Shown here in pieces: positions 1 to 64,000 of a DNA stretch of 64,000 bases (position 1 is the stretch's first letter; each line of letters starts with the position of its first letter). The position numbers and the translations under genes are program-made. Source of the DNA: Allohoeflea poritis (GTDB lineage: Bacteria; Pseudomonadota; Alphaproteobacteria; Rhizobiales; Rhizobiaceae); assembly GCF_027889715.1 (NCBI RefSeq), contig NZ_JAPJZH010000001.1, forward strand, positions 1 through 64,000, read 5' to 3'. The notes beneath the pieces are model-generated. The model was given only the letters and a program-made list of their open reading frames with translations, was not told the origin of the DNA and ran no database searches.

Positions 1-141
1 CTGTGACTGGCCTTCGGAATTGTTGGAATCGACAATGATATCGGCTCTGGCACCACTACCGGGAGAACGTATGAGCGCGATGCTCAGAACCAGTGCAAAG
101 ATGAGATTGCCAAAATTCGTTGTCGCGCGATTCGAATTCAT
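1..141 (-). CDS. N-terminal fragment of a secreted protein, cut by window edge
   Basis: Reading the minus strand from an ATG at 141-139 gives 47 open codons running off the left edge. The fragment starts MNSNRATTNFGN, followed by a hydrophobic segment (about residues 12-24) and a small-residue site resembling signal peptidase I cleavage (GARA before DIIV), so the product is probably exported. An AAAGG-like ribosome binding site lies about 8 bases upstream. The family cannot be recognised from 47 residues. It lies downstream of, and in the same direction as, the cytochrome/beta-helix pair but is separated from it by about 400 bases and a hairpin, so it is probably transcribed separately. Confidence 0.45.
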   Translation of the reverse strand, partial: MNSNRATTNFGNLIFALVLSIALIRSPGSGARADIIVDSNNSEGQSQ

Positions 142-544
142 CGGACGCACCTTTGTGTGAAATATTCGGGTCAAAAACAATTTTTCTGGGTTGTATTTTT
201 AATTTTATGCAATCAAATATTGTGCAATTATTGGTTAATCAAACCTTACGAGCCATACCCTATAGTTGCGCATGGGCTGCGTAAGCCAAATAGAAGTACG
301 TGCGAACAATGCGGAATCGGTTCTATTGCCTGCGGAGCGTTTCGGCGTTTGTTTGGTTGGACAAGCTGGCGTTGTGTCGGAGCTTGCCAAAGACCTCAAG
401 TCGGCCTCGCGGTGCGGGGGCCTCAAGTCTTCCGAAAGTCGTTTCGTTGCGATTGAGGCCGGGCTGAAAGGATCTGCAAAAGAAGGAATCGGTGCCGTAT
501 CGCAAGGCGGATATCCCGGCCCGAATGACGACGGGCCAATATCT
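142..544. other. Gene-less stretch between the partial secreted gene and the cytochrome gene
   Basis: About 400 bases in which the open frames have no recognisable family. The part near 175-245 is clearly AT-richer than its surroundings and would suit a promoter for the minus-strand gene starting at 141. I see no convincing -35/-10 pair and no RNA gene. The only clear structure is the hairpin at 510-543. Confidence 0.4.
510..543 (-). terminator. Hairpin downstream of the cytochrome gene
   Basis: GGCCCG at 518-523 pairs with CGGGCC at 532-537 across an 8-base loop. GATAT at 510-514 pairs with ATATC at 539-543 after a small internal loop. It starts directly after the stop codon of the minus-strand cytochrome gene. 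There is no T-run, so it may be a weak terminator or an mRNA end-protecting hairpin. Confidence 0.35.
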
Positions 545-1597
545 CTAATTCAGGCCGTTGATCCATTCTGCCAGCATTTCAACCGCTTCTTCGTGAACCA
601 GCGAACGGCCGAGTTCCGGCATCATGATGGCCGGGTCGCTGCTGCGCATGCGGTATAGCAGGATCGAGCGTTCCGCATTGCCGGGCTCGATATCGAAGTC
701 AAGGCCGCCCGATCCGCGTCCGGCGGCAACCGGGCGCTTGCGGTAGCCCCAGGCGGTCCTGTCTTCCTCCCAGGCCGTGAGAAACAGCCCGGAATTGCTT
801 GCGGGCCCTTCCTTGCGGTGGCAGTGGGCGCAATTCACGTCCAGATAGCTGCGTGCGCGCTCATCGATCGGTTCGTTGCGGTCACTCCAATCCGTGGCGC
901 GCTGCAGTTCGCTCGCGTCCGGCGCGTTCTTCAGCAGTTCGAGGTCGGACCACATCTTGATCTGGTTCTTGACCGCGCCGCCATAATCATAGTCACGATT
1001 GAGGTTACGCGCGTTGGGGCCGACCGGCGTGATTTCGCCGTTCAGCGCATGGCAGCCCTTGCACTGATTCGCGTTGGGCACCGCGTAGTCGATATCCAGC
1101 TGTGATCCGTCCGCGCGCGCGAATGAAATGGACATGCGTTTACCGGCGATTTTCAGCCGTGCATCCGTCATCTCCTCGTTCCAGACATAGGGCCAAGCCT
1201 TCCAGCCATTTTCCTGCCGGATCAGAAGCCGCGTCTCGATCAATCGGATTTGTTCATCCGGCCGGTCAAGATGGGAAGGATAGGCAAAGGTTTTGATGAG
1301 TACGGTTCCGACCGGAAATTCAAAGACCTCGCGTTGGCTGTATCGAGCGCTCTTTCCGCCGGGTACGTAAACGAAACGGAGTTTGGACGCGTAGTCGGTG
1401 AAAAGCGGCGTTACCAGGTCGTAGGGCAGAACGCCGACATTCGGGACCTGGTTTCGGAGGTCGATAAACAATCCGTATTCGGAAAGCATGCGGGCCGGCT
1501 TTGAGGCCATCAATGCGGCGTCGTCGACCGTGTCGGCCCAGGCATGGGACAAGGCTGTCAGCCAAAGCGCAGTTGCCAGCAAGGCGCGGACGATCAT
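545..1597 (-). CDS. SO2930-family diheme c-type cytochrome
   Basis: A 350-residue exported protein. Residues 1-21 form a signal peptide ending ALSHAWA, so it should be periplasmic, where heme is attached. Two heme-binding motifs are visible: CKGCH at about 179-183 and CAHCH at about 256-260. Met-rich residues near the C-terminus (MMPELGR) could supply an axial ligand. Size and motif layout match the SO2930/HNE_0200 family of diheme cytochromes, whose substrate is unknown. These are nearly always encoded beside a two-copy parallel beta-helix protein, and that is the case here: the beta-helix gene lies 30 bases upstream in the same direction. The pair probably forms an operon and a joint periplasmic redox unit. 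The family assignment is firm, the biochemical role is not. Confidence 0.85.
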   Translation of the reverse strand: MIVRALLATALWLTALSHAWADTVDDAALMASKPARMLSEYGLFIDLRNQVPNVGVLPYDLVTPLFTDYASKLRFVYVPGGKSARYSQREVFEFPVGTVLIKTFAYPSHLDRPDEQIRLIETRLLIRQENGWKAWPYVWNEEMTDARLKIAGKRMSISFARADGSQLDIDYAVPNANQCKGCHALNGEITPVGPNARNLNRDYDYGGAVKNQIKMWSDLELLKNAPDASELQRATDWSDRNEPIDERARSYLDVNCAHCHRKEGPASNSGLFLTAWEEDRTAWGYRKRPVAAGRGSGGLDFDIEPGNAERSILLYRMRSSDPAIMMPELGRSLVHEEAVEMLAEWINGLN

Positions 1598-1627
1598 GTC
1601 AAGTTCCGGGCGGTCACTTGTTGCGGG

Positions 1628-2866
1628 CTATTGTCCCTGCAATTGAGGCAGAGCCACTTCCTTCGGTTCGGGCAGTGCCCCGGCATAATCGGCAATGTCA
1701 CGATCCGGGGATGTTGACCATGGATAGAGCGTGTTCTGGATCATCAGGAGATTGGCGAATGTGGTGCCGTCCGTCTCGTTGATATAGATACGGTCTTCCG
1801 CGGCGGTCCAGCTCAGCCACTCAGTGAGCGGCACAACACCGTCCCAGACGATGTCTGGCACCGGTTTTCCGGTAACGTCGGATATGATCTTTCCGACTTC
1901 ACCGTCCGGTTCGGCTCCGCCCTCTCCATAGGTATTGTCACGTACCAGGACGCCCCTTGGATGCGGGACATAGTTGTCGTCGTCAAACTCGTTAGGATAA
2001 GTTGCGATGAGGACATGCACCGTGCCGTTGTTCTTCAGAACATTGTCGAAGACGTGCACATTCCTGTTGGCCATCACCATGATGCCGGTTCCCTTGGCGA
2101 CCATGCCGACAATATTGCCCTCCGGTGCGAAGTTCGGCGTGTCGTTGTCGATCACACGGTTCTTGAACACCCTGACGGAATGACCACCCATGACGGGCAG
2201 GTTGGGAAGGTCGAAAACCAGGATGCCGCCGGTGTTGCGGGTTACGGTGTTGCCGTAGACATCGGCAAATTTGCTGTTCTCGATCTCGATACCGGCAACA
2301 TTGTACTCGGCGGTCGAATTGCGCACGACAATGTTCTCCGACTGGCCGACATAGATGCCCGCATCCGAGGCACCTCGCACGACAGAATCTTCGACAAGAA
2401 CGTTTTTCGATTCAACGGGATAAATGCCGTAGGCACCGTTTTTCTCGTTCGGGCCGCCGGTCCACTCAACGCGGATCCGGCGGTAGCTTATCTGATCGGC
2501 ACCTTTCGACTTTATGCCGTCACCCCTGGCATTCAAAACGGCAAAGTCTTCAAGCGTTATGTTGTCAGATGTGATCAGAAAGCCTTCGCCCCCGGCCTTT
2601 TGATCCCCGAACGAGAGGACGGTCCTGCCCATTCCGGCACCCCGGACGGTAACATCCGGGACGTCGAGTGAGAGGCCGTCCGAAAGGTTGAACGTGCCCT
2701 CGGCCAAGCTGATCGTGCTGCCGGGTTCGGCAGTGATCAGCGCTTCCTGGAGCTCCTCCGCCGCATTCGGTCCAGGGACGACGTGAATGTCGTCTGTTGC
2801 GATTGCGGCGGTGGTGAGGACAAATAGGAGCGGCAAAGTGCTGAAAACGCAAAATTTGCAGCTCAC
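1628..2866 (-). CDS. Parallel beta-helix repeat protein (SO2929-type partner of the diheme cytochrome)
   Basis: A 412-residue protein with a signal peptide (hydrophobic residues about 8-22, cleavage near AAIA), so periplasmic or surface-exposed. From about residue 40 to 320 it carries a right-handed beta-helix pattern of Asn/Val/Gly-rich turns such as NITLEDF, NVLVEDS, NIVVRNST and GIEIENSK, typical of NosD/pectate-lyase-like repeat proteins. Proteins of this size beside an SO2930-type cytochrome are a conserved pair. No catalytic residues of a pectinase are evident, so carbohydrate binding or redox-partner scaffolding is as likely as lyase activity. It starts 135 bases from a divergent TetR gene, the likely regulator. 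Confidence 0.8.
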   Translation of the reverse strand: MSCKFCVFSTLPLLFVLTTAAIATDDIHVVPGPNAAEELQEALITAEPGSTISLAEGTFNLSDGLSLDVPDVTVRGAGMGRTVLSFGDQKAGGEGFLITSDNITLEDFAVLNARGDGIKSKGADQISYRRIRVEWTGGPNEKNGAYGIYPVESKNVLVEDSVVRGASDAGIYVGQSENIVVRNSTAEYNVAGIEIENSKFADVYGNTVTRNTGGILVFDLPNLPVMGGHSVRVFKNRVIDNDTPNFAPEGNIVGMVAKGTGIMVMANRNVHVFDNVLKNNGTVHVLIATYPNEFDDDNYVPHPRGVLVRDNTYGEGGAEPDGEVGKIISDVTGKPVPDIVWDGVVPLTEWLSWTAAEDRIYINETDGTTFANLLMIQNTLYPWSTSPDRDIADYAGALPEPKEVALPQLQGQ

Positions 2867-2889
2867 TATCTGCTCCTCCCCAGGAAACT

Positions 2890-2909
2890 ATGGTGTAAGG
2901 TCGTACCAT
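2890..2909. promoter_or_regulatory. Candidate operator between the beta-helix gene and the TetR gene
   Basis: The inverted repeat ATGGT (2890-2894) ... ACCAT (2905-2909) sits 24 bases upstream of the beta-helix gene start. On the minus strand a TTGCCA element lies 17 bases before TACGAC, and that -10-like element is inside the repeat, as expected for a repressor site. The intergenic region also has TGAGAAT twice (2935-2941 and 2953-2959). The arms are short, so this is only a candidate site for the adjacent TetR protein. Confidence 0.3.
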
Positions 2910-3001
2910 GAGATTCAGCGATTGGCAATAAACATGAGAATTGTTCACATTTTGAGAATATCGTTTTTCAGGCCCGCCGGAGAGGCGGGGATCGTTTGGC
3001 G

Positions 3002-3685
3002 ATGATGACGGAAACACGGCGCAAGCCGCGCCAGAAACGCGCCAAGGAAAAGGTCGACAGGATCCTCGATACGGTCGAGGAGCTCGTGACCGAATTGCGC
3101 ATCGAGGATCTCACTACGACACAGATTGCCGAGCGTACGGGCCTGGCTGTCGGCACGATCTACCAGTATTTCGGAAACCGCACGGAATTGCTTATCGCCG
3201 CCGAGGTCAGAATGTTCGAGCGCCTGGCGGCCAAACTGGCCGGTGAATTCTTCAAGGTTATGTCGGAACCCGCGGACGACCCCATCGCGGAGATCATCGG
3301 AATATACATCGAAAGCGCCAAAGCCCAGCCGGGCTATATCCAGCTGCTGCGATTCTCCGTCGTGAACAAGCCGCCGGGTGTAAACGAGGCAACCGTCGAC
3401 GAGTTCACCGGGGACATGGTCAGTGCATTCATCCGGCAGCAGATTCCCGATATCAGCGATTCGCAGATCGAGGTCACGCGCAAGACCGTGATCAACATTC
3501 TCAGCGTTCTTTGCGATCTGGTTCTGTTGACCAAGGACCCTGATATTCAGGCGCGAATTCAGGCCGAACTGGTCGCCCACTGCAAATTTGCGCTCTACCG
3601 CGCTGCTAATCCGGATATGGAATGTCCGTTTGCGGAAAGCCTCAGGCTCGCTCAGCTCTCAGACGGAGAAGCGGCAGGCTCCTGA
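3002..3685 (+). CDS. TetR/AcrR family transcriptional regulator
   Basis: A one-domain repressor of about 227 residues. The N-terminal helix-turn-helix is clear (LTTTQIAERTGLAVGTIYQY, roughly residues 36-55), preceded by a basic arm (KPRQKRAKEK). The remaining 160 residues are the variable ligand-binding and dimer domain with no recognisable ligand. ATG codons at 3002 and 3005 and a TTG at 2996 all fit the frame; a GAGGCGGGG stretch upstream suits either, and 3002 is used here. It is divergent from the beta-helix/cytochrome pair, which makes that pair its most likely target besides itself. It ends 8 bases from the convergent KorB gene. Confidence 0.9.
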   Translation: MMTETRRKPRQKRAKEKVDRILDTVEELVTELRIEDLTTTQIAERTGLAVGTIYQYFGNRTELLIAAEVRMFERLAAKLAGEFFKVMSEPADDPIAEIIGIYIESAKAQPGYIQLLRFSVVNKPPGVNEATVDEFTGDMVSAFIRQQIPDISDSQIEVTRKTVINILSVLCDLVLLTKDPDIQARIQAELVAHCKFALYRAANPDMECPFAESLRLAQLSDGEAAGS

Positions 3686-3693
3686 GCTTCGGC

Positions 3694-4713
3694 TTATTGT
3701 TCTTTGCCGGCCACTTTCCAACTGAACCCGGCGCGCATGGCGTCCATCAATGACCGCGCATTGCCATCGCTGCCGGACTGATCAGCGGCGGCCGCATAGA
3801 CCGGGCCCGGATTGTCGTAAAGCACGCCGGTTGCCATGGGGAATTCCGGATTGTTCATGCGGGCGAGGGCCGTTGCCAGATTGTAGTTGGCGGGATCGTG
3901 CACAAGGACATCCGCTTCCGAATCGCTGCCCAGCTCCGCCGTGCGCAGACCAAGCGCGGCGGCATCGAAAACCAGACCACGGCTGTCGTCGGCTCCGTAG
4001 ACAAGCGGCTTGCCGGGTTCGACCTGCAACTGATGTTCGGCGACATTGGACTTGGCGGTGAAGCCGTCGAAAACGTCCTCGTTGAAAACGATGCAATTCT
4101 GGAAGATCTCGACGAATGCCGCACCTTCGTGATGGTAGGCGGCCTTGAGCACTTCGGTGAGTTGCCCGATTTGGGTGTCCACGCCACGGGCCACGAAACG
4201 TGCGCCGCAGCCCAGCGCGAAACTCGCCGGATCGACGGGATTGTCGATGCTGCCGCCGGGTGAGGAGGGGGAGCGTGTCGCCAGGTGCGATGTCGGCGAA
4301 TACTGGCCTTTCGTCAGGCCATAGGTCTCGTTGTTGAAGAGCAGGATCTGGCAATTGAGATTGCGTCGCAGGATATGCAGGAGATGATTGCCGCCGATGG
4401 AAAGGCCGTCTCCGTCGCCGGTGATGATCCAGACATCGAGATCGGGATTTGCCAGCAGCATGCCGGTCGCAACCGCCGGCGCGCGCCCATGGATGGTGTG
4501 AAAACCGTAGGTGTCGATATAGTAGGGAAACCGCGAGGAGCAGCCGATCCCGGACACGAAGACGGTGTTTTCGCGGCGGGCGCCGACCTCGGCAAGCACG
4601 GTACGCACCGCTTTCAGGATCGCGTAGTCACCGCAGCCCGGACACCAGCGCACCTCCTGGTCGGTGGCGAAATCGGCGGCGGTCAGTTTCGCTTGTGTCA
4701 CCTGTTCATTCAT
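3694..4713 (-). CDS. korB: 2-oxoacid:acceptor oxidoreductase, beta subunit
   Basis: A 339-residue thiamine-diphosphate-binding subunit. The CPGCGDY motif at about residues 24-30 is the family's N-terminal cysteine motif. GDGDGLSIGGNH (about 98-109) and the following NNETYGLTKGQ form the TPP/Mg site. With the alpha subunit it oxidatively decarboxylates a 2-oxoacid (2-oxoglutarate is most common for this two-subunit type) to an acyl-CoA, passing electrons to ferredoxin or a similar acceptor. The start ATG overlaps the end of the alpha gene by 8 bases, so the two are translationally coupled. No ferredoxin gene is adjacent. Substrate (2-oxoglutarate versus pyruvate or branched-chain) cannot be decided by eye. 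Confidence 0.9.
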   Translation of the reverse strand: MNEQVTQAKLTAADFATDQEVRWCPGCGDYAILKAVRTVLAEVGARRENTVFVSGIGCSSRFPYYIDTYGFHTIHGRAPAVATGMLLANPDLDVWIITGDGDGLSIGGNHLLHILRRNLNCQILLFNNETYGLTKGQYSPTSHLATRSPSSPGGSIDNPVDPASFALGCGARFVARGVDTQIGQLTEVLKAAYHHEGAAFVEIFQNCIVFNEDVFDGFTAKSNVAEHQLQVEPGKPLVYGADDSRGLVFDAAALGLRTAELGSDSEADVLVHDPANYNLATALARMNNPEFPMATGVLYDNPGPVYAAAADQSGSDGNARSLMDAMRAGFSWKVAGKEQ

Positions 4714-6565
4714 CGCTCGACTCCAAACGGGACAGCACGGCTTCCTCTATCTCCGATACCTGGAATGGCCTGCCCGTCATCTTGCTCAGTGATTCGACAT
4801 TGCCGAACCCCTCCGAGCGAAGTAGCCCGGCGAGTTGGCCCGTGTTCATTTCAGGAACCAGGACGTAGCTGAAGGCGGCCAGCAATTCGTCCTGATTCGG
4901 CGCAAAAGGTCTCAGATGCCGCAAGTGGATATGGGACACGCGGTAGTTCCGGGCGCGCAGATTGTTCACGGCTCTGGAGATCGGGCCGTAGGTGGACCCC
5001 CAGCCGACGATTGCGAGATCGCCCTCTGGCGGTCCTTGATCCGGCTCCAGCGGCGGGATCGTTTTGGCGATCCCGGCGATCTTGCCGGACCGGACATCCG
5101 TCATCTTCTGGTGGTTCTCCGGCTCGTAGGAAATGTGCCCTGTCGCATAATCCTTTTCGATGCCGCCGATACGGTGTTCGCAGCCCGGCGTTCCCGGTAT
5201 CGCCCAGCTTCGCGCCAGTGTTTCCGGATCGCGTTCGAAGGGATTGAAACTTTCCGCATCCGTGTGGTTGGCGACGTTTATCCGGGGCAACGCGTCAATA
5301 TCCGGCAATATCCAGGGGCTCGACGAATTGGCGACAAAGCCGTCGGACAACAGGATGACCGGTGTCATGTAGGTCAGGGCGATGCGGGCTGCCTCGATCG
5401 CCATTTCGAAGCACTCGGCGGGCGAGCCGGCGGCAAGGACGGCAAGCGGACTTTCTCCATGACGGCCGTAAAGCGCCTGGTTGAGATCGGACTGTTCGGT
5501 CTTTGTCGGCATGCCGGTCGACGGGCCGGCACGCTGGGTGTTGACGATGATCAGCGGCAACTCCGCCGATACGGCAAGACTCATGGCCTCCTGCTTCAGG
5601 GCAATGCCGGGTCCGGAACTCGAAGTCACGCCCAGGCCGCCCGTGAAGGATGCGCCTATCGCCGCGCAGGTGGCCGCGATCTCGTCCTCTGCCTGAAAGG
5701 TGGTGACACCGGTGTCGGAAAGCCTGGCCAGCGTGTGCAGAAGGGGCGAGGCCGGCGTGATCGGATAGGAAGAGAAGACGAGCTTGCGGTTCGCCAGTTC
5801 GGCGGCTGTGGCAAGCCCCCAGGCGAGCGCCTCATAGCCGGTGACGAAACTGTATATGCCGGGCGCCGGCTCGATGCGGGCGACTTCCTGCGCCGTCGCC
5901 TCGACCGTTTCGCCATAGGCGTGGCCGGCGTTGAGCGCCGCGATGTTGGCCTTGGCGACATCCGGATTGCCGGCGAATTTGCGGTTCAGCCACGCGATGG
6001 TGGGCTGGCGGTCACGCCCGTACATCCAGTAGACGAGGCCAAGAGCCCAGAAATTCTTGCAGCGTAGCGACGCCTTCCTGTTGAGGCTGAGATCGGCGAC
6101 ACTTTCAAGTGTCAGTTTCGATATGTCCGGGGCCATGACCCGGTAGCCATCCAGCGTGCCGTCTTCGAGCGGGGAGGCCTTGTAGCCTGCTTTTTCCAGA
6201 TTGCGCTCGGAGAACGTGCCGGCGTCGACAAGGACGGTTCCGCCCTTTTTCAGGATATCGAGATTGGTGGTGAGTGCGGCGGGGTTGAGGGCGACGAGCA
6301 TGTCGGCCTCGTCGCCGATCGTCTTGATGGGCCGGCCGCCGAAATGCACCTGGTAGGCGGAAACCCCATAGGTCGTTCCGACCGGCGCCCGCACTTCCGA
6401 CGGATATTCAGGGAATGTGCCGAGATCGTTCTCGGACATGGCGCTGGCAAGGCCGAGCTGTGAGCCGATCACCTGAATGCCGTCGCCGGAATCGCCGGCA
6501 AAGCGAACCACGACAGTCTCGACGGTATTCCCTTCGGGGGATGCGGAGCCTTCAGCAATGTTCAT
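4706..6565 (-). CDS. korA: 2-oxoacid:acceptor oxidoreductase, fused gamma-alpha subunit
   Basis: A 619-residue subunit. The N-terminal third is the gamma domain (VRFAGDSGDGIQVIG near residue 20, binding CoA in this family). The rest is the alpha pyrimidine-binding and transketolase-C-like region, with YPITPASPLLH (about 270), SSSGPGIALKQEA (about 315) and TQRAGPSTGMPTKTEQSDL (about 340). The gamma-alpha fusion and length match KorA of two-subunit 2-oxoglutarate:ferredoxin oxidoreductases. It is first in the korA-korB operon and divergent from the VOC gene, with about 210 bases between for promoters. Having this enzyme beside PDH and BCKDH gives the cell a ferredoxin-linked route for 2-oxoacids. 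Confidence 0.9.
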   Translation of the reverse strand: MNIAEGSASPEGNTVETVVVRFAGDSGDGIQVIGSQLGLASAMSENDLGTFPEYPSEVRAPVGTTYGVSAYQVHFGGRPIKTIGDEADMLVALNPAALTTNLDILKKGGTVLVDAGTFSERNLEKAGYKASPLEDGTLDGYRVMAPDISKLTLESVADLSLNRKASLRCKNFWALGLVYWMYGRDRQPTIAWLNRKFAGNPDVAKANIAALNAGHAYGETVEATAQEVARIEPAPGIYSFVTGYEALAWGLATAAELANRKLVFSSYPITPASPLLHTLARLSDTGVTTFQAEDEIAATCAAIGASFTGGLGVTSSSGPGIALKQEAMSLAVSAELPLIIVNTQRAGPSTGMPTKTEQSDLNQALYGRHGESPLAVLAAGSPAECFEMAIEAARIALTYMTPVILLSDGFVANSSSPWILPDIDALPRINVANHTDAESFNPFERDPETLARSWAIPGTPGCEHRIGGIEKDYATGHISYEPENHQKMTDVRSGKIAGIAKTIPPLEPDQGPPEGDLAIVGWGSTYGPISRAVNNLRARNYRVSHIHLRHLRPFAPNQDELLAAFSYVLVPEMNTGQLAGLLRSEGFGNVESLSKMTGRPFQVSEIEEAVLSRLESSDE

Positions 6566-6775
6566 GCGTGGATCGATGTCCTGCGTTCTTCCGGAGCATT
6601 ATTGCGGCCCCATGGCTGTTTATAGCGCAGTGACTTGCCAATGAGTATTGCCTTTTGGACGCATCCGGCTACAGCGCATCTTTTGCGGTTTCCGGACTTC
6701 CGGTCGAATAGCGATTTCACTCCGCACCGCAATTGGATAAGTTGCGCCGGCAATCATTGCATATGGGAGACCCAG

Positions 6776-7660
6776 GTGGACAAACCGCGTTCCGTCGATC
6801 ACCTCGTATTGCCGACCGCCGATCTTGAAGCGGCCAGAACCCGTCTCGCACTGCTGGGCTTCACTGTCGCGCCGGAGGCGCGGCACCCGTTCGGCACGGC
6901 CAATGCCTGTGTGTTTTTCGCCGACGGTACCTATCTGGAGCCGCTCAGCGTCGCTCAGCGGGAACTTTGCGAGCATGCGGCGATCGACGGCAATGTGTTT
7001 GTCATGCGCGATCAGGCTTACCGGTTCCGCCGGGGAGAGGAGGGCTTCTCGGCGCTTGTGATGGGCACGGACAAGGCCGAGGAGGACAGGCGGCAATTTC
7101 TCAAGGCGGGCATCAGCGCCGGTCTGAACCTGGAATTTTCACGCCCCTTCGAGACGCCGGACGGCGCACGTTCCATGGCAGGTTTCGAACTGGCCTTCGC
7201 CGCCGACCTGCGGGCGCCGGACGTCTTCTTCTTCACCTGTGAGCGGAAAAATGCGCCTGATGTGGATCGCAGCGTATTGGAGACACATGAAAACGGCGTC
7301 ACGGGTATCCGCCAGGTGGTGCTTTCGGAACAGAATCCGAGTGATTTTCAGTACCTGCTCCAACAGGTGGTCGGCCAGCGGGAAGTCAACGCGCACTCTT
7401 TCGGGGTCGATCTGGCCGCCGCCAACGCCGATGTCGTGGCGCTGAATTCGGCAGGTCTCAAGGGCTTTTTCGGTGTTGCGGGTGGCACCCATGCGCGCGG
7501 ATTGCGGCTGCGTGGCATTGTGTTTGCAACTGCCGATCTCGATGCGATGGAACAGAGGCTGAAAGACCGGGAGATCGCCTACGCGTTCATTGCGGGTCGG
7601 CTGGTTGTTGCCGAGGCAGCAGGGCAGGGTGCTTTCTTCGCCTTCGAACAGGGCAGTTGA
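6776..7660 (+). CDS. VOC-superfamily (glyoxalase-like) protein
   Basis: About 294 residues. RSVDHLVLPTADLEAARTRLALLGF at the N-terminus is the classic first beta-alpha unit of a vicinal-oxygen-chelate domain. A second, weaker repeat begins near ENGVTGIRQVVL (about residue 180), so the protein has the two-module layout of glyoxalase_3-like proteins. Metal ligands and substrate are not identifiable. The GTG at 6776 is preferred because GGGAGA lies 5 bases upstream and the family begins right at this point. An in-frame ATG at 6635 would add 47 residues unlike the family. It is divergent from korA and about 100 bases before enolase. Confidence 0.75.
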   Translation: MDKPRSVDHLVLPTADLEAARTRLALLGFTVAPEARHPFGTANACVFFADGTYLEPLSVAQRELCEHAAIDGNVFVMRDQAYRFRRGEEGFSALVMGTDKAEEDRRQFLKAGISAGLNLEFSRPFETPDGARSMAGFELAFAADLRAPDVFFFTCERKNAPDVDRSVLETHENGVTGIRQVVLSEQNPSDFQYLLQQVVGQREVNAHSFGVDLAAANADVVALNSAGLKGFFGVAGGTHARGLRLRGIVFATADLDAMEQRLKDREIAYAFIAGRLVVAEAAGQGAFFAFEQGS

Positions 7661-7719
7661 CGGCCGTAACAGCGCGGTAAAACACGTTCCGACGTTGCGT
7701 TTTTCGCGTGGTTGCATAA

Positions 7720-9039
<1,320 letters not shown>

Positions 9040-9068
9040 AGCCACGGAAAGCGCTCGGCGATCGTTGG

Positions 9069-9099
9069 CGGCCTTCCTTTCGGGAGGCCGTTTTCATTT
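9069..9099 (+). terminator. Rho-independent terminator of eno
   Basis: CGGCCTTCC (9069-9077) pairs with GGGAGGCCG (9082-9090), with one G-T wobble and a TTTC loop, followed by TTTTCATTT. It stands 30 bases after the eno stop codon and separates eno from the membrane-protein gene. Confidence 0.85.
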
Positions 9100-9141
9100 A
9101 GGCCCCTGTTGAATACTGTCAGGGGGCAAAAGGTCGCACCA

Positions 9142-9173
9142 TTATATTAGAATCTAACAATATGCTAATATAA
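9142..9173. promoter_or_regulatory. AT-rich palindrome upstream of the membrane protein gene
   Basis: TTATATTAG (9142-9150) is repeated in exact inverted form as CTAATATAA (9165-9173). The 5' arm also overlaps a near-palindrome TTAGAATCTAA (9148-9158). The position, 80 bases before the chosen start at 9253 and just after the eno terminator, fits an operator over a promoter. The AT-rich dyad resembles sites bound by small winged-helix repressors (ArsR/MarR type), but no such regulator gene is next to it. Confidence 0.5.
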
Positions 9174-9252
9174 AGGTTATATACGGATGGTATCCCATGC
9201 TCCGCCGGCGATACGGTCGGGGCGCTCCGAAGCTCTCATCATGGAGTCCGCC

Positions 9253-10485
9253 ATGGATAATACCTCCCGTTTCAATGGTCCCTACAATCCGCTCTATTTC
9301 CTTGCGTCGCTCGGCAATGGCGGGTTGGCGGTGTCCTTCTTCATCTATCTGATGTTCATGCTGCCGCATCCGGAATCTCCGATCCCGACCTTTGCCACAC
9401 TGTCGCGGGTGTTCATGACGGGCGATCCGATGCTTGTGACGCCGGTCGCGGTGGCGCTCCTGGGTATCCTGTATTTTGCGTTCCAGCACTATCGATTGCT
9501 GTTCAGGAATATCGCTGCCTATCGCGCCTACCGGAAGACGGCTGCCTTTAGGAAGCTCATGGCCGGCAATGCTGAAGTCACGCGCATGGCGATCCCGCTG
9601 ACCCTGTCGATGGGCATCAATGTGGCCTTCATTCTCGGCGCATTGTTCGTCCCGGGCCTTTGGAGCGTTGTCGAATATCTGTTCCCCGCCGCGCTGGCGG
9701 CCTTCGGTGCCGTTGCCGTCCTGGCGCTTACCATGTTCGCGTCCTATATCGGCCGCATTCTCGTGGACGGGCGCTTCGACTGGTCCGCCAACAACAGCCT
9801 CAGCCAGCTCGTCGCCGTCTTCGCCATGTCGATGATCGGTGTGGGTTTCGCGGCACCGGCTGCCATGAGCCATGTCCAGGCAACGGTTGTCGCCGGCATG
9901 GTATTGTCGATCTTCTTCCTGACCGCTGCGGCGGTCCTGGGAACGATCATGGTGGTTCTGGGTTTCAAGGACATGCTCGAGCACGGTGTCAGCGAGGAGG
10001 GCTCTCCGTCGCTGTGGATCATCATTCCGATCATCACGGTGAGCGGCATTGCCATGGTGCGGCTGTCGCATGGGCTGCATCACGTTTTCGAGGGCGGACC
10101 GGCGGCGCCGGATATGCTGGTCAATCTTGCTATCCTGCTTTCGGTGCAGATGCTGTTCGGGCTGATCGGCCTCGTCGTGCTGCGCAGGCTGAACTATTTC
10201 GCGGATTACATTCACGGTGAAAAGATCAGCGCATCATCCTATGCCCTGATCTGCCCGGGTGTCGCGCTCATGGTGTTCGGCATGTTCTTCATTCACCCGG
10301 GTCTTGTCGGGAACGGGATCGTGGAGAAGTTTTCCGTACCTTATTTCATCCTGCTTGCGCCGCTGGTCTATGTTCAACTGATCACGATCCGGACGATGAT
10401 GCTGCTGAACCGGAAGCATCTGGGACGCGGCGGTGCCGGTCTGCGCGCGGACGCGGGCAGCGTGCGGCTCGATGCCGCCGAATGA
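9253..10485 (+). CDS. Polytopic membrane protein, possibly TsoY-type (SLAC1/TehA-like layout)
   Basis: About 410 residues with roughly ten hydrophobic segments spread over the whole length, so an inner-membrane protein. The start MDNTSRFNGPYNPLYFLASLGNGGLAVSFF and a late motif ICPGVALMVFGMFF recall the TsoY group of uncharacterised (seleno)proteins, in which a Cys or Sec stands in that late segment. I give this only as a probable match. The alternating helices are also reminiscent of the TDT/SLAC1 anion channels. The start at 9253 is chosen because GGAG lies 6 bases upstream; ATG codons at 9187 and 9241 lack a clear ribosome site. It has its own palindromic upstream region and its own terminator, so it is an independent insert between eno and ftsB. 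Function unknown. Confidence 0.7.
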   Translation: MDNTSRFNGPYNPLYFLASLGNGGLAVSFFIYLMFMLPHPESPIPTFATLSRVFMTGDPMLVTPVAVALLGILYFAFQHYRLLFRNIAAYRAYRKTAAFRKLMAGNAEVTRMAIPLTLSMGINVAFILGALFVPGLWSVVEYLFPAALAAFGAVAVLALTMFASYIGRILVDGRFDWSANNSLSQLVAVFAMSMIGVGFAAPAAMSHVQATVVAGMVLSIFFLTAAAVLGTIMVVLGFKDMLEHGVSEEGSPSLWIIIPIITVSGIAMVRLSHGLHHVFEGGPAAPDMLVNLAILLSVQMLFGLIGLVVLRRLNYFADYIHGEKISASSYALICPGVALMVFGMFFIHPGLVGNGIVEKFSVPYFILLAPLVYVQLITIRTMMLLNRKHLGRGGAGLRADAGSVRLDAAE

Positions 10486-10511
10486 TCATCAAGATGTAGA
10501 AACAATATGCG

Positions 10512-10539
10512 GGGCGCCGGCATTTCCGGCGTCCTTTTT
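10512..10539 (+). terminator. Rho-independent terminator of the membrane protein gene
   Basis: GGGCGCCGG (10512-10520) pairs with CCGGCGTCC (10526-10534) around a 5-base loop, with a single wobble pair, and is followed by TTTTT. It closes the single-gene unit before ftsB. Confidence 0.85.
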
Positions 10540-10677
10540 GCTTGAAGCCGCACTGTTTCCGATCGCGGACCGATAACACGTTATTAAACATGTTGCGCCA
10601 TAAATAGCGCCCAGTATCCGCCTTCGGCCATGTGCGGTCAGGGCGCGCGTTGTGTATCGAGTAAAGTAGCGTCCGAC

Positions 10678-10995
10678 ATGTCGACACGGCAGAAGAAGAT
10701 CAGGAACACCGGCCGGCTGGTGGTTCCACTATTTGCAATCGCATTTATCAGCTATTTCGGATTTCACTCGATCAATGGCGATCGGGGGCTTAATGCGACA
10801 CAACGGTTTGAGGTCCGCAAGGCCGAGTTGGAAGCGCGTCTTTCGGCGTTGACCGAAGAGCGTAAGTTGTTGCAACAGCGTGTTAAATTGCTGCCGTCGA
10901 GCGGCCCTGTGGTGCGTGACATGCTGGACGAGCAAGCCCGAGAGACGCTTAATCTCTCGCGGCCGAACGAGATTGTCATCTACGATTTCAATTGA
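10678..10995 (+). CDS. ftsB: Septum formation initiator FtsB/DivIC family
   Basis: A 105-residue bitopic protein: a short basic N-terminus, one transmembrane helix (about residues 13-29, LVVPLFAIAFISYFGF), then a heptad-rich periplasmic coiled coil (about 40-80) and a conserved tail with a leucine/arginine-rich RETLNLSRPNEIVIYDF. In the divisome FtsB links FtsL and FtsQ and signals to FtsW/FtsI. Its place between eno and pdhA is standard in alphaproteobacteria. The ATG at 10678 is chosen by homology in length; the ribosome site upstream is weak. Confidence 0.85.
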   Translation: MSTRQKKIRNTGRLVVPLFAIAFISYFGFHSINGDRGLNATQRFEVRKAELEARLSALTEERKLLQQRVKLLPSSGPVVRDMLDEQARETLNLSRPNEIVIYDFN

Positions 10996-11025
10996 ATTAA
11001 CTGTTATCTAGTTAATATGCATATT
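10996..11025. promoter_or_regulatory. Two adjoining AT-rich dyads in the pdh upstream region
   Basis: ATTAACT (10996-11002) is inverted as AGTTAAT (11010-11016) with a 7-base loop. Overlapping its end is the perfect 12-base palindrome AATATGCATATT (11014-11025), followed by a T-rich run. The stretch lies right after ftsB and 110 bases before the pdhA start, in the most AT-rich part of the gap. It may combine a weak ftsB terminator with regulator sites for the pdh promoter; which of these is not decidable. Confidence 0.35.
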
Positions 11026-11134
11026 TTTGTTTTATAACAATAGTTTAAGTTTCAAACAAGCTATGCATTTATGGCCTTGCTGGCTGTTCTCCAATTCCGT
11101 AAGGTGAATGCCGACGAACAAATGGGAGGACTCC

Positions 11135-12205
11135 ATGGCCCCGCGCAAAAGTGCAGCGTCAGCCGGCCGTCGCACCGGTGCATCGAAATCCGCGAAATCT
11201 AGGTCCAGCAAATCGGCCAAGCCGGCTATCGGCACGGTGATTGCGGAATTCGACAAGGAAAAGGAACTCGCGGTCTACCGTGAAATGCTTCTCATCCGCC
11301 GTTTCGAGGAAAAGGCCGGCCAGCTTTACGGCATGGGCTTTATCGGCGGCTTCTGCCATCTCTATATCGGCCAGGAGGCGGTCATCACCGGCATCCAGCA
11401 TGCCATGATTGACGGTGACCAGCTCATCACCGGTTACCGGGACCATGGACACATGCTTGCAGCCGGAATGACGGCGCGCGGCGTCATGGCCGAACTCACG
11501 GGTCGTCGCAGCGGTTATTCGCGCGGCAAGGGCGGCTCGATGCACATGTTCTCCTTTGAAAAGAATTTCTTTGGCGGCCATGGCATCGTCGGCGCGCAGG
11601 TGCCGCTCGGCACCGGTCTCGCCTTCGCCAACCGTTACAAGGACAACGGCAATGTCAGCATCGCGTTCTATGGCGACGGCGCTTCCAACCAGGGTCAGGT
11701 CTATGAGAGCTTCAACATGGCCGAGCTTTGGGAACTGCCGGTCGTCTATGTCGTCGAGAACAACCGCTACGCCATGGGCACGGCCGTATCGCGCGCATCG
11801 GCGCAGACTGATTTCTCGCAGCGCGGCGTTTCCTTCAACATCCCCGGTTATCAAGTGGACGGAATGGACGTGCGGGCTGTTTACGCGGCAGCGGAAGCGG
11901 CGCTTGAATTCGCCCGTTCGGGGAACGGCCCGATCATTCTGGAAATGCTGACCTACCGCTATCGCGGTCACTCCATGTCGGATCCCGCCAAGTACCGCAG
12001 CAAGGACGAAGTGCAGAAGATGCGCTCCGAGCACGACCCGATCGAACAGGTCAAGGTGCGCCTGCTCGAGAAGGGCTGGGCAACGGAAGACGAGTTGAAG
12101 GCGATCGACAAGAGCGTGCGCGATGTCGTTGCCGACAGCGCGGAATTTGCGCAGACGGATCCCGAACCCGATCCGTCGGAACTGTACACGGATATTCTGG
12201 CGTAG
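11135..12205 (+). CDS. pdhA: Pyruvate dehydrogenase E1 component, alpha subunit
   Basis: About 356 residues. After a basic, Ser/Ala/Lys-rich N-terminal tail (about 30 residues) comes the E1-alpha fold with the TPP/Mg motif GDGASNQGQVYESFNMAELW (about 190-209) and ENNRYAMGT. YRYRGHSMSDPAKYR (about 280) is the phosphorylation-loop region of E1-alpha. Together with PdhB it decarboxylates pyruvate and reductively acetylates the E2 lipoyl group. The ATG at 11135 has GGGAGGA 5 bases upstream and is preferred over the ATG at 11108. First gene of the pdhA-pdhB-pdhC run, 15 bases before pdhB. Confidence 0.95.
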   Translation: MAPRKSAASAGRRTGASKSAKSRSSKSAKPAIGTVIAEFDKEKELAVYREMLLIRRFEEKAGQLYGMGFIGGFCHLYIGQEAVITGIQHAMIDGDQLITGYRDHGHMLAAGMTARGVMAELTGRRSGYSRGKGGSMHMFSFEKNFFGGHGIVGAQVPLGTGLAFANRYKDNGNVSIAFYGDGASNQGQVYESFNMAELWELPVVYVVENNRYAMGTAVSRASAQTDFSQRGVSFNIPGYQVDGMDVRAVYAAAEAALEFARSGNGPIILEMLTYRYRGHSMSDPAKYRSKDEVQKMRSEHDPIEQVKVRLLEKGWATEDELKAIDKSVRDVVADSAEFAQTDPEPDPSELYTDILA

Positions 12206-12220
12206 CCGGGGGGAGACGAA

Positions 12221-13600
12221 ATGCCGATTGATATTCTTATGCCAGCGCTCTCACCGACCATGGAAGAGGGCACGCTTGCCAAATGGCTCAAAAATGAGGG
12301 CGACAGCGTTGCTTCGGGCGATGTGATTGCCGAGATCGAAACCGACAAGGCGACGATGGAGGTCGAGGCTGTCGATGAAGGCACGATCGGCAAGATCGTC
12401 GTGCCGGAGGGCAGTGAAGGCGTCAAGGTCAATGCCGTGATCGCCGTGCTGCTCGGTGACGGAGAGAGCGCTTCGGACATCGGAACCGAGAAGCCCGCTG
12501 CGACGCCTGCGCCCGCTGCGGCTGAAGCACCGGCGCCCGTCGCAGCGGAACCGGTCGCCGCCGCACCCGCTGCCGCCGAAGTGCCGTCCGATCCGGATAT
12601 CCCGGCAGGAACCGAAATGGTTCCGACAACCGTGCGCGAAGCGCTGCGCGATGCGATGGCCGAGGAAATGCGCGCCGACGACGACGTTTTCGTCATGGGT
12701 GAGGAGGTCGCCGAATATCAGGGCGCCTACAAGGTCACGCAAGGCCTGCTCGACGAGTTCGGCGCACGCCGCGTGGTCGATACGCCGATCACCGAGCACG
12801 GCTTCGCCGGTGTCGGTGTCGGTGCCGCCATGGCTGGCCTCAAGCCCATCGTCGAATTCATGACTTTCAACTTCGCCATGCAGGCGATGGACCAGATCAT
12901 CAACTCGGCAGCCAAGACGCGCTACATGTCCGGTGGTCAGATGCACGCGCCCGTGGTCTTCCGCGGCCCCAATGGCGCTGCCGCACGCGTTGCCGCACAG
13001 CACTCGCAGTGCTACGCCTCATGGTACAGCCACGTGCCGGGCCTCAAGGTGATCATGCCTTACACGGCGGCCGATGCCAAAGGCCTGCTCAAAGCGGCGA
13101 TACGCGATCCCAACCCGATCATCTTCCTGGAAAACGAGATCCTCTACGGCCACACATTCGATGTGCCGAAACTTGACGATTTCGTGCTGCCGATCGGCAA
13201 GGCGCGTATCCACCGTGCCGGCAATGATGTAACCATCGTCTCCTTCGGCATCGGCATGACCTATGCGGAACAGGCCGCGGATGAGCTGTCCGGTATGGGT
13301 ATCGAAGCTGAAGTCATCGACCTGCGTACCATTCGTCCGATGGACCTGCCGACGGTGATCGAGTCGGTGAGGAAAACCGGCCGCCTTGTGACTGTCGAGG
13401 AGGGCTTCCCGCAAAGCTCCGTCGGAACGGAAATCGCGACGCGCGTCATGCAGCAGGCTTTCGACTATCTCGATGCGCCCATCCTGACCGTCGCGGGCAA
13501 GGATGTTCCGATGCCCTATGCGGCCAATCTGGAAAAACTGGCGCTGCCGAATGTCGCCGAAGTGGTCGATGCGGTCAAAGCCGTCACCTACACGGCCTGA
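12221..13600 (+). CDS. pdhB: Pyruvate dehydrogenase E1 component, beta subunit with N-terminal lipoyl domain
   Basis: A 459-residue protein, longer than the usual 325-residue E1-beta because it begins with a lipoyl domain (residues 1-80; the lipoylated Lys is in [11 protein letters not shown], about residue 43) and an Ala/Pro/Glu-rich linker (about 88-128). The E1-beta body follows ([34 protein letters not shown]). This domain fusion is known for rhizobial and related alphaproteobacterial PdhB. The lipoyl domain is nearly the same as that of PdhC next door, so it arose by duplication. The extra lipoyl group could add swinging arms to the complex. A GGGGGGAGACGAA stretch supplies the ribosome site. 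Confidence 0.97.
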
Positions 13601-13614
13601 GGGGAGGCGTTACA

Positions 13615-14955
13615 ATGCCGATCAATATAACAATGCCAGCGCTTTCCCCGACGATGGAGGAAGGCAATCTCGCAAAATGGCTCGTCAAGGAAGGCGACAG
13701 CGTTTCCTCCGGCGATGTGATCGCCGAGATCGAAACGGACAAGGCGACGATGGAGGTCGAGGCCGTCGATGAGGGTGTCGTCGCAAAGATCCTGGTTCCC
13801 GAAGGCACGGAAGGCGTGAAGGTCAATGCGCCGATCGCCGTCCTGGCAGAGGAAGGCGAGGATGTTTCGGCGGCGGCAAGCGCTGCGCCCGCAGCCGCTG
13901 AGCCTGCTTCCGCACCGGCGGCGGAACCGGCCGCCTCGGAGACGCCGAAACCCGATGGAGCCGCGCCTGCAGCGGCAGTGGCAGCATCCGCGCCGGCCGC
14001 TCCAGCACCGGCAGCACCGCAGTCCGGTGCGAACCGTGTCTTCTCTTCGCCGCTTGCACGCCGTATCGCGAAGGATGCCGGTATCGATATCGCCGCCGTG
14101 ACGGGCACCGGCCCGCACGGCAGGGTGATCCGCCGGGACGTCGATGCGGCCATCGCCGGCGGTGTCGGCAAGGCCGCGCCCGCATCGGCGCCTGCTACGG
14201 CACCGGCTGCGACCGCACCGTCAGACGAGCAGACACTGAAGCTGTTCGAGGAGGGGTCATACGAGTTGATCCCGCATGACAATATGCGCAAGACGATTGC
14301 GAAGCGTCTGGTGGAATCGAAGCAGACCGTTCCGCATTTCTACCTCACCATCGAATGTAAGCTTGACGGGTTGCTGGCCCTGCGCAAACAGCTCAACGAC
14401 TCGGCGCCGGTGCACGACGACAAGCCGGCCTTCAAGCTTTCGGTGAATGATTTCATCATCAAGGCAATGGCCCTGGCATTGCGCGATGTGCCGGAAGCCA
14501 ATTCGTCCTGGACCGAGAGCAACATGGTGCGCCACAAGCATTCCGATGTCGGTGTTGCCGTTTCGATCCCGGGCGGCCTCATCACGCCGATCGTGCGCGA
14601 GGCGGAAAACAAGCCGCTTTCCGTTATCTCCAACGAGATGAAGGACCTGGCGAAGCGGGCACGCGAACGCAAGCTCATGCCGCAGGAATACCAGGGCGGC
14701 ACAACGGCTGTTTCCAATCTCGGAATGTTCGGCATCAAGGAATTCTCCGCTGTCATCAACCCGCCGCATGCGACGATCCTTGCGGTCGGCGCGGGCGAAC
14801 AACGCCCGGTTGTCAAGGACGGGGAACTGGCGGTGGCGACGGTGATGTCCGTTACCCTGTCCACGGACCACCGTGCCGTCGACGGTGCGCTGGGCGCCGA
14901 GCTGCTGGCAGCGTTCAAGGGATATGTAGAAAATCCCTTCTCGATGCTGGTATAG
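13615..14955 (+). CDS. pdhC: Dihydrolipoamide acetyltransferase, E2 of the PDH complex
   Basis: 446 residues in the order lipoyl domain (1-80, lipoyl Lys in [11 protein letters not shown]), Ala/Pro linker, peripheral-subunit-binding domain (about 143-178, [33 protein letters not shown]), a second linker, and the catalytic acetyltransferase core (about 218-446) with the active-site motif DHRAVDG near residue 421. It transfers the acetyl group to CoA and forms the core of the complex. It starts 14 bases after pdhB with GAGGGGAGG as ribosome site. One lipoyl domain here plus one on PdhB gives two per E1-E2 unit. Confidence 0.97.
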
Positions 14956-14992
14956 CTGTTGCATTTCATCCAACTGAGGAGAGGATACGGCA

Positions 14993-15556
14993 ATGGCGGA
15001 CCCGATTGACAAAAAAGACATCGAAGAGGCTGTGGAGAAACTGAAAGCAGCCTGGGGATGGCTGATCGCGATCGGCATCATCTCGATCATCGGCGGTTTC
15101 TTCTGCTTTGCAAATCCGTTCGCTGCAACTTTGACGGTCGATTACCTGGCCGGATTCATGTTCATCTTCGTCGGCGTCGCACAGATCATGCAGGCGTTTT
15201 CGACACGTGGCTCCGGCGGCTTCATGTGGGCTCTCGGGATGGGTATTCTGAGCCTGCTTGTCGGAGCGGTACTCGTCGGTAATCCGATTGCGGGAGCGGT
15301 ATCGCTGACGATCGTCGTCGGTGTGCTTCTGTTCTTCCTGGGCGGGGCCAAGATCGCCTATTCCATGTCGATGCGTCCGGCCGCGGGATGGGGATGGGTG
15401 GCGCTTTCCGGCGCACTTTCCATCATTCTCGGCGTCATTATCTTTTCGAATTTTCCATGGGCGGCCGCATCCGTGCTGGGCCTCTTCCTGGGTGTCGAAC
15501 TGACCTTTAATGGCGTTGCCCTCCTGCTAACGGGCTTTGCGCTGCGGAAGGCCTGA
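14993..15556 (+). CDS. HdeD-family (DUF308) membrane protein
   Basis: 187 residues with about six transmembrane helices in two similar halves, full of small and aromatic residues (GWLIAIGIISIIGGFFCFANPFAATLTVDYLAGFMFIFVG). This matches the HdeD/DUF308 family, in E. coli linked to acid resistance. It lies inside the pdh cluster between pdhC and the E3 gene, 37 bases after pdhC with a GAGGAGAGGA ribosome site, so it is probably co-transcribed. Why a DUF308 protein belongs there is not known. Confidence 0.85.
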   Translation: MADPIDKKDIEEAVEKLKAAWGWLIAIGIISIIGGFFCFANPFAATLTVDYLAGFMFIFVGVAQIMQAFSTRGSGGFMWALGMGILSLLVGAVLVGNPIAGAVSLTIVVGVLLFFLGGAKIAYSMSMRPAAGWGWVALSGALSIILGVIIFSNFPWAAASVLGLFLGVELTFNGVALLLTGFALRKA

Positions 15557-15592
15557 TGCGACGCCGCCGGGCGCGGCGGCGAACAAAATCGT

Positions 15593-15612
15593 GCGGCCCG
15601 ACAACGGGCCGC
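15593..15612. promoter_or_regulatory. GC-rich hairpin between the HdeD-like gene and lpdA
   Basis: GCGGCCCG (15593-15600) and CGGGCCGC (15605-15612) form an 8 bp perfect stem with an ACAA loop. Just before it CGCCGCC (15562-15568) pairs with GGCGGCG (15575-15581). Neither is followed by a T-run. They more likely stabilise or process the pdh mRNA, or act as a partial attenuator, than terminate it. Confidence 0.45.
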
Positions 15613-15695
15613 GTCACTGAAGACCGGCAGCTTGAGCGAAGACCGGTGGAAAGACCGGCATGGCATGGCCATGCCCTGAAATCAGGAGACGAATC

Positions 15696-17159
15696 GTGTC
15701 CAATACATATGATGTCATCATCATCGGATCCGGTCCGGGCGGCTATGTGACGGCCGTCCGCTCGGCGCAGCTTGGCTTCAAGACGGCGATCGTCGAACGC
15801 GAGCATCTCGGCGGCATCTGCCTGAACTGGGGCTGCATCCCGACCAAGGCGCTGCTGCGCTCCGCGGAAATCCTGCATTTCTCCGAACACGCCGACAGCT
15901 ACGGCCTGAAGCTGGAAGGCAAGGTCACGGCCGATATTCAGGCCGTCGTCCAGCGTTCGCGCGGTGTCTCTGCGCGGCTCAACGGCGGCGTCGGATTTCT
16001 GATGAAGAAGAACAAGGTCGACGTCATCTGGGGTGAGGCGAAACTGACCAAGGCCGCCAAAGGCGGCGCTCCTGCCGAGATTGTTGTCGGCAAGCCCTCC
16101 AAGAAGCCGATGGAGCCGCAGCATCCCGCGCCCAAGAAAACGCTGGGTGAGGGCACCTATCAGGCAAAGCACGTCATTGTCGCCACCGGAGCGCGACCGC
16201 GCCTGCTGCCTGGCATAGAGCCGGACGGCAAGCTGATCTGGACCTATTTCGAGGCGATGGTGCCGCAGGAGCAACCGAAATCCATGGTGGTCATGGGATC
16301 GGGCGCGATCGGCATCGAGTTTGCCAGCTTTTACAATGCGCTCGGCGTCGACGTGACGGTTGTCGAGCTGATGCCGAACATCATGCCGGTCGAAGATGCG
16401 GAGATATCCGGCCTTGCACGCAAGCAACTGGAAAAGGCCGGGCTGAAAATCATCACCGAGGCGAAGGTGACGAAGGTCGACAAGGCGGCCAGCAGCATCA
16501 CCGCCCATGTCGAGACGAAGGACGGCAAGACCCAGGCGATCACGGCCGACAGGCTGATCTCGGCGGTCGGCGTTCAGGGCAATATCGAAAATCTCGGTCT
16601 CGAGGCACTTGGCGTCAAGACCGATCGCGGCTGCGTTGTCATCGACGGATACGGCAAGACGAATGTCGAGGGCATCTATGCGATCGGCGATGTGGCGGGT
16701 CCGCCCATGCTGGCACACAAGGCAGAACATGAAGGTGTGATCTGCATTGAGAAAATCGCCGGTGTGCCGGGTGTCCACCCGACCGACAAGAACATGATCC
16801 CCGGCTGCACCTATTGCGACCCGCAGGTGGCGAGCGTCGGCCTGACGGAAGCGGCCGCGAAAGAGGCTGGATACGATATCCGCGTCGGCCGGTTCCAGTT
16901 CGGCGCCAACGGCAAGGCCATTGCCCTGGGCGAGGACCAGGGCCTCATCAAGACCATATTCGACAAGAAGACCGGACAGCTTCTCGGCGCGCATATGGTG
17001 GGGGCCGAGGTGACGGAACTCATTCAGGGATTTGTCGTCGCGATGAACCTTGAGACGACCGAAGAAGAGCTCATGCATACAATTTTCCCGCATCCGACCC
17101 TATCTGAGATGATGAAGGAAAGTGTGCTTGACGCTTATGGTCGTGCATTGAATGCTTAG
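15696..17159 (+). CDS. lpdA: Dihydrolipoyl dehydrogenase (E3) of the PDH complex
   Basis: About 487 residues. FAD-binding GSGPGGYVTAVRSAQLG at the N-terminus, the redox-active disulfide GICLNWGCIPTKALL (about residues 45-59), the NAD-binding GSGAIGIEFASFY, and the C-terminal HPTLSEMMKES with the catalytic His-Glu region. It reoxidises dihydrolipoamide and reduces NAD. An insertion at about residues 114-157, Lys/Pro-rich (GKPSKKPMEPQHPAPKKT), is absent from the second E3 in this window but known from pdh-linked LpdA of related bacteria. The start is a GTG with AGGAGA 7 bases upstream. Last enzyme of the pdh cluster. Confidence 0.95.
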   Translation: MSNTYDVIIIGSGPGGYVTAVRSAQLGFKTAIVEREHLGGICLNWGCIPTKALLRSAEILHFSEHADSYGLKLEGKVTADIQAVVQRSRGVSARLNGGVGFLMKKNKVDVIWGEAKLTKAAKGGAPAEIVVGKPSKKPMEPQHPAPKKTLGEGTYQAKHVIVATGARPRLLPGIEPDGKLIWTYFEAMVPQEQPKSMVVMGSGAIGIEFASFYNALGVDVTVVELMPNIMPVEDAEISGLARKQLEKAGLKIITEAKVTKVDKAASSITAHVETKDGKTQAITADRLISAVGVQGNIENLGLEALGVKTDRGCVVIDGYGKTNVEGIYAIGDVAGPPMLAHKAEHEGVICIEKIAGVPGVHPTDKNMIPGCTYCDPQVASVGLTEAAAKEAGYDIRVGRFQFGANGKAIALGEDQGLIKTIFDKKTGQLLGAHMVGAEVTELIQGFVVAMNLETTEEELMHTIFPHPTLSEMMKESVLDAYGRALNA

Positions 17160-17186
17160 GGCGGCATTCAAAACAGGAGAGCGAAT

Positions 17187-17426
17187 ATGGGTTGGTTGGC
17201 ATTTCTTCTGATCGGTCTGATTGCCGGTTTCATCGCCGAGAAGGTCATGAACCGGAATCACGGGCTGATCAAGAACCTGATCGTTGGCGTTATCGGCGCC
17301 GTGGTCGGCGGCTATCTGGCGCCGATGGTTGGCATTTCATATGGCGGTTTCGTCGGAACGCTGATCGTCGCGACAATCGGTGCCATTATCGTGCTATGGC
17401 TGTTCGCGCTGCTGGCTGGCCGTTGA
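17187..17426 (+). CDS. GlsB/YeaQ/YmgE-family small membrane protein
   Basis: A 79-residue protein with three hydrophobic helices rich in glycine ([54 protein letters not shown]). This is the layout of the transglycosylase-associated/GlsB stress-response family, whose molecular function is unsettled. It has a GGAGAG ribosome site and stands 27 bases after lpdA and 22 bases before lipA, so it is probably part of the same transcript. Confidence 0.85.
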
Positions 17427-17448
17427 CCGGAGCTTAGGGAACCTTCTG

Positions 17449-18414
17449 ATGGTTACTGTTGTCGATACGGTTTCACGCCCCGCGCGCGTTCGCCACCCGG
17501 AGAAGGCTCACAGGCCGGACAACGAGGTTGCGCGCAAACCCGACTGGATCCGGGTCAAGGCGCCGACATCCAAGGGTTACCTGGAAACACGCGACATCGT
17601 GAAATCCAACAATCTGGTGACCGTTTGCGAAGAGGCAGGGTGCCCCAATATCGGCAGCTGCTGGCAGCAGAAGCACGCCAGCTTCATGATCATGGGCGAA
17701 ATCTGCACCCGCGCCTGCGCGTTCTGCAACGTGTCCACAGGTCGCCCCACAGCGCTCGATCCGAATGAGCCGGAGAACGTCGCAAAGGCGGTTTTCCAGA
17801 TGGGCCTGAAACATGTGGTGGTCACATCGGTCGACCGCGACGATCTGGCCGACGGCGGTGCGCAGCACTTCGTCGAGACAATCCGTGCGATCCGCGAGGC
17901 ATCTGCGGAGACGACCATCGAAATCCTGACGCCGGATTTCCTTCGCAAGGAGGGCGCGTTGGAGACGGTGGTATCGGCGCGCCCGGATGTGTTCAACCAC
18001 AATCTGGAAACCGTACCGTCCAATTATCTGACGGTGCGGCCCGGCGCACGTTATTTCCACTCGATCCGGCTGCTGCAGCGGGTCAAGGAACTGGATTCCG
18101 ACATGTTCACCAAATCGGGGATCATGGTGGGGCTCGGCGAGGAGCGCAACGAAGTGCTGCAGCTGATGGATGACCTGCGGGTGGCCGATGTCGATTTCCT
18201 GACGATCGGCCAGTATCTGCAGCCGACACGCAAGCACCACAAGGTCATGAAATTCGTGACGCCGGAAGAGTTCAAATCCTACGAGACGATCGCATACTCG
18301 AAGGGCTTCCTCATGGTTTCGGCGAGTCCGCTGACACGCTCGTCCCACCATGCCGGCGACGATTTTGCCAAGCTTCAGGCAGCGCGTGCGGAGCGCCGCG
18401 GCCTTTCGATCTAG
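17449..18414 (+). CDS. lipA: Lipoyl synthase
   Basis: A 321-residue radical-SAM enzyme that inserts two sulfurs into octanoyl groups on lipoyl domains. Both iron-sulfur motifs are present: the auxiliary cluster [12 protein letters not shown] (about residues 60-71) and the radical-SAM CTRACAFCN (about 86-94). The C-terminal [13 protein letters not shown] holds the conserved RSSxxA serine ligand. The ATG at 17449 is used because the upstream in-frame extension lies inside the GlsB-like gene. Its place behind pdhABC-lpdA puts cofactor synthesis next to the enzymes that need it, and three lipoyl-domain proteins are encoded within 10 kb. Confidence 0.97.
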
Positions 18415-18431
18415 AGCCGACGCGCCGCGGC

Positions 18432-18878
18432 ATGCCGAAATTCGATACCAAGCGTTTCGTCGCTCACACGCCCGAACACATGTTCGCGCTCGTCGCCGAT
18501 GTCGAAAAATATCCTGAATTCCTGCCTCTGTGCGACGCGCTGAAGGTCCGCAGCCGCAAGGAGCGCGGCGATAAGACCCTGCTGATCGCCGATATGACCG
18601 TCGGCTACAAGGCCATCCGTGAGACCTTTACCAGTCAGGTGCTGCTCAGCCCGGACGATTCCGTGATCGACGTGAAGTATCTCGACGGACCGTTCCGCTA
18701 TCTCAATAACCGCTGGGGCTTCGAGCCGGCGGGTGAGGGCGGATGCGACGTTTCCTTCCATATCGATTACGAATTCAAGAGCCGCATGCTGGGTGCGCTG
18801 ATGGGCACCATGTTCGATCGTGCGTTCCATAAATTCGCCGAGGCGTTCGAACAGCGGGCGGACCGGATTTACGGCTGA
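18432..18878 (+). CDS. ratA: RatA/COQ10-type START-domain protein
   Basis: A 148-residue single-domain SRPBCC/polyketide-cyclase protein (PKFDTKRFVAHTPEHMFALVADVEKYPEFLPLCDAL) matching the family that contains bacterial RatA and mitochondrial ubiquinone-binding COQ10. In most alphaproteobacteria the member behind lipA is thought to bind quinone rather than to be a toxin, so the symbol is one of homology only. It starts 17 bases after lipA and no antitoxin (RatB) gene follows. The next gene starts 228 bases further on. Confidence 0.85.
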   Translation: MPKFDTKRFVAHTPEHMFALVADVEKYPEFLPLCDALKVRSRKERGDKTLLIADMTVGYKAIRETFTSQVLLSPDDSVIDVKYLDGPFRYLNNRWGFEPAGEGGCDVSFHIDYEFKSRMLGALMGTMFDRAFHKFAEAFEQRADRIYG

Positions 18879-20333
<1,455 letters not shown>

Positions 20334-20335
20334 CC

Positions 20336-21352
20336 ATGGTGCAGATGACAATGATCGAAGCCATCCGCAGCGCCATGGATGTGACCATGGAGCGCGATGA
20401 AAATGTCGTCGTGTTCGGTGAGGATGTCGGCTATTTCGGTGGCGTCTTCCGCTGCACGGCAGGACTGCAGAAGAAATACGGCACATCGCGGGTCTTCGAC
20501 GCCCCGATCAATGAGAGCGGCATTGTCGGCGCCGGGATCGGCATGGCGGTTTACGGCTTGCGGCCCTGCATCGAAGTGCAGTTCGCCGATTACATTTACC
20601 CGGCCTATGACCAGATCGTCTCGGAAGCGGCGCGTATCCGCTATCGCTCGGCCGGCGACTTCACGGCCCCGATCACGATCCGCAGCCCGGTCGGCGGCGG
20701 CATTTTCGGGGGCCAGACGCACAGCCAGAGCCCCGAAGCGCTGTTCACGCATGTCTCCGGCCTCAAAACCATCGTTCCTTCAACGCCTTATGACGCAAAA
20801 GGCCTGCTGATCGCGTCGATCGAAGATGATGATCCTGTTGTCTTTTTCGAGCCTAAACGGCTTTACAACGGACCGTTCGACGGTCATCACGAACGTCCGG
20901 CTCAGAACTGGACGACACATCCGCTTGGCAATGTGCCGGAGGGGCACTACACCCTGCCGATCGGCAAGGCGGCCATCCGGCGCGAAGGCAGCGCCGCGAC
21001 CATCGTCACCTATGGGACCATGTGTTTCGTGGCGGAAGCCGCGGTTCAGGAGACCGGTATTGATGCCGAGATCATCGATCTGCGGACACTGCTCCCGCTC
21101 GACATTGAAACCATAACCCAGTCGGTCATGAAGACCGGCCGATGCATGGTGCTGCACGAGGCGACGCTCACTTCCGGTTTCGGCGCGGAAATCGCCGCCC
21201 AGGTGCAGGAGAACTGCTTTTACAGTCTCGAAGCGCCGATCCTTCGGGTCACTGGGTGGGATACGCCTTATCCGCATGCACAGGAATGGGACTATTTCCC
21301 CGGACCGGCGCGTGTCGGCCGGGAACTCAAAGAGCTGACGGAGGCGATCTGA
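20336..21352 (+). CDS. bkdA2: Branched-chain 2-oxoacid dehydrogenase E1, beta subunit
   Basis: About 338 residues, full length for E1-beta and without a lipoyl extension (contrast PdhB). MTMIEAIRSAMDVTMERDENVVVFGEDVGYFGGVFRCT is the typical N-terminus, and GGIFGGQTHSQSPEALFTHVSGLK is the cofactor-lining region. ATG at 20336 is preferred because GGGAG lies 7 bases upstream; a GTG at 20330 would overlap the preceding stop. Its own TGA overlaps the E2 start (ATGA), indicating translational coupling. Confidence 0.95.
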   Translation: MVQMTMIEAIRSAMDVTMERDENVVVFGEDVGYFGGVFRCTAGLQKKYGTSRVFDAPINESGIVGAGIGMAVYGLRPCIEVQFADYIYPAYDQIVSEAARIRYRSAGDFTAPITIRSPVGGGIFGGQTHSQSPEALFTHVSGLKTIVPSTPYDAKGLLIASIEDDDPVVFFEPKRLYNGPFDGHHERPAQNWTTHPLGNVPEGHYTLPIGKAAIRREGSAATIVTYGTMCFVAEAAVQETGIDAEIIDLRTLLPLDIETITQSVMKTGRCMVLHEATLTSGFGAEIAAQVQENCFYSLEAPILRVTGWDTPYPHAQEWDYFPGPARVGRELKELTEAI

Positions 21353-22665
21353 TGGGCGTTCACACGATCAAGATGCCCGATGTCGGCGAAGGCATCACCG
21401 AAGCCGAGATCGTCGAATGGAACGTTTCCGTCGGCGATACGGTGCGTGAGGACGATGTGCTGGCGGCGGTCATGACCGACAAAGCGACGGTCGAGATCCC
21501 GTCGCCGGTCGAAGGCAAGATCGTTTCCATCGAAGGCGAGGTCGGCCAGATGACGGCCGTCGGCTCCGCCATTGTTACGATCGAGGTCGAGGGCGAGGGC
21601 AACAGCGGTGTTGAAAAAACACCACCCCCGCCGAAGCCCGTCCGGGAAAGTCCAAAAGCCGTTGAAGCCGTTGAGCAGCCGAAAGAAGAGCCGGCTGCCG
21701 AACCCGACCGGGCCGAACCGACGATGCCGGTGTCACGACCGGCGCCGGCCGCACCGCGACGGGCGCCGATAACGAATGGACCGCCCAGGCCGGAGGGCGA
21801 AAAACCGGTTGCCGCGCCGAGCGTGCGCAAACGCGCCATGGATGCAGGTATCGAACTTGTCTATGTGCGCGGCACCGGACCGGCGGGACGCATCCTGCAT
21901 GAGGATCTGGACGCCTATATCGCTGGCAAGGCCGAGCCGGTCACGAGTTCGTTCCAGCCGAACAACACGATCACCGAGACAAAGGTCATCGGGCTGCGGC
22001 GCAAGATCGCCGAGCGGCTTCAGGATGCCAAGCAGCGCATTCCGCATATCACCTATGTCGACGAAGTGGACATGACGGAACTGGAAGAGTTGCGACAGCA
22101 TCTCAACGAGACACGGCAGGAGCATCAGCCGAAGCTGACGCTGCTGCCGTTCATCATGCGTGCCATGGTCAAGGCGTTGCGCACCCATCCCAAGCTCAGC
22201 GCGCAATATGATGACGAAGCGGGTATCCTGCGCGAGTTCGGCGCTGCCCATATCGGCATGGCGGTCCAGACCGCAAACGGTCTCATGGTGGCAGTCGTGC
22301 GCAATGCGGAGGCGAGGAACATCTGGGGTCTGGCCGAGGAAGGCCGGCGGCTCGCGGCCGCCGCGCGCGATGGGACCATTACCCGCAAGGAACTGACCGG
22401 CTCAACCATCACGCTGACAAGCCTCGGCAGCATTGGCGGCATCGTTTCGACGCCGGTCATCAACAGCCCGGAAGTTGCCATCGTCGGCGTCAACAAGATC
22501 GCCATGAGGCCCGTCTATCAGGATGGCGCATTCGTTCCGCGAAAGATCATGAATCTCTCGTCTTCCTTCGATCACCGGATCGTCGACGGGTGGGACGCGG
22601 CCGAATTCATCCAGCACATACGCCGCTCGCTGGAAACGCCGGCAACCCTCTTCATGGAGCCGTAA
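21352..22665 (+). CDS. bkdB: Lipoamide acyltransferase, E2 of the branched-chain complex
   Basis: 437 residues: lipoyl domain (1-80, lipoyl Lys in MTDKATVEIPS at about 44), a Pro-rich linker (about 90-145), peripheral-subunit-binding domain (about 148-185, PSVRKRAMDAGIELVYVRGTGPAGRILHEDL), and the acyltransferase core with FDHRIVDGWDAAEFI near the C-terminus (His and Asp of the CAT-like active site). The lipoyl motif TDKATVEIPS differs from the pdh type ([10 protein letters not shown]), as expected for BCKDH E2. The ATG overlaps the E1-beta stop and the next gene begins directly after its TAA. Confidence 0.95.
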   Translation: MGVHTIKMPDVGEGITEAEIVEWNVSVGDTVREDDVLAAVMTDKATVEIPSPVEGKIVSIEGEVGQMTAVGSAIVTIEVEGEGNSGVEKTPPPPKPVRESPKAVEAVEQPKEEPAAEPDRAEPTMPVSRPAPAAPRRAPITNGPPRPEGEKPVAAPSVRKRAMDAGIELVYVRGTGPAGRILHEDLDAYIAGKAEPVTSSFQPNNTITETKVIGLRRKIAERLQDAKQRIPHITYVDEVDMTELEELRQHLNETRQEHQPKLTLLPFIMRAMVKALRTHPKLSAQYDDEAGILREFGAAHIGMAVQTANGLMVAVVRNAEARNIWGLAEEGRRLAAAARDGTITRKELTGSTITLTSLGSIGGIVSTPVINSPEVAIVGVNKIAMRPVYQDGAFVPRKIMNLSSSFDHRIVDGWDAAEFIQHIRRSLETPATLFMEP

Positions 22666-24060
22666 ATGAACTATCTATCCTGCGAAGTGCTGGTTATCGG
22701 CGGCGGTCCGGGCGGCTATGTGGCGGCCATCCGCGCCGGGCAACTCGGTCTCGATACGATCCTTGTCGAGAAGAAGTCCGTCGGCGGCACCTGTCTCAAT
22801 GTCGGCTGCATACCGTCCAAGGCGATTATCCATGTCGCCGACGCATTCGAGCAGGCGGTCAAGGCGTCGAAAGGCAAGGCGCATGGGTATTCGGTCAAGG
22901 ACCCTGTCCTGGACCTGGTCGGCGCCATTGAATGGAAGGACGGTATTGTCGGCCAGTTGAACCGCGGCGTCGAGGCGCTTTTGAAGAAGGCGGGCGTTAC
23001 GGTCATCAATGGCCAGGCGCGCATGCGCGACGGCAAGACGTGCAGCATTGCCGGAGAGAAGGAAAACACCCAGATCAAGGCGAAGTTCGTGGTCCTCGCA
23101 CCCGGATCGGAGCCGATCGAACTGGAGGCGCTTCCGTTTGGCGGCAATGTCATTTCCTCGACACAGGCCCTGAAACTGGAAGAACTGCCGAAGCGTCTCG
23201 CTGTCGTTGGCGGTGGCTATATCGGTCTGGAACTCGGAACCGCTTTCGCCAAGATGGGCTCGAAGGTGACCGTACTCGAAGCCACCGAGCGATTGCTTCC
23301 GCAATATGACAAGGAGATCGGCACAGCGGTCTCGCGGCAGCTCAAGAAGCTGGGCGTTGTCGTTCATCTCAATACACTTGCGGGCGGCATGAACAAGAAA
23401 GGCACAGCGGTGGAGGCAAAGGGACCCGATGACGCGTCTTTCGCCGTGGATGCCGACAAGGTGCTGGTCACCGTCGGACGCAAGCCGCGCCTCGACGGCT
23501 GGGGCCTGCGGGAACTGCAGTTGACGATGAACAATGGCTTCATCGCAATCGATGAAGAGTGCCGCACATCGATGACCGACGTCTTTGCCATCGGCGACGT
23601 TACGGGCGAACCCATGCTGGCGCACCGCGCCATGGCGCAGGGCGAGGTGGTGGCCGAACTCATTGCCGGCAAGCGCCGGACCTTCGAACCGGCTGCGATT
23701 CCCGCAGTGTGCTTTACCGATCCCGAGGTGGTTTCCGTGGGGCTTTCTCCTGACGAGGCGCGTGAAGCCGGCCATGAGGTCGCGGTCGGGAAGTTCCCGC
23801 TGCCGGTCAACGGGCGGGCGATGACGCTTGGCGCCGACACCGGTTTTGTGCGCGTGGTCGCGCGTAAGGACAACGGGCTGGTGCTGGGCATCCAGGCCGC
23901 CGGAAAAAACATCTCGGAATTCGCTTCGTCCTTCGCGCTGGCGCTCGAAATGGGCGCCTGCCTGGAAGACATTGCGTCCACCATCCATGCTCACCCGACG
24001 CAAGGGGAAGGCATTCAGGAGGCGGCGATGCTTGCGCTCGGCCACGGCCTGCATATCTAG
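22666..24060 (+). CDS. lpdV: Dihydrolipoyl dehydrogenase (E3) of the branched-chain complex
   Basis: 464 residues. FAD-binding GGGPGGYVAAIRAGQLG, redox disulfide GGTCLNVGCIPSKAII (about 42-57), NAD-binding VVGGGYIGLELGTAFAKMG and the C-terminal HAHPTQGEGIQEAA are all present. It is closer in layout to generic E3 than to the pdh-linked LpdA in this window, which has an insertion. The ATG directly follows the bkdB stop without a gap. Having two E3 genes, each inside its own operon, implies complex-specific partners. Confidence 0.95.
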   Translation: MNYLSCEVLVIGGGPGGYVAAIRAGQLGLDTILVEKKSVGGTCLNVGCIPSKAIIHVADAFEQAVKASKGKAHGYSVKDPVLDLVGAIEWKDGIVGQLNRGVEALLKKAGVTVINGQARMRDGKTCSIAGEKENTQIKAKFVVLAPGSEPIELEALPFGGNVISSTQALKLEELPKRLAVVGGGYIGLELGTAFAKMGSKVTVLEATERLLPQYDKEIGTAVSRQLKKLGVVVHLNTLAGGMNKKGTAVEAKGPDDASFAVDADKVLVTVGRKPRLDGWGLRELQLTMNNGFIAIDEECRTSMTDVFAIGDVTGEPMLAHRAMAQGEVVAELIAGKRRTFEPAAIPAVCFTDPEVVSVGLSPDEAREAGHEVAVGKFPLPVNGRAMTLGADTGFVRVVARKDNGLVLGIQAAGKNISEFASSFALALEMGACLEDIASTIHAHPTQGEGIQEAAMLALGHGLHI

Positions 24061-24092
24061 AGACAGAGGTCTACCCGTCACTGGAGGATGCG

Positions 24093-24371
24093 ATGCGTTT
24101 GATGTTGAAATTCACGATACCGGTTGAAAAGGGCAATCAGGCCGAAAAGGACGGCACGCTGGGGCCGGCCATCGCCAAGTTGGTCGAGACGGTCAATGCC
24201 GAGGCGTCCTATTTTGCTCTGGAGGACGGCAAACGCATGGGCATCGTTGTTTTCGAGGAAGCGGATCAGGCGCGCATGCCGATGATCAACGAGCCGCTCT
24301 TTGCCGCCCTCGACGCTTCGATCGAGATTCAGCCGGTCCTTACGGCCGAAGATCTGCAGAGGGCGCTGTAG
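24093..24371 (+). CDS. Small conserved protein of unknown function at the end of the bkd operon
   Basis: A 92-residue soluble protein (MRLMLKFTIPVEKGNQAEKDG...) with a beta-alpha-beta-beta-alpha-beta rhythm typical of ferredoxin-like or dimeric alpha/beta-barrel proteins. I do not recognise a catalytic motif and cannot name it. It starts 32 bases after lpdV with TGGAGG as ribosome site and is the last gene before the convergent cinA, with a gap of three bases. Co-transcription with the bkd operon is likely by position. Confidence 0.7.
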   Translation: MRLMLKFTIPVEKGNQAEKDGTLGPAIAKLVETVNAEASYFALEDGKRMGIVVFEEADQARMPMINEPLFAALDASIEIQPVLTAEDLQRAL

Positions 24372-24374
24372 ACA

Positions 24375-24857
24375 TTATCCGGCCGCAATGAGGGCCTGAA
24401 GTGCCTTCTCGACGGTCGCCTCGCGAATATGGGCACGGCCCAGATCTCCGAACCTGAGTTCCGTATGTTGGGTGGGGCCGTTTCGGCGGGCGAGCGCCAT
24501 GTGCACGAGCCCGACGGGCTTTTCAACCGTACCGCCGTCCGGGCCGGCGACACCGGTGACCGAAACGGCAAGATCGGCCCTGGAACGGGCGAGGGCGCCT
24601 TCGGCCATTTCGATGGCGGTCTCGCGAGAAACAGCGCCATGGGCCTGCAAGGTGGCGACGGACACACCGATCATGTCTTCCTTGGCTTCGTTGGAATATG
24701 TGACGAAACCGCGGTCAAGCACGGCCGAGGAGCCGGGAATATCCGTGATGGCGGCGGCGATCATGCCGCCGGTACAGGATTCGGCGGTGGCCACCATCTT
24801 TCCCGCCCGCGTCATCTGCAGAACGAGGTCGCGCGCCAAACCCGTCAGATCAGCCAT
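24375..24857 (-). CDS. cinA: CinA-family protein, nicotinamide-nucleotide amidase type
   Basis: 160 residues, the stand-alone C-terminal CinA domain (PncC type), which deamidates NMN in the NAD salvage route. [22 protein letters not shown] (about 22-43), with the conserved Ser-Cys-Thr stretch, and [21 protein letters not shown] (about 110-130) are diagnostic. The N-terminal MoaB-like domain of full CinA is absent, as is normal in this order. Its start overlaps the end of ispDF by 8 bases, so the two are translated from one mRNA. Confidence 0.9.
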
Positions 24858-26070
24858 TCGGATTGCTCCTGTAAATCACGGTTGCCGTGGCAATGGCGGC
24901 AATGCCCTCGCGCCGGCCGATAAAGCCGATCTTCTCGTTGGTGGTTGCCTTCACCGAACATCGCTCGACAGCAATGCCCAGGATTTCGGCGAGCTTGCTG
25001 CGCATGTCAGCGCGATGCGGGCCTATTTTCGGCGCTTCGCAAATGAGCGTGACGTCGGCATTCATGACCGTGCCGCCGTTTTCGGCCACGAGACCAGCTG
25101 CGTGTTCGAGAAAGATATGCGATGACGCGCCCGCCCACTGCGAATCACTTGGCGGGAAGTGATCGCCGATATCGCCCAGTCCGCAGGTCGCCAGCAACGC
25201 ATCGGTCAGCGCGTGGAGTGCAACGTCAGCGTCGGAGTGGCCGGAAAGACCATGGTCATGCGGTATGTCCACGCCGCACAGCGTTACATGGTCGCCGGCG
25301 ACCAGCGCATGGACGTCGTATCCATTGCCGGTGCGGACATCGGGCAGATGCGTACCGGCCGTTGCAAACGTCAGTTTTTCGTCCGCCACGTTGATGTCCC
25401 TCGCGGTCGTCAGTTTCACGTTCTCCGGTTCGCCGTCGATGAGCGCCACCGGCAGGCCGACCCACTCGGCGATGCTGCAATCATCGGTGAAGTCGGATTT
25501 GTTGGCCTCTGCCGCCGCCCGGTGGGCGTCCAGGATGTCCCGATAGGAAAATCCCTGCGGTGTTTGTGCTCCATAGAGACCGCTGCGCGGCACGGTGCCA
25601 TCGACATGTTTGGCAGCCTCCGATTTTTTGAGCGTATCGGACACCGCGATGACCGGCAATGCGGCCTGCTCGCCGCTCTGAAGGGTGCCTATGACCCGGT
25701 CGATCAATTCGTTGCTGACAAACGGACGGACACCGTCATGGATGAGCACATGGCCAAGCTTAGCGCTTTCGAGCGCTTCCAGGCCATTGAGGACCGATTG
25801 CTGGCGTTCAGCGCCGCCCTCCACAACGATCAGTGAGCCCGGACCATCGGTTTGCTCGATTGCCCGGGTGAAGAGTTCGTGATCGTCCCGATGGATGACG
25901 ACAACGGTCTTTGCAATTTGCGGATTGTTCCGGAAGGCTTCGAGGGTTCGGGCGAGAACGGCACGTCCGCCAATGGAACGGTACTGTTTTGGCCCATCTT
26001 GCCGATTGCCGGCGCGTTCGCCGCGACCGGCTGCGACAATGACCGCTCCGATGCTTCCTGTTTCCGACAT
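24850..26070 (-). CDS. ispDF: Bifunctional IspD/IspF of the MEP isoprenoid pathway
   Basis: A 406-residue fusion. The N-terminal IspD part (about 1-230) has the nucleotide motif [12 protein letters not shown]...[10 protein letters not shown] and [12 protein letters not shown], and makes CDP-methylerythritol. The C-terminal IspF part (about 246-406) has [25 protein letters not shown] (metal His and Asp) and [21 protein letters not shown], and cyclises to ME-cPP. This fusion is found in many alphaproteobacteria. ATG at 26070 is preferred over the ATG at 26091 because the protein body begins there, although neither has a strong ribosome site. It is divergent from dusB. Confidence 0.95.
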
Positions 26071-26171
26071 AATCGCCAACCATATTCGCACAAGGCCTGC
26101 CTGCTGTAGCCGTCCGGGACGGTTTTGGCCAGCATCCTTTCCGATGATTCTTCTTGTTTTTTGTTGTCGAA

Positions 26172-26188
26172 TGCATAAAAACTATGCA
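26172..26188. promoter_or_regulatory. Short dyad in the ispDF-dusB divergent promoter region
   Basis: TGCATA (26172-26177) is inverted as TATGCA (26183-26188) around a 5-base A-rich loop, inside the AT-rich gap between the divergent ispDF and dusB-ntrBC transcripts. It could be an operator or part of a promoter. A TATGAT at 26191-26196 could be a -10 element, but no well-spaced -35 is seen. Confidence 0.25.
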
Positions 26189-26222
26189 AATATGATGAGT
26201 GCCTTTTTTTGATGCATCTGGA

Positions 26223-27221
26223 ATGATCGAACAACCACTCAATATCGGACCGGTCGAAATCCGCAACAGGGCCATTCTGGCGCCGATGTCCGGCATCAGC
26301 GACCTTCCGTTTCGCACGCTGGCATGGCGCTACGGTGCCGGTCTTGTGGTGACCGAAATGGTTGCCAGCCGGGAACTTGTCTGCGACCGCCGCGAATCAT
26401 GGTCCCGGCTGCGTGGCGAAGGCATTTCGCCACACATGGTCCAGCTTGCCGGCCGTGAGGCCCGCTGGATGGATGAGGCGGCGCGGATTGCCGAGGCGAA
26501 CGGCGCGGATATCATCGACATCAATATGGGTTGCCCCGCAAAGAAGGTGACCGGCGGATATTCCGGATCGGCGCTGATGCGGGATCTCGATCACGCGGTC
26601 GGGCTGATCGAAGCGACTGTCGGGGCGGTGTCCGTTCCGGTGACCGTCAAGATGCGCCTTGGCTGGGATGAACAGTCGATCAATGCGCCGGAGCTGGCGC
26701 GGCGTGCCGAGGAGGCCGGCGTCCGGATGATTACGGTGCACGGGCGTACACGCAGCCAGTTTTACAAGGGCCGTGCCGATTGGGCTGCCATTCGCGCCGT
26801 TCGTGACGCAACTACAATTCCGCTGGTCGCCAATGGTGACGTCGAAACAAGGCAGGATGTAGAGCGCATCCTGTCGCAGAGCGGTGCCGATGCGGTCATG
26901 GTCGGCCGCGCGGCACAGGGAAGGCCATGGCTGGTCGGACAGCTCGCCGGCAACGATGCAACACCCGGAACGCGGGACGAAATCCTCGATCTGGTTCTCG
27001 AACATTACGAGATGAATTTGACCCATCATGGCGCCGATGTCGGCGTGCGGCATTTCCGCAAACATCTCGGGTGGTACCTGGCGCTCCATGCCCATGACTG
27101 TCCTGCACAGTTGAAAGCGCAGATCATGACCAGTCCGGACCAGGCAAGCGTCATACGCGATCTGCATCTGGCTTTTGATCCGATGGATCGGGATCGGCAA
27201 ACGGACAGGACCGCGGCATGA
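26223..27221 (+). CDS. dusB: tRNA dihydrouridine synthase B
   Basis: About 332 residues, an FMN TIM-barrel enzyme reducing uridine in tRNA D-loops. Motifs: [28 protein letters not shown] near the N-terminus, the active-site Cys in [21 protein letters not shown] (about 99-119), and [15 protein letters not shown] (about 178-192). The gene is the classic partner of ntrBC in rhizobia, where it is also called nifR3-like. ATG at 26223 and an upstream in-frame GTG (26199) are both possible; neither has a strong ribosome site. It overlaps ntrB by ATGA. Confidence 0.93.
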
Positions 27222-28351
27222 CAACGATGCAGGCAAAGCAAGCGGGCCTCCCCGGCGACGCAGCAGGGGTTGTCCTGGATGCCATACGGCACCCCGTCAT
27301 CATGATCGACGAGAACAGCCTTGTCTCCTACGCCAATGGTGAGGCGGAATCGTTTTTCGGCGCGAGCCGCGCGCAACTCGCGCGCCGGAAACTCGATACG
27401 TACATTCCCTTCGGAAGCCCCTTGCTGGCGCTGATCGATCAGGTCCGGGAACGCCGGGCGCCGGTCAATGAGTATCGGGTCGATGTCAGCTCGCCAAAGC
27501 TCGGAAGCGAAAGGCTGGTCGATCTTTACGTGGCGCCGGTCACCGATCAGGCCGGCTCGGTCGTTGTGCTCTTCCAGGAACGCTCCATGGCCGACAAGAT
27601 CGACCGCCAGTTGACGCACCGCTCGGCTGCCCGTTCGGTCACCGGCCTTGCCTCCATGCTTGCACATGAGATCAAGAACCCGCTCTCCGGCATCAGGGGC
27701 GCGTCACAATTGCTCGAGGCATCGGTGGGTGATGAGGACCGCGCCCTGACCCGACTGATCCGCGATGAGACCGACCGGATCGTATCGCTCGTTGACCGGA
27801 TGGAGATCTTCTCGGATGAGCGGCCGGTCGATCGGGAGCCGGTCAATATCCACGCCGTTCTCGATCATGTAAAAGCGGTCGCTTCGGCGGGTTTTGCCAA
27901 GAAAATCAAGATTGTCGAGAATTACGATCCGTCGCTGCCGCCGGTATTCGCCAATCGCGATCAGCTTGTTCAGGTCTTTCTGAACCTGGTGAAGAATGCC
28001 AGCGAGGCCCTTGCGTCGCAGTCCAACGGCGAGATCACCCTGACAACCGCCTACCGGCCCGGAATTCGCCTGTCGATTCCGGGCGCCAGTGAGCGTGTGT
28101 CGCTGCCGCTCGAATTCTGCGTCCAGGACAATGGTCCGGGTGTTCCGGGAGATATCCTTCCGCATCTGTTCGACCCGTTCATAACGACCAAAATCAATGG
28201 GTCAGGCCTGGGCCTTGCGCTGGTCGCCAAAATCGTCGGCGACCATGGCGGCATTGTCGAATGTGACAGTCAGAACAACCGGACAATATTCCGCATTCTC
28301 ATGCCAGCCTCGAAAGAAGAAAACGCAAATGCCGGAGAGACAAACAAATGA
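27218..28351 (+). CDS. ntrB: Nitrogen regulation sensor kinase/phosphatase NtrB
   Basis: A 377-residue cytosolic histidine kinase. A PAS domain (about 20-110), the dimerisation/phosphotransfer helix with the phospho-accepting His in [21 protein letters not shown] (His near 147), and the ATPase domain with N-box [19 protein letters not shown] and GSGLGLAL. It (de)phosphorylates NtrC according to nitrogen status through PII. Start and stop overlap dusB and ntrC by ATGA on both sides, so dusB-ntrB-ntrC is one translationally coupled operon. Confidence 0.96.
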
Positions 28352-29802
28352 GCAAAGCGACCATACTGGTTGCCGATGACGACGCGGCGATCCGGACCGT
28401 GCTCAACCAGGCGCTGTCGCGTGCCGGTTATGATGTGCGTATCACATCGAACGCGGCGACGCTGTGGCGCTGGGTGGCGGCCGGAGACGGCGATCTGGTG
28501 ATCACCGATGTGGTGATGCCCGACGAGAACGCGTTCGACCTGTTGCCGCGCATAAAGAAGGCGCGACCGGATCTGCCGGTGCTGGTCATGAGTGCACAGA
28601 ACACCTTCATGACGGCCATCAAGGCGTCGGAGCGAGGTGCCTACGAGTATCTTCCGAAGCCCTTCGACCTGACGGAAATGATCGCAATCGTCGGCCGCGC
28701 ATTGTCGGAGCCAAAATCGGCTTCCAGCCAGTCGGATGATGATCTCGGGGAGGGTATGCCGCTTGTCGGACGGTCGGCGGCGATGCAGGAAATCTACCGT
28801 GTGCTCGCGCGCCTCATGCAGACAGACCTGACGCTGATGATCACCGGTGAATCGGGAACCGGAAAGGAGCTGGTGGCCAGGGCGCTGCATGATTACGGCA
28901 AACGCCGAAACGGACCGTTCGTAGCCATCAATATGGCGGCCATACCGCGCGATCTGATCGAGTCGGAACTGTTCGGCCATGAAAAGGGTGCCTTTACCGG
29001 CGCGCAAACACGGTCCAGCGGCCGCTTTGAACAGGCCGAAGGCGGAACACTGTTTCTGGACGAGATCGGCGACATGCCGATGGACGCGCAAACGCGGCTG
29101 CTTCGCGTTCTGCAGCAGGGCGAATATACGACCGTGGGCGGGCGAACGCCTATCCGCACCGATGTGCGGATCGTGGCGGCGACGAACAAGGATCTCAAAA
29201 CCTCCATCAACCAGGGCCTGTTCCGGGAAGACTTGTTTTACCGGCTTAATGTCGTGCCGTTGCGTCTGCCGCCATTGCGGGACCGTGCCGAGGATATTCC
29301 GGACCTGGTGCGGCATTTCAGCAGCGAGGCCGAGAAAGAGGGGCTGAGCGCCAAACGATTCGAGGCCTCCGCGCTGGACCGTCTCAAGGGGTACGCCTGG
29401 CCTGGAAATGTTCGCGAACTTGAGAATTTCGTTCGCCGTATCACGGCACTTTATCCCCAGGATGCGATCACCGCCGAGATCGTGGAATCGGAGCTGAAGA
29501 GCGAAAGCGGTGAAGAAGCAGCGAGCGCCATTGGCAATATCGATGGCAATGCCACGATAGGTCAGGCTGTCGAAGACAATATGCGGCGCTATTTCTCCCA
29601 ATTCGGCTCGGACTTGCCGCCACCGGGTCTCTATCACCGGGTTCTGGAGGAAGTCGAGCATCCGCTGGTCCTTGCGGCCCTGACGGCAACACACGGAAAT
29701 CAAATAAAAGCAGCCGAGTTACTTGGTCTGAACAGGAATACTCTGCGCAAGAAAATACGAGAACTTGGCGTTTCTGTTTACCGTTCTCCAAGAAGTGCTT
29801 GA
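28348..29802 (+). CDS. ntrC: Nitrogen regulation response regulator NtrC (sigma-54 activator)
   Basis: 484 residues: receiver domain (1-120, phospho-Asp in [15 protein letters not shown]), AAA+ sigma-54 activation domain with Walker A GESGTGKE (about 170), the sigma-54-contacting GAFTGA loop (about 214-219) and Walker [12 protein letters not shown], then a Fis-type helix-turn-helix at the C-terminus ([23 protein letters not shown]). All functional motifs are intact, unlike NtrX downstream. The 117-base gap to ntrY contains a strong hairpin. Confidence 0.97.
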
Positions 29803-29840
29803 ATAAGCGCTTGACCAACGCATAGGGCAGTTGCATTTTC

Positions 29841-29874
29841 GCCACAAAGCGTTGCAACAAGGCAACGCTGTGGC
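29841..29874 (+). promoter_or_regulatory. Strong hairpin between ntrC and ntrY
   Basis: GCCACA (29841-29846) pairs with TGTGGC (29869-29874), and GCGTTGC (29849-29855) pairs with GCAACGC (29862-29868). Only an AA bulge on one side and a 6-base loop interrupt the 13 pairs. No T-run follows on either strand, so it is not a standard terminator. It could mark an mRNA processing or protection site, separating the ntrBC and ntrYX messages, or be a remnant of a repeat. Confidence 0.55.
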
Positions 29875-29919
29875 AAGTCCTGTCATAGAGAATTCGCGTT
29901 AGGAACCGCTGGGGACCCG

Positions 29920-32196
29920 ATGACAATCGGCAGCACAATCTCCTCCGCGGACGGGTCATCATCCCCGCCGCCCGCCACAAAGGCTGATCGACGCAGATTG
30001 CTGGCTCTTCCGGGAGTCATCATCGTCGCAGGCGCGCTGGTCTGCGCGATCGTTTCCTTTGTGATTCTCATGGGACTGACGCCGATCGCGCCGCGCAACG
30101 AGGTGGTGCTGACGGCCGTCATTGTCAATCTGGTATTTGTGCTTGCGCTTATCGGCCTGATTGTGCGCGAAGTCGCCAATATCCTTGCGGCGCGCCGACG
30201 CGGCAGGGCCGCCTCGCGGCTCCATGTGCGCATCATCGGTCTCTTCAGCGTTGTCGCCATTCTGCCGGCGATCCTGGTCGCCATCGTCGCCAGCATAACG
30301 CTGGATATCGGTCTGGACCGCTGGTTTTCCCTGCGCACCAAGGAGATCGTCAATTCGTCGCTCAGCGTTGCCCAGGCCTATGTGAATGAAAACGCCCGGT
30401 ACCTGCAGGGCCAGACTGTATCGATGGCCAATGATCTCGATTCGGCACGAACGCTCTACAGCCTCGACCGGACCGGCTTCAACGTGCTTGTCACCCGACA
30501 GGCGATCGGGCGCGGGCTTCTGGCCGCGAGCGTTGTGCGGGAAAACGGCACCGTCATCGTCAAGGCCGACATCAAGACGGACAATCCATTGCCGAGTGTT
30601 CCGACGGGCGCTCTTGCGGCAGCGGCGCGTGGTGAAGCCGCGCTCATTCCACCCGGATCGACCAATCTGGTTGGTGCCGTGATCAAGCTGCAGAATATTC
30701 CGGATGCGTTTTTGTACACGATCCGCGCCGTCGATCCGAACGTCATCCGTTCCATGCGTCTGATGGAGGAAAACACGGAGGAATACCGCGCGCTGGAGGA
30801 AGACCGGGGGCCGATCCAGCTTGCTTTCGCCATTCTGTATCTGGGCTTCGCGCTGATCGTTCTGCTTTCCGCCATCTGGACCGCGATCGCGGTTGCCGAC
30901 CGCATTGTCCGCCCGATCCGGCAGTTGATCGGAGCCGCCGATGATGTCGCCACGGGCAATCTTGAAGTGAGTGTGCCGGTCAAGGCATCGGACGGGGATG
31001 TTGGTAATTTATCCAAAACTTTCAATAAAATGATCGAGGAACTTCGCGTTCAGCGTGATGAAATCATCTCCGCCAGGGACGAAATGGACGAGCGGCGCCG
31101 ATTCACTGAAGCCGTGCTGTCCGGGGTGACCGCCGGCGTGATCGGCGTGCATGACGACGGCTACATATCCATCGCGAACCGTTCGGCAGAAATCATGCTC
31201 GGGGTAGAGCCTAGCGGATTGGTCGGCAAGCAATTGTCGGATGTCGCCCCGGAAGTGGCCCCGGTGCTCGCCAGCGCGGCAATATGGCACCGCCAGGAGT
31301 ACCGCAGCCAGGTCACGGTCATGCGTAACGGTTCGGAACGCACGCTCAACGTCCAGGCAACGCAGGAGGGACCGCATCGCGGTCTGGAATCCTATGTCGT
31401 TACGCTCGACGACATAACCGATCTCGTGATTGCGCAAAGATCGACAGCCTGGGCCGAAGTGGCGCGGCGGATCGCCCATGAGATCAAGAACCCGCTGACG
31501 CCGATCCAGTTGTCGGCCGAGCGCATCAAGCGGCGCTATGGAAGGCAGATCGCAGATGACGACCGGGACGTGTTTGATCAGTGCACAGACACGATCGTCC
31601 GTCAGGTCGAGGATATTGGCCGGATGGTCGACGAGTTCTCGGCTTTTGCCCGCATGCCGAAGCCGGCAAAGGAAAAGCACGACCTGCGCGAGATACTGAA
31701 AGACGCGATCTTCCTTCGCGAAATGAGTCGCAATGACATCGAATTTGAACGCCAACTTGGCGATGAACCGCTGACGGGATTTTTCGATTCGCGCATGCTT
31801 GGACAGGCATTCGGCAACCTGATCAAGAACGCCACGGAGGCGATTGATGCCGTCGGAGCCGACCAGGAACGGCAGGGACACAAGATCCTTGTGCGTGCGA
31901 TGCATGTCGGTGACCAGTCGATCCAGGTCGATGTCATCGACAACGGTAAGGGACTCCCGGTGGAAAACCGCAACCGCATATTCGAACCGTATATGACCAT
32001 GCGGGAAAAGGGCACCGGCCTCGGTTTGGCCATTGTGAAGAAGATTATCGATGAACATGGCGGGGTGCTGGAGCTGCATGACGCGCCAGTGGAATTCGAT
32101 CCGGGCGGCGGTGCGATGATCAGCGTCATCCTGCCGGCTGACTCCGAAAAAAGCGGCTCAATTACGATGGGAGAAGTAAAGGCAGATGGCGTCTGA
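29920..32196 (+). CDS. ntrY: Sensor histidine kinase NtrY
   Basis: 758 residues. An N-terminal membrane region with about three helices before a periplasmic loop and one after it (about 25-330), then HAMP (RIVRPIRQLIGAADDVATGNLEVSVPV, about 328-355), PAS (about 385-490), the His-containing helix [25 protein letters not shown] (His near 520), and the ATPase domain ending GTGLGLAIVKKIIDEHGG. NtrY senses redox or nitrogen signals and phosphorylates NtrX. GGGGA ahead of the ATG is the ribosome site. It overlaps the ntrX start by 11 bases. Confidence 0.96.
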   Translation: MTIGSTISSADGSSSPPPATKADRRRLLALPGVIIVAGALVCAIVSFVILMGLTPIAPRNEVVLTAVIVNLVFVLALIGLIVREVANILAARRRGRAASRLHVRIIGLFSVVAILPAILVAIVASITLDIGLDRWFSLRTKEIVNSSLSVAQAYVNENARYLQGQTVSMANDLDSARTLYSLDRTGFNVLVTRQAIGRGLLAASVVRENGTVIVKADIKTDNPLPSVPTGALAAAARGEAALIPPGSTNLVGAVIKLQNIPDAFLYTIRAVDPNVIRSMRLMEENTEEYRALEEDRGPIQLAFAILYLGFALIVLLSAIWTAIAVADRIVRPIRQLIGAADDVATGNLEVSVPVKASDGDVGNLSKTFNKMIEELRVQRDEIISARDEMDERRRFTEAVLSGVTAGVIGVHDDGYISIANRSAEIMLGVEPSGLVGKQLSDVAPEVAPVLASAAIWHRQEYRSQVTVMRNGSERTLNVQATQEGPHRGLESYVVTLDDITDLVIAQRSTAWAEVARRIAHEIKNPLTPIQLSAERIKRRYGRQIADDDRDVFDQCTDTIVRQVEDIGRMVDEFSAFARMPKPAKEKHDLREILKDAIFLREMSRNDIEFERQLGDEPLTGFFDSRMLGQAFGNLIKNATEAIDAVGADQERQGHKILVRAMHVGDQSIQVDVIDNGKGLPVENRNRIFEPYMTMREKGTGLGLAIVKKIIDEHGGVLELHDAPVEFDPGGGAMISVILPADSEKSGSITMGEVKADGV

Positions 32197-33550
32197 CATA
32201 CTTGTTGTCGATGACGAGGAGGATATCCGGGAGCTTGTGTCGGGTATTCTGTCCGATGAGGGGCATGAGGCGCGCACCGCTGGCGACAGCGACAGCGCGC
32301 TGCGGGCCATAGCCGAACGTGTTCCGCGTCTCGTTTTTCTGGATATATGGCTGCAGGGGAGCCGTCTTGACGGTCTCGCGCTGCTGGACGAGATCAAGGC
32401 GCGGCACCCGCATCTGCCGGTGGTCATGATCTCGGGCCACGGAAACATCGAAACGGCGGTGTCGGCGATACGGCGCGGCGCCTACGATTTCATTGAAAAG
32501 CCCTTCAAGGCTGACCGGCTTGTTCTGGTCGCCGAACGGGCGCTCGAAACGTCCAATCTGAAACGGGAGGTCGACGAGCTGAAACGCCGTTCCGGCGATC
32601 CGGTCGATTTGACCGGGACATCCGTCGCAATATCACAGTTGCGGCAGCTTATCGAAAAGGTGTCGCCGACGAACAGCCGCGTGATGATCCTCGGCCCGTC
32701 CGGTTCCGGCAAGGAACTCGTGGCACGGCTGATCCATCGGCATTCGACACGCAAGGACGGTCCGTTCGTTGCGCTCAATGCCGCCGCGATCACGCCTGAG
32801 CGCATGGAAATTGCGCTGTTCGGCACGGAAACCGCAAACGGTCAGGAGCGCAAGGTCGGCGCCCTGGAAGAGGCGCATGGCGGCATACTTTATCTGGATG
32901 AGATCGCCGATATGCCGAAGGGCACGCAAAACAAGATCCTGCGGGTTCTGGTCGATCAGCAGTTCGAACGGGTCGGCGGCTCGAAACGGGTAAGCGTCGA
33001 CATCCGGGTCGTATCCTCGACCTCGCGCAATCTCGAGCATCTGATCGGGGAGGGCAATTTCCGCGAGGACCTCTATCACCGGCTTGCGGTGGTGCCGGTG
33101 CGCGTGCCTTCGCTGGCGGAACGGCGCGAAGACATACCGTTTCTGGTCGACCAGTTCATGAAGCAGATCAGCGAGCAAGTCGGCATTAAGGTCCGTCCCA
33201 TCAGCGACGATGCCATGGCCGTGCTTCAGGCGCATGACTGGCCGGGCAATATCCGGCAGCTTCGAAACAATATCGAGCGGCTGATGATCCTGACACGCAA
33301 CGATGGCGGCGGCGGGGCAATCACGGCCGATATGCTGCCGAAGGAAATCGGTGAAATGCTGCCGAATGTTTCCGGCGAGGACGAAAACCACGTGATGACG
33401 TTGCCATTGCGCGAGGCGCGGGAGCTTTTCGAGCGCGAATATCTCGTCGCGCAGATCAACCGGTTCGGCGGCAATATATCGAAAACGGCGGAATTCGTCG
33501 GGATGGAACGGTCCGCTTTGCATAGAAAGCTGAAAACGCTTGGTCTATAA
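32186..33550 (+). CDS. ntrX: Response regulator NtrX
   Basis: 454 residues: receiver domain (phospho-Asp in RLVFLDIWLQGSRLDG), an AAA+ domain with Walker A LGPSGSGKE and Walker B GGILYLDEIAD, and a Fis-like helix-turn-helix at the end (GNISKTAEFVGMERSALHRKLKTL). The position of the GAFTGA loop reads GTETANGQERKVGALEE, so the sigma-54 contact motif is missing. This is known for alphaproteobacterial NtrX, which acts on sigma-70 promoters, and is not a mutation. It overlaps ntrY and is followed 39 bases later by trkA. Confidence 0.96.
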   Translation: MASDILVVDDEEDIRELVSGILSDEGHEARTAGDSDSALRAIAERVPRLVFLDIWLQGSRLDGLALLDEIKARHPHLPVVMISGHGNIETAVSAIRRGAYDFIEKPFKADRLVLVAERALETSNLKREVDELKRRSGDPVDLTGTSVAISQLRQLIEKVSPTNSRVMILGPSGSGKELVARLIHRHSTRKDGPFVALNAAAITPERMEIALFGTETANGQERKVGALEEAHGGILYLDEIADMPKGTQNKILRVLVDQQFERVGGSKRVSVDIRVVSSTSRNLEHLIGEGNFREDLYHRLAVVPVRVPSLAERREDIPFLVDQFMKQISEQVGIKVRPISDDAMAVLQAHDWPGNIRQLRNNIERLMILTRNDGGGGAITADMLPKEIGEMLPNVSGEDENHVMTLPLREARELFEREYLVAQINRFGGNISKTAEFVGMERSALHRKLKTLGL

Positions 33551-33589
33551 GATTCGCAAGGGACGAATACTTACCAAGGACCGAACGGC

Positions 33590-34966
33590 ATGAAGGTCAT
33601 CATCTGCGGGGCAGGGCGGGTCGGTTACGGCATCGCCGAGCGCCTTTCCACAGAAGACAATGATGTTTCGGTTATCGATACCTCGCCGCCCCTGATTCAC
33701 GCCATTCGCGAGTCGCTGGATGTGCGCGGCTATGTGGGTCATGGCGCGCATCCGGAAGTGTTGGCGCAGGCCGGCGCTGACCAGGCTGACATGATCATCG
33801 CCGTCACCCTCTACGATGAAATCAACATGGTGGCCTGTCAGGTGGCGCATTCCTTGTTCAATGTGCCGACCAAGATCGCCCGCATCCGGGCGCAGAGCTA
33901 TCTCGCCTCGCACTATTCTGACCTGTTTTCGCGCGAGCACATGCCGATCGACGTCATCATCTCGCCGGAGATCGAGGTCGGGCAGATGGTGCTGCGGCGG
34001 ATTGCGCTCCCCGGAGCCAATGACGCCGTGCGGTTCTCGGACGATTCAATCACCATGGTTGCGATCGAGTGCCTGGAAGACTGTCCGGTGGTGAACACTC
34101 CGCTCGAACAGCTCAGCGATCTGTTCCCGGACCTTACCGCGACGGTGGTCGGCGTCTGGCGTGACGGCAATCTGATTGTGCCGCACTCGTCCGATCAATT
34201 GATCACCGGAGATCTGGCATTCGTCATATGCGACCGCAACCATGTTCGGCGTACCCTCGGCCTGTTCGGCCATGAGGAGCCAGAAGCGACCCGTATCGTC
34301 ATTTCAGGCGGCGGCAATATCGGTTACTTCGTCGCCAAGACCATCGAGGAGCGGCAGCCGCGCACCAAGGTCAAGATTATCGAGTACGATCGCGACAGGG
34401 CCGTCACCATCGCCGATGAACTCAGCCGCACCGTCGTGCTCAACGGCTCTTCGCTGGATCAGCAGATTCTTGTGGAGGCGGACATTCAGGACGCAGACCT
34501 GATGGTCGCGCTGACCAATGACGACCAGGTCAATATTCTTTCCAGCGTCATGGCCAAACGGCTGGGCTGCAAGGCGAACCTGACGCTCATCAACAGCCCC
34601 GCGTTTCTGGATTTCACCAAGACCCTCGGTATCGACGCTTCGGTCAATCCGCGGGCGGTGACGATTTCCCGTATTCTGCAGCATGTGCGGCGTGGACGCA
34701 TCCTTGCGGTGCACAGTGTTCAGCAGGGCGCGGCCGAGGTCATCGAGGCCGAAGCACTGGAGACCTCGCCGATTGTCGGCACGGAGCTGAGGGATCTCGA
34801 TCTGCCGCACGGCATCCGGCTGGGCGCGCTGTATCGCGACGGAACCGTCATGCGTCCGGACGGCGACAGCAAGATCAAGACCGGCGACCGTGTCGTGCTG
34901 CTTGCAAAGGCGGATTCCGTGCGTCACGTCGAGCAATTGTTCCGCGTCAGCCTGGAATTCTTTTAG
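33590..34966 (+). CDS. trkA: Trk potassium uptake regulator TrkA
   Basis: A 458-residue cytosolic NAD-binding protein with two RCK_N/RCK_C pairs: the first nucleotide fold starts at MKVIICGAGRVGYGIAERLS, the second near residue 233 (RIVISGGGNIGYFVAKTIEER). It gates the TrkH channel as a peripheral ring. Its position behind ntrX is conserved in rhizobia. The trkH start is 5 bases downstream, so the regulator and channel are made together. Confidence 0.96.
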   Translation: MKVIICGAGRVGYGIAERLSTEDNDVSVIDTSPPLIHAIRESLDVRGYVGHGAHPEVLAQAGADQADMIIAVTLYDEINMVACQVAHSLFNVPTKIARIRAQSYLASHYSDLFSREHMPIDVIISPEIEVGQMVLRRIALPGANDAVRFSDDSITMVAIECLEDCPVVNTPLEQLSDLFPDLTATVVGVWRDGNLIVPHSSDQLITGDLAFVICDRNHVRRTLGLFGHEEPEATRIVISGGGNIGYFVAKTIEERQPRTKVKIIEYDRDRAVTIADELSRTVVLNGSSLDQQILVEADIQDADLMVALTNDDQVNILSSVMAKRLGCKANLTLINSPAFLDFTKTLGIDASVNPRAVTISRILQHVRRGRILAVHSVQQGAAEVIEAEALETSPIVGTELRDLDLPHGIRLGALYRDGTVMRPDGDSKIKTGDRVVLLAKADSVRHVEQLFRVSLEFF

Positions 34967-34971
34967 TCGCC

Positions 34972-36447
34972 ATGGCGGGGGCGCTGTTCCTGATAACAAT
35001 GGCGGTTTCCGGACTGCTTGCACTGCTGGTACCGGCAATCCTCGTGGCCGCGGCGCATTCGGAAGTCGCCCTGGCGACCGATATGCTGCTTTTATTTGCC
35101 GTGGGCAGCTTTGTGGCCGTTGCCGTCATCACGGCGCTGTCTGGCAGGGTTAAGAAGACGGAACGCGCCTTTACCTATCTGGCGCTGGTCGGCGTGTGGG
35201 CCGTGACGCCGCTGATCGGCGGCTTGTTCTACGTTGTCCTTGCGGAACTTCCTTTCCTGCCGGCCTGGTTCGAGGCCGTTGGCGCGCTAACGACATCCGG
35301 CGCATCTGTCATCATCCGGGAGAACGCACCGGCCGGTCTTTTGTTCTGGCGCAGCTCCACGGAATGGTATGGCGGATTTCTGGCGCTTGCCTCGATTGTC
35401 CACGTGCTGGCCCCGGCTGGCTTCGGCGGGTTGCAGACCACGGGAAGCCGCATGTTGAGCGCCAGTCCCGATCACGGGCTGTTCCGGCTGGAAACCTACA
35501 GCGCGCTGGCGCTTCAATACGCGCTGATCACGGGGTTGGTTTTCTTCGGATTGATGGTGTTCGGCGTTACGCCGCTGAACGCAATGATGCTGAGCATGAT
35601 TTCCGCTGCGACGGGCGGGTTCCTGCCCTTTGCCGGACCTCTTGAAGAGAATATCGGCCGGGGAGCGGCGATGATCATGGCACTTGGCCTGTGTCTGGGG
35701 ACGATGAGCGTCTTCTGGCGCCGCAACATCTTGCGAAGACCTGCGCGGATATTCCAGAACAATCTGGAGGCGGTTATCGTCGTCGGCGTTATTGTAGCGC
35801 TTTCGGTTGCCTATGCGGCACGGATCCTGGAGGTTTCCGGCGGGAGCATCCGCGAAGGCCTGCTTGCGGCGCTGCAAGAGGGTTTCTTCACCGCGTCTTC
35901 GCTGATTGCAACGAGCGGAATCGAGACGCGTCCGGGCGTTATCGCACTGCTGCCCGGTATCGTGGTGCTGGCAATCATCTTTGTCGGGGCGGGGGTCTAT
36001 TCGACATCCGGCGGCGTGAAGGTTTTCCGTATCGGCGCCATGTGGGTCTATACAATCGCCGAGCTCAACCGGCTGATCTATCCCAACAGCGTCGACCGTC
36101 ACCGTTTCGGTGATCTTCTGATCGACCGCCGATCGATGCAGGCCATCTGGACCTATTTCATCATCGCGGTGCTGGTCGTCGGCACGGGCGCCATGCTGCT
36201 CGCGCTGACCGCTACCGGTTTCGAGGCCGCAATTGTCATGTCTGTCTCTTTCTTCTCAAACGCCAGCCCGGTCTATGATGCGCTGAGGCCGCTTGCGAGC
36301 GATGCGACGCTGCATGACTGGCCGACATTTCAGGCGCTGCCGCATGAGGTGACTTATGTGATTTCAATCCTGCTTATGACCATCGGCCGATTGGAGGTGC
36401 TTGTCATATTTGCGGTTCTGAATGTGCGCTACTGGTACAACCGATAG
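34972..36447 (+). CDS. trkH: Trk-type potassium channel subunit TrkH
   Basis: 491 residues with about ten hydrophobic helices and four pore-loop repeats, for example ALTTSGASVII (about 103-113), SAATGGFLPFAG and SLIATSGIETRPG, whose TxG cores form the selectivity filter in this family. It imports potassium together with TrkA. It directly follows trkA. The 198-base gap after it contains the hfq promoter; no clear terminator is visible behind trkH. Confidence 0.95.
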   Translation: MAGALFLITMAVSGLLALLVPAILVAAAHSEVALATDMLLLFAVGSFVAVAVITALSGRVKKTERAFTYLALVGVWAVTPLIGGLFYVVLAELPFLPAWFEAVGALTTSGASVIIRENAPAGLLFWRSSTEWYGGFLALASIVHVLAPAGFGGLQTTGSRMLSASPDHGLFRLETYSALALQYALITGLVFFGLMVFGVTPLNAMMLSMISAATGGFLPFAGPLEENIGRGAAMIMALGLCLGTMSVFWRRNILRRPARIFQNNLEAVIVVGVIVALSVAYAARILEVSGGSIREGLLAALQEGFFTASSLIATSGIETRPGVIALLPGIVVLAIIFVGAGVYSTSGGVKVFRIGAMWVYTIAELNRLIYPNSVDRHRFGDLLIDRRSMQAIWTYFIIAVLVVGTGAMLLALTATGFEAAIVMSVSFFSNASPVYDALRPLASDATLHDWPTFQALPHEVTYVISILLMTIGRLEVLVIFAVLNVRYWYNR

Positions 36448-36645
36448 AGGGGCGGGTTACGTATGTTCAACCATAGCGGAACGCGGACCGTTTTTAAGAT
36501 TGCGGATTAGTTGTTGATTTGATAACCAACAAAGTGGTGTGTACTCGGAAGACAGCTTGCTGCTATGAAAATCTAGCCCCGCAATGGAGTTCAGGTACAG
36601 CCGTACAAGAAGAAAAAACCGGTAAGGACAAGGAAAACTGGCGCG
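36448..36645. promoter_or_regulatory. Upstream region of hfq
   Basis: An AT-richer 198-base gap. A dyad TTGTTG (36511-36516) ... CAACAA (36527-36532) is the only clear symmetry. A GGACAAGGA stretch about 15 bases before hfq provides the ribosome site. The small open frames here have no recognisable family. Confidence 0.35.
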
Positions 36646-36894
36646 ATGGCGGAGCGTTCTCAGAATCTGCAGGACCAATTTCTCAATACTGTCAGAAAAC
36701 AAAAGGTACCGCTTACGATATTCCTTATCAACGGTGTCAAACTGACGGGCGTGGTCACATCTTTTGACAATTTCTGTGTTCTGCTGCGCCGTGATGGCCA
36801 CTCGCAGCTTGTCTACAAGCACGCGATTTCGACGATAATGCCAGGCCAGCCTATACAGATGTTTGAAGGCGAAGAAGCGAGCCGTGAAGGCTGA
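36646..36894 (+). CDS. hfq: RNA chaperone Hfq
   Basis: 82 residues, the compact alphaproteobacterial form. The Sm1 motif [29 protein letters not shown] and the Sm2 motif [10 protein letters not shown] (the YKHA signature) are intact, and there is only a short acidic tail (EGEEASREG). It forms a hexamer that pairs small RNAs with mRNAs. The stop codon lies inside the start region of hflX, the usual hfq-hflX arrangement. Confidence 0.98.
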
Positions 36895-38263
36895 TCAAAG
36901 CAGACACGAAGCCGGCATAGGAAACAACCAGACGGACACGGACGGGCGAGGGGACGCAACCCGCGTGCTTGTCATCGTGCCGGTTTTGAAATCCGCCACA
37001 TCCGCATCCTCCGGCGATCAGGCCGCACGTCTGTCGAGGCCCGGTGAAACGCGGCTGGCTGAAGCCGTCGGCTTGGCCGAGGCGATCGAGCTCGAGGTCG
37101 TGCATGCCGACACCGTGTTGCTGAACGCGGTGCGGCCGGCGACACTGATCGGTTCCGGCAAGGTCGACGAGATTGCCGGGCTCGTGGTCAGTCTCGATGC
37201 CGGTCTTGTCATTGTCGACCACCCGCTCTCGCCAGTGCAGCAGCGCAACCTGGAAAAGGCTTGGAAAGCCAAGGTCATCGACCGAACCGGCCTAATTCTT
37301 GAAATCTTCGGACGGCGTGCCTCCACGAAGGAAGGTGTGCTGCAAGTTCAGCTTGCCCATCTGAATTACCAGAAAGGCCGGCTTGTGCGCAGCTGGACCC
37401 ACCTCGAGCGCCAGCGCGGCGGCGCCGGCTTCATGGGCGGCCCCGGCGAAACGCAGATCGAGGCCGACCGCCGCATACTCCAGGACAAGATCGTGCGGCT
37501 TGAACGCGAGCTGGAGCAGGTGAGGCGGACCCGGCATCTGCACCGCGCCAAGCGGAAGAAGGTGCCGCATCCGGTCGTCGCCCTCGTCGGTTATACGAAT
37601 GCCGGCAAATCAACCCTGTTCAACAAGATCACCGGCGCCGATGTCCTTGCCGAGGACATGCTGTTCGCAACGCTCGATCCGACGCTGCGTCGCATGACGC
37701 TGCCGCACGGACGCATGGTGATCCTGTCCGATACGGTCGGCTTCATCTCCGACCTGCCCACGCATCTTGTGGCGGCCTTCAGGGCAACGCTGGAGGAGGT
37801 TCTGGAAGCGGATCTGATCCTGCATGTGCGCGACATGTCCGATCCGGACAACCAGGCGCATTGTGCGGATGTGCTGCGCATCCTCGATGAACTTGGAGTC
37901 AATACGCCGGGTTCGCGATCCACGGAGATCATCGAGGTGTGGAACAAGATCGATCTTCTTCCGACAGAATCGGCCCAGGACATGACCGGCAAATCCGCCG
38001 CCTCGGACCACGTCGCGGCCGTTTCGGCGATGACGGGCGAGGGGATCGATGGCCTGCTCGCGCTGATCGAGGAAACACTGTCCGGTACGCTGTTAAGCGA
38101 GACCGTGGTGTTGCGTCCGCGCGAACTGTCGCACATGGCGTGGCTTTACGATCACGCCAGTGTCCTTGACCGGCAGGACCGGGAAGACGGCAGCGTGGCA
38201 TTGGACCTTGAGATCACCCAGCACGAAATGGCGGAATTCGAACGTCGCAGGATTGCCGGTTGA
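36884..38263 (+). CDS. hflX: Ribosome-associated GTPase HflX
   Basis: About 459 residues. An N-terminal HflX domain ([14 protein letters not shown], about 85-98), a coiled coil rich in Arg/Glu with [19 protein letters not shown] (about 185-203), then the G domain: G1 GYTNAGKST (about 236), G3 DTVGF, G4 NKID, G5 SAMTGEG. HflX rescues stalled ribosomes under stress. The start is uncertain: GTG at 36884 (used) or TTG at 36863, both inside the end of hfq. It ends 10 bases from the convergent mazG. Confidence 0.94.
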
Positions 38264-38273
38264 GGGGCAGGAC

Positions 38274-39095
38274 TCAATCGTGAGCCTTTGCCTCGCCCCA
38301 TAACGCTTCCATGCGTTCAAGCGTAGCACCCTCAAGATCTTCACCGGCCTCGGCAAGACCCTTTTCGATGTAGGAAAAGCGCCGCCGGAATTTCGCGTTG
38401 GTTGCGCGCAGCGCCATTTCCGGATCGACATCGACATGGCGTCCGAGATTGACCAGCGCGAAAACAAGGTCGCCGAACTCGTCGCTGACCTTGTCCCGTT
38501 CACCTTTCGCCAGGGCGGTTCTCAACTCGGCGATTTCTTCTTCGATCTTGTCGAGTACAGGCGCTGCCTCGCTCCAGTCGAAGCCGACCCTGGCGGCCTT
38601 GTGCTGCAGCTTGATCGCTTCGGAGAGCGCGGGCAGGGCACGCGGCACGCTGCCCAGCAGGCCGGCCGCCTCGCCCTCTTCCTTACCGCTCTGGCGGCGC
38701 CGTTCGGCGCGCTCTTCTTTTTCGGCGGCCTTGATCTCTTCCCATTGGACCTTGACGCCGTCCGGCGTGTCGGCGGCCGAGACCGCGAAGACGTGCGGGT
38801 GACGCCGGATCATCTTGCGCGTGATGGCCTGGACAACATCGCCGAAATCGAACGCCTTGCGCTCCTCGGCCATGCGCGCGTGAAAAACGACCTGCAACAG
38901 CAGATCGCCGAGTTCGTCGCACAGATCGTCGAGGTCGCCGCGTTCGATTGCGTCGGCCACTTCGTAGGCTTCCTCGATCGTGTAAGGCTTGATCGACTGG
39001 AAATCCTGCTCGACGTCCCAGGGGCAGCCGGTTTCCGGATCGCGTAGCGCGGCCATGATTTCGATCAGACGGGAGATATTGCGTGATGGTTCCAT
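38274..39095 (-). CDS. mazG: Nucleoside triphosphate pyrophosphohydrolase MazG
   Basis: About 273 residues with two MazG-fold repeats, the first holding CPWDVEQDFQSIKPYTIEEAYEVADAIE and the metal-binding ELGDLLLQVVFHARMAEE, the second EIEEEIAELRTALAK ... DEFGDLVFALVNLGRH. It hydrolyses NTPs to NMPs and limits non-canonical nucleotides and (p)ppGpp. An internal acidic/basic stretch (KAAEKEERAERRRQSGKEEGEA) lies between the repeats. ATG at 39095 is chosen because the conserved sequence starts there. Confidence 0.95.
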   Translation of the reverse strand: MEPSRNISRLIEIMAALRDPETGCPWDVEQDFQSIKPYTIEEAYEVADAIERGDLDDLCDELGDLLLQVVFHARMAEERKAFDFGDVVQAITRKMIRRHPHVFAVSAADTPDGVKVQWEEIKAAEKEERAERRRQSGKEEGEAAGLLGSVPRALPALSEAIKLQHKAARVGFDWSEAAPVLDKIEEEIAELRTALAKGERDKVSDEFGDLVFALVNLGRHVDVDPEMALRATNAKFRRRFSYIEKGLAEAGEDLEGATLERMEALWGEAKAHD

Positions 39096-39268
39096 GGCGG
39101 CATCTTTAACGGAACGGTCCGGGCAAGGACAGCGGTAAGCGGGAAGTGACTGACAATCCACAGACGCGGAGCGGTCATTGCGTGTGGTTCGCTCGGATGC
39201 ACCAACAAAGATCGCATAAGATAGATTATGGAACTAATTGATATAGGCTGATACTGTGATTTGCGGGC

Positions 39269-40237
39269 CTAGTGCTGCGCGAGCCAGTCGCCAAGACGCT
39301 GCATGACGCCTTCGTCGAGCACGATGCCGAAATGATCGAGGCCGTCGATCACCTGGACCTGTTTGTCCAGTCTGCTGAACAACGGCACAAAGGCTTCGGC
39401 GTTCAGCGCTTCGTCATCGCTTCCCACAAAGACGATGGATTCGCCAGGCAGTCCTGCGACGTCTTTTTCAAAGTCGCGGTTGAGCGCAAAATTCGTCATC
39501 AGCCGCCAGGAATATCCAAGCGTCTCGGTGCCGTCGCGATATGGTTCCGGCAGATTGAAGCGGATCGTCTCGAGACCGTCGAGCGCGTGGATGCCGACAG
39601 TGTTCAGCATCGACAGTCCTATGATTCGCGGCAGCGAAATGTGCGCCCAGCCGGAATCGGTTTCCGGTATTGTCGGCGCGTCGGGTCCGAGAAACGGTGC
39701 AAGACCGAAGAAGCAATAAATCAGCGAACCGTATTCGCCGGATGCGTAGCGCATGGCAAGCGCGCCGCCGGATGAATGACCGCCGATACAGATCCGGGCG
39801 TCGGGATTTTCCTGAAGGATCAGCGCCGCCACTTCGTCGATATCGTCCTCGAGCTGGCCGATATAGTCAATGTCGCCGCGTCTGTTGCCGGAGCCGAGAT
39901 GACCGCGCACATTCGGCACATAGACATCCCCAATGCCAGTTGACGCCAGATAGTCGGCGAGAGGCGCCAGATAGGCGCCATGGTAGCCGGATCCGTGCAG
40001 GAGGATCACCTTCAGATTGCTGTCCGACGGATAATGCGCGAAGGAAAGCGCCTGCCCGTCTCGCGTTTCGAAGGTCTGCAACGGCGTCGGCTCGACGGTA
40101 TTATCGGATGAAATCAGCCGTTCGAAATTCAGGCTGCCGGCACTGCCAACTTCCGGTCTTATCAGTGTAAGCGAAAGCGCCACCGCCAGGTAGATGACCG
40201 GAATTGCAAGTATAGGCAGCCAGAATTTCCAATGCAT
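39269..40237 (-). CDS. Membrane-anchored or exported alpha/beta hydrolase
   Basis: 322 residues. An N-terminal hydrophobic helix (about 4-24) without a clear cleavage site suggests a membrane anchor. The alpha/beta hydrolase body has the oxyanion loop LLHGSGYHGAY (about 79-89), the nucleophile elbow GGHSSGGALA (about 153-162), an acid candidate in VGSDDEAL and the catalytic His in GLDHFGIV. It resembles monoglyceride-lipase or lysophospholipase-like hydrolases; the substrate is unknown. It is followed on the same strand, 20 bases upstream, by the YbaK-like gene. Confidence 0.8.
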   Translation of the reverse strand: MHWKFWLPILAIPVIYLAVALSLTLIRPEVGSAGSLNFERLISSDNTVEPTPLQTFETRDGQALSFAHYPSDSNLKVILLHGSGYHGAYLAPLADYLASTGIGDVYVPNVRGHLGSGNRRGDIDYIGQLEDDIDEVAALILQENPDARICIGGHSSGGALAMRYASGEYGSLIYCFFGLAPFLGPDAPTIPETDSGWAHISLPRIIGLSMLNTVGIHALDGLETIRFNLPEPYRDGTETLGYSWRLMTNFALNRDFEKDVAGLPGESIVFVGSDDEALNAEAFVPLFSRLDKQVQVIDGLDHFGIVLDEGVMQRLGDWLAQH

Positions 40238-40257
40238 GGCGAGAGCGTCCCGGGCGG

Positions 40258-40746
40258 CTACGGTATTACAGTGATGATCTCAGCATCAATTGCCGCGACC
40301 AGCGCCTTGGGGTCGACACTGAAGACACTGTCCGGACGGCCGGCGGCCGCCCATACGGTGTCATGGCCCAGCAACGTCCTGTCGACGCAGGTTCTGATCG
40401 GTTTGATATGGCCTATGGGCGCTACACCGCCGATGGCGAAACCGGTCTCGTTGCGGACCTTGCGCGTGTCGCACCGTTGCAGTTTCAAACCGTAGCTCCC
40501 GGACAGATGATCGAGATCAGCATTATTATTACCAGCAACAAGTAATAATATGAGATTTCCGTCTGCCGCGTTGTCGAAGATCAAGGATTTGACGATCTGG
40601 CTGACGTCGCACCCGCATGCGTCGGCGGCTTCCTGTGCCGTGCGTGTCGACTGGTCCATGCGCTTGATCTCGATGTCGAGACCCAGCTCCCCGGCGCTGT
40701 CGCGAACGCGGTCCATGCTTGAACGTTTGGGTGTGTCGCCGGCCAT
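40258..40746 (-). CDS. YbaK/EbsC-family (aminoacyl-tRNA deacylase-like) protein
   Basis: About 162 residues of the YbaK/ProX-like fold. Landmarks: QSTRTAQEAADACGCDVSQIVKSLIFDNADG, LLLVAGNNNADLDHL (near the conserved Lys/Gly loop) and GFAIGGVAPIGH (about 100-111, the GxxxGG...P loop). The family hydrolyses mischarged tRNAs such as Cys-tRNA(Pro), but the exact substrate cannot be read off. It starts one base after the stop of the MBL hydrolase gene, so both are on one transcript. Confidence 0.85.
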   Translation of the reverse strand: MAGDTPKRSSMDRVRDSAGELGLDIEIKRMDQSTRTAQEAADACGCDVSQIVKSLIFDNAADGNLILLLVAGNNNADLDHLSGSYGLKLQRCDTRKVRNETGFAIGGVAPIGHIKPIRTCVDRTLLGHDTVWAAAGRPDSVFSVDPKALVAAIDAEIITVIP

Positions 40747-40747
40747 G

Positions 40748-41575
40748 TCAGTCACGGGCAATCTCCATTGTCTGCTCAAGGATCATCATATCATGGGCCG
40801 GGACAACATGATCCGGCGTTTCCCGCGCAACGGTGTCGTAGTCGAGCGGAATATGCATGTGGGTGAGCACCGCCTTCTTCGGTTTCAGCCGTTCGATCCA
40901 TTCAAGTGCTTCGCTGAGGGACAGATGGCTTGGATGGCGCTTGTACTGCAAGGCGTCGATGATCAGCACCTTGAGGCCCTGAAGCTTTGGCACCGTGGTA
41001 TCCGGGAAGCCGCTTACGTCGCTGCAATAGGCCAGATCGCCGATGCGGAAACCCAGGGACGTCGAGTCGCCATGAATCTGTTCGAACGGGAGCAGGGAGA
41101 TCGGTCCCCCCTCCCCGTCAATGACGACCGGATCGTTGGTGTCGCCGATGAGATAGCCGTCGACAATAGGCGGATAATTGCTGCCCTGCGGTGTTTCGAA
41201 ACAGTAGTCGAAGCCCTCCCGCAGGCGCTGCATGGTCTGCTTGTCGGCGTATACCGGCATGCGTTTGCGCTGCGCGAAGACGTAACTGCGCAGATCGTCG
41301 ATGCCATGGATGTGATCGGCATGGGGATGCGAATAGACCACGGCGTCGAGCCGTTTGGCCCCCGCAGCGATCATCTGGGTGCGGAAATCCGGGCCGGTGT
41401 CAATGACAACGCTCGTTGTTTCCCCATTGGCTATGGTCTGTTCGATCAGCAATGAGGCCCGAAGGCGTCTGTTCTTCGGGTTTGTTGGATCGCAGGCACC
41501 CCAGTCGCCCGTTATGCGCGGCACGCCGGGCGATGAACCGCAGCCCAGAATGGTGAAACGCTGTGTGACAATCAT
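40748..41575 (-). CDS. MBL-fold metallohydrolase (PhnP-like)
   Basis: 275 residues. TILGCGSSPGVPRITGDWGACDP at the N-terminus and the metal motif SHPHADHIHGIDDLR (about 93-107) are typical of the PhnP/cyclic phosphodiesterase-like branch of the metallo-beta-lactamase fold. Further metal ligands are in YCSDVSG and LTHMHIPLDY. In alphaproteobacteria this gene sits behind tatD and metG without phn genes, so a role in phosphonate use is not implied. ATG overlaps the tatD stop (ATGA). Confidence 0.85.
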   Translation of the reverse strand: MIVTQRFTILGCGSSPGVPRITGDWGACDPTNPKNRRLRASLLIEQTIANGETTSVVIDTGPDFRTQMIAAGAKRLDAVVYSHPHADHIHGIDDLRSYVFAQRKRMPVYADKQTMQRLREGFDYCFETPQGSNYPPIVDGYLIGDTNDPVVIDGEGGPISLLPFEQIHGDSTSLGFRIGDLAYCSDVSGFPDTTVPKLQGLKVLIIDALQYKRHPSHLSLSEALEWIERLKPKKAVLTHMHIPLDYDTVARETPDHVVPAHDMMILEQTMEIARD

Positions 41576-42363
41576 GCGCCGTTTTCCGGCTTCGGTGCCT
41601 TGGAAAAGAGCCGAAAGAAATTCTCGGTTGTCTGCTGCCAAAGTGCATCGACGGATATGCCCAGCGTATCGGCGAGAACCTGCGCCGTGTGGACGACATA
41701 GGCGGGTTCGTTGCGCTGTCCGCGATGCGGCGGCGGCGCCAGATAAGGGGCATCGGTTTCGACCAACAGCCGTTCAACGGGAAGGTCTTTCGCGATGTCG
41801 CGCAGTGCGTCGGAGCGCTTGAAGGTCAGAATGCCGGAAAAGGAAACATAACCGCCAAGTGCGATCCCGGTCCGTGCCAGTTCCGCGCCGGATGAAAAAC
41901 AGTGCAGGACGAAGGGAAAGGCGCCCTTTGCGCTTTCCTCTTCCAGAATCGCAGCCATATCGTCGTCGGCATCGCGTGCGTGAATGACCAGCGGAAGCCG
42001 GGTCTCGCGTGCGGCGGCGATGTGGTTGCGCAATCCGGTCGCCTGCGCGTCCCGCGGCGCGTTGTCGTAATAATAGTCCAGACCGGCCTCGCCGATTGCC
42101 ACGACCTTCGGATGCTGGCTCAGGCGCACAAGATCGTCTGGCGTCACATCCAGTTCCTCGTCGGCATTGTGCGGGTGCGTGCCGACCGAGCAATAGACGT
42201 TCTCATAGGTCTCTGCGATTTCCCGGATACGGTCGAACCTGGCGACCCGCGTGCAGATCGTGACCATGCGCCCGACCCCGGCTGCCTCCGCCCGCGCAAC
42301 GATTGCGTCGCGCTCGGCATCGAAGTCCGGAAAATCGAGATGGCAGTGGCTGTCGACGAGCAT
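41572..42363 (-). CDS. TatD-family deoxyribonuclease
   Basis: 263 residues, a metal-dependent TIM-barrel hydrolase. VDSHCHLDFPDFDAERDAIV starts the protein with the HxHxD metal motif, VAIGEAGLDYYYD (about 86-98) holds the conserved Glu, VIHARDADDDM the His, and VETDAPYLAPPPHRGQRNEPAYV (about 203-225) the C-terminal signature. TatD acts in 3'-5' DNA trimming and repair. It begins 7 bases after metG on the same strand; this metG-tatD-MBL order is widely conserved. Confidence 0.93.
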   Translation of the reverse strand: MLVDSHCHLDFPDFDAERDAIVARAEAAGVGRMVTICTRVARFDRIREIAETYENVYCSVGTHPHNADEELDVTPDDLVRLSQHPKVVAIGEAGLDYYYDNAPRDAQATGLRNHIAAARETRLPLVIHARDADDDMAAILEEESAKGAFPFVLHCFSSGAELARTGIALGGYVSFSGILTFKRSDALRDIAKDLPVERLLVETDAPYLAPPPHRGQRNEPAYVVHTAQVLADTLGISVDALWQQTTENFFRLFSKAPKPENGA

Positions 42364-42370
42364 GGTCCGG

Positions 42371-43921
42371 CTACTCTGATTTTTCCTCTTCCACATAACG
42401 CGGAAAGACCGGCTGGGGCTTCGGAAGGGCCGCTCCGGATGTGAGCCGCCCTGCCCCGCCCAGCCTGTCGAAATCACGCTCGCCGGCGTCTATGGCAATG
42501 ACATCAAGCAGCCTGGAAGCCGAATCCGGCATGAAGGGCTGACAAAGAATGGCAACCTGACGGATTACCTCCGCCGTCACGTAAAGCACGGTTCCCATAC
42601 GCTCGGGATCGGTCTTCTTCAGCGCCCATGGTTCTTGGCTCGCAAAATAGCGGTTGGCCTCTGAAACGACGGCGAAGATGGACGCGAGTGCGCTGTGGAC
42701 GGCTTGACGGTCCATTGCCGCGCGGGTCTCCTTCAGCAGAGCGTCTGCCGCGTCCAGCATGGCGCGATCCGCGTCCGACAATTCTCCGGGCTGCGGCACC
42801 TGGCCGTCGCAGTTCTTGGCGATCATCGACAATGAACGCTGTGCGAGATTGCCGAGATCATTGGCGAGGTCGGAATTGATGCGTCCTGCAATCGCCTCAT
42901 GGCTGTAATTGCCGTCCTGCCCGAACGGAACCTCGCGCAGGAAGAAGTAGCGCACCTGATCGAGCCCGTAATGTTCGACCATGGAGAAAGGATCGACCAC
43001 ATTGCCGACCGACTTGGACATCTTCTCACCGCGGTTGAACAGAAAACCATGCGCATAGACGCGCTTCGGCAGCTCGATCCCGGCGGACATGAGGAAGGCC
43101 GGCCAGTAAACCGAATGGAAGCGGATAATGTCCTTGCCGATAATGTGGATGGCGGGCCAGTAGTCCCACAGGGGATTGTCGGTATCGGGATATCCGAGCG
43201 CCGTGATGTAATTCGTCAGCGCATCCACCCAGACATACATGACATGGCCGTCGGCGTCCGGGACCTTGATGCCCCAGTCGAAAGTCGTTCGCGACACCGA
43301 CAGGTCCTTCAGGCCGGATTTAACGAACGAAACAACCTCGTTTCTGCGCGCATCGGGCCCGATGAAATCAGGCTGCTTTTCATAGAGCTTGAGGAGTCGA
43401 TCCTGATAGGCTGACAGGCGGAAGAAATAGCTTTCTTCCTCGACCCATTCGACGGGCGAGCCCTGCGGTCCGTAACGAACACCGTCGTCCCGCAGCTCCG
43501 TTTCGCCTTCCTGGTAGTAGGCCTCCTCGCGGACGGAGTACCAGCCTGCATAGCTGTCCTTGTAGATGTCGCCGGCATCGACCATCTTCTGCCAGATTGC
43601 CTGACTTGCCTGGTGGTGGCGATCTTCGGATGTGCGGATGAAATCGTCGTTCGATGCGTTCAGCACCTCGGCCATGCGCTTGAATTCCGCCGCATTCCGG
43701 TTGGCAAATTCCTGGACCGGCAGGTCTTCCTTGCGAGCAGTCTGCAGCATCTTCTGGCCGTGCTCGTCCGTTCCGGTGACGAAATAGACGTCCTTTCCGT
43801 CGTGGCGCTGAAAGCGCGCCAGTGCGTCCGTTGCGATCAGCTCGTAGGCGTGACCGATATGCGGCTTGCCGTTGGGATAGGAAATAGCCGTTGTTATGTA
43901 AAAGCGGTTGGAGTCGCTCAT
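42371..43921 (-). CDS. metG: Methionine-tRNA ligase
   Basis: 516 residues, a short class-I synthetase without the C-terminal tRNA-binding (EMAP-like) domain, as usual in this order. The HIGH-type motif is in [14 protein letters not shown] (about 15-28), the KMSKS motif in [14 protein letters not shown] (about 299-312), and TGTDEHGQK marks the connective part. It charges tRNA-Met. It lies within the tmk-holB-metG-tatD-MBL order, 84 bases after holB. Confidence 0.97.
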
Positions 43922-44005
43922 TCGTTTCGTTTCATCTTTTCGGTTGTTGCGTAACCCATTCGGCTACAGGTTTGGTGCCGTCATACGGCAAAAAAAACAC
44001 GCTGG

Positions 44006-45046
44006 CTATGCCGCCGGCATTCGAAACAGCGAAGAAAAGACGGACAGAACCGTTTGCTTGCGATCGAGATTGTAACCATCGGCGATGGCAAGGTTTTCCT
44101 GCAGCGCGCCCGCGGTCGAGGCCCAGTGGTCGGCGGCCGGCAGCCGTTCGGCCAATGCCGCTTTTCGGGCAAGGTCCACCACCTTGTCGAGCGCATAGCG
44201 ACAGAAGAAGGTATAGGCCATTTCACGGTCCCTGGCGGTGAGTGAATCGGCCAGTGCGTGAATCTGGCTCCGCGAAGCCCCCTCGCCCGCTTGCAGGATT
44301 TGCTCGAAAGTCTCGGCGATTTCCAGGCCGCCATAGTTCAAGAGCAATATGGCGTTGGACAGGCTTCCGCCGGCGTTCTGCGCAACGGCGTCGATGATCG
44401 ACGGGTCCTGGTGCGCGGTCAGGCCGAGATGGTCAAGACCCTGCTTTAACTGTTCCTGCGTGAGCGGTTCGAGGCGTACCGGCATGCACCGCGAGCGGAT
44501 GGTCGGCAGAAGTTTGCCGGGTGCATGCGACAGCACCAGAAACAGTGTTTTCCTTGGTGGTTCCTCGAGGATTTTCAGGATCGCGTTCGCAGCCGAGCGG
44601 TTCATGTCGTCCGCCGGATCGATGATAACGATCCGCCAACCGCCGGTGCCCGAGGTCTGCGAAAGAAAATGTCCGGCGCGGCGCACCTCATCGACCGTTA
44701 TGGCCGATTTGACGCGGCCTGATTTGACGTCCAACGGACGCGACAGGTGCAACAGATTATGGGAAGCACCGCCGGCCAGCTGTCGCAGAAGCGGAGAGCC
44801 GAGGTCGGGATCCTCCAGCGAATGTGGTGCCCGGTCCGCATCGGGATTGGTCAATATGTGGTAGGCAAAACGGTAGGCCAGAGTCGCCTTGCCGATCCCT
44901 TCCGGACCCTCAAGCAGCAAGGCATGGTGCAGACGGCCCGAACGGTAGCTTTCAGCGAGGAAATCGGCCACCGTCTCATGGCCGAAGAAGCGCGTGTTTT
45001 CCGCGGGCGGGATCGCGCCGTCCAGTATGTTCGTACCGCCACTCAT
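44006..45046 (-). CDS. holB: DNA polymerase III delta' subunit
   Basis: About 346 residues. A clamp-loader AAA+ protein with [25 protein letters not shown] (Walker A-like, about 45-69) and the region [35 protein letters not shown] (about 150-184) with the sensor/SRC motif. The C-terminal collar domain follows. Its ATG overlaps the tmk stop (ATGA), so translation is coupled to tmk. It acts in loading the sliding clamp. Confidence 0.92.
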
Positions 45047-45723
45047 GACGGTTCGGCTTCGGCGTGGTCGGCGCCGTTGGGCGTGTGGTCGCCCAGCAAC
45101 GTGAAAGCCAGCTTCTCGATCTCCTGGGCAATGGCATCGGCCGGCTGGGTGCCATCGATCACCTTGCACCGTTGGGGTTCCCGGGCCGCAAGGTCCAGGA
45201 AAGCGTCGCGCCTCTTTTCCTGAACGGCCAGGGCTTCTTTTTCATAGCGGTCCGGCTTTATTCCCTGGTCGTCACCGCGTGCGCGGGCTCTTGAAAGGCC
45301 GACCTCGGCCGGAAGGTCCAGGATGATCGTCAGGTCCGGTATCATACCGTTGATCGCTATGCGTTCGAGCGACCTGATGAAATCAGGCTCCAGCCCACCG
45401 GTGACACCCTGATAGACGCGCGAGGAGTCCATGAAACGGTCGCACAGCACGATTTTTCCGGCCTCCACCTCGGGGCGGATCAGTTCCTCGACATGGTCGC
45501 TTCGCGCGGCTGCGAACAGGATGGCTTCCATGCGGACGCCAAACTCTTCCGCGCCGCCGGACAAGAGAACGTGGCGGACAGCCTCAGCTCCGGGCGAGCC
45601 GCCGGGCTCTCGCGTAATGACCACATCGTAGCCGCGCGCTTTCAGGGCTTCGGCGAGATACTGGATCTGCGTCGATTTGCCGGCGCCCTCGCCGCCTTCA
45701 AATGTTATGAAATGTCCCTTCAA
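45043..45723 (-). CDS. tmk: Thymidylate kinase
   Basis: 226 residues. P-loop [11 protein letters not shown] at the N-terminus, the dTMP-binding [12 protein letters not shown] (about 96-107) and the LID-like [17 protein letters not shown] (about 145-161). It phosphorylates dTMP to dTDP. Upstream (toward higher coordinates) is the MITE-like gap, beyond which the carboxypeptidase gene lies on the same strand. Confidence 0.96.
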
Positions 45724-45807
45724 AGAAGCCTGTTCCTAGCCGTTCCGGCACCGTTATTACGGGGCTTTTTATCACGCGTCCAGACAAACAAAGTTGCATA
45801 GGGTGCG

Positions 45808-46079
45808 TTAGGCTGTGGTGACCCTTTAACCTATGCGCCGGCGTGGCACATTTCGTTCCTGGCAAGGCGCGAAATGCGCCGCAGTGTGCGCCACTTCAAG
45901 CATTGCGCAACGACGTCCAGGGGCGAAATGTGCCTCGTCCCGTAGGGATTTTCCCGGATTTGCCCACGATCGGCCCATTCGTCGTCGAATATGCAACAGC
46001 ATGTCCTTCCTCCTCATAAACCGATCCTGAACAAATCTGGACAAACCGGCACAAAGGTTAAAGGGTCACCACAGCCTAA
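45808..46079. mobile_element. MITE-like element with 25 bp perfect terminal inverted repeats
   Basis: The 25 bases at 45808-45832, beginning TTAGGCTGTGGTGACC, are repeated exactly in inverted orientation at 46055-46079. Imperfect pairing continues inward for about 13 more bases (9 of 13). Each outer end contains a TA (45809-45810 and 46077-46078), as expected for IS630/mariner-type elements that duplicate TA on insertion. The 272-base interior has no meaningful coding frame and contains a further inverted repeat. Non-autonomous miniature elements derived from IS630-type transposons fit this structure. No transposase and no second copy is in the window, so the class is an inference. Confidence 0.7.
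45845..45934. repeat. Inverted repeat nested inside the MITE-like element
   Basis: The 18 bases at 45845-45862 (starting GGCACATTTCG) match the reverse complement of 45917-45934 at 16 of 18 positions, including 11 perfect outer bases. A third related piece, CGAAATGCGCC, lies between them. The left half of the element can thus fold into its own stem-loop. Confidence 0.65.
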
Positions 46080-46094
46080 GGCCCCGTGCGGTGT

Positions 46095-47255
46095 TTACAA
46101 CCAGAACAGCATCAGTTCCTGGAGCGCATCGAAGGCGCGTTTGTGCAGCGGGCCCTTGGGAACTGCCTCGGCTGCGTAAAGCGGCGTTTGCTGGCTGAGC
46201 GTATCGCCGATCCAGACATTCAGCACGCCGACCGGATGTCCTTCGTCGACCGGCGCCGCCAACGGCCAGTTATAGACTATGCGCGCCTTCAGCCGGTCAG
46301 CATTGGTCACTGGCACGAATATATTGACGGGCCCGCCCGCCATCAGCGCCACTTTCGATTGTTCGCCACCATAGACGGAGGCGTTGCCGATGATCTCGCC
46401 CTCGGAAAACAGTTCGCGTTTTTCAAAGGAGCGAAGGCCCCATTCCAGGATCTTCCGCGCCTCTTCCGCGCGCTCCTTGATGCTGCTCATGCCGCTCATC
46501 GCGAGGAAGAGACGGCGACCGTCGCGTTCGATGGAACTGACAATGCCGTAGCCGGACTCCTCTGTGAAACCGGTCTTCAGTCCATCGACGCCGATATTGG
46601 CCCGCAGCAGAGGATTGCGGTTGCGCTGGAAAATCTTGTTCCAGGTGAAGTCCAGCTCGGAATAGATTGCATAGTACTCCGGATAGGTCTGCTGGATGTG
46701 GCGGGCGAGTATTACCAGTTCCCGAACCGTGACGCGCGCATCGGGATGCGGCAGCCCGGTCGAGTTGGCAAATACCGACTTCTCAAGCCCGAGGCTTCTT
46801 GCCCGTTCCGTCATCATCTCGGCGAAGTTGGTCTCCGAGCCTGCCATGCCCTCCGCGATGACAATGCATGCGTCGTTGCCCGACTGGACGATGACGCCCC
46901 GGATCAGATCCGCCAGCGGGATTGAGGAGTTGATTTCGGCAAACATCGTCGAGGTCCCGGACACCGCGCCTCCGGTTCGCCAGGCATTTTCGGAAACCTG
47001 AAATTCATCCTCGAGGGAAAGCCGGCCGATCTTCAGTGCGTTGAAGACCATTTCCATGGTCATCAGCTTGGCAAGCGAGGCCGGCGGAATGAGATCGTTC
47101 TCGTTCTTGGCGAACAGGACGGTGCCGGTCTCGGCTTCGATGAGATAGGCCTGCTTGGCCTTGGTCTCGAATATCTGCGCGGCGGCGGCGCCCGGCAAGA
47201 TGATGACCGCAAACAACGCGGTTGCGAAAAAGAAAGCCCCGAACAGCCTGTTCAT
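46095..47255 (-). CDS. dacF: D-alanyl-D-alanine carboxypeptidase (DacF/PBP5 type)
   Basis: About 386 residues with a signal peptide (residues about 1-27, ending AAAA before QIF). The three penicillin-binding motifs are present: SxxK in PPASLAKLMT (about 57-66), SGN in VQSGNDACI (about 119-127) and KTG in GLKTGFTEESGYG (about 222-234). A C-terminal beta domain and an amphipathic-like tail (LHKRAFDALQELMLFWL) follow, as in membrane-attached PBP5-type enzymes. It trims the terminal D-Ala of peptidoglycan stem peptides in the periplasm. The stop codon lies 16 bases from the MITE-like element's end. Confidence 0.92.
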   Translation of the reverse strand: MNRLFGAFFFATALFAVIILPGAAAAQIFETKAKQAYLIEAETGTVLFAKNENDLIPPASLAKLMTMEMVFNALKIGRLSLEDEFQVSENAWRTGGAVSGTSTMFAEINSSIPLADLIRGVIVQSGNDACIVIAEGMAGSETNFAEMMTERARSLGLEKSVFANSTGLPHPDARVTVRELVILARHIQQTYPEYYAIYSELDFTWNKIFQRNRNPLLRANIGVDGLKTGFTEESGYGIVSSIERDGRRLFLAMSGMSSIKERAEEARKILEWGLRSFEKRELFSEGEIIGNASVYGGEQSKVALMAGGPVNIFVPVTNADRLKARIVYNWPLAAPVDEGHPVGVLNVWIGDTLSQQTPLYAAEAVPKGPLHKRAFDALQELMLFWL

Positions 47256-47350
47256 GAATCCCGAATCCCTGACTACGCAGTACCCCTGCACGGAAGGTTA
47301 GCAACCGTGCAGGCGCCGATCAACGACGATCCTTGCGAAGGGTTAAACGT

Positions 47351-48445
47351 TCAGAGATTTCTGCGCTTCCAGGAGGCGGCGACCATGTCGCCGGTCATCT
47401 GGCTGTTGCCGGAAAACAGTACGCGGAACGGCGTCCTGGACTGTTGTTCCACCCGCCTTTGCGCATAGGAAGCCAGCGCCGGAGAGGATCCCGGCGTGTT
47501 TCCGGCCAGTGCGGGGACATGAGAAGGACGTTCCCTGGGTACAGGCCCGAACCGGGGAAGTTCGATTTCGGCGATTGTCGGGAGCCTTCCGCCCTTGATC
47601 GCGGCATCGCTGCTTGGCGGCGCCAGTGAAACACTCGACGAACCTGCCGGGATAGCGGCGGATGCGACCCTGACTTCGTCGGTGTTGAAAACGCTGTCGG
47701 CGGGCTTCCTCGACCTGTTGAGTGCCAGCATCACCCCGGAACGGCCGGTATCGGTCCCCGGAATCGGCGTGCGGCGGCCGTCCTTTGTAAAGGATGCCAT
47801 GAGGTAGCGCATGTCCTGGCCGTCCATGCGCGCCTTGCCGATATACTGCACACGGACCTTCGCGACACCTTCCTGCTTCATGTCAAGAATATCGGCGGTC
47901 TTGCTCGACACGTCGATGATGCGTCCCTTTGCGAACGGTCCGCGGTCATTGACCCGTACGATGACGGAGTGGCCGTTTTTCGTATTGGTGACGCGCGCAT
48001 AGCTCGGAAGCGGGAATGTCGGGTGCGCGGCGGACAAGTGGTACTGGTCGTAAATCTCGCCATTGGCTGTCAGCCGGCCGTGGAAGTTCGGGCCGTACCA
48101 CGAAGCATATCCGCGCTTGTCGTAGTCTTTTTCTTCCTTCGGATGGAACCAGCGTCCCTTGACCTTGTAGGGCTTTCCGATCTTGTAGGTCCCGCCGCCC
48201 TTGCGGACTTTCTTGGATGTCGTCACGCGCTTGCTGGCGGAAACGCCATAGTCCTTGGACGTGAACTTCGTCTTGTTGTTGATTTCAGCGCGGTTTTCCG
48301 GGTTGCCGCCACAGGCAGTCAGCGCGATGCCGGCGGAAATCACCAAACCGAAACGAAGGAAATGCGTCAGTGCGCCGGTTTTCGCGCGGTCGCGTCCCGG
48401 GCCGGATCTGGGTTTTGCAAAACCGTTTCGCATCAATTTTTTCAT
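47351..48445 (-). CDS. rlpA: RlpA-family septal/lytic transglycosylase lipoprotein
   Basis: About 364 residues. A basic N-terminus and hydrophobic stretch end in a lipobox (GIALTAC, Cys near residue 45), so an outer-membrane lipoprotein. The double-psi beta-barrel core reads GYASWYGPNFHGRLTANGEIYDQ ... VRVNDRGPFAKGRIIDVS (about 112-190), with the catalytic-type Asp and His of RlpA. No SPOR domain is seen at the C-terminus, which is instead a long Ser/Pro-rich tail. The start is uncertain: 48445 is used, a weak TTG at 48490 would add 15 residues. Same strand as dacF, 95 bases upstream of it. Confidence 0.88.
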   Translation of the reverse strand: MKKLMRNGFAKPRSGPGRDRAKTGALTHFLRFGLVISAGIALTACGGNPENRAEINNKTKFTSKDYGVSASKRVTTSKKVRKGGGTYKIGKPYKVKGRWFHPKEEKDYDKRGYASWYGPNFHGRLTANGEIYDQYHLSAAHPTFPLPSYARVTNTKNGHSVIVRVNDRGPFAKGRIIDVSSKTADILDMKQEGVAKVRVQYIGKARMDGQDMRYLMASFTKDGRRTPIPGTDTGRSGVMLALNRSRKPADSVFNTDEVRVASAAIPAGSSSVSLAPPSSDAAIKGGRLPTIAEIELPRFGPVPRERPSHVPALAGNTPGSSPALASYAQRRVEQQSRTPFRVLFSGNSQMTGDMVAASWKRRNL

Positions 48446-48719
48446 TCCGATTTCGCTGAACGCAGAACTGCTGAGGTTTACATACACCAAATAGGCTTGA
48501 ATCCCAATGCCTTAATGGCGGAAATTGCATCATGCCTCAAAAGGCGCGCTGATGAAATCCTTTCAGCCCGTCATCATGGCCGTTTGACGGCATTTGAATC
48601 GAATACGTCCGATCTTGGTTAATGGCCGGTGAAAGCTTCGCCGACAAATCGCCCGCCTGACAATTTTTGCCGGGCGCCATCTTGAAAATCCCATCGACTT
48701 GTCGCAAGAAGGCGCGTCC
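48446..48719. other. Gap between rlpA and tRNA-Ser
   Basis: 274 bases holding the divergent promoters of rlpA (minus strand) and the tRNA gene (plus strand). TTGAAA near 48684 may be a -35 element for the tRNA, but the -10 is not convincing. No supported gene; an open frame running through the tRNA on the minus strand is spurious. Confidence 0.35.
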
Positions 48720-48809
48720 GGAGGAGTGGCCGAGTGGTTGAAGGCACCGGTCTTGAAAACCGGCAGGCGGGAGACCGTCTCGTGGGTTCGAATCCCACCT
48801 CCTCCGCCA
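48720..48809 (+). tRNA. tRNA-Ser (anticodon TGA)
   Basis: 90 bases. Acceptor stem GGAGGAG pairs with CTCCTCC, followed by discriminator G and an encoded CCA. The anticodon arm CGGTCTTGAAAACCGG exposes TGA in the loop, the long variable arm (GGCGGGAGACCGTC region) is that of a class II tRNA, and the T arm GTGGGTTCGAATCCCAC is standard. The 3' end faces the accessory region starting at 48.98 kb. Confidence 0.97.
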
Positions 48810-48982
48810 AAGTCTCAAGGGTCCGTTCCGGTCACAGAACTTCAACAATCCCCGCATTCAGAGGCGCGCGCTGACCACATGTCTCGTGTCGTTTCCGGAA
48901 TTTTCCATTATCCTCATTGATCCGGAACGCCGGATTGCGCGTGCTTTGTGATTTTGCGATGCAAAGAACGGGAGGAAACCGC

Positions 48983-49846
48983 ATGTCAGAACCACTTTTC
49001 CAGGACATCATTCGCAAGCGCAGAAGCGTACGCAAATTCGAACCGGGCCATCAGATTGGCCGGGATGTTCTGGAGCGGATCGTGGATTGCGGGCGTTGGG
49101 CCCCGTCCGGTGCCAATGTGCAGTGTTTTGACTTTATCGTCGTGGATCAGCCCGCACTGCGCGACAGGGTGACCGAGGTGTTCCTGCGTCAGGCTCAACG
49201 TTTGGTCGATCACGCCAAGGGCTTTCCGGCTGTCAAGAAAACTTATCTTGCCAACACGGTGGCAATTGTCATCGTTCTTGGAGATCCGCGCTGGAAGGTG
49301 TGCTTTCCGCAACCGACATCCAAAGGCTGGGAGGCAGAGTATCGCGACAACAACGAGGTGATTTTTCTGAATTCCATCGGCGCGGCCATTCAGAACATCC
49401 AGTTGGGGGTTGCCGCCGAAGGGCTGACCAGTGCCTGGTTGTCTGGCGGCGGTGAAGCGATCATCAACAAGGAATTGTCCAACGTGTTGGGATATCCTGA
49501 ATGGATGCGCGCCTATGGCACGATCCCCATCGGCTATCCGGCCGCCACGCAAAACCGCCGATACCGCAGGCCGCTGTCGCAGTCGCTCCACTGGAACGGT
49601 TACCAGCCCATGCAATACCGCACCCATGCGCAGGTGGATTTCTATGAAAGCACACTGCGTCCCTTTGCAATGTACCGCGATGAGGAATCGCTGGACGCCT
49701 GGGATGACCGGGCCGAGAAGCTGGGCGATTGGGATGCGGCCTTCACATCCGATGTGCCAAACCCCGGCGGAAAGCTGGAACCCGAAGCGGATTTTTCCGC
49801 TCCGCGCACCACGGGGCAAGCCACAAAGCGCAGAACAAAAGACTAG
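48983..49846 (+). CDS. Nitroreductase-family flavoprotein
   Basis: 287 residues. RRSVRKFEPGHQIGRDVLERIVDCGRWAPSGANVQ (about 12-46) is the FMN-binding N-terminal signature of the nitroreductase fold, and the C-terminal RAYGTIPIGYPA closes it. A 90-residue tail after the core (from about 200) is longer than in NfsB-type enzymes and has no recognised motif. The ATG has an excellent GGGAGGAAA ribosome site. It stands 13 bases before a second nitroreductase-fold gene, an evident operon. Substrate unknown; a nitro, quinone or halo-aromatic compound is possible. Confidence 0.85.
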   Translation: MSEPLFQDIIRKRRSVRKFEPGHQIGRDVLERIVDCGRWAPSGANVQCFDFIVVDQPALRDRVTEVFLRQAQRLVDHAKGFPAVKKTYLANTVAIVIVLGDPRWKVCFPQPTSKGWEAEYRDNNEVIFLNSIGAAIQNIQLGVAAEGLTSAWLSGGGEAIINKELSNVLGYPEWMRAYGTIPIGYPAATQNRRYRRPLSQSLHWNGYQPMQYRTHAQVDFYESTLRPFAMYRDEESLDAWDDRAEKLGDWDAAFTSDVPNPGGKLEPEADFSAPRTTGQATKRRTKD

Positions 49847-49859
49847 GGACACAAAACAG

Positions 49860-50552
49860 ATGTTTGCACGCGAGCATATCGAGTATGAAGCCGTGGATTT
49901 GCCCGACCGAGCCAATCTGACCGATGAACAGATGTTGGCGGCGGCCGAAGCATTCCATGACAAGATGAAGCGGCGCCACACGGTGCGGGATTATTCCACG
50001 CGGCCGGTCTCCCGGGAGGTGATCGAAAACTGTATCCGAACCGCGGGCACCGCGCCCTCCGGCGCAAACCACCAGCCCTGGCATTTCGTTGCCATCTCAA
50101 ACCCCGAATTCAAAAAGAAGATACGGGAGGCCGCTGAAGAGGAAGAACGACGGTTTTATGATGGTGGTGCGGGGGATGAGTGGTTGAAGGCGTTGGAGCC
50201 GATCGGAACCAACGATGTCAAACCCCATCTTGAAGACGCGCCCTGGCTGATTGTCGTGTTCGCTCAGAAATGGGGGTATTTCGAAGACGGTGAGCGCTTC
50301 AAGAATTACTACGTTCCGGAAAGCACGGGCATTGCCACCGGTTTTCTGCTCGCCGCGCTGCATCACGCCGGTCTCGTGACATTGACGCATACGCCCAACC
50401 CGATGAAGTTCCTCACCGGTATGCTCGGTCGGCCCGAGCACGAAAAGCCGATTATGATCGTGGCGGTTGGTCACCCGAGCGAAGATGCCAAAGTGCCGAA
50501 AGTGGCAAAGATGAAGAAGCCTCTGGATGAAATCCTGACACTGGCGGAATGA
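49860..50552 (+). CDS. Iodotyrosine deiodinase-type flavoprotein (halotyrosine dehalogenase-like)
   Basis: 230 residues of the nitroreductase fold. RRHTVRDYSTRPVSREVIENCIRTAGTAPSGANHQPWHF (about 40-78) binds FMN. The substrate-lid residues that define iodotyrosine deiodinase, Glu-x3-Tyr-x20-Lys, are present with exact family spacing: Glu96, Tyr100 and Lys121 (EEEERRFY ... GTNDVK). In IYD these clamp the amino acid zwitterion of a halotyrosine for reductive removal of the halide. The C-terminus (GVLVTLTHTPNPMKFL-like, GRPEHEKPIMIVAVGHPSEDAK) also fits. Start 13 bases after the preceding flavoprotein gene. Halotyrosine turnover is strongly suggested but not proven. Confidence 0.85.
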   Translation: MFAREHIEYEAVDLPDRANLTDEQMLAAAEAFHDKMKRRHTVRDYSTRPVSREVIENCIRTAGTAPSGANHQPWHFVAISNPEFKKKIREAAEEEERRFYDGGAGDEWLKALEPIGTNDVKPHLEDAPWLIVVFAQKWGYFEDGERFKNYYVPESTGIATGFLLAALHHAGLVTLTHTPNPMKFLTGMLGRPEHEKPIMIVAVGHPSEDAKVPKVAKMKKPLDEILTLAE

Positions 50553-50662
50553 CGCCCGCACGCTCCTCTGATTTCAACCTCCACCGCAGCGCCCGTAAAT
50601 CACGACACATCATTTATTCCTATGCTATCTTTCAGCCCTTGGGAGGCTGAGGGCATTCGGAC

Positions 50663-51823
50663 ATGATATTCGTCGCGGTTTCGAAGGACGGTGAAAACGT
50701 TTCGTATCACGACACGAAACGGCACCTTTGGTGGGCCTCCGTGCTGTCGCCCGCCGTGCCCGGACTGTCGGCGGCGATGCTTTCCTGGAGCGGGCAGCCG
50801 CTCTGGTCGCTCGTTCCCCTCGCCTTCTATTATCTGGCCGTTCCGCTTCTTGATATCGCCTTTGGCGAGGATATGAACAATCCGCCCGAGGCGGTCGTCG
50901 AGCAGTTGTCGCATGACAATTATTACCGGATGCTGCTCTTCTGCTCGCTTCCCGTTCTTTGGGGCAGCTTCCTGATCTGCGCGATCGTTGCAGCGACTGC
51001 GGACCTGCCGGCCTGGGCTTATGTGTCGCTGGCGTTGAGCGCCGGCGCCGCATCAGGCGGCGGTCTGGCCGTCGGGCACGAACTCGGCCACAAGCTGAAC
51101 CTGCTCGACCAGTGGGGCGGCAAGTTGGTCTGCGCACTGACCGGCTACAGCCACTTCTGCATCGAACACAATCGTGGCCATCACACTTATGTGGCGACAC
51201 CGGAAGACTGCGCCTCGGCCCGTCTGGGCGAAAGCGTCTACGGCTTTGCCCTGCGCGAGATTCCCGGTGCCGCGCTGCGCGCCTGGCGGCTTGAACGCGC
51301 GCGGTTGGAGAAGAAGGGCTACGGTTTCTGGAACGTCCGAAACGACATTCTCCAAGGCTATGCGATCGCCATCGCGGTGGCGATTGTGCTGATAGCCGCG
51401 CTTGGCTGGATCGTGCTGCCCTTCCTGTTGATCCACCATTTTGCCGGGTGGCTGCAACTCACCTTCGCAAATTATGTGGAGCATTACGGACTGAAACGGC
51501 AGAAGCGCGAGAACGGGCGTTATGAACCTTGCGCGCCTCGGCATTCTTGGAACACGAACCATATCGTGTCGAATCTGATGCTGTTTCATTTGCAGCGCCA
51601 TTCCGACCACCACGCCAATCCGCTGCGCCCCTATCAGGCGCTTCGGGACTTTGAGGCGTTGCCGCGCCTTCCGAGCGGCTATCCGGGCTGCTTCGTGATG
51701 GCGGTTATTCCGCCGTGGTGGCGGCGCGTCATGGACCCAAGGGTGATGCGATGGGCCGATGGCGACGTGAATAAAGCCAATGTGGTTCCGGGCCTAGAGG
51801 GATGCTACGGAGCACAAGACTGA
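50663..51823 (+). CDS. alkB: Alkane 1-monooxygenase (AlkB) family membrane diiron enzyme
   Basis: 386 residues with about six transmembrane helices in pairs. All histidine boxes are intact: HELGHK (139-144), EHNRGHH (168-174), LQRHSDHH (310-317), plus the AlkB-specific NYVEHYGL (270-277) that separates it from fatty-acid desaturases. It would hydroxylate the terminal carbon of alkanes or related chains at the inner membrane using rubredoxin, none of which is encoded nearby. It follows the deiodinase-like gene by 110 bases, so co-transcription is possible but not certain. It converges on the orphan membrane gene. Confidence 0.9.
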   Translation: MIFVAVSKDGENVSYHDTKRHLWWASVLSPAVPGLSAAMLSWSGQPLWSLVPLAFYYLAVPLLDIAFGEDMNNPPEAVVEQLSHDNYYRMLLFCSLPVLWGSFLICAIVAATADLPAWAYVSLALSAGAASGGGLAVGHELGHKLNLLDQWGGKLVCALTGYSHFCIEHNRGHHTYVATPEDCASARLGESVYGFALREIPGAALRAWRLERARLEKKGYGFWNVRNDILQGYAIAIAVAIVLIAALGWIVLPFLLIHHFAGWLQLTFANYVEHYGLKRQKRENGRYEPCAPRHSWNTNHIVSNLMLFHLQRHSDHHANPLRPYQALRDFEALPRLPSGYPGCFVMAVIPPWWRRVMDPRVMRWADGDVNKANVVPGLEGCYGAQD

Positions 51824-51832
51824 CCATCAATC

Positions 51833-51848
51833 GAATTTGTACAAATTC
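51833..51848. repeat. 16 bp perfect palindrome between convergent genes
   Basis: GAATTTGTACAAATTC reads the same on both strands and lies 10 bases after alkB, overlapping the stop codon of the convergent membrane-protein gene. It has no loop and is AT-rich, so a conventional terminator is unlikely. A protein-binding site or a recombination/insertion scar are alternatives. Confidence 0.5.
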
Positions 51849-52749
51849 ACCGGAACTTCTTCTTTAAGTAGCGGAGTGTCGGATGATGCGACCAGACCTT
51901 AAGCCGCGGGCCGCTTGTCTGTATGTTGATGCCTAGCAAAATGCTGCGATAGGCGTTCCAGCAATATGCAACGGCCAGGAAAAAGCCGATTGCAATCAGG
52001 AAAGTGAAGAACATCTGCGGTCCATTCATATCCACGAAATAGTCAACCGCCGGATAACGGTCGGTTGCACAATCCGATATCTTCAGAACCAGATGTGAAC
52101 CAATGCCACACCCGTTGGTTTCGTTTATGGCCGCGTAGAGTTTTGCAACGGTTACGACGATACCGATAACGGGAAGGAAGCAGATCGCGAAGTGTATGAT
52201 GTATTTGTTCGCGATCCTTGACGCGCTCCGAAAAAATGGTGACGCGTTGTCCGAAATCGCTTTTACCGAGTGTACGCCACCATCCATAAGGGCGGTTACG
52301 TATTTGTGTTTTGTCAGCTTTTGTTTTGGGGTGTCGCCAACCCTGATTTTTATCAAAAAGGGCTTCTTGTTGTTCCCCTGTAGGATGGACAATGCCGTGA
52401 TCAGGTTGTGCGTTTCGGACGACCTAAGCCTGGCCGCAGAGTAAGGAACGGAGAAGAATATCAGGAAAACCAGAACAGTGTACAAATAGGTTTTCAAGGG
52501 CAGCGGTACGCCGAAGAGCACGGGTTGTGAGGCGGAATGCGTCCCTGCTTCAGGAATCTGAATCATCGCCGTTACGAATATCAGTGCGAGACTGAAAACC
52601 CACAGGCGGGAAAAATACTTCTGGTGCTCGCTGTGTGCAGGAAGCAGTCGCTTTATGTACTCATCCGCGTCCACTTTCTCTGAGATGACGGCGTCAACGC
52701 TTAACGTTTTATCATTTTCATCCGCAATATCCGATTTTCGGTCAGACAT
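51847..52749 (-). CDS. Orphan membrane protein of unknown function
   Basis: 300 residues. A charged N-terminus (about 1-50) is followed by helices at about 53-70 and 88-110, a cytosolic-looking middle of about 80 residues, and further helices at about 190-215 and 250-275, with a basic tail ending LRYLKKKFR. No family is recognised. Base composition is visibly more AT-rich than in the neighbouring core genes, suggesting recent transfer. The ATG at 52749 has GGAAGGGG just upstream and is preferred to a longer reading. It lies between alkB (convergent) and the dehalogenase-like gene (same strand, 131 bases upstream). Confidence 0.65.
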   Translation of the reverse strand: MSDRKSDIADENDKTLSVDAVISEKVDADEYIKRLLPAHSEHQKYFSRLWVFSLALIFVTAMIQIPEAGTHSASQPVLFGVPLPLKTYLYTVLVFLIFFSVPYSAARLRSSETHNLITALSILQGNNKKPFLIKIRVGDTPKQKLTKHKYVTALMDGGVHSVKAISDNASPFFRSASRIANKYIIHFAICFLPVIGIVVTVAKLYAAINETNGCGIGSHLVLKISDCATDRYPAVDYFVDMNGPQMFFTFLIAIGFFLAVAYCWNAYRSILLGINIQTSGPRLKVWSHHPTLRYLKKKFR

Positions 52750-52880
52750 GGGCCCCTTCCATTGGCCGTTGCGGCAAATACTCATCCGCCGCCCCGACCT
52801 GCAGTGATACATCTGTTACATTGAGTATAGATTGCAGTGGAAGGGCTACACAACCCAACAGTCTGCTTGCCGCCGCTGTT

Positions 52881-53888
52881 TCAGTCTGGCCGAAGCGACC
52901 CGCTCCGGTCAGTCAGCCGCCCCGCCCTGCGCGCCAATTTGTCGGCAAGCTTCACGCCGACACCCGGGCGGCTCCACGGGCATTCTGCGATACAGATGGC
53001 GCAGCCATGGGTCTCGTTGAAAAATGGCAGGCATTTGTCGAAATCGACATACCATTTCTGCTTGCCGCGAACGGTCTGTTTCTCCTCAAAGATTGCCTCT
53101 GGCGGGCATGCATCCTCGCAGATGCGGCAGTTCATGCAGAAATCGTCGAGTCCGAAAGGTTGCGGCGGTGTCGGTTCGAATGGCGCGTCCGTCAGCACCG
53201 CCGACAGGCGGAAGCTCGCGCCCATCTCTGGCGTGATCAATGAACCGTGCTTGCCGAGCTCACCGAAACCGCAGGCGATTGCCGGTGGAATGAGCGTGAT
53301 CTTCCCGGCCATCGGGCCGGTCACAGGATCGGCATCCCAACCGGAACGCCGGAGCCAGCCGGCGATCGCCTTGGCGGCAAAGGCAGCCCGGCTGTACTGG
53401 CGCATGACCTCGGCGCCGGCGCGCGGCCTGGGCGCCTCGGATATCGCTTCGTAATTGTGCTGTACGCCAATGACGACGACATTCGAAAACGGTGTGTCCT
53501 GCCCATCGAAAAGCCAGTCGCGGTCAAGCGGCGTTGCGCCGACTTGCTCGCAGTGGCCGGCCGAGATGTATTGCTGCAGCGCTCCGGTCCAGTCGGCCGG
53601 TGTGCGTTCCACCCGCCGCTCCGACAGCTCCGGCAGCGGCGCGTCGAGGATCTGCTTGCGTGCGGCGCGCTCCGCAACGATTGCCGGCTCGTCCGGATTG
53701 ACCGTATAGAACCAGCGCTGCAGCCGCCCGTGGGGAATCGCATCCGGATCAGGCGCCCAATAGACGATGTCGGGGCGCCGGAATTCCTCCTCGCCAAGTC
53801 CATTGACCTTGTTGCCCGAGATGGCAGGCGCGCATTCCATCTGCGCCGGATCGGGTGTGAATGGACGATACGGGTTTGGCTTCGGCAT
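52881..53888 (-). CDS. Cytosolic reductive-dehalogenase-like corrinoid/iron-sulfur protein
   Basis: 335 residues. The C-terminal half is that of RdhA: GFGELGKHGSLITPEMGASFRLSAVLTD (about 207-234), then two 4Fe-4S motifs, CxxCxxCxxxCP at Cys251/254/257/261 and Cys286 with CxxCxxxCP at 296/299/303, and KWYVDFDKC between them. The N-terminal part (QVGATPLDRDWLFDG, VVVIGVQHNYE) also follows the RdhA pattern, and Tyr165 lies where RdhA-like enzymes carry a conserved Tyr-Ser helix. QueG is the closest alternative but has a different second-cluster motif. There is no Tat signal and no RdhB anchor gene, so it should be cytosolic, as in aerobic RdhA variants. Cobalamin-dependent dehalogenation is inferred. 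Confidence 0.8.
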   Translation of the reverse strand: MPKPNPYRPFTPDPAQMECAPAISGNKVNGLGEEEFRRPDIVYWAPDPDAIPHGRLQRWFYTVNPDEPAIVAERAARKQILDAPLPELSERRVERTPADWTGALQQYISAGHCEQVGATPLDRDWLFDGQDTPFSNVVVIGVQHNYEAISEAPRPRAGAEVMRQYSRAAFAAKAIAGWLRRSGWDADPVTGPMAGKITLIPPAIACGFGELGKHGSLITPEMGASFRLSAVLTDAPFEPTPPQPFGLDDFCMNCRICEDACPPEAIFEEKQTVRGKQKWYVDFDKCLPFFNETHGCAICIAECPWSRPGVGVKLADKLARRAGRLTDRSGSLRPD

Positions 53889-53956
53889 GGACCCAGTCTA
53901 AGGCATTTGAAACCTGTTTGCAGGATTTTGCTCGTGCCGGGCCACGATTGGCGGGT

Positions 53957-55507
53957 TCAGTTCCCGTTTTCGCGGGTTTCTTCGTAGTGCTTCAGGGCCG
54001 TTTTGAGGACGGCGGAATTATAGTTGCGGGCAATGCGATCCAAAGGTGAAACAATGATATCCGGGACGAGCGTGTGTTCCTCGTTGAAGCGGTTTTCTTT
54101 CGTGCGGAAGCAGATTGTCGGGATTCGTAACTGGAAGCCGGTATGTTCCAGCGTATAGGTGCCTTCGGCGCGTGCGCAGGATGTTACAACATTGGTTCCC
54201 GTAACACTGCCGACAATGGTGGCCTTTCTCAGCCTCTTCAGCGTTGCGGCCACCCTTATGGCGTTGGACCGGCTGCTCGGGCTGACAAGAACATAAATCT
54301 TCCCCTTGTAGTCCGGTTTTCCAAACGACCTTTTGCGGATTGGTGCCTTGCGCACACCGCCTTTCTTGCGGACTTTCCGGAAAAATCTGGCGTCCGACTT
54401 CCTCCGCTTTTCCGCCTCCTCGTCGAAATACTTGAAATTGCCGGGTACTTTTCGAGAGACGTCCCTGACATAGGCCTCGCTGAATACGCGATGAGCCCTT
54501 GGCAGGAGAAATGCCATCAAGTGCTGACCCGTGTGCGTTGATCCGCCGGGATTATCTACCAGGTCAAGGAATATCGCGTCGGGTCTGCGGTCGATAATAT
54601 CGCGCATGATCAATTCCACGCCCTCTTCCGAACGCTCGAAATCCTTGAACGACCCGATGCCGACATAGGCCAGGTTGCGGCTGGTCGAATATCGGTAGTA
54701 GATGTCGGCGTCCCTGACCTTTATCAACAAACCATTGTGATGATCGAATTTCTGATCAACCAGGTCCCCCGTTATGATCTTCCTGTCCAATCTGAACTTG
54801 CGGGTCGACAGCATCCGGGTTTCCCAAGAAGCCGCGCGTTCGACTTCGCGGGTTTGAATGGTCTCTCTGTCAAGGCTGCGAGTCCTGACGTGATATTTGT
54901 CTCTGTCCCCGATCATAGCAGCGACAATTCTTGCATTGATTGGGAGGGTATCGTTCACATCGATGTGACTGTCTCGGCCGCAGCCGTCCATCGGAACCCG
55001 TTTTAATATGTTTGCGGCAATGGTCTTTCCCGACAAACCTTCGATCTCGAGAACTTCCTCTGCTTTTCCGCTCAGTACGATCCGCATATAGAGCTTCCCG
55101 CCGTTCACCATCAAAGGATATGTGAACCACGGCCAGCCTTGGGGGATCAGGTCCGTCTCGTTCGGATCACCGTAAATGACCTGGGTGTGTTCGTCGCAGA
55201 CAAAGCCCACCAGCTCTGAAATTGCCATGTAGACTGTTTCGCGCGTGCTGCCGTCAGCGGCCGCAGTGACCAGTTCTTCGAAGAGTGTTTTGAGTTCTTT
55301 TGAGCTCTTGTGAGCGGTCAGGTTCGGATGCAGCTTCCTTAACAACTCATAGGTTTTTGTGAGGTCGGCTTTGTATTCTTCGCTTGAGTATGTTTCGACC
55401 CGATCCGCCGATGCCGGCCGTGTCAAATCACCCAAACCTGCGAGTAAAATGCCGCAGGCACAAAATAAGCTCAGAATGTGCCGTATTACGTATCTGTGGA
55501 CAGACAT
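53957..55507 (-). CDS. Exported S41-like (C-terminal-processing-peptidase-related) protein
   Basis: 516 residues with a signal peptide (about 8-34, ending ASA). Residues about 45-110 are a helical region met in S41 proteins (YKADLTKTYELLRKLHPNL), and the peptidase-like core is near 275-500: YVGIGSFKDF, DAIFLDLVDNPGGSTHTGQHL and VLVSPSSRSNAIRVAATLKRL, where the family has its catalytic Ser. The Lys expected after it (GxxTxGK) is replaced (GSVTGTNVV), so activity is doubtful or of another S41 type. A very basic insert (about 385-420) interrupts the core. Codon and base use are AT-richer than in the core genes. Confidence 0.65.
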   Translation of the reverse strand: MSVHRYVIRHILSLFCACGILLAGLGDLTRPASADRVETYSSEEYKADLTKTYELLRKLHPNLTAHKSSKELKTLFEELVTAAADGSTRETVYMAISELVGFVCDEHTQVIYGDPNETDLIPQGWPWFTYPLMVNGGKLYMRIVLSGKAEEVLEIEGLSGKTIAANILKRVPMDGCGRDSHIDVNDTLPINARIVAAMIGDRDKYHVRTRSLDRETIQTREVERAASWETRMLSTRKFRLDRKIITGDLVDQKFDHHNGLLIKVRDADIYYRYSTSRNLAYVGIGSFKDFERSEEGVELIMRDIIDRRPDAIFLDLVDNPGGSTHTGQHLMAFLLPRAHRVFSEAYVRDVSRKVPGNFKYFDEEAEKRRKSDARFFRKVRKKGGVRKAPIRKRSFGKPDYKGKIYVLVSPSSRSNAIRVAATLKRLRKATIVGSVTGTNVVTSCARAEGTYTLEHTGFQLRIPTICFRTKENRFNEEHTLVPDIIVSPLDRIARNYNSAVLKTALKHYEETRENGN

Positions 55508-55740
55508 GAAACAAGCGCCATCAACGCCTCCAACGATTTACCTGTGCCGATAATGCTCTGCCAGGCCCGGTTGCTAATCTCCGGTTAAATAAAGCAGAAT
55601 TCGCAAAAGTTGTGAACTCCAATGACTGCAACGCTGTCGGGATATTGTTACGTGAAAACTTGCCTGTTCCCAGGTGCAGCCAGATTGTACGGACGGCCAA
55701 TTGACCGCATACTTGTTGATCCAGTTCAGGAGTGCTGTCT
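55508..55740. promoter_or_regulatory. Divergent promoter region of the S41-like and yciA genes
   Basis: 233 bases with an AT-richer middle (about 55,570-55,640). It must hold promoters for both divergent genes. No convincing -35/-10 pair or dyad was found. A CAGGAG ribosome site for the thioesterase is at 55727-55732. Confidence 0.35.
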
Positions 55741-56142
55741 ATGAGCGAAGAAAAGCCGCAAGGAGAACTGACGATCCGCACCATGGCGATGCCGGCTGAC
55801 ACCAATGCGGCCGGCGACATATTCGGTGGGTGGGTTGTCTCGCAGATGGATTTTGCCGCCGGCATCGCAGCCGGTCAAAGGGCGCGCGGGCGGGTGGTTA
55901 CGATCGCCATCGAGGCAATGAAGTTCATCCGGCCGGTCAAGGTAGGCGACGTGGTTTGTGTCTATACCGATATCGAGCATATCGGCCGCACTTCCATGAA
56001 GATCCATGTGGAGGCATGGGTTCTGCGCGAGCGCTACGGCAAGCACGAGAAGGTCACGGACGCGCTGTTCACCTTCGTTGCGGTTGACAAGAACGGCCGG
56101 CCGGTGCCCGTTCCGGCAGGGAACCTGGAAACCGGATCCTGA
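55741..56142 (+). CDS. yciA: Acyl-CoA thioesterase, YciA type
   Basis: 133 residues, a single hotdog domain. PADTNAAGDIFGGWVVSQMDFAAGIAAGQRARGRVVTIAIEAMKFIRPVKVGD (about 17-69) is the YciA/ACOT signature, with the catalytic Asp in TNAAGDIFGGW. It hydrolyses acyl-CoAs to free acids and CoA. ATG at 55741 is used, with CAGGAG 8 bases upstream; a GTG at 55732 overlaps this site. Terminated by a bidirectional hairpin. Confidence 0.92.
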   Translation: MSEEKPQGELTIRTMAMPADTNAAGDIFGGWVVSQMDFAAGIAAGQRARGRVVTIAIEAMKFIRPVKVGDVVCVYTDIEHIGRTSMKIHVEAWVLRERYGKHEKVTDALFTFVAVDKNGRPVPVPAGNLETGS

Positions 56143-56147
56143 AACAG

Positions 56148-56172
56148 AAAAGGCGCCTTAGCGGCGCCTTTT
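56148..56172. terminator. Bidirectional terminator between yciA and the BMP transporter operon
   Basis: AAAAGGCGCC (56148-56157) and GGCGCCTTTT (56163-56172) form a 10 bp perfect stem with a TTAGC loop. A-tract before and T-tract after let it work for both converging transcripts. Confidence 0.88.
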
Positions 56173-56191
56173 CGGTTCATCAAGAAGCGCT

Positions 56192-57256
56192 TTACTGCGG
56201 CAGCTTGTCATCCACGCCCATGACGTAGAAATTCATGCCGAGCAGCGTACCGTCATCCGCTACCTCGCCGCCCTTCAGCCATTCGGAGCCATCCTGCTTG
56301 GTGACCGGGCCGGTGAACGGATGCATTTCGCCATTGGTGATCTTGGCTTCGGTTTCCATGGCCATCTGCTTCACGTCATCCGGCATGTTGGTGTAGGGCG
56401 CCATGGTCAGGATACCGTCGATCAGGCCGTCCCAGGTGGATTGGGATTTCCAGGTGCCGTCCATCATCGCCTGTGTCCGCTTGATGTAGTACGGACCCCA
56501 GCTGTCGATGATCGCGGTGAGCTGGGTATTCGGGCCGGCTTCGATCATGTCCGATGCCTGTCCGAAGGCATTGATGCCGCGCTCGGCGGCGACCTGCATC
56601 GGTGCGGTCGAGTCGGTGTGCTGCGTCAGGATGTCGACGCCCTGGTCGACCAGCGCCTTGGCGGCGTCGGCTTCCTTGCCGGCATCGAACCAGGAGTTCA
56701 CCCAGACAACCTTGATCTTGAAATCAGGGTTGACCGACTGGGCGCCGAGAAGGAAGGAGTTGATGCCGCGCACGACTTCCGGGATCGGGAAGGATGCAAT
56801 ATATCCGGCGACGCCTGTCTTGGAGATCTTTCCAGCGATCTGTCCCTGGATGTAGCGGCCCTGATAGAAGCGCGAATTGTAGCTGGTGACGTTGTCCGAT
56901 GTCTTGTAGCCGGTGGCGTGTTCGAACTTCACATCGGGGAATTTCTTGGCGACATCGAGCGTCGGTTCCATGAAGCCGAACGACGTCGTGAAGATGAGTT
57001 CGCAGCCCGAGCGTGCGAAACGCTCGATTGCGCGTTCGGCATCCGGCCCCTCGGCAACGTTTTCCAAATAGGGCGTTTCGATCTTGTCGCCGAAGTGGGC
57101 CTGGAGTTCCTGGCGGCCGATGTCATGTGCCTGGGTCCAGCCGCCGTCGGTCTTCGAGCCGACATAAACGAAACAGACCTTCGTTGCGGCCTGTGCCGCG
57201 GTGGCGCCTAGGCTGACCACGGCTGCCGCCGTTATTGCCAATAGTGTTTTTTTCAT
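56192..57256 (-). CDS. BMP-family ABC transporter substrate-binding protein
   Basis: 354 residues with signal peptide (MKKTLLAITAAAVVSLGATAAQA). KVCFVYVGSKTDGGWTQAHDIG (about 24-45) and ERAIERFARSGCELIFTTSFGFM (about 75-97) match the BMP (PnrA/Med) family, which in most bacteria binds nucleosides or related bases. It captures substrate in the periplasm for the two permeases and the ATPase upstream on the same strand. AGAGGTG 6 bases ahead of the ATG sets the start; a GTG three codons earlier would overlap this site. Confidence 0.93.
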   Translation of the reverse strand: MKKTLLAITAAAVVSLGATAAQAATKVCFVYVGSKTDGGWTQAHDIGRQELQAHFGDKIETPYLENVAEGPDAERAIERFARSGCELIFTTSFGFMEPTLDVAKKFPDVKFEHATGYKTSDNVTSYNSRFYQGRYIQGQIAGKISKTGVAGYIASFPIPEVVRGINSFLLGAQSVNPDFKIKVVWVNSWFDAGKEADAAKALVDQGVDILTQHTDSTAPMQVAAERGINAFGQASDMIEAGPNTQLTAIIDSWGPYYIKRTQAMMDGTWKSQSTWDGLIDGILTMAPYTNMPDDVKQMAMETEAKITNGEMHPFTGPVTKQDGSEWLKGGEVADDGTLLGMNFYVMGVDDKLPQ

Positions 57257-57283
57257 CGTGTTCACCTCTTCTGTTATGGTGGA

Positions 57284-58204
57284 TTAGCGATCCGGGACGA
57301 ATGACTGACCGAGCGAAGCCGGAGTATTCATCAGTGTCAAGCGCCTGTTGCGCGAGATCAGTACAAGAACGATTATTGTCGCGAGATAAGGCAGCGCCGA
57401 CAGGAATTGCGACGGGATACCGAAACCGAGCGCCTGCGCATGCAACTGTCCGATCGTAACGGCGCCGAACAGATAGGCGCCGGCAAGCACGCGCAGCGGC
57501 CGCCAGCTTGCGAAAACGACGAGCGCAAGCGCAATCCAGCCGCGGCCGGCGGACATGTTTTCCACCCATTGCGGCGTGTAGACGAGCGACAATTGCGCGC
57601 CCGCCAGTCCGGCGCAGACGCCGCCGAACATGACCGCCAGATAACGCGTCTTGATGACCGAAATACCGAGCGCGTGGGCCGAGCCGTGGCTGTCTCCGAT
57701 GGCGCGCAATTGAAGGCCGATGCGTGTCCTGAACAGGAACCAGCTGACACCGACGACCGACAGGATGGACAGATAGAAGATGATGTCCTGATTGAAGACC
57801 AGCGGGCCGACAAGCGGCAGGCTGCTGAGCAGCGGGATGGCAATCGGCTCAAGCTGGACGCCGGGTTGACCGACGAAATTCTCCCCGATCATTCCCGAAA
57901 GACCTAGGCCGAGAATGGTGAGCGCCAGTCCTGTTGCGACCTGATTGGTGACAAGCGTCAGGCTCAGGAAACCGAAGAGCAGCGAGAAGGCGCAGCCCGC
58001 CAGAGCCCCGCACAGCGCCCCGAGATACGGGTTGCCGGAGATCTGCGCCATGGCAAATGCGACCACCGCGCCCACGACGATCATGCCTTCGACGCCGAGA
58101 TTGAGGACGCCGGATCTTTCCACGACCAGCTCGCCCATGGCGGCCAGAAGCAGAGGAGTCGCTGCCGTCGTGACGGTCAGGAGTACGGCTACGATGAGTT
58201 CCAT
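57284..58204 (-). CDS. ABC transporter permease (BMP/nucleoside type), second subunit
   Basis: 306 residues with about 8-9 transmembrane helices, BPD_transp_2 family. The coupling-loop type sequence RTRIGLQLRAIGDSHGSAHALGIS (about 160-183) and ERSGVLNLGVEGMIVVGA near the N-terminus are typical. It forms the membrane channel with the larger permease upstream, whose stop codon abuts its start. The binding-protein gene follows 27 bases later. Confidence 0.92.
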   Translation of the reverse strand: MELIVAVLLTVTTAATPLLLAAMGELVVERSGVLNLGVEGMIVVGAVVAFAMAQISGNPYLGALCGALAGCAFSLLFGFLSLTLVTNQVATGLALTILGLGLSGMIGENFVGQPGVQLEPIAIPLLSSLPLVGPLVFNQDIIFYLSILSVVGVSWFLFRTRIGLQLRAIGDSHGSAHALGISVIKTRYLAVMFGGVCAGLAGAQLSLVYTPQWVENMSAGRGWIALALVVFASWRPLRVLAGAYLFGAVTIGQLHAQALGFGIPSQFLSALPYLATIIVLVLISRNRRLTLMNTPASLGQSFVPDR

Positions 58205-59299
58205 TTAGGCGCCCTCCCCAGCGGGTTCCGCATGCGCGACGAATTTGAGCCTGACGCGGTAGTGGATCAGCGTGTCGCAGGCCAGGACGAAGAACAGCAG
58301 CAGTCCCTGGAACACGCGCGCGATCTTGTCAGGCAGGCCGATTGAAATCTGCGCCGCCTCGCCGCCGAGATAGGTCAGCGCCAGGATCAGGCCGGCGGCG
58401 AAAATTCCGAGCGGGTTGAGCCGTCCGAGGAAGGCGACGATGATCGCCGTAAAGCCGTAGCCCGGTGAGATCACCGGCTGGAGCTGCTCGATCGAGCCGG
58501 AAACTTCCGAAATACCGGCAAGGCCAGCCAGCGCTCCGGAAAACAGGAAGGCGAAGAACACCATCTTGTTGGCGGAAAAACCCGCAAAGCGCCCTGCCCG
58601 TGCCGATTGGCCTAGGACCGAGACCTCGAAGCCGCGCAGCATGTAGCGCATCATGAACCAGGTCAGCAGTGTCGCGACGACCGCGAAGATGATGCCGAGA
58701 TCGGCGCGGCCGGAAGCCGGCAACAATTCCGGGAGAATGGCCTCGACATCGAATTCGCGGCTTTCAGGGAAGTTGAAACCCTCCGGATTGCGCCATGGTC
58801 CGCGCACAATCCAGTCGAGGAAGAGCTGCGCCACATAGACAAGCATCAGGCTCGACAGGATCTCATTTGTATTGAAGCGCGTCTTCAACAATGCCGGTAT
58901 CGCCGCATAGGCGGCTCCGCCGATCATGCCCATGATCAGCATGACGGGCAACACGAGCCAAGAATCCCACTGGTGGACCATGATCGGCAAAATCGAACCG
59001 GTTACGCCGCCGATGATGAACTGTCCCTCGGCGCCGATATTCCAGTTGTTGGAACGGAAACAGACGGAAAGGCCCACGGCAATCAGGATGAGCGGCGCTG
59101 CCTTGATGGCGAGCTCATGCAACGACCATACCTCGGTCAGCGGCTCGATGAAAAAGCTGTACAGCGCATCGATCGGGTTCTTGTCCAGCGCGGTGAACAT
59201 GATGGCGCCGGCGACGACTGTCAGGCCGAGCGCGATGAACGGCGAAAGCACCGAAAAGAGCGCCGAGTGGCCGGGTCTGCGTTCGAGTTCAATGCGCAT
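58205..59299 (-). CDS. ABC transporter permease (BMP/nucleoside type), first subunit
   Basis: About 364 residues with around 9-10 helices, including the family pattern NWNIGAEGQFIIGGVTGS (about 105-122) and VSVLGQSARAGRFAGFSANK. ATG at 59299 with GGAGG 7 bases upstream is preferred; a longer reading would lie within the ATPase gene. It overlaps the ATPase stop by 11 bases and abuts the second permease, so ATPase-permease-permease-binding protein form one operon. Confidence 0.93.
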   Translation of the reverse strand: MRIELERRPGHSALFSVLSPFIALGLTVVAGAIMFTALDKNPIDALYSFFIEPLTEVWSLHELAIKAAPLILIAVGLSVCFRSNNWNIGAEGQFIIGGVTGSILPIMVHQWDSWLVLPVMLIMGMIGGAAYAAIPALLKTRFNTNEILSSLMLVYVAQLFLDWIVRGPWRNPEGFNFPESREFDVEAILPELLPASGRADLGIIFAVVATLLTWFMMRYMLRGFEVSVLGQSARAGRFAGFSANKMVFFAFLFSGALAGLAGISEVSGSIEQLQPVISPGYGFTAIIVAFLGRLNPLGIFAAGLILALTYLGGEAAQISIGLPDKIARVFQGLLLFFVLACDTLIHYRVRLKFVAHAEPAGEGA

Positions 59300-60878
59300 G
59301 AGCGGCCTCCAAATGTGTGTCCGCGGCCGGCGCGTCTTCGCCATGGATACCGCCCATGAGCAGACCGATGCGTTCGAGAGTCATGTTTTCCGAGGGCTCC
59401 GCGGCCGAAAGCCGGCCTTCGTTTATCACGGCGATGCTGGTCGCCACCTCGAAGATCTCGTCCAGGTCCTGGCTGATCACGACGACAGCGGAGCCGGAAT
59501 TGGCGAGGTCGATCAGCGCCTGCCGGATACGGCTGGCGGCGCCGGCGTCGACCCCCCAGGTCGGCTGGTTGACGACCATGACGGAGGGCTTGCGATCGAG
59601 CTCGCGCCCGACGATGAATTTCTGCAGATTGCCGCCGGACAGGGACGACGCGTCCGGGTCCTCGCCGGACATGCGCACGTCCATCTCCTTGATGATGCGC
59701 TCCGAGGCCTTGCGTACGACATCATGACGGATGATCTTCAGCGGACCGCCCGTCAGAAACTCCGCGGCGTCGGACCGGTGACGCGCGAGCACCATGTTTT
59801 CGGAAAGGGTCATGGAGGACACGGCGGCATGACCGTGCCGCTCTTCCGGGACGAAGCCGGCGCCGAGAAGGCGTCGCGCTGAAATGCCAAGCCGACCTGC
59901 GTCCTTGCCGCAAATCCTGATATCATCGGACTTGTCGACGAGTTCCTCGCCGGACAGGACATCGAAAAGCTCGCTCTGGCCGTTGCCCGCCACGCCGGCA
60001 ATGCCGATCACCTCTCCACCGCGAACGGTCAGGTCGATATCCTTGAGCGCGACGGCGAACGGCGTGCGCGCCGGCGCCGAGAGCTTTCTTGTTTCGATGA
60101 GAACCTGGTCGGTGACGCTGCCGCCGGTATTGGAAACGGACTTTACTTCCGAGCCGACCATCATGCGCGCCAGCGATGCCGGCGTCTCCTCACGTGGATC
60201 GCAATCGCCGGTGAGCTTGCCGTGGCGCAGGACCGTCGCCCGGTCGCAGATGCGCTGCACTTCCTCCAGCCGGTGGCTGATATAGAGGACGGAACGGCCT
60301 TCCGAGCGGATCTTCTCCAGCGTCTCGAAGAGCCGGTCGGCCTCCTGCGGCGTCAGAACGGATGTGGGCTCGTCGAGGATGATGAGCTCCGGGTTCTGCA
60401 ACAGGGTCCTGACGATTTCGATCCGCTGGCGCTCGCCCACGGAAAGATCGGCAACATGTGCATGCGGATCGAGCGGCAGGCCGTATTCGCGGGAAAGAAC
60501 CGCGGCCTGCTCCGAAATGTTCTCGATGCTCACGTCATCGTCCATGGAAAGCGCGATGTTCTCCGCGACGGTCAGCGCCTCGAACAGCGAGAAGTGCTGG
60601 AAAACCATCCCGATGCCGTAGCCGCGGGCCTGTCCCGGGCTGCTTATCGTGACCGGATTTCCCTTCCAGAAGATCTGTCCGGATGTCGGCTCGAGCGAGC
60701 CGAACAACATCTTCACGAGTGTCGATTTTCCGGCGCCGTTTTCGCCGAGAAGTGCATGTATTTCGCTTGATTTGATTTCCAGGTCGATGTGATCGTTGGC
60801 GCGCAATTCGCCGAAGACCTTGGTCAAGCCGCGCACTTCCAGCAGGCAGTCACTGTGCCCAGGTTCGTGATTAGCCAA
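59289..60878 (-). CDS. ABC transporter ATP-binding protein with two ATPase domains (BMP/nucleoside type)
   Basis: About 529 residues. The first domain (about 10-245) has Walker A GENGAGKST, signature LSVGERQRIEIV and Walker B LIILDEPTSVL. The second (about 262-515) has signature LSGGNLQKF but a degenerate Walker region, with VVNQPTWGVD in place of the normal Walker B, as in RbsA/XylG-like double ATPases. It powers the importer. The start is a TTG with GGGGGAGG 5 bases upstream; an ATG at 60939 would lie before this ribosome site. First gene of the operon. Confidence 0.93.
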   Translation of the reverse strand: MANHEPGHSDCLLEVRGLTKVFGELRANDHIDLEIKSSEIHALLGENGAGKSTLVKMLFGSLEPTSGQIFWKGNPVTISSPGQARGYGIGMVFQHFSLFEALTVAENIALSMDDDVSIENISEQAAVLSREYGLPLDPHAHVADLSVGERQRIEIVRTLLQNPELIILDEPTSVLTPQEADRLFETLEKIRSEGRSVLYISHRLEEVQRICDRATVLRHGKLTGDCDPREETPASLARMMVGSEVKSVSNTGGSVTDQVLIETRKLSAPARTPFAVALKDIDLTVRGGEVIGIAGVAGNGQSELFDVLSGEELVDKSDDIRICGKDAGRLGISARRLLGAGFVPEERHGHAAVSSMTLSENMVLARHRSDAAEFLTGGPLKIIRHDVVRKASERIIKEMDVRMSGEDPDASSLSGGNLQKFIVGRELDRKPSVMVVNQPTWGVDAGAASRIRQALIDLANSGSAVVVISQDLDEIFEVATSIAVINEGRLSAAEPSENMTLERIGLLMGGIHGEDAPAADTHLEAAHAH

Positions 60879-61157
60879 ATTTTCCTCCCCCGCATCTAAG
60901 CGGATCCAACCGGTCCTGATCCTAGGCGCAGTCGGCATATCCCGCAAAGATCGAACGATAATAAAGAGCTTCAAAATTTTGACACATAATTGCAGGGCGC
61001 TATTCGCCTGTCATCAACGAATGTTGCATTGCAAAATATTTGCGCAGGAAGCCCAAACATTGGGCTGCGTCAGATGGTCCGCCGCGTTGCATTTTTGCAT
61101 GACAGAGACGGTCGGGATGGTAGTGTGTCGCTCAATTGGCGCGGACAGGATGCTGGC
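60879..61157. promoter_or_regulatory. Divergent region between the BMP importer and UbiH-like genes
   Basis: 279 bases. Two small dyads are visible on the ubiH side: TTGCA-T-TGCAA (61024-61034) and GCCCAA-aca-TTGGGC (61051-61065). TTGCAT recurs three times between 61,024 and 61,097. These may be regulator sites or leader hairpins. No -35/-10 pair was convincing. Confidence 0.35.
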
Positions 61158-62381
61158 ATGGACAGGACATACGACATCGCGGTGATCGGCGGAGGGCTTG
61201 CAGGCTCGGCCGCCGCACTTGCCGTGGCGCGGCGCGGATACAGAACGGCGTTCATCGCACCTGCCGCGAAGGCAGCGGATGGCCGCACCACCGCCCTGAT
61301 GATGCCGTCGATCGAATTGTTGCAGCAACTGGATATCTGGGAGGGGGTTGAAAACGCGGCGGCGCCACTACGCGCCATGCGCATTATCGATGCCACCAGC
61401 CGGCTGGTCCGCGCGCCCACCGTCACATTCCATTCCAGCGAACTCCATATTGAGGCATTCGGTTACAACATTCCGAATGCGCCGCTTCTGGAAGCTTTAG
61501 GCAAAGCAGCCGGCTCGCTTGAAGAGATCACATGTTTCGCCAGTGCCGCGACTTCCATCAAAGAGCTTCCGGAACATGCGCAGATCGTCCTGGAAGACGG
61601 TTCCGCGCTTGCCGCCAGCCTCGTCGTCGGCGCCGACGGGCGGAATTCCAAGGTTCGTGAAGCGGCAGGGATCAGGGTCCACGACTGGCGCTATCCGCAA
61701 ACGGCGATTGTGCTCAATTTCAGCCATCAGTATCCGCATGCAGACACTTCGAACGAGTTCCATACGGAAGCGGGACCATTCACTCAGGTGCCCCTGCCCG
61801 GCCAAAGATCCAGTCTCGTGTGGGCGCTCGCACCGGCCGAGGCCGAGGCGATGCAGGTCATGCCGGCCGATGAGCTCGGGTCCGCGATCGAGGAGAGGAT
61901 GCAGTCCATTCTCGGCAAGGTTACGGTCGAGGGTGCAGTGCAGCGCTTTGCCTTCAGCGGCATGATCGCCCGCTCATTTGGCCGCGGCCGCATGGCCCTG
62001 GTCGGAGAGGCAGGGCATGTCTTTCCGCCCATAGGTGCTCAAGGTCTCAATCTTGGTCTGCGGGACGTTCTGGAATTCGTTTCGGCGCTTGACCGAGCGG
62101 GCGGTCCAGCCAATGCAGCCGCAGTGACGCGCCATTACGATCGGGCCCGGCGCAGCGATGTGGTCTCCAGAACGGCCAGCGTCGATATGCTGAACCGGAC
62201 GCTGTTGAACGACTTTCTGCCGGTCCAACTGTTGCGATCCGGTGGTCTTGCCGCGCTTTCGGCGATCGCACCCTTGCGTATTTTAGCCATGCGGGAGGGC
62301 ATGAAGCCCGGCAGCGGTTTCAACGCCCTTGGGCGGGCGACGCAGCGGGAAAAAGATCAGCCGGAAGCAGTCCGGAGGTAA
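61158..62381 (+). CDS. UbiH/UbiF-family FAD-dependent hydroxylase
   Basis: 407 residues. GGGLAGSAAALAVARRGYR near the N-terminus binds FAD, VVGADGRNSKVREAAGI (about 155-171) is the DG motif, and LVGEAGHVFPPIGAQGLNLGLRD (about 280-302) is the second FAD motif; the usual GDAAH is GEAGH here, as often in this order. It likely hydroxylates a ring carbon in ubiquinone synthesis. ATG with AGGA 7 bases upstream. The end overlaps the convergent AEC gene by 62 bases. Confidence 0.9.
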   Translation: MDRTYDIAVIGGGLAGSAAALAVARRGYRTAFIAPAAKAADGRTTALMMPSIELLQQLDIWEGVENAAAPLRAMRIIDATSRLVRAPTVTFHSSELHIEAFGYNIPNAPLLEALGKAAGSLEEITCFASAATSIKELPEHAQIVLEDGSALAASLVVGADGRNSKVREAAGIRVHDWRYPQTAIVLNFSHQYPHADTSNEFHTEAGPFTQVPLPGQRSSLVWALAPAEAEAMQVMPADELGSAIEERMQSILGKVTVEGAVQRFAFSGMIARSFGRGRMALVGEAGHVFPPIGAQGLNLGLRDVLEFVSALDRAGGPANAAAVTRHYDRARRSDVVSRTASVDMLNRTLLNDFLPVQLLRSGGLAALSAIAPLRILAMREGMKPGSGFNALGRATQREKDQPEAVRR

Positions 62382-63306
62382 TGGCGTAGAGCAAGGCCGT
62401 GACCGATAGAACGGAGAGCACGGTGGTTATCAGAACCGTGGCCGAGCTCCGTTCGACCCAGACATTATATTGTTGCGCGAGCACAAAGACGTTCGTTGCC
62501 GTGGGAAGCGAAGCCAGAAGGACGGCGGTGAATATCCAGGTGCTGTCGAAATCACCCACCAGGCCCATGGCGACGTAGACAAGAAGCGGGTGGACAATCA
62601 GCTTCGCCGGTACAATGTAGGACAGCTCAAGCGGTATCCGGCGCAGCGGCCGCAATGCAAGCGTCACGCCCATCGCAAACAGCGCGCAAGGCGCGGCGGC
62701 CTGCGAGAGGTAGTCTATAAGGCGTTGCGGGGCGTCCGGGATGGGCAGTTTCAGCCATGCCACCGTGACCCCTGCGATGGTTGCCAAAATGAACGGGTGC
62801 AAGATGATGCGCCGTGCAATGAGCGCAACCAGCGTCGGCAAGGAATGTTTCTCGCTGCCGGAAATTGCCATCATGCACGGAACTATGGCGAAATGCATGA
62901 TGTTCTCGAAGCAGAAAATGAGTGCGACGGGAACGGCTGCCTTTTCGCCGAAGGCCAGAATGGCCAGGCTCGGGCCCATATAGCCGATATTGCCGTATGC
63001 GGCGGCCAGACCCTGTATCGTGCCGGCGGCTATTGATGCGCGTATGGCGACGACCGCAAACGCGAAGACGACCGCAAAGACCGTGTAGGTGGAAAGCAGG
63101 CTTGCCATGATGAAATCAAGGCGGGCCAGTTCCTCAATCGGCGTGCGCGAAAGCAGCTTGAAGAAGAGCGCTGGAAGCGCCAGGTACAGCACGAATATAT
63201 TGAGCCAGCCCAACGCGTCGGACGGCTGCCGCACGAGCCGGGCTGTTACGTAGCCCAGAAAGATGAGCCCGAAGAGCGGGAGAATGAGCGCTGCGATTTG
63301 TGACAT
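62320..63306 (-). CDS. AEC-family transporter
   Basis: 328 residues with about ten hydrophobic helices in two five-helix halves (auxin efflux carrier/bile-acid-like fold). LPLFGLIFLGYVTARLV, YGNIGYMGPSLAILAFG and PTATNVFVLAQQYNV are typical. Substrates in bacteria include organic acids such as malate or malonate; not determined here. Its last 21 codons overlap the end of the UbiH-like gene on the opposite strand. Confidence 0.88.
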   Translation of the reverse strand: MSQIAALILPLFGLIFLGYVTARLVRQPSDALGWLNIFVLYLALPALFFKLLSRTPIEELARLDFIMASLLSTYTVFAVVFAFAVVAIRASIAAGTIQGLAAAYGNIGYMGPSLAILAFGEKAAVPVALIFCFENIMHFAIVPCMMAISGSEKHSLPTLVALIARRIILHPFILATIAGVTVAWLKLPIPDAPQRLIDYLSQAAAPCALFAMGVTLALRPLRRIPLELSYIVPAKLIVHPLLVYVAMGLVGDFDSTWIFTAVLLASLPTATNVFVLAQQYNVWVERSSATVLITTVLSVLSVTALLYAITSGLLPADLFPAASPAQGR

Positions 63307-63445
63307 TGGCTGGCTTTGGTGTTGCGATACAGCTTGTATTCACAAATAACGCATAATCAAGCGGTAGTAGCCGGCGAAGGAAGAGAAGATCAGCAACCGG
63401 CTTCGGCAATGTTACCGTTTTGTTACTGGATTCGCCCAAAAGGCG

Positions 63446-63475
63446 TTGAAATTGCAAGCGCCTTGCCTCTATTAG
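63446..63475 (+). promoter_or_regulatory. Candidate hspQ promoter
   Basis: TTGAAA at 63446-63451 and TATTAG at 63470-63475, 18 bases apart, 22 bases before the hspQ start. The elements also resemble the heat-shock sigma-32 pattern of alphaproteobacteria (CTTGAA and CTATNT-like), which would fit the gene, but the match is loose. Confidence 0.4.
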
Positions 63476-63497
63476 TGTTTCCAGGAGGCATTCATCG

Positions 63498-63830
63498 ATG
63501 CTCAAATCGCGAACGGCAAAATTTCAGATCGGACAAACGGTTAAGCACCGCGTCTACCCATTCAGGGGCGTCATTTTCGATGTCGATCCGGTTTTTGCCA
63601 ACACGGAGGAATGGTATCAGTCCATTCCTGAAGATGTCCGCCCGCACAAGGAACAGCCCTTCTACCATCTGTTTGCCGAAAACGAGGATACCGATTACAT
63701 CGCTTATGTATCGGAGCAGAATCTTTTGCCCGACGACAGCGGCCAACCGGTTCAACACCCTCAAATCTCGGAAATTTTCGAAGGTTCCGATGACGGCGTG
63801 TACAAGCTCAGAGGGCCCGTCGGCCACTGA
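63498..63830 (+). CDS. hspQ: Heat shock protein HspQ
   Basis: 110 residues of the YccV/HspQ family. KFQIGQTVKHRVYPFRGVIFDVDPVFANTEEWYQSIPEDVRPHKEQPFYHL (about 9-59) and YVSEQNLLPDDSGQPVQHP are diagnostic. HspQ is a heat-shock protein and a specificity-enhancing factor for Lon protease in enterobacteria. CAGGAGG lies about 8 bases ahead of the start. It is monocistronic with its own terminator. Confidence 0.93.
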   Translation: MLKSRTAKFQIGQTVKHRVYPFRGVIFDVDPVFANTEEWYQSIPEDVRPHKEQPFYHLFAENEDTDYIAYVSEQNLLPDDSGQPVQHPQISEIFEGSDDGVYKLRGPVGH

Positions 63831-63859
63831 CAGCGGCCCATGAATGCATCGGATGGCAA

Positions 63860-63893
63860 AAAGGCGCGGCTAAACCGCGCCTTTCTCTTTTTT
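63860..63893. terminator. Terminator of hspQ, shared with the gene at the right edge
   Basis: AAAGGCGCGG (63860-63869) pairs with CCGCGCCTTT (63875-63884) around CTAAA, followed by CTCTTTTTT. The convergent gene at the right edge ends at 63892, so the hairpin also serves it from the other side, with an A-tract upstream. Confidence 0.88.
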
Positions 63894-64000
63894 AGTTCGA
63901 TTCCTTGGCCTTTTGCTGGGCCTCTTCAAGCTTCTGTCGCGCTGCCTGTGCCTTGCGCTGCATCTCTTCCTGCAACAGGCGCTGGCGTTCCTGGAGCTCG
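63892..64000 (-). CDS. C-terminal fragment of a charged, coiled-coil-tailed protein
   Basis: 35 codons enter from the right edge on the minus strand and end with TAA at 63894-63892. The tail is Gln/Glu/Lys/Arg-rich with heptad spacing (LQERQRLLQEEMQRKAQAAR and on to KAKESN), so a coiled coil or disordered tail. Proteins of the invasion-associated locus B type beside hspQ in rhizobia can end like this, but that is only a guess. The rest lies outside the window. Confidence 0.5.
   Translation of the reverse strand, partial: ELQERQRLLQEEMQRKAQAARQKLEEAQQKAKESN

What the first reader, a model, noticed from the sequence alone, without database searches (positions are those of the whole stretch)
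52881..53888. Small cytosolic RdhA-like protein in a presumably aerobic alphaproteobacterium
The protein has the RdhA C-terminal pattern (GELGKHGSLITPE loop, KWYVDxxKC, Cys251/254/257/261 and Cys286/296/299/303 clusters) but only 335 residues, no Tat signal, no RdhB anchor gene and no fused flavin reductase domain. It is therefore neither the classical respiratory type nor the long fused aerobic type. It may be a stand-alone corrinoid dehalogenase fed by a separate reductase, or a new branch between QueG and RdhA.
Basis: partly seen in the sequence, partly recalled or inferred. Interest (0 to 1): 0.72.

Follow-up and report, generated by a model that had tools for sequence, protein, structure and literature searches.

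The report
Short stand-alone cytosolic RdhA-type reductase
This gene encodes a small soluble relative of the vitamin-B12 enzymes that strip halogens from organic compounds; it belongs to a scattered alphaproteobacterial branch of that family that standard annotation models score too low to name, and its substrate is unknown.

Summary
Window 52881-53888 (minus) is an intact 335-aa gene with all the motifs claimed, no Tat pattern, no RdhB-like neighbour and no fused reductase. It scores 112 bits on the reductive dehalogenase model (cut-off 160) against 44 on QueG (cut-off 200); the genome has its own QueG. In a 74-row tree it lies in a 40-row clade of short alphaproteobacterial proteins (support 96/84), apart from QueG (100/100), NpRdhA-type catabolic RdhA, a PceA/Ros_A3X954-like group and a second short clade. 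The clade keeps the catalytic Tyr (Y165, 51 of 51), an Arg at the PceA Arg305 position (R227, 51 of 51) and the eight Fe-S cysteines (one 50 of 51), and lacks the Asp found at the matching column in 13 of 13 QueG. It is under purifying selection (dN/dS 0.07); the same genome holds a 60% paralogue and a long RdhA fused to a ferredoxin-type domain. So it is an RdhA-family protein, not QueG. 'Between QueG and RdhA' is not shown: the branching order inside RdhA is unresolved. Stand-alone Tat-less RdhAs are already known, so this is a new variant of a known kind. Neighbouring genes vary; corrinoid binding and substrate were not testable here.

The parts
52881..53888 (-). Short stand-alone RdhA-type reductase gene, 335 aa
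53790..53828 (-). N-terminal conserved motif, residues 21-33 (PAISGNKVNGLGE); P21 50/51, G25 51/51, N29 50/51, G30 51/51 in the clade
53394..53396 (-). Tyr165, aligned with PceA Tyr246 / NpRdhA Tyr426 (proposed proton donor); 51/51
53238..53264 (-). Loop GELGKHGSL, residues 209-217; Lys213 49/51 (Lys in 12/13 QueG; Arg in the PceA, Ros-like and catabolic rows)
53208..53210 (-). Arg227, aligned with PceA Arg305 / NpRdhA Lys488; 51/51; Phe or Leu in 13/13 QueG
53106..53138 (-). First [4Fe-4S] motif, Cys251/254/257/261
52980..53033 (-). Second [4Fe-4S] motif, Cys286/296/299/303; Phe290 (45/51) sits at the NpRdhA Arg552 / PceA Trp376 position
51847..52812 (-). Downstream same-strand membrane protein, 321 aa, four hydrophobic stretches; among the fetched loci found only here and in Nitratireductor sp. 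XY-223; link to the enzyme unproven

Best explanation
It is a cytosolic, single-domain member of the RdhA family, from a distinct clade of mostly 325-350 aa proteins in Alphaproteobacteria. It most likely binds a cobamide in the nitroreductase-like core and two [4Fe-4S] clusters in the C-terminal part, receives electrons from a general ferredoxin/flavodoxin system encoded elsewhere, and uses cobalt chemistry with Tyr165 as proton donor, helped by Arg227, to replace a halogen (or a similar leaving group) on a small organic molecule by hydrogen, as a catabolic or detoxifying step and not as respiration. Shown by sequence: family, clade, residues, lack of Tat/RdhB/reductase domain, purifying selection. 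Inferred: cofactors, electron source, reaction. Unknown: substrate.
For: TIGR02486 4.2e-32, 112 bits, against QueG 44 bits. PDB hits led by PceA-type chains. Y165, R227, W279 and seven Cys 51/51, C303 50/51; 0/51 have Asp at column 170, which 13/13 QueG have. Careful tree: QueG apart 100/100, clade 96/84. Profile comparison of the clade: second short clade 2.9e-50, Ros-like 2e-47, catabolic core 1.5e-33, QueG 2e-23. The 5-sequence model, although low in confidence (mean pLDDT 54.7), matches PceA and NpRdhA before QueG. The genome has CobN (1743 bits) and a separate QueG. Tyr246/Tyr426 as proposed proton donor: passages of PMC7565698 and PMC5500849. dN/dS 0.072, and 0.107 for the paralogue pair. 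In three genomes of one genus (L114, L116, L117) the gene lies near homoprotocatechuate genes; HpaD, HpaE and HpaR pass their cut-offs in L116, the only one of the three whose genes of that pathway were scanned for them; a fused RdhA supports growth on 3-bromo-4-hydroxyphenylacetate (passages of PMC10463259).
Against: Below the curated TIGR02486 cut-off, and PF13486 is not hit in 15 of 15 members scanned. The Lys488/Arg552 pair that holds the phenol in NpRdhA is Arg227/Phe290 here, so a phenol of the NpRdhA kind is not implied. No general neighbour in 47 contexts. The iodotyrosine deiodinase gene close by in the window is not near the XY-223 orthologue, and co-occurrence is not significant. 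The model is poor over the Fe-S part and the N-terminus. The nearest assayed stand-alone enzyme, Ros_A3X954, lost activity on exposure to oxygen, so Tat-less does not mean oxygen-tolerant. No member is known to me to have been assayed.
Confidence: 0.65

Rival explanations
1. RdhA-family fold with a different reaction: a cobamide-dependent reductase that removes a non-halogen group (epoxide oxygen, hydroxyl, or similar) from a small molecule.
For: The superfamily already holds a non-dehalogenating member, QueG; the clade has its own pocket signature (Tyr165, Arg227, Phe290, QueG-like Lys213-His214) and a conserved N-terminal motif; no general link to a dehalogenation gene.
Against: The Tyr and the Arg of dehalogenases are both invariant; the nearest families by profile are dehalogenases.
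Confidence: 0.25
2. It is a divergent QueG or second queuosine enzyme.
For: The QueG model matches weakly over residues 203-307 (44 bits); a Lys-His loop is shared with QueG.
Against: The genome has a full QueG (440.9 bits); the Asp present in 13/13 QueG is absent in 51/51; Arg227, Gly246 and the segment before Trp279 are RdhA-like, with gaps in QueG at 246, 270 and 273-275; tree 100/100; of the four groups compared by profile, QueG is the most distant.
Confidence: 0.03
3. It works together with the nearby iodotyrosine deiodinase as a haloaromatic-removing pair in this genome.
For: An iodotyrosine deiodinase homologue (PDB 5ko7 9.8e-67; 4ttb, Iodotyrosine dehalogenase 1, 7.7e-50) lies at 49878-50549, about 2.3 kb away.
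Against: Opposite strand, not near the XY-223 orthologue; in 240 class genomes 4 carry both, of 17 short-RdhA and 23 deiodinase carriers, Fisher p 0.066, and 0.17 without the own genome.
Confidence: 0.05

Closest known systems
Ros_A3X954 (Roseobacter sp. MED193), stand-alone Tat-less debrominase; relative A0A2T7UTL8 (PMC13101508)
   Same: No Tat, no fused reductase described, two [4Fe-4S] motifs, alphaproteobacterial; L074, which carries its quoted motifs, and its five group members keep the Tyr and the Arg.
   Different: Its first Fe-S motif is at 283-294 (paper) against 251-262 here; it has PF13486 (paper), as do the two Ros-like frames I scanned, one just over the cut-off; Ros-like rows have 27-31% identity to the window core and group with PceA, though a joint clade with the window clade is not rejected.
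NpRdhA / BhbA / JtRdhA catabolic RdhA (PMC10463259, PMC7565698)
   Same: Cytosolic, B12 plus two [4Fe-4S], catalytic Tyr; the own genome has one of this group with a C-terminal Fer2 domain (1077 aa).
   Different: Much longer, with a vestigial N-terminal domain; Lys and Arg where this clade has Arg227 and Phe290; a joint clade has p-AU 0.037.
PceA (Sulfurospirillum; PDB 4uqu) and respiratory RdhA
   Same: Tyr246/Arg305 equivalents; the best PDB sequence matches are tetrachloroethene dehalogenase chains.
   Different: Exported by Tat and anchored by RdhB (general family fact); Trp376 where the clade has Phe290.
QueG epoxyqueuosine reductase
   Same: Same cobamide/Fe-S superfamily; Lys-His loop.
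   Different: Asp at column 170, gaps at 270 and 273-275, separate gene in this genome.

Membership tests
RdhA reductive dehalogenase family | Significant match to the RdhA core model at its curated cut-off | tested here: not met
   E 4.2e-32 but 112 bits against 160.35; 22 of 22 rows that correspond to short-type places are below it (85.7-121.6 bits). The match itself is far from chance, so I rest the family claim on the features below
RdhA reductive dehalogenase family | Two [4Fe-4S] motifs CxxCxxCxxxCP and CxxCxxxCP | tested here: met
   residues 251-262 and 296-304
RdhA reductive dehalogenase family | Catalytic Tyr and basic partner (PceA Tyr246/Arg305, NpRdhA Tyr426/Lys488) | tested here: met
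   Y165 and R227, 51/51 each
RdhA reductive dehalogenase family | Lies on the RdhA side of the branch to QueG | tested here: met
   100/100; unrooted, QueG used as outgroup
RdhA reductive dehalogenase family | Binds corrinoid and dehalogenates | not testable with these tools
   needs protein
Pfam PF13486 Dehalogenase | Match to the model | tested here: not met
   no match up to E 1 in 15 of 15 clade members, window included; of four controls L074 and L067 match, the fragments L078 and L047 do not; the own fused RdhA does not match either, so the model is not diagnostic
Respiratory RdhA | Tat signal and RdhB partner | tested here: not met
Catabolic NpRdhA/BhbA type | Vestigial N-terminal core domain, with or without a reductase domain | tested here: not met
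   335 aa with room for one core only; by profile the vestigial domain is closest to its own C-terminal core (5.9e-29), next to this clade (9.5e-16)
Stand-alone Ros_A3X954 type | Same clade as L074, which bears the Ros motifs | tested here: inconclusive
   separate in the tree but a joint clade is not rejected, p-AU 0.125
QueG | Above the TIGR00276 cut-off, and catalytic Asp | tested here: not met
   44 of 200 bits; 0/51 Asp at column 170. That this column is Asp134 is recalled; the PDB title of 5t8y names an Asp134 catalytic loop

The most novel reading that the evidence does not exclude
The short clade is an additional subfamily of cobamide-dependent reductases beside the four named ones: a minimal single-domain enzyme with its own pocket (Tyr165, Arg227, Phe290, Lys213-His214), performing a reductive elimination not yet described in the family, on a natural haloaromatic or on a non-halogenated metabolite.
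Probability: 0.3. Interest if true: 0.65.

Novelty: new variant of a known kind. Interest (0 to 1): 0.42.

Why it matters
About 6% of the sampled alphaproteobacterial species genomes (22 of 385, own genome included) carry such a gene. The members scanned fall below the NCBIfam dehalogenase cut-off and do not hit the Pfam one (15 of 15), so surveys seeded with those models (for example the PF13486-seeded network of PMC13101508) would tend to miss them. If active, it would be a small soluble B12 reductase suited to study and use, and a pointer to organohalogen turnover by common bacteria that are not known organohalide respirers.

Tried and rejected

Rows dropped: identical C-terminal stretches were merged (83 frames left); before the first tree three frames (L009_12 and L085_1, incomplete; L093_6) and the own QueG frame of L012, and only 5 of 14 QueG loci passed my motif filter; before the careful tree two long-branch rows (L091, L076) and 19 near-duplicate or redundant rows, with the five QueG rows replaced by 13 and L107 left out as partial. 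The names 'Ros-like', 'short clade' and 'CHICVD' are my labels.

Full report
What is there. Window 52881-53888 on the minus strand is a 335-aa ORF. Pfam gives only ferredoxin-type matches, one over its cut-off (Fer4_7 5.8e-8). NCBIfam gives reductive dehalogenase TIGR02486 at 4.2e-32, 112.3 bits (cut-off 160.35), and QueG TIGR00276 at 1.1e-11, 44.3 bits (cut-off 200). The best PDB sequence matches are the tetrachloroethene dehalogenase chains 8q4h (9.2e-28) and 4uqu (7.7e-25), then NpRdhA 4ras (2.5e-21); QueG 5d6s is at 1.3e-7.

The genome. The same assembly (5.58 Mb, 54 contigs) holds a 60% identical full-length paralogue on another contig, a frame of 1100 aa with an RdhA core, and a QueG. 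The long one, 1077 aa from its first ATG, has a C-terminal Fer2 domain over its cut-off and a sub-threshold reductase-type match (DmmA-like_N), so it is of the fused kind. The QueG scores 440.9 bits. A cobaltochelatase CobN (1743 bits) suggests cobalamin synthesis. One genome placed in the same genus has a contig of the same length (1418466) as a record titled Nitratireductor sp. XY-223, so I take the two to be the same; it carries an 88% orthologue and a 61% paralogue. dN/dS is 0.072 between the orthologues over 325 codons and 0.107 for the paralogue pair over 329 codons, so both copies look to be under purifying selection.

Distribution. With E up to 1e-30, matches were found in 10 of 297 genomes of the order, 25 of 385 of the class, 3 of 398 of the phylum sample, these three being the own genome and two of its class, and 5 of 41 relatives. 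Three of the 25 class genomes (G408, G593, G670) match only through another short clade, leaving 22 of 385, one of them (G377) with a 278-aa frame that I did not place in a tree; one of the 10 order genomes (G102) likewise matches only through the other clade, leaving 9 of 297. With TIGR02486 as query, 28 of 240 class genomes match, 13 of them over the cut-off; the 22 rows there that correspond to short-type places all fall below it, at 85.7-121.6 bits. Other phyla were not searched.

Clade. A first tree of 87 core sequences and a careful one of 74 both show a clade of short proteins holding the window protein (40 rows, bootstrap 96, SH-aLRT 84; in the first, quick tree the branch had SH-aLRT 84 over 51 rows and left L024 outside). 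Four other groups stand apart: QueG (13 rows, 100/100), the NpRdhA-type catabolic group with the own fused protein (9 rows, 100/99), a group of PceA with Ros_A3X954-like proteins (8 rows, 100/98; L074 contains the two motifs quoted for Ros_A3X954), and a second short clade with a CHICVD-like second motif (4 rows, 100/100). The tree draws the window clade as sister to the other RdhA (92/82), but holding it together with the PceA/Ros group (p-AU 0.125) or with the second short clade (0.335) is not rejected; with the catabolic group it is weakly rejected (0.037). The order of branches is therefore open, and 'between QueG and RdhA' is not established.

Residues. Among 51 short-clade sequences Tyr165, Arg227, Trp279 and the eight Fe-S cysteines are invariant except C303 (50/51). 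Tyr165 aligns with PceA Tyr246 and NpRdhA Tyr426, and Arg227 with PceA Arg305 and NpRdhA Lys488 (alignments, numbering counted by hand). [quoted passage not shown] The Arg552 position is Phe290 here (45 of 51), Trp in the PceA and Ros-like rows, Arg in 9 of 9 catabolic rows. At these positions the pocket resembles PceA more than NpRdhA, and phenols are not specially implied. QueG has Asp at column 170 (13/13) where the clade has none (0/51), Phe or Leu at 227, and gaps at 246, 270 and 273-275. Lys213-His214 is QueG-like but is also found in the second short clade.

Neighbourhood. In the window the gene lies between an S41 peptidase (53957-55507) and a 321-aa membrane protein (51847-52812), with an AlkB-type alkane monooxygenase (50663-51823), an iodotyrosine deiodinase homologue (49878-50549) and a second nitroreductase-family gene (48986-49843) beyond. 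Of these five genes only the membrane protein (60%) and AlkB (86%) were found near the XY-223 orthologue. Across 47 contexts with a called short-RdhA gene no neighbour is general. In 18 of these loci a same-strand gene overlaps or lies within 60 bp, but the genes differ; gene calls there are my own rough ones. The most suggestive context is in three loci of one genus (L114, L116, L117): the gene lies near homoprotocatechuate genes. HpaD, HpaE and HpaR of L116 pass their NCBIfam cut-offs, while its isomerase and HpaG-like proteins match below theirs. Since a fused RdhA lets E. coli W grow on 3-bromo-4-hydroxyphenylacetate (passages of PMC10463259), halogenated 4-hydroxyphenylacetates are a reasonable first substrate to try; this is inference from one genus.

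Literature. PMC10463259 (one section and passages read) divides RdhA into four subfamilies by domain organisation: two catabolic, respiratory and transmembrane. PMC13101508 (abstract, introduction, two results sections, discussion and passages read) reports Ros_A3X954, a Tat-less debrominase not assigned to any orthologue group, active on 2,6-dibromophenol and sensitive to oxygen. PMC6299228 (passages) gives RDase genes in 7.8% of Alphaproteobacteria and says that Tat-less RdhA may be cytoplasmic. PMC3939436 (two sections and passages) describes Tat-less genes from subseafloor metagenomes and alphaproteobacterial clusters named Al1 and Al2, of which Al2 is that of BhbA; I could not tell whether Al1 is this clade. 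PMC10008544 (passages) covers T7RdhA. The listings of my searches (open-access PMC only) and the papers opened showed no description of this clade, but most listed papers were not opened, most subscription papers are not held, and the expression screen of Ng and Silver was not found.

Verdict. A real, conserved, cytosolic RdhA-family protein of a distinct short clade; not QueG. Dehalogenation is the likeliest reaction but is inferred. Stand-alone Tat-less RdhAs are known, so the finding is a new variant of a known kind, of moderate interest.

Noticed in passing
window 49878-50549 (+) and 48986-49843 (+): A clear bacterial iodotyrosine deiodinase homologue (PDB 5ko7 9.8e-67) directly after a second nitroreductase-family gene; neither was found beside the orthologous locus of XY-223.
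   Followed up: partly
window 50663-51823 (+): Alkane 1-monooxygenase homologue (PDB 8sbb 9e-117), kept near the RdhA-like gene in XY-223 at 86% identity; a 35% relative lies some genes away in L008.
   Followed up: no
L011:7944-11177 (own genome, contig C11): RdhA of the catabolic group, 1077 aa, with a C-terminal Fer2 domain, in the same genome as two short ones.
   Followed up: partly
L146 (G997 contig C11) and L147: Five short-RdhA-like genes called in a row on one contig and one more on another in a single 2.4-Mb genome.
   Followed up: no
L047, L049, L089, L086, L021: A second clade of short RdhA-like proteins (open frames 306-362 aa) with a CHICVD-like second Fe-S motif; the stretch of the one scanned (L089) is also below the TIGR02486 cut-off.
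   Followed up: partly
L150:5769-7793: RACo-type reductive activator of corrinoid proteins, convergent with a short RdhA gene.
   Followed up: no
window 48720-48809: tRNA-Ser (TGA) about 180 bases before the nitroreductase pair; its role as an insertion site was not tested.
   Followed up: no
window 53957-55507 (-): S41-family peptidase upstream on the same strand; not found at the orthologous XY-223 locus.
   Followed up: no
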